Below the pieces are notes generated by a model. The model was not told where the DNA came from. It made no database searches and worked only from the letters and a program-made list of their open reading frames with translations. From positions 1 to 35,312 of the IMG/VR virus record IMGVR_UViG_3300025030_000291: 35,312 bases of DNA, one strand, 5' to 3'. The stretch comes from a virus. Each line of letters starts with the position of its first letter. The stretch's first letter is position 1. This document shows, piece by piece, positions 1 through 35,312 of the stretch. Both the position numbers and the translations under genes were made by a program.

Positions 1-132
1 GCTACCCCCGCGGCACCTTTTCAATTTAAGCTCCCTCCGGTTGAGTTCAACGGGGGCGGGCGCCCGGCGCTCACCATTCCGCCGGGGCCCTGTACCCGCG
101 CCCGTTGTCTAGCGTTGCCCGTTAACGCCGGG
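1..132. repeat. Left copy of terminal direct repeat (contig closure)
   Basis: Bases 1-132 match 35181-35312, with one difference at position 6 (C here, A at 35186). The last 126 bases are identical. This is what an assembler leaves when a circular or circularly permuted molecule is cut at an arbitrary place. The repeat contains the TTG start (22-24) of the cysteine-rich gene whose full copy ends at 35204. The mismatch would change Cys7 of that protein to Gly in this copy, so an error at the contig edge is the simplest reading. Confidence 0.9.
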
Positions 133-149
133 CCAGCGTTCCCCTGCAT
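21..149 (-). CDS. Possible 42-aa proline/glycine-rich peptide
   Basis: An ATG at 147-149 opens a 42-codon frame ending in TGA at 21-23. The stop overlaps the TTG start of the next gene as TTGA, the junction type used throughout this genome. Against it, there is no clear Shine-Dalgarno site before the ATG, and the peptide (rich in Gly, Pro, Ala and Arg) has no recognisable domain. It fills the only gap between the winged-helix-like gene and the cysteine-rich gene across the contig junction. It may be simply the untranslated leader. Confidence 0.25.
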   Translation of the reverse strand: MQGNAGPALTGNARQRARVQGPGGMVSAGRPPPLNSTGGSLN

Positions 150-173
150 GATACAACCACGAGCGTTTTTAGT

Positions 174-551
174 CTATAGGCCCCTCCCCTCGTCCGCGCT
201 ATCAAGCAGCGACGGTTGTCCGAAAAGGTAGTCAAGGCCCGAGGTCAAACCGTTATACGATTCGCGCAGGCCGCGGAACCTGGCCCGTTCCCGGGATAAA
301 CAAGGCTCGGCGTCGGCGTTGCTCACCGGCCACCAATAGCCGGGAAGTCCGGAACAAACCGGCAGGCCGATTGCCCGGGCCGCGTGTACCTCAGCGGCCA
401 GGCCCCGGTCGTCCAGGTTAAACATGGGCCCGAGGGTTGCGGCCTTGACGGCGTGATCCTGGCCGTGGGCGTGGCGGAACAGGTACCGGACCGCGTCGCT
501 GTTCACGGCGTTGAGCTTTTCTATCAGTTCCTCGCGCTGGCGGGCGTTCAT
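174..551 (-). CDS. Small winged-helix-like phage protein
   Basis: 125 aa, ATG start overlapping the upstream stop as ATGA. The N-terminal part has a helical LIEKLNAVNSDAVRYLF stretch, followed by a segment resembling a winged helix (AARAIGLPVCSGLPGYWWPVS, about residues 57-77). A hydrophobic 'GLPVCS..GYW' wing of this kind is common in small DNA-binding proteins encoded beside phage replication genes, where the domain helps choose rules such as recognising or recruiting replication factors. The exact function is unknown to me. It is the last gene before the contig junction and is followed, across it, by the cysteine-rich gene. The fold assignment is by pattern only. Confidence 0.7.
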   Translation of the reverse strand: MNARQREELIEKLNAVNSDAVRYLFRHAHGQDHAVKAATLGPMFNLDDRGLAAEVHAARAIGLPVCSGLPGYWWPVSNADAEPCLSRERARFRGLRESYNGLTSGLDYLFGQPSLLDSADEGRGL

Positions 552-832
552 TTAAGGGCCTCCTCGTCGTGTCCGGGGACCGGCGGGCAAAGGGTACAAG
601 GGACGCCGGGCTCGGTGCATACAAAAACCGTGGCGCCGCCCGCTGATAACGGCGGGGCCTGAGCGAGGCAATTACACCCGCGGCAGTCCTCAGCCGGTCC
701 GGGTAGCGGGTTAGCCGCGGACACGGGGACCGGCGCCGTAGGTTTCGGCACAGGGAACGCGGCCTCGCAACGGTACCGGCCGAGCGCGTTGAGGCCCCCG
801 AGCCCGTCTATTATGAAACGGCGGCCGCTCAC
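548..832 (-). CDS. Small Cys-rich protein, possible metal binder
   Basis: 94 aa, GTG start overlapping the upstream stop as GTGA and ending in an ATGA overlap with the next gene. Seven cysteines occur: Cys22, then C-x2-C-x-C at 50-55, then C72 and C-x2-C at 79-82, which is compatible with one or two zinc sites. The centre is proline-rich. I do not recognise a family. It is one of several small Cys-rich proteins in the early block. Overlaps on both sides indicate translational coupling within the SbcC-to-winged-helix operon. Confidence 0.65.
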   Translation of the reverse strand: MSGRRFIIDGLGGLNALGRYRCEAAFPVPKPTAPVPVSAANPLPGPAEDCRGCNCLAQAPPLSAGGATVFVCTEPGVPCTLCPPVPGHDEEALK

Positions 833-1152
833 CGGTCGTCGTCCGGATCGGTTTTTTCCTCAGCCGTTGCCGCCTTGACCCCGTACCTGAGCGCGTCCAG
901 GCTGTCAACGTCGGGCTCCGGCCCCGGATCACCGAACGTCGACCGGGTGTAGCGCGGGGCGGTAACTGGCCCGGTGACTAGCAGGGCGGACAAGTCAAGC
1001 AGCCGCGCCGCTATCACGAGGACCGCGCAACCCTGGCCGCCCGGGTAGTTAATCCACCACACGCACCCGAACGGGCCCTCGTCTGTACGCGGGCAATTCG
1101 TAACGCCCGGCACGTTGCGCGGGCTCAGCGGTTGCAGCGGGCAATTACTCAC
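829..1152 (-). CDS. Conserved-looking small protein with CW-type motif
   Basis: 107 aa when started at GTG 1150-1152, which overlaps the SbcC stop as GTGA; an upstream ATG in the same frame at 1198-1200 would run 50 bases into sbcC and is less likely. The N-terminal half has four cysteines (4, 20, 30, 42) and the compact motif GPFGCVWWINYPGGQGC, followed by a hydrophobic strand AVLVIA. The C-terminal third is acidic. The Cys/Trp pattern suggests a small zinc-stabilised domain, but I know no named family. Position behind SbcDC suggests a recombination or replication accessory. Confidence 0.7.
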   Translation of the reverse strand: MSNCPLQPLSPRNVPGVTNCPRTDEGPFGCVWWINYPGGQGCAVLVIAARLLDLSALLVTGPVTAPRYTRSTFGDPGPEPDVDSLDALRYGVKAATAEEKTDPDDDR

Positions 1153-3416
1153 GCGCCCATCACGAGGATCGCCTCGGAACCTTCCGGACCTTTTGAACAT
1201 TCAATTCGCGCGGGGAACGCCCCGGCCAGGTCCTCGTGGTGAGTTATCAGCAGGATCGTTTCAAACGTTGAGCCGAGGGACGTTAACAGGGCGATCAGCT
1301 TTTCCCGGCCGTCCGCGTCCAGGCCCTCGGGCTCGTCCAGGATCAGCGCGTCGACCTGAGCGCCCGCCCTGGCGGTTAACAGTTTTGACAAGGCAACCCG
1401 CAGCGCAACGTTGACGCGGTACGCCTCGCCGCCGCTATAGGTTTCGTAGGGCCGCGCAACCCCGCCGTCGGTGATTATGACGTCGAGGGTTTCCGCGATC
1501 CGGTCGCTTGTCTTGAGGGCCTTTTGAGTTTCCAGGGAAACGCGCAACCCGCCGCCGAGGCCCTCGAGCAAGGCGTTCGCCGTTGCCTCAACCTCAGGGA
1601 TTGCCGCGTCAATTATTAAGGCCGGAATACCGTCGCGCCCGAGCGCCCCGGCCAGGTCCCGCCAAACGTCCGCCTCGGATTGCGCGGCGGTCCAGCGTTC
1701 ACGGTCCCCGGCGGTGTCCGCCTGTAGTTTGTCCAGGCGCTCGAGCCCTGAGGCCGCGCGCGTTTTGCGTTCCTGAGCGTCGGCCAGTTGCTGCCGAGCG
1801 CTGTCAAGGTCACACCGGGCGTGGCTGAGGTCCTCGGCTACACGCTCAACGCTGTTAAGGGTTTCAGCCATTGCGTTGAGCGCGTCCCGGGCCTCGGTGA
1901 GGCCGCCCCGGGCCTTTGCCGCGTCGGCGGCCATTGTCTCAAGCTCAGCGGTGAGGTCCGCGGCCTTTTGCTCAGCGGCCTCGGCCCTTGCAATCCGCGC
2001 CGCGTGATCCGCCAGGGCGGCGACCGCGTCTATTGCAGCGCGGTGCCCGGCCTCGTCATAAACAAACACCGGCGCCGCGTTGAGCGCGCCGTCGGCCTCG
2101 CTGGCATACCGGCGGGTTTCCTCAACGTTCCCGGCGACCGTCTTTGCGGCGGCCTCAGCGGCCGCCAGGTATTCCCGGCGCTGTTCAACGTCAACCCGCC
2201 CGGCGTCGGCCTTTGCCTCAGCGGCCGCGAGGGCCTGTTCAAACGACGCGCCCTGTACGTCCTGGCCGCAGGTTTCGCACACCGGCGCCTCGGCCAGCTT
2301 GAGGTCGGCGGCCGCGTTGATAGCGTCCGCCGCTATATCCTGAGCCCGCGCCAGGTCCCGGCGGGCCTCAGCGACTACCTCCTCAGCGCCGCGCGCCTGG
2401 GCGGTTGCGGCGTCCAGCGCGTCACGTGTCCGGCGCGCCTCAGCGCCGAGCCGTTCAATCTCAAGGCGGTGGGCCTGATAGGCGTCGCGCTCTTTTTCAA
2501 AGTTGCTGACAATAACCTCGAGCGCCGGTTTGCCCTCAAGGTCCGCGCGTAATTGCGGCAAGGCGTCGCGCTCACCTAACAGGGCGCCGCGGTTTTCCTT
2601 CGCCGCTCTGATCCGCTCGGCCAGGTTGTCGGCCAGGTTTTCAAGGTCCCGGGCCTTGTCCGCCAGCGCGTCGCGTTTAGCCCACGCGGCCGCCCCGGCC
2701 TTGTCTTTTTCGGTGAGGTCCGCGACCGTAGCCTCGGCGGTTTTGACGTACGCGGCCAGGTTGTCAACGCGCTCGAGGGCGCTGGCGGTGTCATGCTCAA
2801 GCGCGCCCCGGGTTGCAAGCTCAGCCTCAACGCTCTCGAGGCGCCCGCTCAGCGTGTCAATTTCCCGGACCCTGGTCGCGAGGTGATCCTTTGCGGCGGT
2901 GTGAAGTTTGGCATACGCCCCGAGGTCCAGGACCCCGGCCAATACCTTTTTACGTTCGGTGGGCCCGGCGCCGGTGAACGCGTCCGCCGCGCCCTGAGCG
3001 ATCCACGCGCTTTTTAGAAACCCGTCCAAGTCCAGGCGTAAGGTGTTAACGATAACCGCCTGCGTTTGTTTGGCGGTGTCCCCGCTGAGGGATTGCCAGG
3101 CGCCGCCGTCCTCAATAGCAAACTCGAGGGAGCTTTTGCCGCGGCCGTTTATATCACGGGAACGGGTGACGCGGTACCGGCGCCCGGCGAGGTCAAAAGT
3201 AAACCGGACGCCTCCGGCGCTGGCGCCGCGCTTAACATAGTCGTCGGCGCTGATCCCGCCCTGCGGGCCGTACAACGCAAAAAGCATGGCGGACAATATA
3301 GACGATTTCCCGGCGCCGTTCGGGCCGCTGAGCGTAGCCGCCCGGACGCCCTCAAGGTCAAGCTCCAGGGTTGCATAACTGCGGAAGTTTTCCGCGGTGA
3401 TCCGAACGGGTTTCAT
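1149..3416 (-). CDS. sbcC: SbcC/gp46-like SMC-family ATPase
   Basis: 755 aa. Walker A (GPNGAGKSS, residues 31-39), two heptad-rich Ala/Glu coiled-coil arms, a central zinc-hook CETC (about residue 380), the ABC signature YSGGEAYRVN (about 660) and Walker B ALILDEPEGLD (about 690) appear in the expected order. The family (Rad50, SbcC, T4 gp46, T5 D13) is the ATPase half of a DNA-end-processing nuclease. The arms are shorter than in cellular SbcC, as in other phage versions. The ATG overlaps the SbcD stop as ATGA, so the two subunits are translationally coupled. Likely role: processing DNA ends during phage recombination-dependent replication. Confidence 0.95.
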   Translation of the reverse strand: MKPVRITAENFRSYATLELDLEGVRAATLSGPNGAGKSSILSAMLFALYGPQGGISADDYVKRGASAGGVRFTFDLAGRRYRVTRSRDINGRGKSSLEFAIEDGGAWQSLSGDTAKQTQAVIVNTLRLDLDGFLKSAWIAQGAADAFTGAGPTERKKVLAGVLDLGAYAKLHTAAKDHLATRVREIDTLSGRLESVEAELATRGALEHDTASALERVDNLAAYVKTAEATVADLTEKDKAGAAAWAKRDALADKARDLENLADNLAERIRAAKENRGALLGERDALPQLRADLEGKPALEVIVSNFEKERDAYQAHRLEIERLGAEARRTRDALDAATAQARGAEEVVAEARRDLARAQDIAADAINAAADLKLAEAPVCETCGQDVQGASFEQALAAAEAKADAGRVDVEQRREYLAAAEAAAKTVAGNVEETRRYASEADGALNAAPVFVYDEAGHRAAIDAVAALADHAARIARAEAAEQKAADLTAELETMAADAAKARGGLTEARDALNAMAETLNSVERVAEDLSHARCDLDSARQQLADAQERKTRAASGLERLDKLQADTAGDRERWTAAQSEADVWRDLAGALGRDGIPALIIDAAIPEVEATANALLEGLGGGLRVSLETQKALKTSDRIAETLDVIITDGGVARPYETYSGGEAYRVNVALRVALSKLLTARAGAQVDALILDEPEGLDADGREKLIALLTSLGSTFETILLITHHEDLAGAFPARIECSKGPEGSEAILVMGA

Positions 3417-4759
3417 ACTACGCCCTCCTGTTCCTCGATTAGTTTGCCGAGGGCCGCTAACAGTTTTTCGCGGTCGGGGCCCTCGATTAGTTTGCCGTCA
3501 AGGTAGCGGGTCAACGCCTCGAGCGGGCCCGCCGCGTCCGCCAGGGCGGCGTCGCGGATCAGGGCCGGGCGGACAAGCTCAACCTCGGGGCCGACAACCT
3601 TAACGGCGCCGTAGCCCGCAAGCTGGCGGACAATCCCGGCCCGGTCAATCCTGGCCGCGTGATCCGCCTCGCCCTTGTATATCAGCCGGACGACGGCGCC
3701 GGTGAAGTCCTGCGCCAGTTCCGGCGCCGGGATCGTGGGCGCGCCGTCAAAAACGGGGTCGTCCTGTAATCTGATCGTGATAAACGGCCGGGCCTGCGTC
3801 GGGATATATTCAACGCTCACCGGGCCAAACGGCGCCGCCGGGTGACGTTCAAACGCCCATAGCGCGACCGTCTTTTCCTCACCGGCCTCGCCAAAATCAA
3901 CGCGCTCCGGGCTGCCGCAATAAACCGTGGGCGTTCCTGTAGTTCCTAACGCCTGGCGCCGGTGTATATGCCCGAGCATGATAGCGTCGAAGCCGATCTC
4001 CTTGAGGTCCGCCAGCGGTAAAACAGGCTCACCGAAAAACGTGGTCGCCTGTTCCGTTGAGGTTGCCGCGCCGCTAACCGTATGATGGGCGACGAGGATA
4101 CGCGGGCCGCGGGTCAAACCTTCCCGCAATTCCTGGCGGTCCGCGACGGCCGCCTGAGCGTACAGGCCCCGCGCGGTTTCCATCAGGCCCCGCGCGATCC
4201 GGGCGTCCAGTTCGTCGCGGCTGAGGCCGTCCGCGTCCTGAGCGGCGGCAAAGGAACGCGGCACCGCTGGCAGGGTTGCTATCAACGGCGCGCCGCGGTC
4301 GGATGCAATCCGGGACGGTGTAGCCTCGCAAAGTAACAGGCGGCCGTCGTCCGGGTCTTTCGGCCTGAGGGTTAAAAGCTCAGGGCGGCCGGACACGTAA
4401 ACGCCCCGGCTCGGATCGTGGAATATATCAAGCGCGGACGCCCGGCCAGGCGAGGCCGCGGTGTCATGGTTTCCGAGGACTATTAACGCCGGGATCAGCG
4501 CGTCGGTTGCAAGGCGCAACCCGGCGGCAAAGGCCCGCAACGCCGTCGGGGACGGCTCACGCGTCCGGGCCAGGTCCCCGGCAAACACTAACAGGTCGAC
4601 GCCCTCGTGAACGGCGCGGCCGCAAACTTGCAGCCACGTGTCCGCGAAATCCGTAAAGCGGGAATTAAGGCCGCCCTCCTTGTCAACGTTCCCGTGGCTG
4701 TAGCCGCTCTCGAGGTGTAAATCCGCCGTGTGCATAACGCGAAACGGGTTAGCTTGCAT
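3413..4759 (-). CDS. sbcD: SbcD/gp47-like nuclease subunit
   Basis: 448 aa. I chose ATG 4757-4759 because a GGAGGG site lies just upstream; longer in-frame starts sit inside the preceding gene. All calcineurin-like phosphoesterase motifs of the Mre11/SbcD family are present in order: HTADLHL (D13, H15), FAGDLA (about 56), LGNHD (about 94), AHHTVSG (about 224) and LGHIHRR (about 263). These bind two metal ions, normally manganese, for exo- and endonuclease activity with SbcC. The start overlaps the upstream stop by 11 bases and the stop overlaps sbcC as ATGA, so a fixed stoichiometry through coupling is likely. Confidence 0.95.
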   Translation of the reverse strand: MQANPFRVMHTADLHLESGYSHGNVDKEGGLNSRFTDFADTWLQVCGRAVHEGVDLLVFAGDLARTREPSPTALRAFAAGLRLATDALIPALIVLGNHDTAASPGRASALDIFHDPSRGVYVSGRPELLTLRPKDPDDGRLLLCEATPSRIASDRGAPLIATLPAVPRSFAAAQDADGLSRDELDARIARGLMETARGLYAQAAVADRQELREGLTRGPRILVAHHTVSGAATSTEQATTFFGEPVLPLADLKEIGFDAIMLGHIHRRQALGTTGTPTVYCGSPERVDFGEAGEEKTVALWAFERHPAAPFGPVSVEYIPTQARPFITIRLQDDPVFDGAPTIPAPELAQDFTGAVVRLIYKGEADHAARIDRAGIVRQLAGYGAVKVVGPEVELVRPALIRDAALADAAGPLEALTRYLDGKLIEGPDREKLLAALGKLIEEQEGVV

Positions 4760-5741
4760 AATTGCCGCCCTCCTCAGGACCGGGGTCGCCGTCCTCAACG
4801 ATTTCGCCGTCTATGATTACGCCGTCGTCGTCCTCAGGCTCAACGCTCAGCGGCGCCCGGTGCATATCAGCCGGGGCGGGTCCGCCGGACGCCACCGGGG
4901 CCTTGTCCGGGTACAGACTACCCGAGGCCGCGTCACCGCGCTCGGTTAATTGCCGTTGTATTTCCGGGTTTGAATAGTCCGGCTCGAAGTCAATCCGCGG
5001 GATCGCCCACGGTTTTTTCAGTTCCTCGGCGGTGTAGGTTGGCCGCAAGGATAGCGCCGCCCGTATCGCGCGGTTATATGCTTTTGATTCAGCCATTGCC
5101 CCGGCGTGTTTTTTCAGCCGCAGGGTTTCCTTCCGGATATAGGTCGCTTTTTCCTCAGGCGTTGCCGCCCGCTGATTATTGCCGTAACCGGATTGTAACG
5201 TTTCCGCGCGTTCCTCGGCCTCCACGATCTCAACGTCAAGGCGTACCTCCTTATGGCCGATCACCGGTTTGAACGTCCCGTCGGCCAGGCGGATATAACC
5301 GACCGCCCTGAATACTTTTCGGTCGGGCTCGTCAACGGTGAACCTTGACCGGTCCGGGTCCCACCGGATACCGGCGGCGTCGCTGATCCTCAGCAACGTG
5401 GGCCGGGTCAACGCGCGGCCCTTGCCGCCCGCGGGTTTGTAGGTGTCGACCTCGGCGTTGATTTCTATTTTTTCAACGCGTACTTTATGCCGGTCGCTGA
5501 TTTCCCTGATATACGTTTCGGTCGGGTACAGGACGAGGAAGCCCTTGTCGGCGTAAGTGCTGAGGCTAACAAGCTCCTGGCCGCGGGCGCCGGTGCCGCG
5601 GTATTCAGTACCGGCGGGCGGATCAGCGGGCGCGGTGTCCGGCGGTGGATCTCCGCCGGGCGGGGTTGCCGCCTGATCCGGCGGCGTGGTGGTGGGATTG
5701 TCCGGCGGCAATTCGCCGGGGTCCCCGGTCGGGTAGTTCAT
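4749..5741 (-). CDS. Putative recombination protein, possible single-strand annealing type
   Basis: 330 aa from ATG 5739-5741, preceded by GAGGAGGG at good spacing. Residues 1-50 are a disordered Pro/Thr-rich tail. A folded core follows (about 55-235) with mixed strands (FLVLYPTETYIREIS, VGYIRLADGTFKPVIG) and a basic helix (IRKETLRLKKHAGAMAESKAYNRAIRAAL). The C-terminus is acidic and disordered. The KAYNRAIRAALSL segment resembles the conserved helix of phage recombination proteins of the annealing or Rad52-like kind, and an acidic tail is typical of such proteins. Placement immediately before SbcDC supports this role. I cannot assign a named family; function is inference. Confidence 0.6.
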   Translation of the reverse strand: MNYPTGDPGELPPDNPTTTPPDQAATPPGGDPPPDTAPADPPAGTEYRGTGARGQELVSLSTYADKGFLVLYPTETYIREISDRHKVRVEKIEINAEVDTYKPAGGKGRALTRPTLLRISDAAGIRWDPDRSRFTVDEPDRKVFRAVGYIRLADGTFKPVIGHKEVRLDVEIVEAEERAETLQSGYGNNQRAATPEEKATYIRKETLRLKKHAGAMAESKAYNRAIRAALSLRPTYTAEELKKPWAIPRIDFEPDYSNPEIQRQLTERGDAASGSLYPDKAPVASGGPAPADMHRAPLSVEPEDDDGVIIDGEIVEDGDPGPEEGGNYAS

Positions 5742-5794
5742 ACTTTCCCTCCTCAGGTTTGCGGGATCACGGCCGCCCCGGCCGCGGGTCCCTT

Positions 5795-6103
5795 TTATAA
5801 CAGTTTGAACAGTTGCGAAACGATAACGGCCAGGGCCAGGACGGCCAGGGCTGCCAATATTAACACGCCGAAGCGACGGCTCGTAATGAAACACCGCTCC
5901 GCCTCAGGCTTAATCGGTTTGAAGTCCGGGCACCCCGGGCGGGTTTCCGCCAGGGACACCCGCAGGCGTACGTGCCCGCAATCCGGGCAGGCGAGGCGCT
6001 TGACCGCGCCGAGCGGATCACCGCCGTCGGGCGCGTAATCCTCAGCGGCCCCGGTGTATCTAACCGACCCGCAGTCTGGATTCTGGCAAGCTAAAACGAT
6101 CAA
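5795..6103 (-). CDS. Zinc-ribbon protein with C-terminal membrane segment
   Basis: 102 aa. TTG start at 6101-6103 overlaps the upstream stop as TTGA and is preceded by GAGGAGGAA. C-x4-C (residues 6-11: CQNPDC) and C-x2-C (CPDC, about 39-42) form a probable zinc ribbon. A strongly hydrophobic C-terminal helix (VLILAALAVLALAVIV) would anchor the protein in the membrane with the ribbon in the cytoplasm. No family recognised. A 53-base gap separates it from the next gene, which has its own strong ribosome site. Confidence 0.7.
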   Translation of the reverse strand: MIVLACQNPDCGSVRYTGAAEDYAPDGGDPLGAVKRLACPDCGHVRLRVSLAETRPGCPDFKPIKPEAERCFITSRRFGVLILAALAVLALAVIVSQLFKLL

Positions 6104-6327
6104 CGTTCCTCCTCTTTTTTAGTGATCCGGTCCCGGACCTGTTCCGGTGTTAACCGGTTGCGGGCGGCAATAATATCAAGGTCAAACGAGCGCAGGCATG
6201 ATTCACAAACAAACGCGGCGCGCTTAACTGAATAATAAACCGTACGTTTGCCGCACCGGTCCGGGCACACGTGGCAATTAAACCGCGCGCCCTCAGGTCC
6301 GGGGCCGGTGGGGCGCTGATAACTCAA
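6100..6327 (-). CDS. Small zinc-finger-like protein
   Basis: 75 aa if started at TTG 6325-6327, which overlaps the HTH stop as TTGA; a longer start would invade the HTH gene. Cysteines are spaced C-x2-C-x3-C (CHVCPDRC) and then C-x2-C (CESCL), consistent with a single treble-clef or ribbon zinc site. The C-terminal helix is charged (RLTPEQVRDRITKKEEER). There is no convincing ribosome site, so translation probably depends on coupling to the HTH gene. Function unknown; a DNA- or protein-binding accessory is plausible. Confidence 0.65.
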   Translation of the reverse strand: MSYQRPTGPGPEGARFNCHVCPDRCGKRTVYYSVKRAAFVCESCLRSFDLDIIAARNRLTPEQVRDRITKKEEER

Positions 6328-6581
6328 CGCTCGGCGCCAGGAACGACGCGGAATATTTCCCGCCACGGCGTACGTAGTTCGGCGGCAATCTTGACCGCCA
6401 GCGCCGGGCTCGGGTTACGCTCACCGCTGAGCAACCGCGAAACCGTTGACGGGTTAACGTCAACCGCGCGGGCCAGGTCCCGGACGCCGTAGCCGACCTC
6501 GAGCATTAAGTCCCGGAGCGTCCGCGTGTTAACGCGTAACTGGCCGGGCCTTGTAAATCGGGGGTTTGTTTCCTGTTCCAT
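6324..6581 (-). CDS. XRE/Cro-type helix-turn-helix regulator
   Basis: 85 aa from ATG 6579-6581, preceded by AGGAGGTGA. A classic HTH spans about residues 20-75: LRDLMLEVGYGVRDLARAV, then VNPSTVSRLLSGERNP, where the NPSTVSRLLSG helix is the recognition helix. This family binds operator DNA as dimers. It is the only sequence-recognisable regulator in the genome and sits after a long structured noncoding stretch and a terminator-like hairpin, so its own expression may be attenuated. Likely targets are the inverted repeats at 6894-6978 or 31247-31274, but that is a guess. Confidence 0.85.
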   Translation of the reverse strand: MEQETNPRFTRPGQLRVNTRTLRDLMLEVGYGVRDLARAVDVNPSTVSRLLSGERNPSPALAVKIAAELRTPWREIFRVVPGAER

Positions 6582-6603
6582 GACTCTCACCTCCTATCGG
6601 GTA

Positions 6604-6665
6604 GCAAAATAAGCGGAGCCGGGCGGGCCCCATTGTAGGGCGCCGGGCCCGACACGACGGCTCCG
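6604..6665 (-). terminator. Terminator-like two-part hairpin before the HTH gene
   Basis: Read on the minus strand, CGGAGCCG (6658-6665) pairs with CGGCTCCG (6614-6621), enclosing a second perfect stem CGGGCCC/GGGCCCG (6645-6651 with 6624-6630). A TTATTTT tract follows at once. It ends only some 10 bases before the AGGAGGTGA site of the HTH gene. It is either a terminator of the upstream unit or an attenuator controlling the HTH and recombination genes. Confidence 0.55.
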
Positions 6666-7017
6666 GGAAACGCGCCAGTTTGCCAGGCGGCCTGCTGAGG
6701 CCGGGAAACGGTAAGGTTAAAACCCGGCCCGTTTTGGTCCCTGGCGGGTAGACGCGCAACCCGCAACCGTTCGCACCGGCGGCAGCGCCGGGCGGTTGCA
6801 TCCGGGCGTGGCGGCCTTTATCCGGCCCTCGTCTGCCTTGAGGGTCCGCCGGTTGAGGCGTTGCAATCGCCCCGGCGGTTTGGCCGTTCGCTCCGTACAG
6901 GGTCCTGCGGGCAAGTGCTGGACCCTGTACGCAACGGCGGCCCGGGTAGCGGGGCGGCGGCCGTAAACGCCGCCCCGCCTGTTCCGGTTGCCCGGCGTTG
7001 CCGGGCGTCGAATCGTA
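6666..7017. other. Structured noncoding interval with perfect inverted repeats
   Basis: I see no convincing gene in these 350 bases. Three perfect inverted repeats stand out: CGTACAGGGTCC/GGACCCTGTACG (6894-6905 with 6920-6931, 14-base loop), GCGGGGCGGCG/CGCCGCCCCGC (6949-6959 with 6968-6978, loop GCCGTAAA) and GCCCGGC/GCCGGGC (6990-6996 with 7000-7006, 3-base loop). None is followed by a T-tract on the minus strand, so they are not ordinary terminators. They could be operators, mRNA-stabilising stems at the end of the upstream gene, or a small RNA. Confidence 0.6.
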
Positions 7018-7623
7018 TCAGGCGCGCGGCCCCGCGTCAATATCAAGGTAAACCTCGGCCTCGCTGAGCGTCCCGGAAACTGAGGACCGCAGGGCGGCCT
7101 CAGCGTTTGCCGGGCTGATCCCGGCCTCCTCGTCATAATGAGGATGGGCCAGCTTGACAAGGCAGCCGAGGACCTCAGCGGCCCCGATTGCCTCAAAACC
7201 GTGTAACCTTTGCGCCTGGCGCTCGTGGCTGCTGGCAATATCCGCGCCCCTGTCCATGCGGTAGTCCTGGCGCGCGGCCCGCTCACCCTCGGCGGCCGGA
7301 TCACGCTCGGCGCGCGTCCGGTGTTCCTGAGCCTGGCCCGCGCGGTCGCGCTCGTCCGATTCGCGCGCCTCTTTTTGCGCCTTGTTTTCACGGTGCCGGT
7401 TGCCCGGCCGCGCGGCCTGATCCTCAGCCGGTACGTCGTCCCGCAGGTATTCCAGGACGCTAACGCGTACAACGTCCGGGCTCGTAGTCAATAGGTCCGC
7501 GGATTTAACGCTGTACGTTCGGCCGGTTGCCGCCTCAATAACCATGACGGTCCCGGCCTGGCGGTTATACGATACCGGGTACGCCTCGCGGTATCCGCCC
7601 TCGGGTGTTATTGCGTTGAACAT
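7018..7623 (-). CDS. Unknown early protein with charged middle
   Basis: 201 aa from ATG 7621-7623, with CCGGAGGG upstream; a longer frame to 7890 is only an out-of-frame overlap with the neighbouring gene. Residues 1-65 look like a small beta-rich domain (GTVMVIEAATGRTYSVKSADLL). Residues about 70-135 are extremely rich in Arg, Glu, Asp and Gln and probably form a helix or disordered linker. The C-terminal 60 residues (FEAIGAAEVLGCLVKLAHPH) look folded and contain HPHYDEE. No family recognised. It lies between two hairpins that may control its mRNA. Confidence 0.7.
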   Translation of the reverse strand: MFNAITPEGGYREAYPVSYNRQAGTVMVIEAATGRTYSVKSADLLTTSPDVVRVSVLEYLRDDVPAEDQAARPGNRHRENKAQKEARESDERDRAGQAQEHRTRAERDPAAEGERAARQDYRMDRGADIASSHERQAQRLHGFEAIGAAEVLGCLVKLAHPHYDEEAGISPANAEAALRSSVSGTLSEAEVYLDIDAGPRA

Positions 7624-7639
7624 AAAAGCCCTCCGGAAA

Positions 7640-7671
7640 ATTAGAGGGCGGGCGCCCGGGTGGCGCCCGCC
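7640..7671 (-). terminator. Intercistronic terminator/attenuator hairpin
   Basis: A perfect 10-bp stem GGCGGGCGCC/GGCGCCCGCC (7662-7671 pairing with 7647-7656) with a 5-base loop is followed on the minus strand by CTCTAATTTTCC. It lies between the 105-aa and 201-aa genes, just before the ribosome site of the latter. The T-tract is weak, so partial termination or mRNA processing is as likely as full termination. Confidence 0.5.
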
Positions 7672-7684
7672 GTGTTTGGCTGTA

Positions 7685-8002
7685 TTACAGGGCGCCAGAA
7701 TCGCGCATGGCGGCCTCGCCGCGGTCCTCACCGGCGGCGCAAAAACAAGGCGTCGAGCCGGACCCGTCAACGGTGCCGCCGCAATCCGGGCAAACTTCCG
7801 GCTCGGGCTCAATCCGGCCGGTGAAGTGCAGGCGCCAGTTCGCCCCGGCTGCCGAAAACTGAATACTGAGCGTGGCGGGCTCAGCGTCAAACAAGGCGGA
7901 CAACCGCTGCGCGGCCGCGCCGACGTTTAATAGCTGTTCCATATCAACGCCCCGCTCGATTAGTTCCTCAACGTCCTTGTCCTCAATTTTGTAGACTCTC
8001 AA
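7685..8002 (-). CDS. Unknown protein with C-terminal zinc ribbon
   Basis: 105 aa; TTG start at 8000-8002 with AGGAGGTAC upstream. The N-terminal half starts with a helical acidic segment (IEDKDVEELIERGVDMEQLLNV) followed by a beta stretch (ATLSIQFSAAGANWRLHF). The C-terminal part has CPDCGG and then CFC, a possible zinc ribbon. No family recognised. It is the first gene after the tandem late terminators and a promoter candidate, so it probably opens the early operon. Confidence 0.7.
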   Translation of the reverse strand: MRVYKIEDKDVEELIERGVDMEQLLNVGAAAQRLSALFDAEPATLSIQFSAAGANWRLHFTGRIEPEPEVCPDCGGTVDGSGSTPCFCAAGEDRGEAAMRDSGAL

Positions 8003-8063
8003 CGCTGTACCTCCTGAATACTGGCGCCTTGCCCGTTGCTCCGCGCCGTTGCCTTACGTTGCC

Positions 8064-8092
8064 AATATACACTTATACTCGGCGGGCGTCCA
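8064..8092 (-). promoter_or_regulatory. Candidate sigma-A-like early promoter
   Basis: On the minus strand, TGGACG (8087-8092; 4 of 6 matches to TTGACA) and TATATT (8064-8069; 5 of 6 matches to TATAAT) are separated by exactly 17 bases. They lie between the tandem terminators and the first early gene at 8002, in an unusually A+T-rich patch. The context is good; the -35 is mediocre. Confidence 0.5.
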
Positions 8093-8129
8093 TAATCCTT
8101 TAATAAAAAGCGTAGCCACGGCAGGAGAC

Positions 8130-8159
8130 AAAAAAGGCCCGGCGCTGAGGCGGCCGGGC
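8130..8159 (-). terminator. Second of two tandem late terminators
   Basis: Minus strand: GCCCGGC (8153-8159) pairs with GCCGGGC (8137-8143) around a 9-base loop and is followed by TTTTTT. It backs up the stronger hairpin at 8185-8214. Between the two lies a 12-base palindrome CTATATATATAG (8167-8178) of unknown role. Confidence 0.8.
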
Positions 8160-8184
8160 TGAGCTACTATATATATAGGCGGAC

Positions 8185-8214
8185 AAAAAGGCCCCGGCGT
8201 GAACCGGGGCCTTT
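8185..8214 (-). terminator. Strong rho-independent terminator of the late block
   Basis: Minus strand: AAAGGCCCCGG (8204-8214) pairs perfectly with CCGGGGCCTTT (8187-8197) around a 6-base loop, ending in a TTTTT run. It lies about 100 bases after the holin-like gene. The interval 8215-8315 between that gene and this hairpin shows nothing else I can identify. Confidence 0.9.
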
Positions 8215-8315
8215 GTTTGCTTTTGGATCAGCCGGGGCGGACCCTTGAGCGCGTGGAGGGCGACCGCGCGTCCCGGGCCTTTAAGGCGTCACCGCGGGCA
8301 AAGGTTAAATCGTAA

Positions 8316-8645
8316 TTAACCGAGCAACCTTCCGGCGGCGCCTATCGCGCTATCAGGCATTAAAAGGGCGCCCGCCTTTTCGTCCAGGCGTCCGGCGGCC
8401 CTGAGGCCGACCCACGCGGTTTGCGCGGCGCCGAGGGCGTACAGGGTAGCGGTTGCGATCTCGCCCGCGTCGAGGCCCTCAACGGCCCCGCCGTTCAAAG
8501 ATACGTAAACGCCGACCGCCAGGCAAAGGGCCAGGGTATAAAGGGCCTTTTTCAAGGCCGAGGCCCCGGCGCTTGCCAGGACGGCCACGGCCAGCGGCGC
8601 CAGGGCCGCCAGCGTGGTGGTGACTGCTTCCGGTGTTATTTCCAA
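8316..8645 (-). CDS. Holin-like two-helix membrane protein
   Basis: 109 aa from TTG 8643-8645, chosen because GGGGAGGTG sits just upstream; the longer frame would overlap the 3D-domain gene. There are two strong hydrophobic segments: TTLAALAPLAVAVLASAGASAL (about 10-30) and LYTLALCLAVGVYVSL (about 34-50), followed by an amphipathic region and a short polar tail. Size, topology and placement as last gene of the late block beside two cell-wall-active proteins fit a holin that opens the membrane for lysis. No sequence family is certain, so a membrane-anchored accessory is possible. Confidence 0.65.
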   Translation of the reverse strand: MEITPEAVTTTLAALAPLAVAVLASAGASALKKALYTLALCLAVGVYVSLNGGAVEGLDAGEIATATLYALGAAQTAWVGLRAAGRLDEKAGALLMPDSAIGAAGRLLG

Positions 8646-8668
8646 AGTGAACACCTCCCCTCGGTTGA

Positions 8669-9283
8669 TTAGTAAACCGTGATCGTTACTGAGCGGCGGC
8701 CCCATATCCAGGCCGCGTCGCAAGGTAGCCAAACGTCGATAATATTGCCTTGAATCGCGCCGCCGGTATCCGCGGCAATCGCGGCGCCGTAGCCCTCAAC
8801 GTACACGCTGGACCCGAGCGGGATCACGTACGGGTCGACCGCTATAATGCCGGGCCCGGCCGCTGATCCGTTCGCCGTTGTCCCCTCGAGGCAATAGGCG
8901 GTCGCCTCAACCGTGAACGTTACCCCGCCGCCGCTCACCGCTGGCGGTTGCGGCGCGGCCTGTACCTCGGCCCACCGCGTGTCGACCGGCGCGCTATCAG
9001 CCACCGCCTGCGCCTTTGCGGCCTCAACGGCTGCCAGGTCCGCGGCTACCTGATCCGCGACCGCCTGCGCCGCCTCAGCGTCCCTGCGGGCCTTGTCCTT
9101 TTGATCCGCCAGGCGGGCGGCGGCCAGTTCGACCCGGTCAATCAAAACGGGGACGGCGGCCACGATCCTCGTTACGGCGTACGCGTCAACGCTCACGCCC
9201 TCGCTTTTAGGTTGCGCCGTTCCCGCCAGGAACAGGGCCGCAAGGGCGGGCGCGACTAGTATGTATTGGCTCCATCTTTTTAT
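8669..9283 (-). CDS. Secreted 3D-domain cell-wall protein
   Basis: The C-terminal about 95 residues form a 3D domain: AYCLEGTTANGSAAGPGIIAVDP..IPLGSSVYVEGYG..AADTGGAI.GNIIDVW, with the three aspartates (VDP, ADTGG, IDVW) that name the MltA/YuiC-type fold. Such domains act on peptidoglycan glycan strands. A coiled coil precedes it. The first GTG (9194-9196) lacks a good ribosome site, whereas 29 codons upstream in frame encode a signal peptide (KRW, then ILVAPALAALFLAGTA, ending AGTA-Q). That segment has no ATG/GTG/TTG; a GGAAGGA site (9287-9293) precedes in-frame ATC and ATA, so I place the start at ATA 9281-9283, tentatively (204 aa). Confidence 0.7.
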   Translation of the reverse strand: MKRWSQYILVAPALAALFLAGTAQPKSEGVSVDAYAVTRIVAAVPVLIDRVELAAARLADQKDKARRDAEAAQAVADQVAADLAAVEAAKAQAVADSAPVDTRWAEVQAAPQPPAVSGGGVTFTVEATAYCLEGTTANGSAAGPGIIAVDPYVIPLGSSVYVEGYGAAIAADTGGAIQGNIIDVWLPCDAAWIWGRRSVTITVY

Positions 9284-9400
9284 GATTCCTTCCCGGGGCG
9301 GCTGAGCCCCTCCGTTTTGCTTATAGGACCGGCCCCGGGCGTTTGGATCTCCGCCGGGACCGTTGCCGCAGGGTATTCTACACCGCGGCCGGTTATCCTT

Positions 9401-11116
9401 TTACGGTAAATATAAAAGGCTGGCCCGCCTGAGGGCGGGATCGCCGTGGGTTGCATCCCACCGCTCGAGCGTCACCTTAACCCGTACGTATGGCTGCGGC
9501 TCAACCTGGCGGATCGTAACCTCGCGGCCGGGAAATTCCAGGCGCGGCAGGGCCCGCTGAGGTACAGGCCGCAAGGCCGTCGAGTCCACGCTGAATTGAT
9601 CCACGCGAATTGCGTCCAGGTAAAACGAGGCCGCCAGGGCTGCGGGACAACCGCCCGCGTTATTTATTTCGCCGCTGGCAACGATCCGCGCCTTTGCCGC
9701 CTCGTACGGCGCCTCCTGTAATATGTAATTTGTCCGGCCGTTTGTTTCGTGGTCGCTAAACTCGGAACGTTCCCGGGTTAGTTTCATAGCGTCCAGCCGC
9801 GTCGTGCCGTCGCTTTTGTAAAATTCCAGCGTCATATCAAACAGTTGATAATGATGGATAACCGGGATGCCGTAGCCGGTGTCGGGCGCGTTGCTCACCG
9901 TTTTTTGATCCCATTGCAAGGCGGTTAAAAGTCCCGCGGTTATATTGAACATGGGCCCCGTCGCCACGACGTATTTCCTGAGCGTTCCCTTGACCGGGTT
10001 AAATTTAAGGGATTTCCCGAGGGCGCCGCGGACGTGATAATCGGCGCTGAGGCCGAGCGTTCCGCCATTTCCTTGCGTAACGTCAAAAGTCCAGCCTGCG
10101 GCAACGGCGGCAGCGTCGTCCGCGTAGTCAAACGCCTCGGTATATTTAGGCGTAAGGACCGCGTCGTTGTAATCCCTGATGGGATCAAACCCGCGCATAA
10201 CAAACGGGCGCCCGGCGCCCGTGTTAGCGTGGCCGTGGCTGGACCTAAACCACCGCGCGCGAAACCCTTTAGTTTCAGCGGGCGGAACGGCGCTGCAAAA
10301 TATAAACTTCCACACGGCGGCCTTTTCACCGTTGCCTCCGGCGTTCAGGCTGAAATATTCGTTATTGCCCAGCGAGTCACCGTTTCCGTAATAGGCGTCG
10401 GGGTACGCGGTGCCGCCTAAAAATTCCAGGCGGCTCCAGTCAAACTCGGCCCGGGGGTTGGTTGCTACCTCTGCCTGATAAAGGTACAGGCCCCACGTCA
10501 ACCGCTCCGCCCCTTTGTGCAGCAGGTTTTCGTCCAGGCTGCTATCAGTTACAAACGCGCCGGTTTGTAGTGCTTGGATCAGCCGCAAGGCGTCGCCGGG
10601 CCCTGAGCGTCCGAGCCAATGCGGCAACGGCCCGGACACGAGGCCGCCGTCCGCGGCCTGCGCCCACGAATAGTTTGACGCCGTCGGGCCTAATACCATA
10701 ACCCGCGGCGGCAGGCCGTTGACGTTTGACCCCATCAGCGTTGCCGCCGAGCGGTTGTCCGGCAGGTATTCCGACCACGCGACGCCGTCCGCGGACGTTG
10801 CAACCTGTACAAACACGTCGGAAACCTGATGGTTTCCAAACACGGCGCCCCAACTTTTAGGAGCCTGAGGCGGGTTTTCACTTGTCATCGTGTCCGTGGC
10901 GGCGTCGACTAAAATATCATACAGGGCGGCCGCGCTTATATCGTTGAATTGATAGACGGCCTCAGCCTCCGCCTCGCCGTCCGCGATCCGGATCGTGCCG
11001 TCGGGATCGGTTGCGAGGTTAGTAGACTCCACAAGGCGCCCCGGGGCGGGTACGGTTAACACCCTCAACCCGGCGGCCGGGTCCAGGTCCTGCGAATTTC
11101 CGTCAAGCTCAGCCAT
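9401..11116 (-). CDS. Tail fibre or receptor-binding-like protein
   Basis: 571 aa from ATG 11114-11116, with AAAGGAG upstream. It is rich in Gly, Asn, Tyr and beta-strand patterns. The N-terminal third (DISAAALYDILVDAATD..VFVQVATSADGVAWSEYL) resembles discoidin/galactose-binding-like sandwich domains, and the region about 330-500 (FDYADDAAAVAAGWTFDVTQ, MFNITAGLLTAL, ASFYLDAIRVDQF) resembles a carbohydrate-binding jelly roll. The C-terminal 60 residues look like an attachment module. Lying between tail genes and lysis genes, it is best read as a host-surface-binding tail protein. There is no catalytic motif I can name. Confidence 0.65.
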   Translation of the reverse strand: MAELDGNSQDLDPAAGLRVLTVPAPGRLVESTNLATDPDGTIRIADGEAEAEAVYQFNDISAAALYDILVDAATDTMTSENPPQAPKSWGAVFGNHQVSDVFVQVATSADGVAWSEYLPDNRSAATLMGSNVNGLPPRVMVLGPTASNYSWAQAADGGLVSGPLPHWLGRSGPGDALRLIQALQTGAFVTDSSLDENLLHKGAERLTWGLYLYQAEVATNPRAEFDWSRLEFLGGTAYPDAYYGNGDSLGNNEYFSLNAGGNGEKAAVWKFIFCSAVPPAETKGFRARWFRSSHGHANTGAGRPFVMRGFDPIRDYNDAVLTPKYTEAFDYADDAAAVAAGWTFDVTQGNGGTLGLSADYHVRGALGKSLKFNPVKGTLRKYVVATGPMFNITAGLLTALQWDQKTVSNAPDTGYGIPVIHHYQLFDMTLEFYKSDGTTRLDAMKLTRERSEFSDHETNGRTNYILQEAPYEAAKARIVASGEINNAGGCPAALAASFYLDAIRVDQFSVDSTALRPVPQRALPRLEFPGREVTIRQVEPQPYVRVKVTLERWDATHGDPALRRASLLYLP

Positions 11117-11132
11117 TGCGGGCTCCTTTAGT

Positions 11133-11480
11133 TTAGCCGACGGCCGAGGCGTCAAGGTCCCCGGCGGTCGGTACGGTTACGGCCTGCACCTTAACCCTGA
11201 GGTAAGGCCAGGGCCCGTCGAGCAGGCCGCTGTTAGTTAAATAGGTTGACCCGTCGGACGCCTCGAGGCCAATAGGGCTCCCCACGTCCCACACCTTTGC
11301 GCCGTCCTCGGCGGTTGAGTGTTTCGCGCCCTGTACCTGCACCGCGACCACGGCGTCAAGGTTAGACGCGACCGCGATCAGGACGTCCTGCACGTTTGCC
11401 CGGGGGACCCACGCGGAATAATGCGCGTCGGTGTCCCTGATTTCCAGGGCGTTAAAAAGGTTTTTTATAAATTCAGACAC
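11133..11480 (-). CDS. Small beta-rich protein, probable tail accessory
   Basis: 115 aa, GTG start at 11478-11480 after CAGGAGG. The sequence is beta-rich and regular (VLIAVASNLDAVVAVQVQG, YLRVKVQAVTVPTAG), without membrane segments or cysteines. It also shares with the next gene product the theme of comparing axial values per construct, such as YLRVKVQAVTV here and PYVRVKVTLERW there, suggesting related strands. Placed directly before the fibre-like gene with a 16-base gap, it may be a fibre-attachment or baseplate accessory protein. Function is inference from position. Confidence 0.6.
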   Translation of the reverse strand: MSEFIKNLFNALEIRDTDAHYSAWVPRANVQDVLIAVASNLDAVVAVQVQGAKHSTAEDGAKVWDVGSPIGLEASDGSTYLTNSGLLDGPWPYLRVKVQAVTVPTAGDLDASAVG

Positions 11481-11500
11481 GACCGAGCCTCCTGTTTTAT

Positions 11501-12034
11501 TTAACCTTTGACAATAGAAAAACGCCCGGCCCGGCGGGGCGGTTGCAAACCCGCTGCCGACGCGGCCAGGCGGCCGCCATCAGTCCGCGCTCCCGACGCC
11601 GGGCGCCGGGCCGGAAACTTTAGGCCCTGGCCGCGGACGTATGCACCGCGGCCCTGTATGTAATAAAAAAGCTCGAACGCCGCGTGGTCCCGCCAGTAAA
11701 TACCGACGAGGCCGTACGGCGCCGGGATCACCTCAAGGCGCGCCCGCTGCTCAGGTTTCAACCCTGAGGCCCGGAACCGGTCGCCGTCCGATTCCTTAAC
11801 CTCAACCGCGCGGTATATTGGAAGGTCCGCGGCCTCGGAAACCATAAACCCTTGAAAATCCGGGGCGCCGCCTTTATTGAAATAACCGAACAAAAGGGAC
11901 CGCCCGCGCGACGGGTGTTTGCCGAGGACCTTAAACGGCGGCGGGGTTTTGTACATGGTCCAGCCGCGCGCCTCAAAAAAGGCGGCCGCTGCGGCCTCGC
12001 CTGCGTTCCCGTTTGACGGGCGGCGCTTAATCAT
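11501..12034 (-). CDS. RecU-like Holliday-junction resolvase / PD-(D/E)xK nuclease
   Basis: 177 aa, ATG overlapping the amidase stop as ATGA. The core carries the nuclease signature: an early Glu (E13 in GNAGEAA), the YKTPPPFKVL segment, FNKGGAPDFQG (D59) and AVEVKES (E78, K80), then LKPEQRARLE and GLVGIYWRD. This is the pattern of the RecU family, whose members resolve four-way junctions in Bacillota. The C-terminal 40 residues are basic and disordered. Its location among tail and lysis genes is unusual, and suggests a late job such as clearing branched DNA before packaging. Confidence 0.8.
   Translation of the reverse strand: MIKRRPSNGNAGEAAAAAFFEARGWTMYKTPPPFKVLGKHPSRGRSLLFGYFNKGGAPDFQGFMVSEAADLPIYRAVEVKESDGDRFRASGLKPEQRARLEVIPAPYGLVGIYWRDHAAFELFYYIQGRGAYVRGQGLKFPARRPASGARTDGGRLAASAAGLQPPRRAGRFSIVKG
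11517..11541 (-). terminator. Weak terminator-like hairpin at the end of the RecU-like gene
   Basis: Minus strand: CGCCC (11537-11541) pairs with GGGCG (11523-11527) around a 9-base loop and is followed by TTTTTCTATTG. It lies inside the last codons of the RecU-like gene. The stem is only 5 bp, so it may only attenuate or be a chance result of codon content. Confidence 0.3.
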
Positions 12035-13065
12035 TTGAGCGTATACCTCCGGGAAACGATCAGGGCGTTTTCAGGATCTCCGCCGCCGGTGTAAATATTG
12101 AGCGGGCCGACGTAGCGTTTGCCGCGGGCGTCGGTGACACCGGCCAACGACAAGCTATGAAAATCGTTCGGGCCGGTTATCTCAATAACCTGCCACAGGA
12201 CCGCTGCGCCGTCGCGGAATATTTCGACGCCGACCTTAAACGGGAATTTCGAGGGCGTGTTCCTCAGCGCCCGGGCCGGTTGAATCAGCAGCCAATAATC
12301 GAGGTTGACGTTGCGGGTGTCCGCCTCAGCGACCCACCATTCGTGTTCCGATACCTGTTCCGCGTTTGGCTGTTCCTCGTGCATATCGTCCGCCTCCTCA
12401 GGTTGAGCCGTCGCCGTGAACGTGTCGGCCCGCATTTGATTAAGTAACGCGTCGCTAAAACCCGGACAAGCTGAATTAGCGCGGCGCTCCCGGTGTCCCT
12501 TTACCTCGTCTCGGGGGATTGTATACCGCCCGGCCTTGTTCCTCAATAGCGGGATCAGCGAGGACCATTGCCGCGGGCTCGGCCCCTGATCCGGTGTAAA
12601 GTTTCCGACAACGACTACGGCCCACGCCGTGTAATTTGACGAATCGCCTACGCTGTACGGGTACGCGTCGTCGACCTTGCCGAGTTGAACCTCACCGTCG
12701 CCGCCGCCGTTCCCGTTGCATATAACAAGGTTATAAGCGATTTCGCCCCATCCCAAAATTACCGCGTGATAATAACCTATCGAGGCCGCGTTGCCGCTCT
12801 CGCTGGCCGTATGATGCACGTCGGCGTGGGTGACAAGGCGCCCGGCGTCGGTTAAACCTGATCCGCCGAGGACCGGCGGCAGGTACGGCCGGGCCAAAAG
12901 GTCCCGGCCCTTGTTTGTCTCGAGGAAATGCTCATAACATAGCAGCGCCGCGTTGCGGTTTTTGCGCGGCACGTTTGGCAGCGGTTTGCCGCAACCGGTG
13001 ACGCGGCACGTGCAACCCTGAGCCCGGGACCTGAAAAAGTTAAAAAGGCGCGTCGATTTTTTCAT
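12031..13065 (-). CDS. N-acetylmuramoyl-L-alanine amidase (endolysin)
   Basis: 344 aa from ATG 13063-13065, overlapping the upstream stop as ATGA. The Amidase_2/PGRP fold is recognisable: THADVHHTASESGN (zinc histidines near 80-85), GYYHAVILGWGEIAYNLVI, then the second zinc-ligand region GHRERRANSACPG (about 188-198). The enzyme cuts between muramic acid and L-alanine in peptidoglycan. Residues 1-55 are unusual: CTCRVTGCGK..LLCYEHF looks like a small Cys/His zinc site before the catalytic domain. Residues about 225-344 form a beta-rich domain (WWVAEADTRNVNLDYWLLI) that could bind the wall. No signal peptide is seen, so export would need the holin. Confidence 0.85.
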   Translation of the reverse strand: MKKSTRLFNFFRSRAQGCTCRVTGCGKPLPNVPRKNRNAALLCYEHFLETNKGRDLLARPYLPPVLGGSGLTDAGRLVTHADVHHTASESGNAASIGYYHAVILGWGEIAYNLVICNGNGGGDGEVQLGKVDDAYPYSVGDSSNYTAWAVVVVGNFTPDQGPSPRQWSSLIPLLRNKAGRYTIPRDEVKGHRERRANSACPGFSDALLNQMRADTFTATAQPEEADDMHEEQPNAEQVSEHEWWVAEADTRNVNLDYWLLIQPARALRNTPSKFPFKVGVEIFRDGAAVLWQVIEITGPNDFHSLSLAGVTDARGKRYVGPLNIYTGGGDPENALIVSRRYTLK

Positions 13066-13334
13066 TTTGTAAGGACCTCCACGAGCGCAATATTGAGGCC
13101 CGCGGATAAAGTCAAAAGGGCCAATAATAACTTTATTGAGATAACCGACGACGCGGCCGTTGCAACGTCCCGGACGGCCTCGGGGTCCGCGCCAGGCTGG
13201 CACGTAAGCGCCGCAACCTTGCCCTCGTGATAACCGGCGCGGCGCGCGCAGGTTAGCTTAATGGCTACAACGTCCTCGGCTATATCCTCAACCGTTTTTC
13301 GGAGGTCCCGAAAATCCTGAGCCGTAATTTCCAC
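13062..13334 (-). CDS. XhlA-like small membrane protein
   Basis: 90 aa, GTG start at 13332-13334 after GGAGGCGGG. The N-terminal 40 residues are amphipathic and coiled-coil-like (FRDLRKTVEDIAEDVVAIKLT), a short polar linker follows, and a C-terminal transmembrane helix is clear (SVISIKLLLALLTLSAGLNIAL). This architecture matches the XhlA/haemolysin-type proteins that sit next to amidases in Bacillota phages and assist holin-driven lysis. The stop overlaps the amidase start. Similarity is architectural rather than by motif. Confidence 0.65.
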   Translation of the reverse strand: MEITAQDFRDLRKTVEDIAEDVVAIKLTCARRAGYHEGKVAALTCQPGADPEAVRDVATAASSVISIKLLLALLTLSAGLNIALVEVLTK

Positions 13335-13346
13335 ACCCGCCTCCTT

Positions 13347-14564
13347 TTATTGATTAGTTGACCGGGCTATTAAGGCCGGAATATTTTTAACAAGCGCGCC
13401 GACCTGCAGTTTGATCTCACCGGTTGAGGTGTCCAGGTCCGTCGCGTAAACGTGCAGGCCCGTCTTGTTATCCAAAAGGGCCGCGGTGTCGATTTCATAA
13501 AGGCCGAGGCGTGGCAGCCGGATATTGTCCCACGCCTTGATAAACGCCGCCGGTTGCATACCGGCGCCGGACCTGTAAAAAAGTTCCGCGTACGGCAGGG
13601 TTACGGTCCCGGAAACAAACGGGAAACTTTTATATATATCAAGCTGAGCCTGCGCCAGGGCCAGCGCGTTCGCCGCCGTTAAATAGCCTTTGGCTCCGGT
13701 TAAATTGAGGTACGCCATTTTGTAGGCGCCGGGGGTGTATTCAGCGCGCGAGGCGGCGTCCCCGACCTCACCGGTCTGCGTTGCGCCGCCGCTGTCCTTA
13801 TAAGCGTAAAAAATATAATTTATATAATCGTAACTGAGGTCGACCTCGAAGTTAACGCCCGGCCCGTCCAGGACCCAATCAATCGCGTTTCGCGTTCGCG
13901 GTTTCCAGTAAGGATAACAGCCGACCTCGTCCGGGCCGTCTATCCCCGGGAATACGCCGTATTCGTTATCGAAAAACGTAACCATATCGTTTAGAATTTC
14001 CTCGCTAGTCGCCACGGGCACGTAGTCCCGCCATACCTTATTAGCCGGGCCCGCGGTGCTGATATATTGATCGCTTGAGTTGATCCACGGGCAGGCTTTT
14101 AAGGACCCGGCCCACCCGCCGCCGGGGGAGTCAATATAGTCTTTGGCATAACCGACGCCGAAAACGCCCATCACCCATTCCGGAACGAAAAAGTCGCCGC
14201 CGCCGTTTTTATTGAACAGTTGCGACCGCGCGTAATTAGCGCAATGGCCCTTAATATTGTAAGCGAGTTCCCCGGCGGCGTTATCAATAGACGGCGCGTC
14301 GTCAACGATCCCCTGCCACAGGCGGGTTAATCCGTAATTAATATTTATGGCGTCCTCTTTGCGCGCCGGGTAAACGGTCTCGGCGCCGGGGTCCAGGACG
14401 CGGAACGACGCCGTCGCTGATCCGCCGATATCTTTAGTTGAGAATTTCAGGCCCTCGTGGCCGCTGAGGTTGCCGCCATGTTTTTCCCGGAGGCAAAGTT
14501 TGCGCCGGGAATTAAAAGCAACCGACCGGGCTGAGCGGTTGAAAATTTCTAGCGAAAACTCCAC
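13347..14564 (-). CDS. Tail hub / tail-associated protein
   Basis: 405 aa, GTG start at 14562-14564, three bases after the upstream stop, with AAGGA in the preceding gene's end. The N-terminal part (FSLEIFNRS..ATASFRVLDPGAETVYP, then LTRLWQGIVDDAPSI) resembles the baseplate-hub (gp27/gp44-like) opening domains of siphovirus tail proteins. Many aromatic residues and short strands follow. In gene order it comes right after the distal tail protein, the place of the tail-associated (Tal) protein. No lysozyme or peptidase motif is evident. Assignment is by position and general pattern. Confidence 0.65.
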   Translation of the reverse strand: MEFSLEIFNRSARSVAFNSRRKLCLREKHGGNLSGHEGLKFSTKDIGGSATASFRVLDPGAETVYPARKEDAININYGLTRLWQGIVDDAPSIDNAAGELAYNIKGHCANYARSQLFNKNGGGDFFVPEWVMGVFGVGYAKDYIDSPGGGWAGSLKACPWINSSDQYISTAGPANKVWRDYVPVATSEEILNDMVTFFDNEYGVFPGIDGPDEVGCYPYWKPRTRNAIDWVLDGPGVNFEVDLSYDYINYIFYAYKDSGGATQTGEVGDAASRAEYTPGAYKMAYLNLTGAKGYLTAANALALAQAQLDIYKSFPFVSGTVTLPYAELFYRSGAGMQPAAFIKAWDNIRLPRLGLYEIDTAALLDNKTGLHVYATDLDTSTGEIKLQVGALVKNIPALIARSTNQ

Positions 14565-14567
14565 GCG

Positions 14568-16448
14568 CTATCCTTGCCACAAAACGCGCGGCGTGTATTT
14601 TAGATATTTGAGCGCGACCTGCGATACGTTGTCGGGTGACGCGGAATTAAACGCGTGTAAAACGAGGTTGTTTTTGCCGGGCAATAGAAACTCGAGGTCG
14701 CCGGTGTAGCCGTTCCTCAGGCTGGCCGCGTATTGAGGATCGCCGCCGCCCGCACACTCGCAAACCGGGTCGCCGCCGTTGCCGGTGTCGATCAGAATTT
14801 CATAATTAGCCACCGGCAGGATCACGCAAAGGCCGCCGCCGTCAAACGGTAACAGCAATATATAATCGACGCAAAAATCCTTCGCCGTTGAGCTTGAGCC
14901 GGTAACGCTGAGGCCGAGGTTCGTGTACACAACGGCCGGGTCCGCGTCCGGCGAAAATCCGATCAGCGGCAGGGACACGTCCCCGAGGTTGACAATCTGC
15001 CAGGGCGGGCTGCTGGCCGTCCCGTAAATAGTTTTAGTTTCACCATAGCCCCACGTATTACTAGGACCGTCGAAACCGGCCCACCGGATTGCAACGCCGC
15101 CGGTGTCTTTACTCTGGACCCTGGCGAATACCTTATAAAGGCCCGCCGCCTTTTCATATATCAGGCGGCCCGGGAATATCTTTTTTTCCACGTTTTTAAT
15201 AACTGAGTCGACCGGGTTGTAAAATGCCCCGTACCCGTCATGGGTTAGCGACCCTCCGACCGTGTAGCTCGTATCGAAGAAACCCGCAACCGCTGAAATT
15301 TGGCGATCAATAATAACCGGCGGGTTATCCATGCCGGTTTTACCTTTGCCGATCCAAAGGCGGTCGGCGGTTGCGGCGTTGCTTATTCGTGCCTTAAAGG
15401 TTGCCGGGGCCGTCGTGTCTATATCGTACGCCGTACAAATGAACGGGGCCCTGGCCTGAGGCGCGAGAATTTTCCCGTTGCTGATCGTGCAGTTATCAAT
15501 GTACACCGTGGGCGTCGTGTTGCCCGGGGTCCGGTCGGTTTGATATTTGAAATGGTCAATGGCGGCAAGGTTAGGCGCTCCGGCCACGGTGTCCGGATCA
15601 TTAAAATCGAAGAAAATAACCTGCCAGCCGCGGACGAAACAAAAGGCGCCCTGCCCGTGTCCGCCGTACGCCTGCCAGTTATCAGTCGCCCGGCCGATTG
15701 TCCATTGCCGGTAGTTTGACGAATCGGACCCGAGGCGGACCGTAACATATTCGTCGGTGTATTCAGGCCCGTCGCGGTATATCCATAAGGACACCCACCC
15801 CTCGTTGTCACCGGCGGCCAGGTACGGCGTAAAATCCAGCGCGTAACCGCCGACCCGGTCGCAGGTTGCTGAGGACGAGCCGGACGCGCCCAAAATTTTC
15901 CGGCTGTTAGTTCCCCACGCGATCTGGTTCGTATCTTGAAAAGTCCCCGTCCAAACTTCGCTAACGCCGTCGTCGGCCGCGTCCCCTGTAAATATCGTCA
16001 TGGTTGAGTCGAAGAGGGTCCGGTCGTCCTTTGCGGCGTACGGGTCCGCCAGCAATTCAACCACGTGAGACTGGCGGGCGCCTAACTCAAAAACTTTATC
16101 AAACACGGGCTCCGTAAATGATAGGTACGTTTCAAAATACACGTCCTCGAGGGTCGTGTCCGGGTCCGGGTTGTAGGTTAACGTATTGCGTTCGGCCTGC
16201 AGCTCAGCGTTGAGCGTAGCGGCCAGGGCCGCGAGGTCCGCCTTGTCACCGTCCGGGGCCTTGAGGAAAAAGGGAATCGAAATTATCAGCGGCTCGTAAT
16301 CGCCCGAGCCTGGCCTGATCCCGCGGCGCCGTTTACGCTCACCGGCCGCGGTGAGTTTCGGCGCCGGGATTTTGAAACCGTCCGCGATCCGGGTATTGAC
16401 CCCGTCGTTAAAATCAAAATCGCCTAAAAGTATTTTAGCCCTCGCCAT
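14568..16448 (-). CDS. Distal tail-like protein with carbohydrate-binding-like insert
   Basis: 626 aa; ATG 16446-16448 follows AAGGAGC, which also overlaps the tape-measure stop. The first about 150 residues (ILLGDFDFN..EPLIISIPFFLKAP..LNAELQAERNTLTY..ELLADPYA) match the pattern of distal tail (Dit) proteins, including the 'adenovirus-like' tail-tube adaptor part. The next about 350 residues are a series of beta-sandwich-like segments (GWVSLWIYRDGPEYTDEYVTV, TVYIDNCTI), consistent with inserted carbohydrate-binding modules ('evolved Dit'). The C-terminal 100 residues resume the Dit-like end. Binding of host wall sugar is inferred. Confidence 0.75.
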   Translation of the reverse strand: MARAKILLGDFDFNDGVNTRIADGFKIPAPKLTAAGERKRRRGIRPGSGDYEPLIISIPFFLKAPDGDKADLAALAATLNAELQAERNTLTYNPDPDTTLEDVYFETYLSFTEPVFDKVFELGARQSHVVELLADPYAAKDDRTLFDSTMTIFTGDAADDGVSEVWTGTFQDTNQIAWGTNSRKILGASGSSSATCDRVGGYALDFTPYLAAGDNEGWVSLWIYRDGPEYTDEYVTVRLGSDSSNYRQWTIGRATDNWQAYGGHGQGAFCFVRGWQVIFFDFNDPDTVAGAPNLAAIDHFKYQTDRTPGNTTPTVYIDNCTISNGKILAPQARAPFICTAYDIDTTAPATFKARISNAATADRLWIGKGKTGMDNPPVIIDRQISAVAGFFDTSYTVGGSLTHDGYGAFYNPVDSVIKNVEKKIFPGRLIYEKAAGLYKVFARVQSKDTGGVAIRWAGFDGPSNTWGYGETKTIYGTASSPPWQIVNLGDVSLPLIGFSPDADPAVVYTNLGLSVTGSSSTAKDFCVDYILLLPFDGGGLCVILPVANYEILIDTGNGGDPVCECAGGGDPQYAASLRNGYTGDLEFLLPGKNNLVLHAFNSASPDNVSQVALKYLKYTPRVLWQG

Positions 16449-16451
16449 TGT

Positions 16452-18956
16452 CTAGCTCCTTTTGACCCGGTACCGCGTCAACGTTGCGCCCTGCTCAGCG
16501 GCGGCCTCCTGGCCCAACGCCTCGAGGCGGTCGTCAACCGTTACGGTGATTAGATTATCAAGGCGGCCCTCGTCAACCTTGACCGCTATTTCCAGGCGGC
16601 CGCCGTTTGGATCTCCGCCCGCTGATCCTGAGGCGCCGCCTGCAACCCCGGCACCGGATACCGCGGCGGCCAGCTTGAGCCCGCCGCCAGGACCGCCGCC
16701 GAGCGCCGCGCCGATCTGGCCGGTGACGTCCGCCAGGACGCCGCCGAGGTTGCCTTTGCTTTTTGCAATACCGGCGCCGAGCAGGTTAATAATAGATTGA
16801 CCGGAATAAAACGGGTTGCCTTTGCCGCTCAGCGGTCCAGTTTTGGCCGGGCTAAACGGGAGGTGATCCGTAACGGTTGAGGCGACGCCGCTCATGGTAT
16901 CCCCGAGCGATCCTAGCATCCCGGTTATGCCGTCGATCAACCCCTGAATTATCCGCGTTCCTGAATCGTACAAAAGGCTGCCGAGGTCCCCGAGGGCGCC
17001 GGTGACTTGCCCGGGGATACCTGACACGACGCCGATCATGCTGCCGACGGCGCCGGACACCGCGCCGACGATCCCATTCCAGGCGCCGGAAATAACGCCG
17101 GATATTGCGCCCATTGCGCCGCTGATAATCCCGACGGCCGCGTTCCAACCGGCGGAAATTACACCGGACACCGCGGAAATAGCGCCGGACACGAGGCCCG
17201 TTATGAAACCCCACGCCGCGCCTATTATTGAGGTGATCGCGCTCCAAACGGCGCCGGTTACGGCGGTAACAACGCCCCACGCGCCGGACACTATAGCGAG
17301 GACCATTTGAACGTGAGCGGTTATTAGCGCGACTATGAACGCCCAAACGGCGGACAATACACCGGTAAACGCGGACCACGCCGCGCCGAGGGCGGCGGGC
17401 AAGTTTTGGAAAACGCCTATCAGCCATCCGGCAAAGGCCAGCAAGGCGCCGTACACGGTCCCCACCACGGCTGATACAACGAGCCAAACCTCAGTTAACC
17501 CGCGCAACGCGAGGGCGATTATATTTATTGCAACGCCTAACAGGGCGAACGCGACCATAACGATTGCGCCGATCACTATTGCCGCGCCCTCAAATGCCGG
17601 TTTCATGTTTTGGAATATCTCAATAATATTGTCAATTATCGGGCGGAATTGCTCCGCCGCGTCCTTAACGTTTGAAACAAAAACATCAATCGCGGCCTGC
17701 ACCGCCGGGTTATTCCAGGCGGCCTGCACCTTGTCGACGAACGCCTCAATATGCCCGCGGACGGTTTCAATAATTCCCATTATTGTCTCAACCTGGCCCG
17801 GGTCCATCAGCGTTGCAAGGCCGCCCTCGAGGCCGCCCGCGCTGAAACCCTGTATAAAGTTATCAAGCTTCGCAAAGGCGGCGACCACGGCCGAGGTTGC
17901 GGCCTCAGCCGCGGGCGCCAGCTTTTCCCCGATCTCAATTCCTAAAACCGTTACGTTTGCCTTGATCTTGTCAACCTGTACCTGCAGGCCCTCGCTCATT
18001 TTGCCGAACGCCTGATCCGTAGCGCCCGCGCTGTTCGCCATTGCGTCCAGCATTTGAGAAAACCGGTCGCCGCCTGATCCGGTGAGCGCCAGCGCCGCCG
18101 ACCCGGCCTCAACCGATCCGAATAATTCGTTAAGGCCGACGCCGCTCTCGCTGGCGCTGGCCTCTAATAGCTTGAGCGCGTCCTGCACGTTGCCGCCGCC
18201 CGCGATAAAGTCTTTGAACGATTGCCCGCTTACCTGCTGGAATTTTTCCCCGACCTCAGTTGACGAGTCGCCTAATTCGACGAACATTTGGCGGAGTTGC
18301 GTTGTAGCCACGGACGTGGGGACGCCCTGAGCCGTCATGGCGGCCAGGGCGGCGGTGACGTCCCCGAACTGTACGCCGAGGGACGCGGCCACGGGGTTGA
18401 CGTTGAACAGGCTCTTTGATAATTCCTCGAAGGTCGTGCCGCCCTTTGTTACGGCGGTGAACATTAAATCAGACGCCTGCTCGGCGCTGAGGGTCGACGC
18501 GCCGTACGCGTTAACGGTTGAGGTGATCCCGTCGACGGCGGTTTCTAATTCAACGGCGCCGCCGCGCGCGGCCTTTTGCGCGGTTTCCAGGAACGTAAAA
18601 ACGTTGTCGGCCGGGACGCCTTTGCTCAAGGACTGATAAAGGGCGGGGATCACCTTGTCGGGCAAAACGCCGAACTCGGTTGAAAAACTTTTGACCTGAT
18701 CGTTCATTTGCCCCATAGCGCCGTCGCTGATCCCCGGCAGCAGGGTAAAAACTTCGTTCATTCCGGTTTCAAAGTTTTTGAACGCGTTAAGACTGAGGGC
18801 GGCGCCGCCTATCATAGCCGCGCCGATTCCGACGGCCGCCAGGCCCGCGCCCTTGAGCAGCGGGCCAAACTTGCCACCGGCGCCTGCGAGCTTAGTATCA
18901 AAGGCGGCGGTATCAAGGCCCAAAACCGCGGACAATTCTCCCACGTTAAGACTCAA
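16452..18956 (-). CDS. Tail tape measure protein (TP901 type)
   Basis: 834 aa; TTG start at 18954-18956 after AAAGGAGG. The N-terminal 350 residues match the TP901 core region (PADNVFTFLETAQKAARGG, EQASDLMFTAVTKGGTTFEELSKS, GVPTSVATTQLRQMF, AFGKMSEGLQVQVDKIK). Hydrophobic helices follow (about 460-545), then a Gly/Ala/Ser/Trp-rich repeat zone (about 550-650: GAISAVSGVISAGWNAAVG, GAMGAISGVISGAWNGIVG) with a period near 20-24 residues. The protein sets tail length; by the usual 0.15 nm per residue, about 125 nm. The C-terminal 150 residues are flexible and Gly-rich. Position after the frameshifted chaperone is canonical. Confidence 0.93.
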   Translation of the reverse strand: MSLNVGELSAVLGLDTAAFDTKLAGAGGKFGPLLKGAGLAAVGIGAAMIGGAALSLNAFKNFETGMNEVFTLLPGISDGAMGQMNDQVKSFSTEFGVLPDKVIPALYQSLSKGVPADNVFTFLETAQKAARGGAVELETAVDGITSTVNAYGASTLSAEQASDLMFTAVTKGGTTFEELSKSLFNVNPVAASLGVQFGDVTAALAAMTAQGVPTSVATTQLRQMFVELGDSSTEVGEKFQQVSGQSFKDFIAGGGNVQDALKLLEASASESGVGLNELFGSVEAGSAALALTGSGGDRFSQMLDAMANSAGATDQAFGKMSEGLQVQVDKIKANVTVLGIEIGEKLAPAAEAATSAVVAAFAKLDNFIQGFSAGGLEGGLATLMDPGQVETIMGIIETVRGHIEAFVDKVQAAWNNPAVQAAIDVFVSNVKDAAEQFRPIIDNIIEIFQNMKPAFEGAAIVIGAIVMVAFALLGVAINIIALALRGLTEVWLVVSAVVGTVYGALLAFAGWLIGVFQNLPAALGAAWSAFTGVLSAVWAFIVALITAHVQMVLAIVSGAWGVVTAVTGAVWSAITSIIGAAWGFITGLVSGAISAVSGVISAGWNAAVGIISGAMGAISGVISGAWNGIVGAVSGAVGSMIGVVSGIPGQVTGALGDLGSLLYDSGTRIIQGLIDGITGMLGSLGDTMSGVASTVTDHLPFSPAKTGPLSGKGNPFYSGQSIINLLGAGIAKSKGNLGGVLADVTGQIGAALGGGPGGGLKLAAAVSGAGVAGGASGSAGGDPNGGRLEIAVKVDEGRLDNLITVTVDDRLEALGQEAAAEQGATLTRYRVKRS

Positions 18957-18976
18957 TACCGCCGCCTCCTTTTAGC

Positions 18977-19599
18977 TTATAACGTTGCCAGAAAATAACG
19001 CTCACCGGCAACCGGGTCGCTTATCACGTCCGCGCCGCCGTCCATCGCCTCAAGCTCACCCTGCCAGCGGGACCACGGGCCGAGGCCCCGCAACAGAACA
19101 AGAAACCGCCGGAACGTTACCGCCTTAACCGCCTCGCAAAGGTCCAGGTTATACTCGCGTTGAAAATCCGCCTCAATAAATGCCCATTTATTGAATATCA
19201 GGCGGACAACCCGGTCGCCTCGCTCGGGGTCGTCGGCGCGTTTCCCTCAGCGTCCGGGTCCGCGCTTGGAAGGTCAACCCCGGCCCTGGCCGCGTATTCC
19301 ACGATCAGGTCCATCAGGATCACCGCCAGGCGGTCGGTGCTGAGCCCTTTGTCGGTCCAGGCGGTCAACGTGTCCGCCGGGACAATATCGGCGGCCAGGT
19401 CAAACACCTCGGCCTCGCTGAGGTCCTCGCGGGCCCGTCCCTCTACATTCCAGCGGGCGACCTTGAGAGTCACCGCCGCGGGCAATACCGCGGGCAGGGT
19501 CCAGTCCTTGCCATACAGGCGCCGGATCAGCGGCTCCGCCTTTTCCTCAGCGAACGCCGCGTCGTAGTCCTTAAAGTTGCTGCGCCCTCCGGGGATCAC
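18977..19599 (-). CDS. Tail assembly chaperone, frameshifted long form (GT-like)
   Basis: Sharing the start of the short chaperone, a -1 shift at the slippery heptamer G GGA AAC (19240-19246) joins residue about 120 to a second frame that is open from just before the site to TAA 18977-18979. The second frame has no start codon of its own; it encodes RLIFNKWAFIEADFQREYNL and FRRFLVLLRGLGPWSRWQ, the hallmark of the Gp15-type half of the chaperone in Gram-positive siphoviruses. The fusion would be 207 aa. Long and short forms, at a set ratio, load tail tube subunits on the tape measure, whose gene follows 20 bases downstream. Confidence 0.88.
19198..19599 (-). CDS. Tail assembly chaperone, short form (G-like)
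   Basis: 133 aa; GTG start immediately after the TAA of the major tail gene, with GGAGCG about 10 bases upstream. The sequence FKDYDAAFAEEKAEPLIRRLYGKDWTLPAVLPAAVTLKVARW and DLIVEYAARAGVD is typical of the first half of siphovirus tail assembly chaperones. Normal termination at 19198 gives this abundant form; a minor share of ribosomes shifts to make the longer product. It acts with the tape measure during tail assembly and is not part of the virion. Confidence 0.85.
   Translation of the reverse strand: MIPGGRSNFKDYDAAFAEEKAEPLIRRLYGKDWTLPAVLPAAVTLKVARWNVEGRAREDLSEAEVFDLAADIVPADTLTAWTDKGLSTDRLAVILMDLIVEYAARAGVDLPSADPDAEGNAPTTPSEATGLSA
19240..19246 (-). other. -1 ribosomal slippery heptamer GGGAAAC
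   Basis: In the short chaperone frame the codons are GAG GGA AAC GCG, which is the X XXY YYZ form with X=G, Y=A, Z=C. A one-base backward slip reads GGG AAA C and enters the frame coding the second half of the chaperone. The other frame is closed by TGA immediately before this site, so the shift must happen at or after it, which makes the heptamer the only good candidate. Confidence 0.85.
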
Positions 19600-20034
19600 T
19601 TAGGACCACGCTCCTGAGCGCGTTAACGTTGTTTCCCAGTCCGCCAGGTCGTCGCGCTCACCGCCGCCGGGTACAACGTCCGCGCTGAACAGCGCGACCT
19701 TGACCGTACCGCCGGGCGTTGTTACCCGGTGCTGCTTGAGGCTGTCATCGCCCACCGCGTCCGCCAGCGCCTCGAGGGCCTCCTGGCCGGGATCACGGTC
19801 GCCGTTGTCCGGGTCCTCAAGATATTTCCCGCTGAGCGTTAGCTCGTAGGAACGCGACGCGACGACGTGTTCGTCAATTCCGGCGCTGTCAAAATCACCG
19901 GCGTCGGCGTCCTTTTTTCCCGGTTTTGGCTTAAACGAGGTTACGCCTTTGATCTCAACCCACACGGGAACGGCTATCGTTCCGGTGTTGATTTCAAAGG
20001 TCCAGCCGCGCGCCAATACTTTTTTAACCGTCAT
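19600..20034 (-). CDS. Major tail protein (tail tube)
   Basis: 144 aa, ATG after AAGGAGGCGG. It has the length and character of siphovirus tail tube proteins: an N-terminal strand (RGWTFEINTGTIAVPVWVEIKGVTSFKP), a loop (KKDADAGDFDSAGIDEHVVASRSYELTLSGKYLEDPDNG), and a final strand pair (GTVKVALFSADVVPGGG). Stacked hexameric rings would form the tube. The gene lies between the tail terminator-like gene and the assembly chaperones, exactly the canonical place, and has a strong own ribosome site, fitting high expression. Confidence 0.85.
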   Translation of the reverse strand: MTVKKVLARGWTFEINTGTIAVPVWVEIKGVTSFKPKPGKKDADAGDFDSAGIDEHVVASRSYELTLSGKYLEDPDNGDRDPGQEALEALADAVGDDSLKQHRVTTPGGTVKVALFSADVVPGGGERDDLADWETTLTRSGAWS

Positions 20035-20049
20035 GCTTTTCCGCCTCCT

Positions 20050-20493
20050 TTATGTTTCCCTGTTCGTTGACGCCGCGACCTTGACGTGTAGCGAATAATT
20101 CAAAGTCCAGCGCGCCCGGCCGTTATCGTCCAGGCCAATTAACACCGGCGCCGTTTGTAGCGCCTTGCAATATACAACGTCGGCCTCGGCGTCCCCGCCG
20201 GGGTCCATGACGGTATATTCCAAACCCTGCAATACATCATAAATTTGAACGGCCAGGGCGTAACCTAGCTGCGGCACCCCGGCTGCTGAGCGCGTCATAA
20301 CTTGCACCCGCGGCTCGTCATAACCGAACGTCGCGGCTCCTGAAAAGTCCGCGCCGCCGTACGGTGAAAACACGGCGGCCAGGTCCGGCGCCTCAGGCAT
20401 GGCAACGATAAACGCGTTACCACCCGCCTCGTCCGGCTGATAATCAACGAGGCCGAGGCCGGTGCAATAGCGCGCAACCGCGACCGCGATCAC
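20050..20493 (-). CDS. Tail terminator-like / minor capsid protein
   Basis: 147 aa; GTG start overlaps the upstream stop as GTGA. The pattern VARYCTGLGLVDYQPDE..NAFIVAMPEAPD..VQVMTRS..YALAVQIYDVLQGLEYTV..VVYCKALQTAPVLIGLDDNGRARWTLNYSLHVK is that of small alpha/beta proteins placed between connector and major tail genes, which cap the tail tube and join it to the head. The final WTLNYSLHV strand is typical. Name depends on position; sequence identity to a specific family is not proven here. Confidence 0.7.
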   Translation of the reverse strand: MIAVAVARYCTGLGLVDYQPDEAGGNAFIVAMPEAPDLAAVFSPYGGADFSGAATFGYDEPRVQVMTRSAAGVPQLGYALAVQIYDVLQGLEYTVMDPGGDAEADVVYCKALQTAPVLIGLDDNGRARWTLNYSLHVKVAASTNRET

Positions 20494-20846
20494 GGTATCC
20501 TCGCCTGCATCCGTACGGCCAGGGCGCGGTTAAACTGGCCGCCCGCCCATTCCGTTAACGTAAGCTCGAGCCATTTTGCGCGGCGCCCGGCGTCGTGCTG
20601 CCACGTCAATTCTTCGTGTTGGCGGCGGGCGTACGGCGTATCGTAGAAAACAACCGCGTACAGGCCCTCGGGTTGAACGTCCCCGGACGCCTCAAGGTCG
20701 TGAACCTCAATCGGTACCGACCGGTTTGCATCCTCAAGGAACGCCTCCGCAACGTCCGCGACGGCGCCCGCGGCGGCCTGATGGACAATAGCCGCTGCAA
20801 TAGCCCGCCGGTCAAACCGCCAATTCACACTCGCGCCGCCGTTCAT
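20490..20846 (-). CDS. Minor capsid / HK97 gp10-type head-tail component
   Basis: 118 aa, ATG overlapping the upstream stop as ATGA. The motif YDTPYARRQHEELTWQHDAGRRAKWLE is characteristic of the minor capsid or gp10-like family in Gram-positive phages. An N-terminal helix (DRRAIAAAIVHQAAAGAVADVAEAFLEDANRSVP) precedes a strand. It works in joining head and tail; its exact position in the neck varies among phages. It sits in a chain of coupled connector genes. Confidence 0.78.
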   Translation of the reverse strand: MNGGASVNWRFDRRAIAAAIVHQAAAGAVADVAEAFLEDANRSVPIEVHDLEASGDVQPEGLYAVVFYDTPYARRQHEELTWQHDAGRRAKWLELTLTEWAGGQFNRALAVRMQARIP

Positions 20847-21151
20847 CCTAGAATCACCTCGCGGTGGTGGGCCTGGCCCGGTACGTTTTGCGGCAATTCT
20901 TCGAGGACCCTGTACACCCGGTCGCCGTACGTCACCCGGGAATTAAGCGGGGACGCCGGGGCGTCCGGCCTCAGGAAAACCGTGGCGCTTGAGACAACCT
21001 CGGAGCCGTCCGCGGTGTTCACGATCCGGCGGCGGCCCTCAAAACGGCAGGGCAGGTCCTCAACCTCAGCCCCGTAAATCGGGCCGTTACCGCCCGCGCC
21101 CTCGTACGGCTCGAGCGCGATCCGATCAGTCATAACGGCGGACGATATCAC
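20843..21151 (-). CDS. Head closure / stopper protein (gp16-like)
   Basis: 102 aa from GTG 21149-21151, overlapping the upstream stop as GTGA; ATG 21131-21133 is an alternative. The sequence is a small beta barrel pattern (IALEPYEGAGGNGPIYGAEVEDLPCRFEGRRRIV, ATVFLRPDA, SRVTYGDRVYRVLEE), with HHREVIL near the end. This matches head-closure proteins that plug the connector after packaging. The order adaptor, stopper, gp10-like, terminator, major tail is the standard one. Confidence 0.75.
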   Translation of the reverse strand: MISSAVMTDRIALEPYEGAGGNGPIYGAEVEDLPCRFEGRRRIVNTADGSEVVSSATVFLRPDAPASPLNSRVTYGDRVYRVLEELPQNVPGQAHHREVILG

Positions 21152-21516
21152 GCGGCGGGCTGGCCCAAAAGGCCGTGGCGGATTAAGGCGGCCCGGGCCC
21201 GCGGCGCCAGCCGTGGAGCCCGGGGCCCTGAATAATTCCCCACGCTGATCTGAGCCCCGGCCAGGCCGTCGATATCATTCGCCTCGCCGGTTTCGGCCCA
21301 CGCCTCAACCTGAGCGCAAACCGCGTCGTTAAGGTCCTGCAATAGGTCCGCGTCAGTAGGCAGGCCGGTGTCGTCGTCGGTGTCATACGCCGCGGTTATC
21401 ACGCTATCGATTAACTCGGTTGCGCGTAATATCAACCGCGTGGCGGCCGCCGGGGCGTCCTGGCCGGTCCAGGCCGCAACGTCCTCGGGCGCGGCGTAAG
21501 GTTCAACGGCGGCCAT
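21148..21516 (-). CDS. Head-tail adaptor (gp15/gp6-like)
   Basis: 122 aa, ATG sharing one base with the upstream stop (TAATG). It is helical: YAAPEDVAAWTGQDAPAAATRLILRATELIDSVITAAYDTD, then LQDLNDAVCAQVEAWAETGE, and a tail (QISVGNYSGPRAPRLAPRARAALIRHGLL). These are marks of DNA-packaging adaptor proteins that bind below the portal ring. The ISVG..S motif and the following helix are widespread in this family. Neighbours are the stopper and a small unknown protein. Confidence 0.8.
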   Translation of the reverse strand: MAAVEPYAAPEDVAAWTGQDAPAAATRLILRATELIDSVITAAYDTDDDTGLPTDADLLQDLNDAVCAQVEAWAETGEANDIDGLAGAQISVGNYSGPRAPRLAPRARAALIRHGLLGQPAA

Positions 21517-21704
21517 TACTTTTTGCCCTTGCCTTTTGCCGGGGCCTTTGCCTCAGCCTCGGCGGCCTGATCCCCTTTAGGCTCAGGCGGCGGCGCGGGC
21601 GGATCAACGGGCTCGTCGATTTCCTCAGCGCCAGGCACCGGCGGCACCCCGCGCGGGCTGTAATACGGCGTTCCCGATTTCAGTTTGTACCATTTCCCCG
21701 CCAT
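21516..21704 (-). CDS. Small protein with basic-acidic tail, unknown
   Basis: 62 aa, ATG two bases after the upstream stop. The N-terminal 20 residues (MAGKWYKLKSGTPYYSP) resemble a short strand motif seen in small head-associated proteins; the remainder is Pro/Glu/Ala/Lys-rich and probably disordered. It is located between a decoration-like protein and the adaptor. Function unknown. Ribosome-site evidence is weak, so it probably relies on coupling with the upstream gene. Confidence 0.55.
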   Translation of the reverse strand: MAGKWYKLKSGTPYYSPRGVPPVPGAEEIDEPVDPPAPPPEPKGDQAAEAEAKAPAKGKGKK

Positions 21705-21706
21705 GC

Positions 21707-22072
21707 TTACACGCCGACCCTGTATACACGATAGTCGCCGGTCATACCGGTTTCGGCGTCAACGTGAATCGTGCCGTCGGCCTGAGCAAACCGGCCGGAT
21801 TCAAGCGCGATCAGCGCCACGGCGTCCTGCGCCAGCGGGACCACGAGGTCGCCCTGGCCCGCCTGCGGCGCGGGCGGGTTTTCCCCGGCCTTAACGGTGA
21901 AGTCCTTTTCACCGGCGGTCGTGTTTGTTACCTCTATGAACAGGCCCTGCGTGTCCGAGGCGGGAATGATACCCACGTCGGCGTCCGCGATATCCGCCAG
22001 GACACCGGCGGCGGGCTGAGAGGTTGCGGCGTTTGCCGCGATTTCCGTAATTGTCAAAGTTACGTCGGCCAT
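21707..22072 (-). CDS. Possible head decoration or fibre protein
   Basis: 121 aa, ATG after GAGGTA. A clear beta-sandwich pattern (TLTITEIAAN, TQGLFIEVTNTTAGEKDFTVKAG, DLVVPLAQDAVALIALES, GTIHVDAETGMTGDYRVYRV) without cysteines. In phages with this gene order, a protein of this size and pattern next to the major capsid gene often decorates the head surface. That is inference from position and fold only. Confidence 0.6.
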   Translation of the reverse strand: MADVTLTITEIAANAATSQPAAGVLADIADADVGIIPASDTQGLFIEVTNTTAGEKDFTVKAGENPPAPQAGQGDLVVPLAQDAVALIALESGRFAQADGTIHVDAETGMTGDYRVYRVGV

Positions 22073-22106
22073 GCTTAATACCTCGTTTCGTGGTGGTGGT
22101 TAATGT

Positions 22107-22511
22107 TTACCGGCGGCCGCGGCCGCGCGGTTTGTCCTCAGGTACCGGGTCCGGCTCAGTTGAGGCGGCCGGGTCCTGATCCGCGCCATCATCCTCACCG
22201 GCGCCGTCGTCCTGGCCGTCCTTGTCCGGATTTCCTTCGCCCGGGTCCTGATCCTCAGCGTTGCCGGTTTCCGGGTCCTCGTCCCCGTTGTCCTCAGGGT
22301 CCGGATCGGCCGCGCCGGTTGTCACCGTTGCAACGCGTTCGGTTTTCCGGTCCGGGGTCCGGCGTGATCCCTTGCCGACGGCCTTGTATACCGGCCGGTC
22401 GTCGGGGTCGCGTTCCTCGGCCATCCTCTTTGCCTGAGCGGTCCCGGCCTCAACCTCCCAAACAAGGCCGGTCGACAGGTTCTTGAACTTAATCGTTTCA
22501 ACCTTTGCCAC
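22107..22511 (-). CDS. Small protein with long acidic disordered tail
   Basis: 134 aa, GTG start after GGGAGGGA. Residues 1-48 form a likely compact domain (KVETIKFKNLSTGLVWEVEAGTAQAKRMAEER) of a sort commonly coded beside phage capsid genes; residues 50-134 are an acidic Asp/Glu/Pro/Gly stretch ending in GRGRR. The gene lies just after the major-capsid terminator, so it either uses read-through or a promoter I cannot see. Possible head-assembly factor; unknown. Confidence 0.55.
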   Translation of the reverse strand: MAKVETIKFKNLSTGLVWEVEAGTAQAKRMAEERDPDDRPVYKAVGKGSRRTPDRKTERVATVTTGAADPDPEDNGDEDPETGNAEDQDPGEGNPDKDGQDDGAGEDDGADQDPAASTEPDPVPEDKPRGRGRR

Positions 22512-22529
22512 GGGGTCCCTCCCTCAGTT

Positions 22530-22587
22530 TGATATTAAAAAGGGCCCCGGCCCGCGCCGCTCTTTGCGTTGACGCGGCCGGGGCCCT
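22530..22587 (-). terminator. Rho-independent terminator after the major capsid gene
   Basis: Minus strand: AGGGCCCCGGC (22577-22587) pairs with GCCGGGGCCCT (22541-22551) in an 11-bp perfect stem, followed by TTTTTAATATC. The 21 bases 22530-22550 match 23686-23706 of the terminator upstream of the capsid promoter in 20 positions, so the capsid gene is bracketed by near-copies. Confidence 0.92.
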
Positions 22588-22616
22588 GTATTTCCGCCTT
22601 TACCGAGGTCGAGCTA

Positions 22617-23465
22617 TTAGCTCTTGTCGGCGGTGAGGACGGCGATCCCGTCCGGGCGAACGAGCTTCCCGCCGTAAAGGTGCAGGCCCTTGACCGCGTC
22701 GGAAAATCCCTTTTCCGGGCGGTATGCCTCAACCTTGTTGATCTGCTCCGCGTACGTGATCGCGCCGGGGTATCCGGCTATGATCTTGTACAGGGCCCCG
22801 GCGGTGTTCGGGGTGTTATGCGATACCAGGACGCGGAAACCGGCGGCCTCCCCGACCTCACCGTTGCGGAGAATCTGCTCCGCCTGGCTTGAGCCGGTTT
22901 TGACAAAACGGTCGTCTTTGCGTAGCAACCCGTGGAACCATCCCGGCACCGAAACCCAACGGTTTCCCGTGGGGATTTTGGCATCGGTTAACATGACGTC
23001 CAGGTCGACAAGGTATTCGTACGCGTCCGCCTTCGTGGGAACGATAGGCGTTACGTCGTCCCCGATTGTGTTCCCGCCAGCCACGCCAGTGTACAGGGCG
23101 GCGAGGAACTGATCGGCCACGTCCCTCAGGCCGTAACCCGCCTCGTTCATAGCGGCGGCCATGACCTTTGGCGAGGTCTGCGCGGCGTCAACGTCCTTGA
23201 CCTTGAAGTTAAACGCCTTCGCCTGAGTTATGACGAGGTTTGTCTGCGCGTCGTTGAGCTGTTCCGGATCGGGGAACGTGTCCTCGTCATAATCAAAGAT
23301 TGTGACGGGGCCGATAGAATTGATATGGACGGTGTCGCCCTTTTCCTGAATCTCGCCCTCGTAGTCACGATTGACGACACCCTCCTGCGCGAAAACGAGG
23401 TTCTTTTGCAGGTTGACGAGAAGCTCTTTCGACCATATCTCTGGCACAAAATTGTCGATTGACAC
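22617..23465 (-). CDS. Major capsid protein (HK97-fold, P22/SPP1-like coat)
   Basis: 282 aa; GTG start at 23463-23465 after a perfect AAAGGAGGT. The opening (FVPEIWSKELLVNLQKNLVFAQEGVVNRDYEGEIQEKGDTVHINSI) is the hallmark of this coat family, which polymerises around a scaffold to form the procapsid. Motifs FNFKVKDVDAAQ, LDVMLTDAKIP..RWVSVPGW and GFRVLVSHN follow. The gene is transcriptionally isolated: its own promoter, a hairpin-bearing 170-base leader, and a terminator on each side. The coding text also has fewer extreme G+C runs than neighbours, by eye. High expression is expected. Confidence 0.93.
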   Translation of the reverse strand: MSIDNFVPEIWSKELLVNLQKNLVFAQEGVVNRDYEGEIQEKGDTVHINSIGPVTIFDYDEDTFPDPEQLNDAQTNLVITQAKAFNFKVKDVDAAQTSPKVMAAAMNEAGYGLRDVADQFLAALYTGVAGGNTIGDDVTPIVPTKADAYEYLVDLDVMLTDAKIPTGNRWVSVPGWFHGLLRKDDRFVKTGSSQAEQILRNGEVGEAAGFRVLVSHNTPNTAGALYKIIAGYPGAITYAEQINKVEAYRPEKGFSDAVKGLHLYGGKLVRPDGIAVLTADKS

Positions 23466-23535
23466 GGTGGACCTCCTTTGATACCTTTTGCGGTTTTGTA
23501 GTGTAGCCCTCGCGCCTATTTAACGCCCGTCGGCG

Positions 23536-23579
23536 GCCTCTGGCGAGGCGGCTATTCTACTTCGAGCCCTGGCGGGCTC
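23536..23579 (-). promoter_or_regulatory. Two leader hairpins sharing the same loop
   Basis: In the capsid leader (minus strand), GAGCCC-GCCA-GGGCTC (23564-23579) and GCCTC-GCCA-GAGGC (23536-23549) are perfect small stems with the identical tetraloop GCCA, 14 bases apart. Such twin loops could bind a protein dimer, such as a translational repressor, or simply protect the mRNA 5' end. A protein role is speculation. Confidence 0.5.
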
Positions 23580-23643
23580 CCCGCGGGTCCTGTTTAATGC
23601 CTTGACCCGGTAAAGGAGGCAGGTTGCGCCGGTGTTACCTCGG

Positions 23644-23672
23644 AACATACACGAGCGAAAAATAAAAGTCAA
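23644..23672 (-). promoter_or_regulatory. Promoter of the major capsid gene
   Basis: Minus strand TTGACT (23667-23672; 5 of 6 to consensus) and TATGTT (23644-23649; 4 of 6) are 17 bases apart, in an A+T-rich patch just after a terminator. The start of transcription would be near 23637, giving a leader of about 170 bases to the GTG at 23465. The best-supported vegetative promoter in the window. Confidence 0.8.
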
Positions 23673-23685
23673 TGGTATTTCACCC

Positions 23686-23730
23686 TGATATTAAAACGGG
23701 CCCCGGACGGCTAAACCGAACCGGGGCCCG
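23686..23730 (-). terminator. Terminator after scaffold gene
   Basis: Minus strand: CGGGCCCCGG (23721-23730) pairs with CCGGGGCCCG (23697-23706), 14-base loop, then TTTTAATATC. It lies 20 bases beyond the scaffold stop and ends the packaging/portal/scaffold transcript before the capsid promoter. It is a near-copy of the terminator behind the capsid gene. Confidence 0.92.
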
Positions 23731-23750
23731 TGATCCTGCCAGGGCGGGCG

Positions 23751-24446
23751 CTATTTTATTAAGCCTTTGGCGCTCTGCTCCATGATTTCCTCGCGGTGTT
23801 CGGCGTATTCTTCGGCGGTCAGTTTGTCAATTTCCCCGCGGGTCCACACCTTGCCGCCGCCGCCGCCGCCGAGTTCCTTGCCGGACGCGCCAGGCGCGCC
23901 AGCGCCCGGGGCCGCCTTAAATTCCGGGGCCTCCTTGAGCGCCGCGTCGATTGCGGCCTGTACCTGATCCGGATCGGGCTCCCCGTCCTCGTCTACCTTA
24001 ACGTCGCTGAGGTCCACTAGCCTCAGGAACGTCGGCAGGCGTTTGCCGGTGACACCGGCGGCCAGGGCGGCAACCTTCGCCTCGGCTGATACGGCGCGCC
24101 GTTCCGCGGCGGTTGAGACTTCGGCCAGGCGGGCCTCCGCCTGTTCCTTTTCGAGCTTCAGTTTTTCGGTTTCTTCCATGCCCGCCTTTTTCTGAGCGTC
24201 CTCGAGGCGGCTCTTAAATTCCCGCTCGAGGCGGGCGACGCGCTTGCCGATCTTTGCCTCAACCTCGGCCGCGGTGAAGGTCCGGCCAGGTTTGCCCTCG
24301 TCCCCGTCCTCACCTTCCGGCGGGTCCTGATCTTCGCCGCCCTCGGGCGGGTCCTGATCTTCCGGCGGGTCCTCGTCCTCACCGGACCCGCCAGCGATAG
24401 GCGGATAGAAAACCCCGTCAATCCAAAAACCGGCGCTGCTTTTCAT
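23751..24446 (-). CDS. Capsid scaffolding protein (GP20-like)
   Basis: 231 aa. ATG 24444-24446 with GAGGAGGGAC upstream. Residues 20-55 are an acidic Asp/Glu/Pro/Gly repeat; residues about 60-130 are a strong coiled coil (AEVEAKIGKRVARLEREFKSRLEDAQKKAGMEETEKLKLEK); the C-terminus has Gly-rich and then charged helix segments (GEIDKLTAEEYAEHREEIMEQSAKGLIK) as in other phage scaffolds, whose basic or charged C-terminal helix binds the coat. The protein leads coat assembly and leaves the head before or during packaging. It directly precedes the capsid gene, as expected. Confidence 0.88.
   Translation of the reverse strand: MKSSAGFWIDGVFYPPIAGGSGEDEDPPEDQDPPEGGEDQDPPEGEDGDEGKPGRTFTAAEVEAKIGKRVARLEREFKSRLEDAQKKAGMEETEKLKLEKEQAEARLAEVSTAAERRAVSAEAKVAALAAGVTGKRLPTFLRLVDLSDVKVDEDGEPDPDQVQAAIDAALKEAPEFKAAPGAGAPGASGKELGGGGGGKVWTRGEIDKLTAEEYAEHREEIMEQSAKGLIK
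24308..24372. repeat. Degenerate short repeat in scaffold gene
   Basis: A unit reading GCGGGTCCTGATCTTC on the plus strand occurs in three tandem, slightly diverged forms, coding EDQDPPEG-like peptide repeats. It is probably slippage-born and lies in the disordered acidic part of the protein. Confidence 0.7.
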
Positions 24447-24475
24447 ACTGTCCCTCCTCTTTTCGATTGCAAAAT

Positions 24476-25900
24476 TTAGCGGCCCTTTTTCTTCGCCCTG
24501 GCGATCTGGCGCTTGAGCCGTTTGCGTTCCTTTTCCAGGTCCCGCAATAGTTCGGCCTTTTGTTTAAGCTCCGGCGTCGCGGCTGAAATAGGCGCCGCGG
24601 GCGCTTTAGGTACCGCCGGGATCGGCGCCGGTTTCTTGACGGCGGGCGACCTGGCGGCGGCGGGTTTCTTCACCGGTACCGGTTTCGGTTTTGCGGCCGG
24701 TTTAGGTTTCGCCGCTGGCGCCGGTTTAGGTTTTTTAGGAACAGGCGCCGCCGGGCGCGCTGGCGCCTTTGCTTTTGGCGGTTTGACCTTAACAAAACGC
24801 GGGTCGATTTGTTCACGGTAGCGCAGGCGCTTCCGGCCGTTCGCGTCTACAAACTTTCGCAGGTCCGCCTGAGCGGTCCGCAGCCGTACCTTTTTCGCGG
24901 CGAGGCGCTTGACACCTTCCGGCGACGGGTCCACGGCGTTTGCCGCGTCCTGGCCGACGATTTCCTTTTTCCAGCGGCGGACCCGGCGCTCGAGGGCCCG
25001 CTGGCGCTGGCGCTCTTTGTCACCCTCAGGATCAGCGGTCGACGTAAACTTACGCGTTACCCCGGGAATATACGGCCGGGCGTCGTGGCGGCAATTACAA
25101 TGGAACAGGCCCGCCGCCTTTGCTTCGGCCAGCGTCCCGGACACCCTGAAACCGCGATCTAACGTGCCGCGGGTTGAGCCTGAAATACTTAAAACTTTGC
25201 CCTCCCACGGGCGGCATATACCACACTCCTCCGGCGCGTCCGAAATAATTACAAGGTCCCGGCCCTCCTGCTGATAGCGCCCCATCCGGCCGTCAATAAA
25301 GGCCCGCGAGGCGCCGGTCCGGGTAGCGGTTTCGACGTAGCTTACAAGGTCCCACGCCCGCCCCGCGGTGTCAACGAATCCGGTTATACCTTTTGCGGCG
25401 AAACGGTCCAGCGCCTTTTGGGAAGCAACGCGCCGGGTTGATACGCCCGCCAGTTGATCCGCCAGGGCGCCATCCGCAATTATTGAGCGGTACCCGTCCA
25501 GGGCCGACCGCAATATTTGAAGGTGGGTGGAGCTTACGGCGGTAACGGTTTCGGTGACAAGCGCCTCGAGGGCGTGAACGTTGCTGCCAATAAAAGAGTA
25601 ACCCGGCGCCCCGGCGACGCCGCTCTCAACCTGCGCGGCGGCGTAGCCCTTGCGCCTGGCCTCGGTTAGCGCCTGGCGGATCGCGTCCGGGGTTTGTTCA
25701 TTAAGGCCCGCGAGTTGCGCGTTGATCTCACGCCTGAGCGCGGACGTTTGCGCCAGCTTTTCCTCGGCCCATGACGGCGTCGGCAGGCCCTTGAGCGCGC
25801 GCCGGGCGACGGTGTCAATCATGGTCGCCTCGGCGTTTGCATAAATATCCACAACGCCCTGAGCGATCCGCGCGGCGGTTTCAGGATCAGCGGCGGCCAC
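24476..25900 (-). CDS. Phage minor capsid protein 2 / MuF-type with H1-like tail
   Basis: 474 aa, GTG start three bases after the portal stop. Residues 150-280 carry the family core: GVSTRRVASQKALDRFAAKGITGFVDTAGRAW.., RMGRYQQEGRDLVIISDAPEECGICRPWEGKVLSISG, LFHCNCRHDARPYIPGV, where the C-x2-C and HCNCRH residues resemble a zinc-bearing head-morphogenesis domain. Residues about 375-440 are a long Lys/Pro/Ala tract (KPKPAPAAKPKPAAKPKP..VKKPAAARSPAVKKPAP) like histone H1 tails, then a basic coiled coil. Such a tail could bind DNA or inner coat surfaces. A few molecules per virion are expected; it may be ejected with the DNA. Confidence 0.85.
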   Translation of the reverse strand: MAAADPETAARIAQGVVDIYANAEATMIDTVARRALKGLPTPSWAEEKLAQTSALRREINAQLAGLNEQTPDAIRQALTEARRKGYAAAQVESGVAGAPGYSFIGSNVHALEALVTETVTAVSSTHLQILRSALDGYRSIIADGALADQLAGVSTRRVASQKALDRFAAKGITGFVDTAGRAWDLVSYVETATRTGASRAFIDGRMGRYQQEGRDLVIISDAPEECGICRPWEGKVLSISGSTRGTLDRGFRVSGTLAEAKAAGLFHCNCRHDARPYIPGVTRKFTSTADPEGDKERQRQRALERRVRRWKKEIVGQDAANAVDPSPEGVKRLAAKKVRLRTAQADLRKFVDANGRKRLRYREQIDPRFVKVKPPKAKAPARPAAPVPKKPKPAPAAKPKPAAKPKPVPVKKPAAARSPAVKKPAPIPAVPKAPAAPISAATPELKQKAELLRDLEKERKRLKRQIARAKKKGR

Positions 25901-25903
25901 GCG

Positions 25904-27466
25904 CTATACCGGCAACCCGTCCGGGTTCATAACCTCAAGGCCCTCCTCGGCCCTGATCCGCGCGGCCTCAGCGGCTACCTCGTCCTCGCCCCATTCCGGG
26001 TTTACCATCCTGATCCGGGTTTCTATTGAGGCGGCCTGCGCGCGCTTGAGCAGGTCCACGGTTTCCGCGGTTGCGCGCGGGCTCTCGGTCTTGTCCTCGC
26101 CGTATTGTAGCCGGGGCCGGAACGGCTCAACCGTCCGCGCGAAAATATTTGATTCAATTTCCAAAAGGGCGCGCAAGATAGCCTCGACCGGCGCCTTGAA
26201 ATAGCGCTGTTTTTTTCCGGTTGTCCTGTAGGTCGTCTGCTCCCTCAACCGCAGCGCGGTACCGCTCTCGGCCTGGCCGTCAAGCTGTAGCCCGAACGTT
26301 TGCGGGCTGTACCTGGCCGCCTGCACGATCCGCGTTATCAGCGCGAGGGCGGTTTCCCCGTGTTCCGCGGTCCTGAGCTTAAACTCGACCGGGCTGATTC
26401 CGGCCTTTTCCCTGGCCGCCGGGTCCATCTCAAGCGGGACAAACACCTCGCGGTCGACGTCAAAATCCGCCCCGGCGCCGCGTCCGGCCCGGTCCACGAA
26501 TTCGCTCGGGACAATAATTCGCGCCTGGCCGAGGCGTATATCCCGCAGCCACGACGTGAACGTTTCATTTAACGCCGTCATCAACGTTTCGGCGCCCGCG
26601 GTGTCCGGACGTCCGGCGGGTAAACTGCGGTGGCGGCGGTTTGGCAGGGCGTTTGGAATATACCGGACCAAAAGGCCGGACGCCCACGGGGTCGGGATCT
26701 CGTCCGCCAGGCCCGCGGTTGCATCCTCAGCGGTTAACGCTATCTTAACGCCGAGGGCGTCCCGGCTGCCGCTGTATAGGCCGTGGTAAATTACGCCGGG
26801 CTCGTGCCGCTCAAGGTGCCGGACGACGCGCCCGTTTTCATTCCGGATCACTTCCCAAAGGGTAACGGCTACGAGGTGCCCGTATCTAAAATCGGGGACG
26901 GCGTAATCGGGTTGTACAACCGACAGGACCGGCGCGTCGCTGGCGGCCGTGTCCCATCCCGCCCTGAGGTACACGCCGCCGAGGGCGCTGGCGATTTCCG
27001 CCGCCTCTAATAGCGTTGACGTGATCCCCTCGTCGCTGAGCATTTCCTCGAGCCGGTCCTGAGCGGCGGTCGCGCCGGACCCTGGCCCGCTGGCGCCCGC
27101 GGTTTCCCCGTTTGCCGCAGCAACGGCGGCGGCCTCTTTTGAGTTCATGGCCTCGGGGATAACAAAAGACGGCTCCGCGCCAAACAAAAGGTCGGCGGAC
27201 GTTGCGGCAATATCCCCGGCAATCGGGACCGACACCGCGTGGCGGGTTGTATCCCGGGGCGCGGCGGCTCCGCTCTTTTTGCGGCCGCGGACCGCTGAGG
27301 TGATCCGGTTGCCGATTGTATTGCTGGCCGGGGTTGCCTTGTTATAAAAGAGTTGCAAAAGGTCCGCGTCGTCCGCGTACCAGGCGGCCGCCTTTTCGAC
27401 GTCGTCCTGAATTGCCGCCCATTTTTTTGGCGGCCACGGTGTTTTCGGTTTGTAGTCTAGCGGCAT
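25904..27466 (-). CDS. Portal protein (SPP1 gp6-like)
   Basis: 520 aa; ATG after AAGGAGCCGG. The start (DYKPKTPWPPKKWAAIQDDVEKAAAWYADDADLLQLFYN) and pieces such as HAVSVPIAGDIAATSADLLFGAEPSF, GGVYLRAGWD, SVVQPDYAVPDFRYG, PQTFGLQLDGQAESGTALR and NIFARTVEPFRP are those of SPP1-type portals. Twelve copies form the ring at the capsid vertex through which DNA passes. It sits 24 bases after terminase large, as usual. The C-terminal residues are acidic, with GWGEDEVAAEAARIRAEEGLE-like helix typical of the crown. Confidence 0.92.
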   Translation of the reverse strand: MPLDYKPKTPWPPKKWAAIQDDVEKAAAWYADDADLLQLFYNKATPASNTIGNRITSAVRGRKKSGAAAPRDTTRHAVSVPIAGDIAATSADLLFGAEPSFVIPEAMNSKEAAAVAAANGETAGASGPGSGATAAQDRLEEMLSDEGITSTLLEAAEIASALGGVYLRAGWDTAASDAPVLSVVQPDYAVPDFRYGHLVAVTLWEVIRNENGRVVRHLERHEPGVIYHGLYSGSRDALGVKIALTAEDATAGLADEIPTPWASGLLVRYIPNALPNRRHRSLPAGRPDTAGAETLMTALNETFTSWLRDIRLGQARIIVPSEFVDRAGRGAGADFDVDREVFVPLEMDPAAREKAGISPVEFKLRTAEHGETALALITRIVQAARYSPQTFGLQLDGQAESGTALRLREQTTYRTTGKKQRYFKAPVEAILRALLEIESNIFARTVEPFRPRLQYGEDKTESPRATAETVDLLKRAQAASIETRIRMVNPEWGEDEVAAEAARIRAEEGLEVMNPDGLPV

Positions 27467-27490
27467 TGTCCGGCTCCTTTGTTTGAATTT

Positions 27491-28777
27491 TTAGGCGGCG
27501 ACCCTGAGGTCCCACCGCCGCCAAACGTTACGCGTTCCGCGGACCCCGTACCTGAGCGCGTCCGGCCCGTGGTCGTTTTCTTTTAGCGGTTTATCCTCGC
27601 CTAACTTTTGCGCCTTCGGGTCCCAAACATAGCCCGGCATTTCGTCAATCAATCCGACGCAGCTCTCGTGTATCTTGAGCCGGGACCCGGCCAGCAGCGA
27701 GGCCGTATCCCTGAGCCCGTCCAGGACGGTGTTATCGGCGCCGGTTACGCCGCGCCAGCCGTCCTCGTATAGCTGAGCAATAAAGGACGCGGCGGACGGG
27801 TCGACTAAAACGCGCTCCGGATCTCCGGCGCCGGGCAAGTCCCCGGCCTGCTTGTCCAGCCACGCCCCGAGGCGTTTGGCATACTGGCCGTCGGTTAATT
27901 GCTTACGTTCCGCCCGGCTATCCCACCGCCATTCTCTCGCAACGTATAGGCGGTCGTCAACGCCCTCGCCTATCAATAGCGCCACGAACGGGTTCACCGT
28001 CCCGTAATCTATAGCAACCCACCACCGGTTGATAGTCGGCAGTTCCGAGACAACCTGAGGCCCGGTCGGATCAAACATATCATAAACGGCGCCCTCCGCT
28101 AACACCCACCGGCCCTCTATCAAACGTAAATACCACAGGCCGGTAAACTCTGCGGCCAGGGCGTCGACGTACGCTTGAGACAAGGTCGGATTATCGGCCA
28201 GGCGGAAACTAAACCGGGCCAGGTCCAGGAGGCCCTCGCCGTCCGGGCGCTCAATCTTGCCCTCGCCGGTGAGGTGAACGGCGGCGCGGTCCAGGTAGTC
28301 GGTCAAAAGATAATGGTTCGGGCCCTCAGGGTTTGACGTCCCGAACAGGCTGGCGCCGGTAACGCTGAGGCGGGACAATGCCATTGTAAAAAAAGACTCG
28401 GGCCAGCGGCCGACCTCGTCCCCGTATATTCCGGCGGCGGTTGCGCCCGCGATCTTGTCCGCGGCCCGCTCGTCGTTAGCGCCCGCCAGGTAAAACCTGC
28501 GGCCAAAAATACGCCCCTCGCCCTCGCCGCGGTTGAGCGTGAAACGCTGGCGGCCGAGGGTTGCGCTCAGCGGGTTAAGGACGTTTCGCGTTAAGGTCCG
28601 CTCGGTTTTGCCTATCATAAACAGGTCGCCCTCCGGGGCGGTCCGCGCGTATTCCATCCACCGGATCAGCGACGCCGTTGTCTTTGAGGACCGGACGGCG
28701 CCCTCCCAAATATTCAGGCGGCGCGTTGCAAGCTCAACCGAGGCGGAGGCTTTTCCCTGTAGCGTTTCAATTTTCAC
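27491..28777 (-). CDS. terL: Terminase large subunit
   Basis: 428 aa; GTG start overlaps the small subunit stop as GTGA. ATPase: Walker A GAVRSSKTT (26-34), Walker B GIYGDE (116-121), coupling motif LFGTSNPEG. Nuclease: VAIDYGTVNP (about 255), LVDPSAASF (about 330), DHGPDALRYG (about 405), which give the three metal-binding acids. The GAVRSSKT P-loop is that of the PBSX/SPP1-type terminases, which fill heads from concatemers; a pac-type, headful mechanism would match the permuted ends seen in the assembly, but that is inference. It moves DNA into the procapsid through the portal. Confidence 0.95.
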   Translation of the reverse strand: MKIETLQGKASASVELATRRLNIWEGAVRSSKTTASLIRWMEYARTAPEGDLFMIGKTERTLTRNVLNPLSATLGRQRFTLNRGEGEGRIFGRRFYLAGANDERAADKIAGATAAGIYGDEVGRWPESFFTMALSRLSVTGASLFGTSNPEGPNHYLLTDYLDRAAVHLTGEGKIERPDGEGLLDLARFSFRLADNPTLSQAYVDALAAEFTGLWYLRLIEGRWVLAEGAVYDMFDPTGPQVVSELPTINRWWVAIDYGTVNPFVALLIGEGVDDRLYVAREWRWDSRAERKQLTDGQYAKRLGAWLDKQAGDLPGAGDPERVLVDPSAASFIAQLYEDGWRGVTGADNTVLDGLRDTASLLAGSRLKIHESCVGLIDEMPGYVWDPKAQKLGEDKPLKENDHGPDALRYGVRGTRNVWRRWDLRVAA

Positions 28778-29412
28778 GGTTTGCCGCCCTGGCCTTTACC
28801 TTTGCCCGGTCCCTTTTTCTTTGCCGGTTTTTTCTTTGCCCGGAACGGCGCGCGGGCCTTGCCATTCCCGTTGCCGCCGTTACCGTTCCCACCGTTCCCG
28901 TTGCCGGTACCGCCAGCGGCCTCGAGCGCCTTAACGCCTGGCCCTTTTTTCCCGGCTATATAAACGTCGACGTCGTTGTAGTCCCCGGGATCGTCCACGC
29001 GCCGCTGGCGCCAGCGATCCGGTTGCCTGTTATTGAGCCACGCGAGGGCGGCCGTAGTGTCCGCCGCAATATGCTTTTTCTTTTTCTTAACGTAGCGGGC
29101 CTCGACGTCCCGTGTAACCTCACCGGTTGTCGGGTTGACGATCTCAACGACGGGGCCCTCAACCGTTACCTCCTCAATTTCATAACCGCGGGCGCGGTTA
29201 TAAAGTGCATCCTCAACGAGGGAGTCGGCCAGGTTGCGGCCGTGTTTGTCCATTGCTTCGACTAGGTCCGGATACTTGCCGCGCCAAACGTACAGGGTTT
29301 TTCGGCTGATCCCGAGTTCGGCGGCTATTTCCTCAGCGGTTAACCCGTTGCGCGCCATCCACTTGACGAGTTGCGGAGTCATGGTTGGATCGTATTTTGT
29401 AGCGTACGCCAC
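28774..29412 (-). CDS. terS: Terminase small subunit
   Basis: 212 aa; GTG start 29410-29412, five bases after the methyltransferase stop. A helix-turn-helix is clear at about residues 24-48 (LTAEEIAAELGISRKTLYVWRGKYPDL), the DNA-recognition element of small terminases. The middle has a helical oligomerisation region. The C-terminal part is odd: a GNGNGGNGNGGNGNG repeat (about 168-183) followed by a Lys/Gly-rich basic tail ending GKGQGGKP. The tail could aid DNA or large-subunit contacts. The pac site is often located in or near this gene. Confidence 0.88.
   Translation of the reverse strand: MAYATKYDPTMTPQLVKWMARNGLTAEEIAAELGISRKTLYVWRGKYPDLVEAMDKHGRNLADSLVEDALYNRARGYEIEEVTVEGPVVEIVNPTTGEVTRDVEARYVKKKKKHIAADTTAALAWLNNRQPDRWRQRRVDDPGDYNDVDVYIAGKKGPGVKALEAAGGTGNGNGGNGNGGNGNGKARAPFRAKKKPAKKKGPGKGKGQGGKP
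28861..28909. repeat. Short tandem repeat coding Gly-Asn runs
   Basis: Repeated units of plus-strand TTCCCGTTGCCG or close variants (minus strand GGNAAY GGN repeats) encode the GNGNGG peptide of the small terminase. The tract can expand or shrink by slippage. As it lies in the packaging-initiation gene, it is also a possible part of a pac site, though nothing shows that directly. Confidence 0.65.
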
Positions 29413-29416
29413 GGCC

Positions 29417-30805
29417 TCAGCCGTCCTCGTTGAACGGGCCCTCCGCGGTCAAACCTGTTAGCTTTTCCCACCGCGCCTTTATTACGTCGCAATAGCCCGG
29501 CTCGATTTCCAGGGCGTAGCACGTCCGGCCGGTTTGCTCAGCGGCCAGCAGGCCGGACCCGGACCCGCAAAAGGGATCGAGGACAACGGAGCCGACGGCG
29601 GTGAATTGCTCAAAAGTCCAGGCGGCGAGGGCGATAGGTTTCTGCGTCGGGTGAACGCGGGCCGCGTCCTTTTCACTTGCCCGCAGCATACCATTCCAGC
29701 GGTGCCGGAACAGGCGGGCCGCCGTTTGCTGATTCGTCCACGCCATCTCAACGTCCGCGAAATTCCCGGTGTTTTGTTTGTCCCATACAATCCAGCAGGC
29801 CGAGGCGGGCAAGGCGTCCGCGTAAAACTGGCCGCCCCAAAATATCAGGACCGCCTCCGGCGCAACGGCCAGGCAGGCGGCGTAAGATTTCAACGCGGTG
29901 TCGGTTGTATCGTCCCCGGTTATCGGCAGGTACCTTTGCGCCTTGTAAGTCCTGGCGGCCGCGCGGTTGCTTTTCTTTAGGCCGAAGTTAGGTTGCCCGC
30001 CGCCGCCCACGCGTCCCTTGCGTTTTGATCCGAGCGGTGAATCGTTCCCGACCTTGCCGCGCCGGGCGCCGCCTGATCCGAGGCGCGGGTCCTCAGCGGC
30101 GGTCGGCGGAACGTTCGGACGTTTGGCCCATCCCGAGCCGATAATGTTTACGCCGTACGGCGGGTCGGCGTATACAAGCGCCGGGACCGCCCCGGCCAGG
30201 ACGCGCTCGAGGTCCACGGTTTCGGTTGAGTTGCCGCAATACAGGACGTGGCGCCCGAGGCGGTAAAGGTCCCCGGGTTTTGTCACCGGCTCAACCGGTA
30301 CCGGCGGCTCGTCATCGTCCCCGTGGATCACGCGGGACCCGTCCTCGATTGCCGCCGTCTTTAAGTCCTTAAAGGTTTTAGGATCAAACCCGGTTAGCGC
30401 GATATCAAACCCGGCCAGCTCCACGTCGCTGAGCATCCCCGCCAGGCCGGGCACGTCAACCTCCGCTAGTTCCGCGATCCGGTTATCAGCTACGAGGTCC
30501 GCGTGTTCCGCGGCCTCAGTCTCGTAGTCCTGAAAATCAACCGGCGCGTCGGTTTCCCCGTTGATCCTGGCGGCCTCGAGGCGGGCGTGTCCGCGGACAA
30601 TAAACCCGGAGCGGTTGCTCACCGTGATCGGCGCGCGCCAGCCTTGCGCCTTGATTATTTTGCTCAGCAGGTCCAGTTGCTGCTCGGGGTGTTTGTTCGG
30701 GTTGCGCGGGTTCGGGGTTATTGTCTCAAGCTCGGCCAGCTTATCAAACGCGCAATAAACGGGCGTACCCTGAGCGGTTGACGCCGGGCGGCGCGCCCGC
30801 GTCAT
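29417..30805 (-). CDS. ParB-like nuclease domain fused to DNA methyltransferase
   Basis: 462 aa; ATG overlaps the stop of the 43-aa upstream gene as ATGA. N-terminal ParB/Sulfiredoxin-like domain (residues about 10-130): LETITPNPRNPNKHPEQQLDLLSKIIKAQGW, then GFIVRGHARLEAAR. C-terminal adenine- or cytosine-N4 methyltransferase: catalytic DPPYG (about 215) precedes the SAM-binding DPFCGSGSGLLAAE (about 408), the beta-class order. Such fused proteins are frequent in phages near the terminase genes and probably modify phage DNA against host restriction; the ParB-like part may act as a nuclease or specificity domain. Target sequence unknown. Confidence 0.9.
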   Translation of the reverse strand: MTRARRPASTAQGTPVYCAFDKLAELETITPNPRNPNKHPEQQLDLLSKIIKAQGWRAPITVSNRSGFIVRGHARLEAARINGETDAPVDFQDYETEAAEHADLVADNRIAELAEVDVPGLAGMLSDVELAGFDIALTGFDPKTFKDLKTAAIEDGSRVIHGDDDEPPVPVEPVTKPGDLYRLGRHVLYCGNSTETVDLERVLAGAVPALVYADPPYGVNIIGSGWAKRPNVPPTAAEDPRLGSGGARRGKVGNDSPLGSKRKGRVGGGGQPNFGLKKSNRAAARTYKAQRYLPITGDDTTDTALKSYAACLAVAPEAVLIFWGGQFYADALPASACWIVWDKQNTGNFADVEMAWTNQQTAARLFRHRWNGMLRASEKDAARVHPTQKPIALAAWTFEQFTAVGSVVLDPFCGSGSGLLAAEQTGRTCYALEIEPGYCDVIKARWEKLTGLTAEGPFNEDG

Positions 30806-30933
30806 GCCAGGTCGACCCGGACAAAAGGCGGCGGGGTTGCAACCTGTAGGACCGGCAAAGGCAAAAGGCCGGGCAAGGTTACAACGGGCGCCGGATCAGC
30901 GGCCTCGGTGTAGTGATCCTCGGGCGCGTTCAT
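30802..30933 (-). CDS. 43-aa small protein, coupled on both sides
   Basis: ATG 30931-30933 overlaps the upstream stop as ATGA, and its TGA (30802-30804) overlaps the methyltransferase ATG, again as ATGA. The peptide is hydrophobic and proline-rich in the middle (LPGLLPLPVLQVATPPPF) with an acidic start, without cysteines. Too short for family assignment. Perfect fit to the double overlap is the main support; it may exist chiefly to couple translation. Confidence 0.6.
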   Translation of the reverse strand: MNAPEDHYTEAADPAPVVTLPGLLPLPVLQVATPPPFVRVDLA

Positions 30934-31121
30934 TCCTGCGGCCCGCGGTCAAGGGTTACGCGGATCGCCGGGCAGGGAAATTCCAGGACGCCGACCGGCG
31001 GGGTTGATAGGCCGCCGGATAACTTCACCTCGGCGCCGTCCGCGGCTACACCATAAACGCTGGCGCTGATCTCAACGCGGATAGTTTCAAACGGGCGGAG
31101 CGTTTCCGGAACCTCAGGCAA
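30930..31121 (-). CDS. Small beta-rich protein, unknown
   Basis: 63 aa from TTG 31119-31121, chosen because AAGGAGG lies immediately upstream; a longer in-frame start at 31205 would run through the leader structure. The sequence has alternating strand patterns (FETIRVEISASVYGVAADGAEVKLSGG, AIRVTLDRG) and one cysteine. It is the first gene after the late promoter candidate and structured leader. Function unknown; an early-late switch role cannot be excluded. Confidence 0.6.
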   Translation of the reverse strand: MPEVPETLRPFETIRVEISASVYGVAADGAEVKLSGGLSTPPVGVLEFPCPAIRVTLDRGPQE

Positions 31122-31155
31122 GGCGGCCCTCCTTGTTACGTTGCGGGGTTTGGCC

Positions 31156-31223
31156 GGTGCCGCGCTCCGCCCCTGGCCGACCGCGGGCTGAATTCGCGGG
31201 GACAAGGGAAGCAGCGCGGCACC
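31156..31223 (-). promoter_or_regulatory. Foldable leader of the late transcript
   Basis: Minus strand: GGTGCCGCGCT (31213-31223) pairs perfectly with AGCGCGGCACC (31156-31166), enclosing an inner stem CCGCG/CGCGG. The left arm starts a few bases from the predicted start of transcription. No T-tract follows, so it is not a normal terminator. A leader RNA element, such as an anti-termination, stability or regulatory structure, is plausible. Confidence 0.55.
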
Positions 31224-31232
31224 TTGACCGGG

Positions 31233-31274
31233 ATATTATTCGAGGTCGGGCCGCGTTGTCAATAACGCGGCCCG
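31233..31274 (-). promoter_or_regulatory. Late promoter candidate overlapping an inverted-repeat operator
   Basis: Minus strand: -35 TTGACA (31257-31262), 18-base spacer, -10 TAATAT (31233-31238; TATAAT 4 of 6). The -35 is inside a perfect 11-bp inverted repeat CGGGCCGCGTT/AACGCGGCCCG (31264-31274 with 31247-31257; 6-base loop) that lies just beyond the stop of the 115-aa gene. A DNA-binding dimer on this repeat would cover the -35. The repeat could also serve to end upstream transcription, but lacks a T-tract. Confidence 0.65.
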
Positions 31275-31284
31275 GTTGCCGTTA

Positions 31285-31632
31285 TCACTTGTCGGGGTCC
31301 ACACGAGTGATAATCCCCTGGTAAGGCCGCCAGGATTGCCCGGACGTCCACGCGTCCGCCAGGCTCTCGAGGGCCTCGGCCAGGGTTGCACCGTCCGCGA
31401 CTAGCGCGGCCAGGCACGTATAACCGACGATCCGTTGAACGCCCGCGCGGTGTAGCTCAGCGTCAATCGCGCGCCGGTATCCGCCGGACGCCTGGCGCCG
31501 TGGCAAGGTAGCGGCCAGGGAACGCCACGCCTCCTCGCGTAACGTCATCGCCACGACGCGGTCCTTTACGTCCTCAACGATCAGCGTTATCAGTTCGCGC
31601 AAGGCGGCCAGGAAATCCCGGGCGGCGCTCAC
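31285..31632 (-). CDS. Unknown helical protein
   Basis: 115 aa; GTG start overlaps the upstream stop as GTGA. It is rich in Ala, Leu, Arg and helix patterns (FLAALRELITLIVEDVKDRVVAMTLREEAWRSLAATLPRRQ; GYTCLAALVADGATLAEALESLADAW). I recognise no family. It is the last gene before the late promoter and so the end of the early block. Possible accessory to replication. Confidence 0.6.
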   Translation of the reverse strand: MSAARDFLAALRELITLIVEDVKDRVVAMTLREEAWRSLAATLPRRQASGGYRRAIDAELHRAGVQRIVGYTCLAALVADGATLAEALESLADAWTSGQSWRPYQGIITRVDPDK

Positions 31633-31820
31633 CGCTCACCGCCAAACGGCTCGGCCCACGTCTTTGCAAGCTCAGCAACCGCGGCGCCAGCGCCGCGGAC
31701 CTGTAGCCCGAGCGCCTCAACCGCGGCGGTTAATTGCCGGAACGCCTCAGTCGTTGACTCGTCCAGGTAAACGAGCGCGGTGTCAATCCCGAGCGCCCGC
31801 CTGATCCGGTTAATTATCAA
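31629..31820 (-). CDS. Small helical protein, unknown
   Basis: 63 aa; TTG start 31818-31820 preceded by GGAGGCAACG inside the upstream gene's end, and a GTGA overlap at its own stop. The middle is a long amphipathic helix (STTEAFRQLTAAVEALGLQVRGAGAAVAELAKTWAE), perhaps a dimer-forming coiled coil. The small size and overlap with neighbours on both sides support translation, but function is not known. Confidence 0.6.
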   Translation of the reverse strand: MIINRIRRALGIDTALVYLDESTTEAFRQLTAAVEALGLQVRGAGAAVAELAKTWAEPFGGER

Positions 31821-32115
31821 CGTTGCCTCCCTCTATTGCCAGGGCGCAGGCGCCGCGCCGCGGACACGTTGAGCAAAGGACGCGCGGCGCCGTGGTTGTA
31901 AGGAACAGGGCCTCGTAGCCGACGGCGGTGCAACCGCTGAGGACCTTAACGCTGAGCCCGCCCGGCGTACCGAATACCCGGACGTTTGACTCGTGCCCGG
32001 TGTACAGGTAAACGGCGTGGTTTGTGTATTCCCTCAGCGCGTCCGCGGCCGCGGCCAGGCAGCGCGGGTCAAACCCGATTAGCCCGTCGGTGAGGTCGTG
32101 CCCGGCGGGGATCAC
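31810..32115 (-). CDS. Small protein with C-terminal cysteine cluster
   Basis: 101 aa from GTG 32113-32115 (GTGA overlap with upstream stop; GGAG six bases before). The first 75 residues are mixed (LIGFDPRCLAAAADALREYTNHAVYLYTGHESNVRVFG, LSVKVLSGCTAVGYEALFL), followed by CSTCPRRGACAL, a C-x2-C-x5-C cluster that may bind a metal, possibly an iron-sulphur or zinc site. No family recognised. Neighbours are small unknown genes in the same coupled chain. Confidence 0.6.
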   Translation of the reverse strand: MIPAGHDLTDGLIGFDPRCLAAAADALREYTNHAVYLYTGHESNVRVFGTPGGLSVKVLSGCTAVGYEALFLTTTAPRVLCSTCPRRGACALAIEGGNVDN

Positions 32116-32591
32116 GGCGCGCTCCAGCAAAACACCTCGAACGATTCAACGCCGGGCGGAACATAAAAGGCGTGGCCGGTGTCCTGGCGGCCGAGCAGGA
32201 TAACACCGTTTCCGGTCAAGGTAGCAACCGAATCGGGGCGCGGGGTACACGGCAGGCCGTCAACCCTGAGGACCCGCAGCGGGTAGTTTGTCCAGGTAGC
32301 CGTGGCGACGTTGACCGCGTACGCGTCCGAGCCGACGGCCGGGGTGTCAAGGGTGAAAAGCATAACAAGCGCCACAGCGAGGCCGGTGAGGATCACGGCC
32401 AGCGCCAGGGTTAAAATGTTACGGTTTCCGGTTTTCATACGTTCCCTCCTTATAAGGGCCCGGGCCCGCAATCGGTCCAGGGCGGTTAATAGCTCAAGGG
32501 CTAACAAACTTAGGGCGTCGTGTAAATCACCGGCGGCGCCGATAAACCCCTCCGGTTTTACGTGGCCCTGGCCGGGGTCCCGGCGTTTCAC
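32112..32591 (-). CDS. Membrane protein with possible dual start
   Basis: 159 aa from GTG 32589-32591 (GTGA overlap with upstream stop). Within it, ATG 32436-32438 is preceded by AAGGAGGGA at ideal spacing and would give a 108-aa form. The short form opens with a transmembrane helix (ILTLALAVILTGLAVALVMLFTL) and has an extracytoplasmic-looking beta-rich domain with two cysteines (C at PCTP and VFCW). The long form adds a helical 51-residue N-terminus. Which form dominates cannot be seen; the internal ribosome site is much stronger. Function unknown. Confidence 0.65.
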   Translation of the reverse strand: MKRRDPGQGHVKPEGFIGAAGDLHDALSLLALELLTALDRLRARALIRRERMKTGNRNILTLALAVILTGLAVALVMLFTLDTPAVGSDAYAVNVATATWTNYPLRVLRVDGLPCTPRPDSVATLTGNGVILLGRQDTGHAFYVPPGVESFEVFCWSAP

Positions 32592-32797
32592 CGGGCTCGG
32601 CCTTTTAAGGTGTCACCGTTCCGGCGCCTGAGGTACGCAACCGGCCAGGCGTCCGCCTCGGTGAACACGTCCAGCAATTCAGCCTCGAGGGCGGCGTGAT
32701 CCCGGTCCCTGGCCTGCCAGCGCGTGGGCGCCTGCCTTGCCGGGACCGTAGAACACGGGCAGTTTTTGTTCACCGGTGTTAAAAAATCGTCCGGCAT
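32588..32797 (-). CDS. Small protein, unknown
   Basis: 69 aa from ATG 32795-32797, which overlaps the stop of the upstream membrane peptide by 19 bases; a longer frame would start inside that gene. The N-terminal CPC and charged helix HAALEAELLDVFTEADAWPVAYLRRRNGD can be seen. The TGA overlaps the next gene as GTGA. No recognisable family and a weak ribosome site; moderate support by context only. Confidence 0.55.
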   Translation of the reverse strand: MPDDFLTPVNKNCPCSTVPARQAPTRWQARDRDHAALEAELLDVFTEADAWPVAYLRRRNGDTLKGRAR

Positions 32798-32898
32798 ATC
32801 AGGACCGCCAGGCCGACGACGCCACCACAAATAAGCAAAAAGACAAGCGCAAGGAACGCGTAAGCGATAGCCGTTCCGATTATCCGGGGCCCGTTCAT
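32779..32898 (-). CDS. 39-aa membrane peptide
   Basis: ATG 32896-32898 shares a base with the initiator gene stop (TAATG) and is preceded by AGGAGG inside that gene's last codons. The peptide is essentially one long transmembrane helix (AIAYAFLALVFLLICGGVVG..AVLIC) with short polar ends (MNGPR, CRTIF). Small single-helix proteins like this are common in phage early operons, as inhibitors or membrane tethers, but function is unknown. Confidence 0.6.
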   Translation of the reverse strand: MNGPRIIGTAIAYAFLALVFLLICGGVVGLAVLICRTIF

Positions 32899-34112
32899 TA
32901 TGCCTCCTGTTTAGCGTTGAGCGTTTCCGCGTGTTTTATCAGGTATGCCTCCAGGCCGCCCGCGGCGGTGACGGCCTGAAACGTCAAGGGCTCAGGAGCC
33001 CGGGGGTTTGGCAGGGTGATCGTCCAGGCGCAGGCCCGGCAACCTATCAGGGCGCCGTTACAATAGGGCCCGAGCAGGTCTAGGACGTATAGGTCGCCGT
33101 TACAGGCGGCTGCGTGTTCCTTCACCTCAGGCCCCGCCTCGCGGTTGAGCCCGGGCAATTCATGGCGCCGGGGAAACAACCCGGGGAAGGTGTCCCGCTT
33201 ATATGCGCGATCCTTTTCGGTTTGCTCAACCTCAGCGGCCGGGTCCTGATCCGCGTCGGCCTGAGCCCTGGCCGCCTGGCGCCGGGCGTCCGCGTCTTTG
33301 TTCTCAATCCATAGCGCCTCGTTTCGCTCAACGTGTTCGGCGTCCCTGAATTGTAGGTCGAACGAGTTATGCTTTTTGCCTTGCGCGTCCGGGTCCCGGC
33401 CCATTGCCCACGCGTTGTACGCGATCCCGCGGGTAGCGTCCGCCAGGCGCTCGAGGGTGTATCCCTCTTTGATCCGGGCCGTGATTAGCTTCCGGCGTTT
33501 GTCGGTGAACACCGCCCGGGGCGCGTAAAGTTCCGCGTACAGGTTGAACAGGTCCCGGACGGGATCAGCGCGACGAGAGGGTTTAGGTTTTGGTTCGGTT
33601 ATGGTTTGGTTAGGTACGGTGGCGCCTGACGTCCCGCGCCCATCCTCAGGACGTCCCGCGCCCGTCCCGGGGACGTCCGCAGGACACTCGGCGTTTTCCT
33701 TTTGTTTAGGCGGGTCGCTCTTTTTCTTGGCAACGTTTCCGCCCGCCCTGGCGATCCTTTTTCGCTCAGCGTTTGCGCGGCGGCGCTCGATAAGTTTACC
33801 GGCGTAATCGTGCCAATCGTGAACGGTTAAGTCGTCGTTAATGAAACCGGGCGCGGGACGTCCGCCGCCCGTCCCGGGGACGTTTTGCAAGGCGGCCAGC
33901 AGGTCGCCCGGGTCCCCGGTCCAGTCAACGGCGGCGGCTATCTCCTCAGGATTAAACCCGGACAAGTCACCCTCCGGGGCGTAGTCCAGGCACCACCACC
34001 ACAATAGGTGCATTAACCCGACGGCGTCCCGGCGCGTGATCTCAAGGCGCCCGGCCAGGCGGGCCAGCTTAGGGTGGCGGGCTAGTTCCTGATTCGATTC
34101 AATCCAGGCCAC
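32898..34112 (-). CDS. DnaD-like / phage replisome organiser (initiator)
   Basis: 404 aa; GTG start 34110-34112 with CCGGAGGG upstream. N-terminal domain 1-120: MAWIESNQELARHPKLARLAGRLEITRRDAVGLMHLLWWWCLDYAPEGDLSGF..IAAAVDW is the winged-helix start typical of phage replication initiators in Bacillota. A disordered linker (about 120-190) carries two VPGTGxGRP repeats coded by the iteron-like DNA. Domain 190-275 (LFNLYAELYAPRAVF..HNSFDLQFRDAEHVERNEALW) matches the phage conserved C-terminal domain. The last 60 residues hold cysteines (CNGALIGCRACAW), a possible extra zinc site. Expected to bind the origin and recruit host helicase loading. Confidence 0.85.
   Translation of the reverse strand: MAWIESNQELARHPKLARLAGRLEITRRDAVGLMHLLWWWCLDYAPEGDLSGFNPEEIAAAVDWTGDPGDLLAALQNVPGTGGGRPAPGFINDDLTVHDWHDYAGKLIERRRANAERKRIARAGGNVAKKKSDPPKQKENAECPADVPGTGAGRPEDGRGTSGATVPNQTITEPKPKPSRRADPVRDLFNLYAELYAPRAVFTDKRRKLITARIKEGYTLERLADATRGIAYNAWAMGRDPDAQGKKHNSFDLQFRDAEHVERNEALWIENKDADARRQAARAQADADQDPAAEVEQTEKDRAYKRDTFPGLFPRRHELPGLNREAGPEVKEHAAACNGDLYVLDLLGPYCNGALIGCRACAWTITLPNPRAPEPLTFQAVTAAGGLEAYLIKHAETLNAKQEA
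33581..33877. repeat. Iteron-like repeats and AACC tract inside initiator gene (candidate origin)
   Basis: Three copies of an 18-base unit (GACGTCCCGCGCCCRTCC and a close variant) lie at 33628-33645, 33650-33667 and 33857-33874; the first two start 22 bases apart (two helical turns) and the second and third share a longer 27-base context with only few differences. Immediately beside them is a TGGTT/AACC-rich tract (33581-33613). A set of repeats plus an easily melted or strand-biased tract in the initiator gene is the arrangement of phage origins such as that of lambda. The repeats also code VPGTGxGRP peptides. Confidence 0.55.
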
Positions 34113-34455
34113 GGGGTCCGCCCTCCGGCGCGGCTACGTGTTCCCAGGCGTCATGGTCCCGGGGATCTGCGCCAGCGACAATCGCGTCAACGCTCAACCG
34201 GTAGTGTTCACGGGTTAGGAAAACAAACGCGGTCCGGTTGTCCCCGCCGCGTACCTCAGCGGGAACGCCGCCGCCCGGATCAGCGGCCGCCAGTTTCGGC
34301 GGGATAATTGCCTGCGTGATCCTCACGTCGGGCGCCTCAACAGTGAACCTGATAAACCATTCCCCGTTCGGGCTGAGCATTAAGACGTCGCCCGGCGCCA
34401 GGGCGTCACCGTGAAACGTGCGCGGCCCTTGTTTTTCGGCGTCATTGTCCGGCAT
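34099..34455 (-). CDS. Unknown small protein
   Basis: 118 aa; ATG after a strong GGAGGGAGG. The pattern is beta-rich in the middle (DVLMLSPNGEWFIRFTVEAPDVRITQAIIPPK, NRTAFVFLTREHYRLSVDAIV) with acidic ends and no cysteines or membrane segments. Stop overlaps the initiator gene by 14 bases. Position between the cysteine-rich protein and the initiator implies a replication-related or takeover role, which cannot be inferred further. Confidence 0.65.
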   Translation of the reverse strand: MPDNDAEKQGPRTFHGDALAPGDVLMLSPNGEWFIRFTVEAPDVRITQAIIPPKLAAADPGGGVPAEVRGGDNRTAFVFLTREHYRLSVDAIVAGADPRDHDAWEHVAAPEGGPRGLD

Positions 34456-34490
34456 TGTACCTCCCTCCGATTAGTAGAGTTGCCCGCGGA

Positions 34491-35204
34491 TCAGTCCGCG
34501 AGGTGAAGGTCGCCGCCGCCTTGCGAGGCGTCCGGGTCCTCAGGATACGGCTCGGCGGTCGTCTGATCCTCAACGCCGGGGATCAGTTCCCCGAGCGGGC
34601 CGTCGTGATCGTCCGCCCTGGCGCCGTCCGCCGGGTCCTCAGGCTGGCCGCCGATAGGCATGAACAGGCCGCAATAGGAGCCCGCCGGGGTTTCACACGA
34701 TTCGCCGTCCGGTACCGGATAATTACAAACAAGGCAAAGGGCCTCGCCCTCGTGAATTTCCCCGGTGTCCGGGTCAATAAAAGACGGGCCCGGGTTTAAC
34801 GGGTAGTAACCGCTGCAGCCGGTGTCCGCGTTGAGCGGCGGGTCGAGCGGGCAATCGTCCGAGGCGTTTTTGCATGATAAGCAAAGGTCGTCGGGGTTTT
34901 CCTTTTCCGCGAAGCCGTTGCAATAAAGGAACGGCCGCACGTCGTCCTCGCCCACCGCGGCCTCGTCCCGTTCAAACTGGCAACCGGGATCGCCCGGCGT
35001 GTTAATACAGGCCGCGCAAAGTTCCGCCAGGTCCGGCGTTGCTACTAATTCAAGCTGGCCCTCGAGCGGATCGTGCGGGCCGTCGTGGTTTTTGCAGCCG
35101 GTTGATAGCGGGCGGCGTCCTTTTTCTGAGCCGACCGGGCTCGGTGAATAGTTGCACGATTCCGCGTCTTTGTCCCAATAGCTACACCCGCGGCACCTTT
35201 TCAA
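34491..35204 (-). CDS. Protein of four tandem Cys4 modules
   Basis: 237 aa; TTG start 35202-35204 after GGAGGGAGC. Sixteen cysteines fall in four quartets: 4/7/17/37, 63/66/75/95, 108/111/118/130 and 157/160/170/178, each C-x2-C-x6-9-C-x7-19-C. Each module is probably one zinc site; short aromatic pieces (CSYW, YCNGF, SGYYP) occur near them. The last 50 residues are acidic and disordered. It could bind nucleic acid or act as a protein scaffold, and its gene starts a row of replication genes. No named family recognised. A left-end contig copy of the start codon region has Gly for Cys7. Confidence 0.8.
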   Translation of the reverse strand: MKRCRGCSYWDKDAESCNYSPSPVGSEKGRRPLSTGCKNHDGPHDPLEGQLELVATPDLAELCAACINTPGDPGCQFERDEAAVGEDDVRPFLYCNGFAEKENPDDLCLSCKNASDDCPLDPPLNADTGCSGYYPLNPGPSFIDPDTGEIHEGEALCLVCNYPVPDGESCETPAGSYCGLFMPIGGQPEDPADGARADDHDGPLGELIPGVEDQTTAEPYPEDPDASQGGGDLHLAD

Positions 35205-35312
35205 TTTAAGCTCCCTCCGGTTGAGTTCAACGGGGGCGGGCGCCCGGCGCTCACCATTCCGCCGGGGCCCTGTACCCGCGCCCGTTGTCTAGCGTTGCCC
35301 GTTAACGCCGGG
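35181..35312. repeat. Right copy of terminal direct repeat
   Basis: Second copy of bases 1-132, identical except at 35186 (A; C at position 6). It carries the start of the 16-cysteine gene in its intact form, so the right copy is likely the correct version. Gene order runs on across the join: winged-helix-like gene (174-551), a possible small peptide, then this gene. Confidence 0.9.

Follow-up and report, generated by a model that had tools for sequence, protein, structure and literature searches.

We present an acidic 237-residue phage protein with a four-fold internal repeat of cysteine modules, encoded in IMG/VR virus record IMGVR_UViG_3300025030_000291, whose 35,312 nucleotides constitute the window analyzed here. 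We propose, at a probability of roughly 0.45, that it is a tandem array of four Cys4 metal modules of the CX2CXnCXnC-x2-aromatic class, acting as an acidic accessory protein that docks on a partner. What would be new is the fourfold tandem occurrence, in a phage orphan, of a Cys4 metal module whose kind is known.

The gene and its four cysteine modules

The coordinates of the gene in the initial annotation, 34491-35204, are correct, and the coding strand is the minus strand. The frame, which starts with a TTG codon, is open over 237 residues, and its GC content by codon position (GC1/2/3 of 0.67/0.50/0.72) agrees with that of the neighboring genes. A promoter scan on the uncircularised sequence detected none upstream. 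The features of the gene and its product are:

34491..35204, minus strand: gene for the four-module cysteine protein, supported by its open frame and GC by codon position; an orphan
35213..35218, minus strand: GGAGGG, read from the sequence as the ribosome-binding site, 8 nt upstream of the TTG start
35094..35195, minus strand: module 1, C4-C37, C-x2-C-x9-C-x19-C, then K-N-H
34920..35018, minus strand: module 2, C63-C95, C-x2-C-x8-C-x19-C, then N-G-F
34815..34883, minus strand: module 3, C108-C130, C-x2-C-x6-C-x11-C, then S-G-Y-Y-P
34671..34736, minus strand: module 4, C157-C178, C-x2-C-x9-C-x7-C, then G-L-F-M-P
34494..34655, minus strand: acidic tail, residues 184-237, with 15 D/E and 1 K/R; probably disordered, judging by composition

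The protein has exactly 16 cysteines, at positions 4, 7, 17, 37 / 63, 66, 75, 95 / 108, 111, 118, 130 / 157, 160, 170, 178, and these form four C-x2-C-x6-9-C-x7-19-C quartets with none to spare (loop lengths of 9/19, 8/19, 6/11 and 9/7 from module 1 to 4), just as had been read from the sequence at the outset. When 16 cysteines are placed at random, 1.5e-5 of trials have a C-x2-C at the head of every quartet, a fraction that rises to 3e-5 if all cysteines are confined to residues 1-183. In an alignment pinned on the cysteines, the likeness between the modules at non-cysteine positions was reached in none of 5000 shuffles. Because the quartets are beyond chance and the likeness extends outside the cysteines, the four-fold internal repeat is real, and the earlier description of tandemly repeated modules holds. 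The third residue after the fourth cysteine is F, Y or H in all four modules (H in module 1; F, Y and F in modules 2-4), for which the chance is about 4e-5 given the residue frequencies of the protein itself and a position picked post hoc; modules 2 and 4 also have an aromatic residue ahead of the last cysteine (YC-x2-F). Each module contains one C-x2-C pair and two single cysteines, rather than the two pairs of the zinc ribbons and rubredoxin. With this combination of a single C-x2-C, two lone cysteines and an aromatic residue after a two-residue spacer, the plan is that of the HiPIP-fold [4Fe-4S] modules (PMC12358834) and not that of the zinc ribbons.

Genome closure and gene neighborhood

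The ends of the contig overlap by 132 bases, of which 131 are identical, and the genome is probably a complete, closed circle of about 35,180 bp; IMG/VR had found no end repeats for this contig despite the overlap. The single mismatch, at position 6, would have the left copy read Gly for Cys7; so near the end of the contig, at six bases, an error of assembly or sequencing is its most likely cause. The elements of the closure and the principal neighbors are:

1..132, no strand: left copy of the terminal overlap, equal to 35181-35312 with one mismatch
35181..35312, no strand: right copy of the terminal overlap, containing the start and upstream region of the 34491-35204 gene
3413..4798, minus strand: sbcD, upstream after closure (PHROG 100, E 1.1e-17)
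1149..3416, minus strand: sbcC, upstream after closure (PHROG 77, E 1.6e-77)
32898..34112, minus strand: phage replication initiator, second gene downstream (PHROG 9474, E 4.5e-39)

All identified genes of the genome are on the minus strand. In the order of transcription, the closed circle runs from a PHROG 13782 gene (4749-5894) through sbcD, sbcC and three small genes (829, 548, 174) to the four-module gene, followed by a gene for a 118-residue protein (34099-34455), the replication initiator, whose product is 42% identical over 187 residues to the primosome protein of Paenibacillus phage Harrison, further small genes, a ParB-like/methyltransferase fusion, the terminase subunits, the portal and other structural genes. 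The closure thus places the four-module gene inside a row of DNA-metabolism genes, and its apparent position at the start of the replication row, as initially annotated, is an artefact of the contig break.

Two of the small upstream genes (548-832 and 829-1200) are orphans; the product of the former has 7 cysteines in 94 residues (CRGCNC...C...CTLC), in a plan unlike the four modules. At 6100-6366 there is a gene for a basic 88-residue protein with zinc-ribbon-like cysteines, which weakly matches Cas12f1-like_TNB (E 0.0013, below the cut-off). The fusion gene at 29417-30805, which combines a ParB-like domain with an N6/N4 DNA methyltransferase, directly precedes that of the terminase small subunit.

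Searches for homologs, families and folds

The protein is an orphan in the collections searched. We recovered no match to the whole protein in IMG/VR, where an abridged splice of its modules used as a second bait likewise retrieved nothing, nor in the GTDB species genomes, phages, plasmids and PDB sequences; no homolog was found among terminase relatives (16 records). In 400 Chloroflexota genomes, the whole protein drew three weak matches, none with the cysteine plan, and a single-module protein drew chance matches for the most part. Pfam, PHROGs and NCBIfam gave no significant match to the whole protein, and profile searches with the separate modules (Pfam, PHROGs) reached no known family at significance, with Pfam being devoid of significant matches at either level. 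Within the window, PF18524 (HPIP_like) has no match at E 10 and DUF1540 (PF07561) has none; PADLOC places the protein in no defense family. The weak single-module matches to Pfam and PHROG families, namely DUF2685, PMSI1, phrog_1043 and phrog_23504, are at chance level, with that to DUF2685 (PF10886; E 0.11) being confined to module 4 and not significant.

PDB searches with module profiles retrieved no HiPIP. A match of a nine-module profile to cathepsin K in the PDB (E 0.02) is an artefact, for the match covered just the profile's second half and lacked the CxxC, and the underlying profile alignment had misplaced cysteines. AlphaFold models of the whole protein (pLDDT 41.5) and of a three-sequence alignment of single modules (pLDDT 47.9) are both unusable, and Foldseek returned no match for the latter. 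In the open-access literature we found no phage HiPIP-like protein.

Single- and two-module relatives

As regards the curated families, the initial statement that no domain is recognisable stands; the plan itself, nevertheless, recurs in small uncharacterised phage and plasmid proteins that have C-x2-C-xn-C-xn-C-x2-aromatic. Single-module CxxC..C..DWCGxF proteins of this kind (L064 327-533, L065 5239-5430 and L085-L091) come from phages and mostly Alphaproteobacterial plasmids. No curated family in the libraries searched covers the single-module members tested; the sole Pfam match of one such protein is HIPIP (PF01355; E 0.028, below the curated cut-off). The single-module proteins (L061, L064, L065, L085-L091) share with the phage modules both the plan and the residues flanking the cysteines, CxxC-x-[YFW]-[WFY]..C..[DW]-C-x2-[FYWH], and the histidine at +3 seen in module 1 also occurs among them (WCGEH in L065 and L085). 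They differ from the four-module protein in having one module of ~55 residues with longer loops and with a last cysteine that is usually preceded by W and followed by G, and in giving no pairwise match to it.

We compared the four modules with a class profile made from eight natural single-module proteins with the cysteine columns omitted. When residues were shuffled 20,000 times, 14 shuffles equalled or bettered their score; when columns were permuted as often, 65 permutations did; with the aromatic column also dropped, the figure was 75 of 5000. A control set of 81 CX2C..C..C stretches, taken from ORFs in all six frames of the retrieved loci, scored at chance level (mean z -0.10, sd 0.96), and the summed z of the four modules, 7.08, was equalled by none of 20,000 random foursomes of controls; module 2 by itself is weak (z 0.55). 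These statistics support a kinship of the four modules with the single-module class beyond cysteine placement, one that depends on a cysteine-pinned alignment and on a small family collected with a CxxCKYWD bait.

One terminase relative encodes a 136-residue two-module protein (L018 6455-6862; C-x2-C-[RK]-Y..C..C-x2-Y-x-P), which is also an orphan. It has a tandem plan like that of the four-module protein, with each module ending in C-x2-Y-x-P; it differs in having two modules with longer loops and shows no significant similarity to the latter. Another terminase relative, IMGVR_UViG_3300033998_000339 (loci L035/L019), has the same sbcD-sbcC-initiator-terminase order as the phage studied here. 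Two genes ahead of its sbcD it encodes a CxxC protein with one module of this plan (L035), and it also carries an integrase-like gene. In Synechococcus phage MinM1, the gene matched by a single-module protein (L084 628-798) comes two genes behind one of the Gp37/Gp68 family; L035 appears to have a similar gene (9684-10631) between sbcC and its initiator.

Possible relationship to HiPIP-fold proteins

Glycyl radical enzymes have accessory subunits with a HiPIP fold, such as MASS-gamma, MASS-beta and BSS-gamma, which ligate [4Fe-4S] through CX2CXnCXnC; the ligands in MASS-beta are Cys32, 35, 51 and 86, a HiPIP-like fold is also found in BSS-gamma, BSS-beta and MASS-gamma, and there are two clusters in the HPAD small subunit (PMC12358834, PMC12590467). 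All four phage modules have the ligand plan of HIPIP (PF01355) and HPIP_like (PF18524). They also have the +3 aromatic residue of the HiPIP-fold proteins, with H in its place in module 1; in solved members, as read from PDB matches, the corresponding segments are CASW (1cku), CEAF (4pkc) and CPNF (2y8n). Their loops, in contrast, are of 6-9 and 7-19 residues, versus about 13-19 and 13-23 in the solved proteins compared. When scored against three solved HiPIP-fold sequences, the modules are equalled by 29 of 5000 shuffles. The single-module class yields p values of 0.01 with HiPIP, 0.13 with BSS-gamma and 0.38 with the second module of HPAD, where the HPAD row ended after the last cysteine and had its third cysteine set by hand. 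The sequence link from the single-module class to the solved HiPIP-fold proteins is hence weaker than that from the modules to the class, and the whole chain, from the modules through the class to the HiPIP-fold proteins, is suggestive.

Charge, alternative explanations and proposed function

Among the 42 proteins compared, this one has the strongest acidity (pI 4.05, net charge -0.148 per residue), and it stands as the most acidic product of the phage. The acidic tail that had been noted is present, and its composition suggests that it is probably flexible; the acidity, however, extends beyond it, with 24 D/E against 4 K/R in residues 61-183 (modules 2-4), while residues 1-60 (module 1) are near neutral, with 8 K/R and 9 D/E. 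Given this strong acidity, direct DNA binding is unlikely, module 1 aside.

This charge distribution bears directly on the initial suggestion of nucleic-acid binding. A set of zinc fingers in tandem, binding nucleic acid during replication, would suit a gene near the replication initiator and sbcCD, a multi-module layout and the near-neutral module 1; yet the excess of acidic over basic residues, six-fold in modules 2-4 and 15 to 1 in the tail, and the want of a match to any nucleic-acid-binding zinc family make this reading improbable. Host takeover, the other role initially suggested, is possible; the results speak neither for nor against it. Less probable than nucleic-acid binding is that the protein is cysteine-rich and secreted or disulfide-bonded, or that the frame is no gene: the even cysteine count and the orphan status accord with it, but the N-terminus, LKRCRGCSYW, has no hydrophobic signal-peptide stretch, the ribosome-binding site is strong, the codon-position GC is neighbor-like and the internal repeat speaks against it.

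A more serious alternative, which we regard as possible if doubtful, is that the modules are four structural, knuckle-like Cys4 zinc modules in an acidic protein-binding adaptor, with zinc ordering the short modules and the acidic linkers and tail making contacts or mimicking DNA; its partners might include factors for replication, repair or transcription, from the phage or from the host. Zinc is possible because the solved relatives compared have longer loops, and the shortest loops of the phage protein, 6/11 and 9/7, would above all suit a mononuclear Cys4 site; the extreme acidity and the setting of the gene amid DNA-metabolism genes are also consistent with such an adaptor. Conversely, the plan differs from C-x2-C..C-x2-C, and a zinc reading would have to account separately for the aromatic residue past the fourth cysteine and for the resemblance to the HiPIP-like small proteins.

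We prefer the reading as an array of Cys4 metal modules of the CX2CXnCXnC-x2-aromatic class, in which four small modules would be joined by acidic linkers and end in an acidic, probably flexible tail. Each module most likely holds one metal centre, with the sequence plan making [4Fe-4S] somewhat likelier than zinc. The protein would probably act in the cytoplasm of the infected host, which we infer to be probably anaerobic. It most likely functions as a docking or accessory protein for a partner encoded in the row, with SbcCD, the 4749-5894 product and the replication initiator as candidates; by analogy, it might dock in the manner of the HiPIP-fold subunits on glycyl radical enzymes, as opposed to gripping DNA. 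The link to a partner comes solely from gene order, and any redox role would be extrapolated from that order and the glycyl-radical-enzyme analogy. A fuller version, in which the protein carries four [4Fe-4S] clusters in tandem HiPIP-like modules and, as an accessory to phage DNA replication and recombination, senses redox state or wires electrons, is unlikely. If iron-sulfur clusters are present, this would be a tandem four-cluster HiPIP-like phage protein, offering a lead on the role of the uncharacterised single-module phage and plasmid proteins; if zinc is, it would be an orphan acidic adaptor of moderate interest.

Comparison with known systems

Classic HiPIPs are single-module periplasmic electron carriers. 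They (PF01355) have C-x2-C, C and C-x2-[FYW] in common with the phage modules; the loops of the 1cku HiPIP (16/13) are unlike those of the latter, and the phage protein has no signal peptide. The accessory subunits of glycyl radical enzymes (BSS-gamma/beta, MASS-gamma/beta and the HPAD small subunit; PF08201, PF18524) show no significant sequence match to the phage protein, and no glycyl radical enzyme is seen among the annotated genes of the phage. Nevertheless, they are likewise built of small CX2CXnCXnC modules, and BSS-gamma and the HPAD small subunit display the +3 aromatic residue after the last cysteine, as in the phage modules. The HPAD small subunit has two such modules in tandem, as against four, with shorter loops, in the phage protein.
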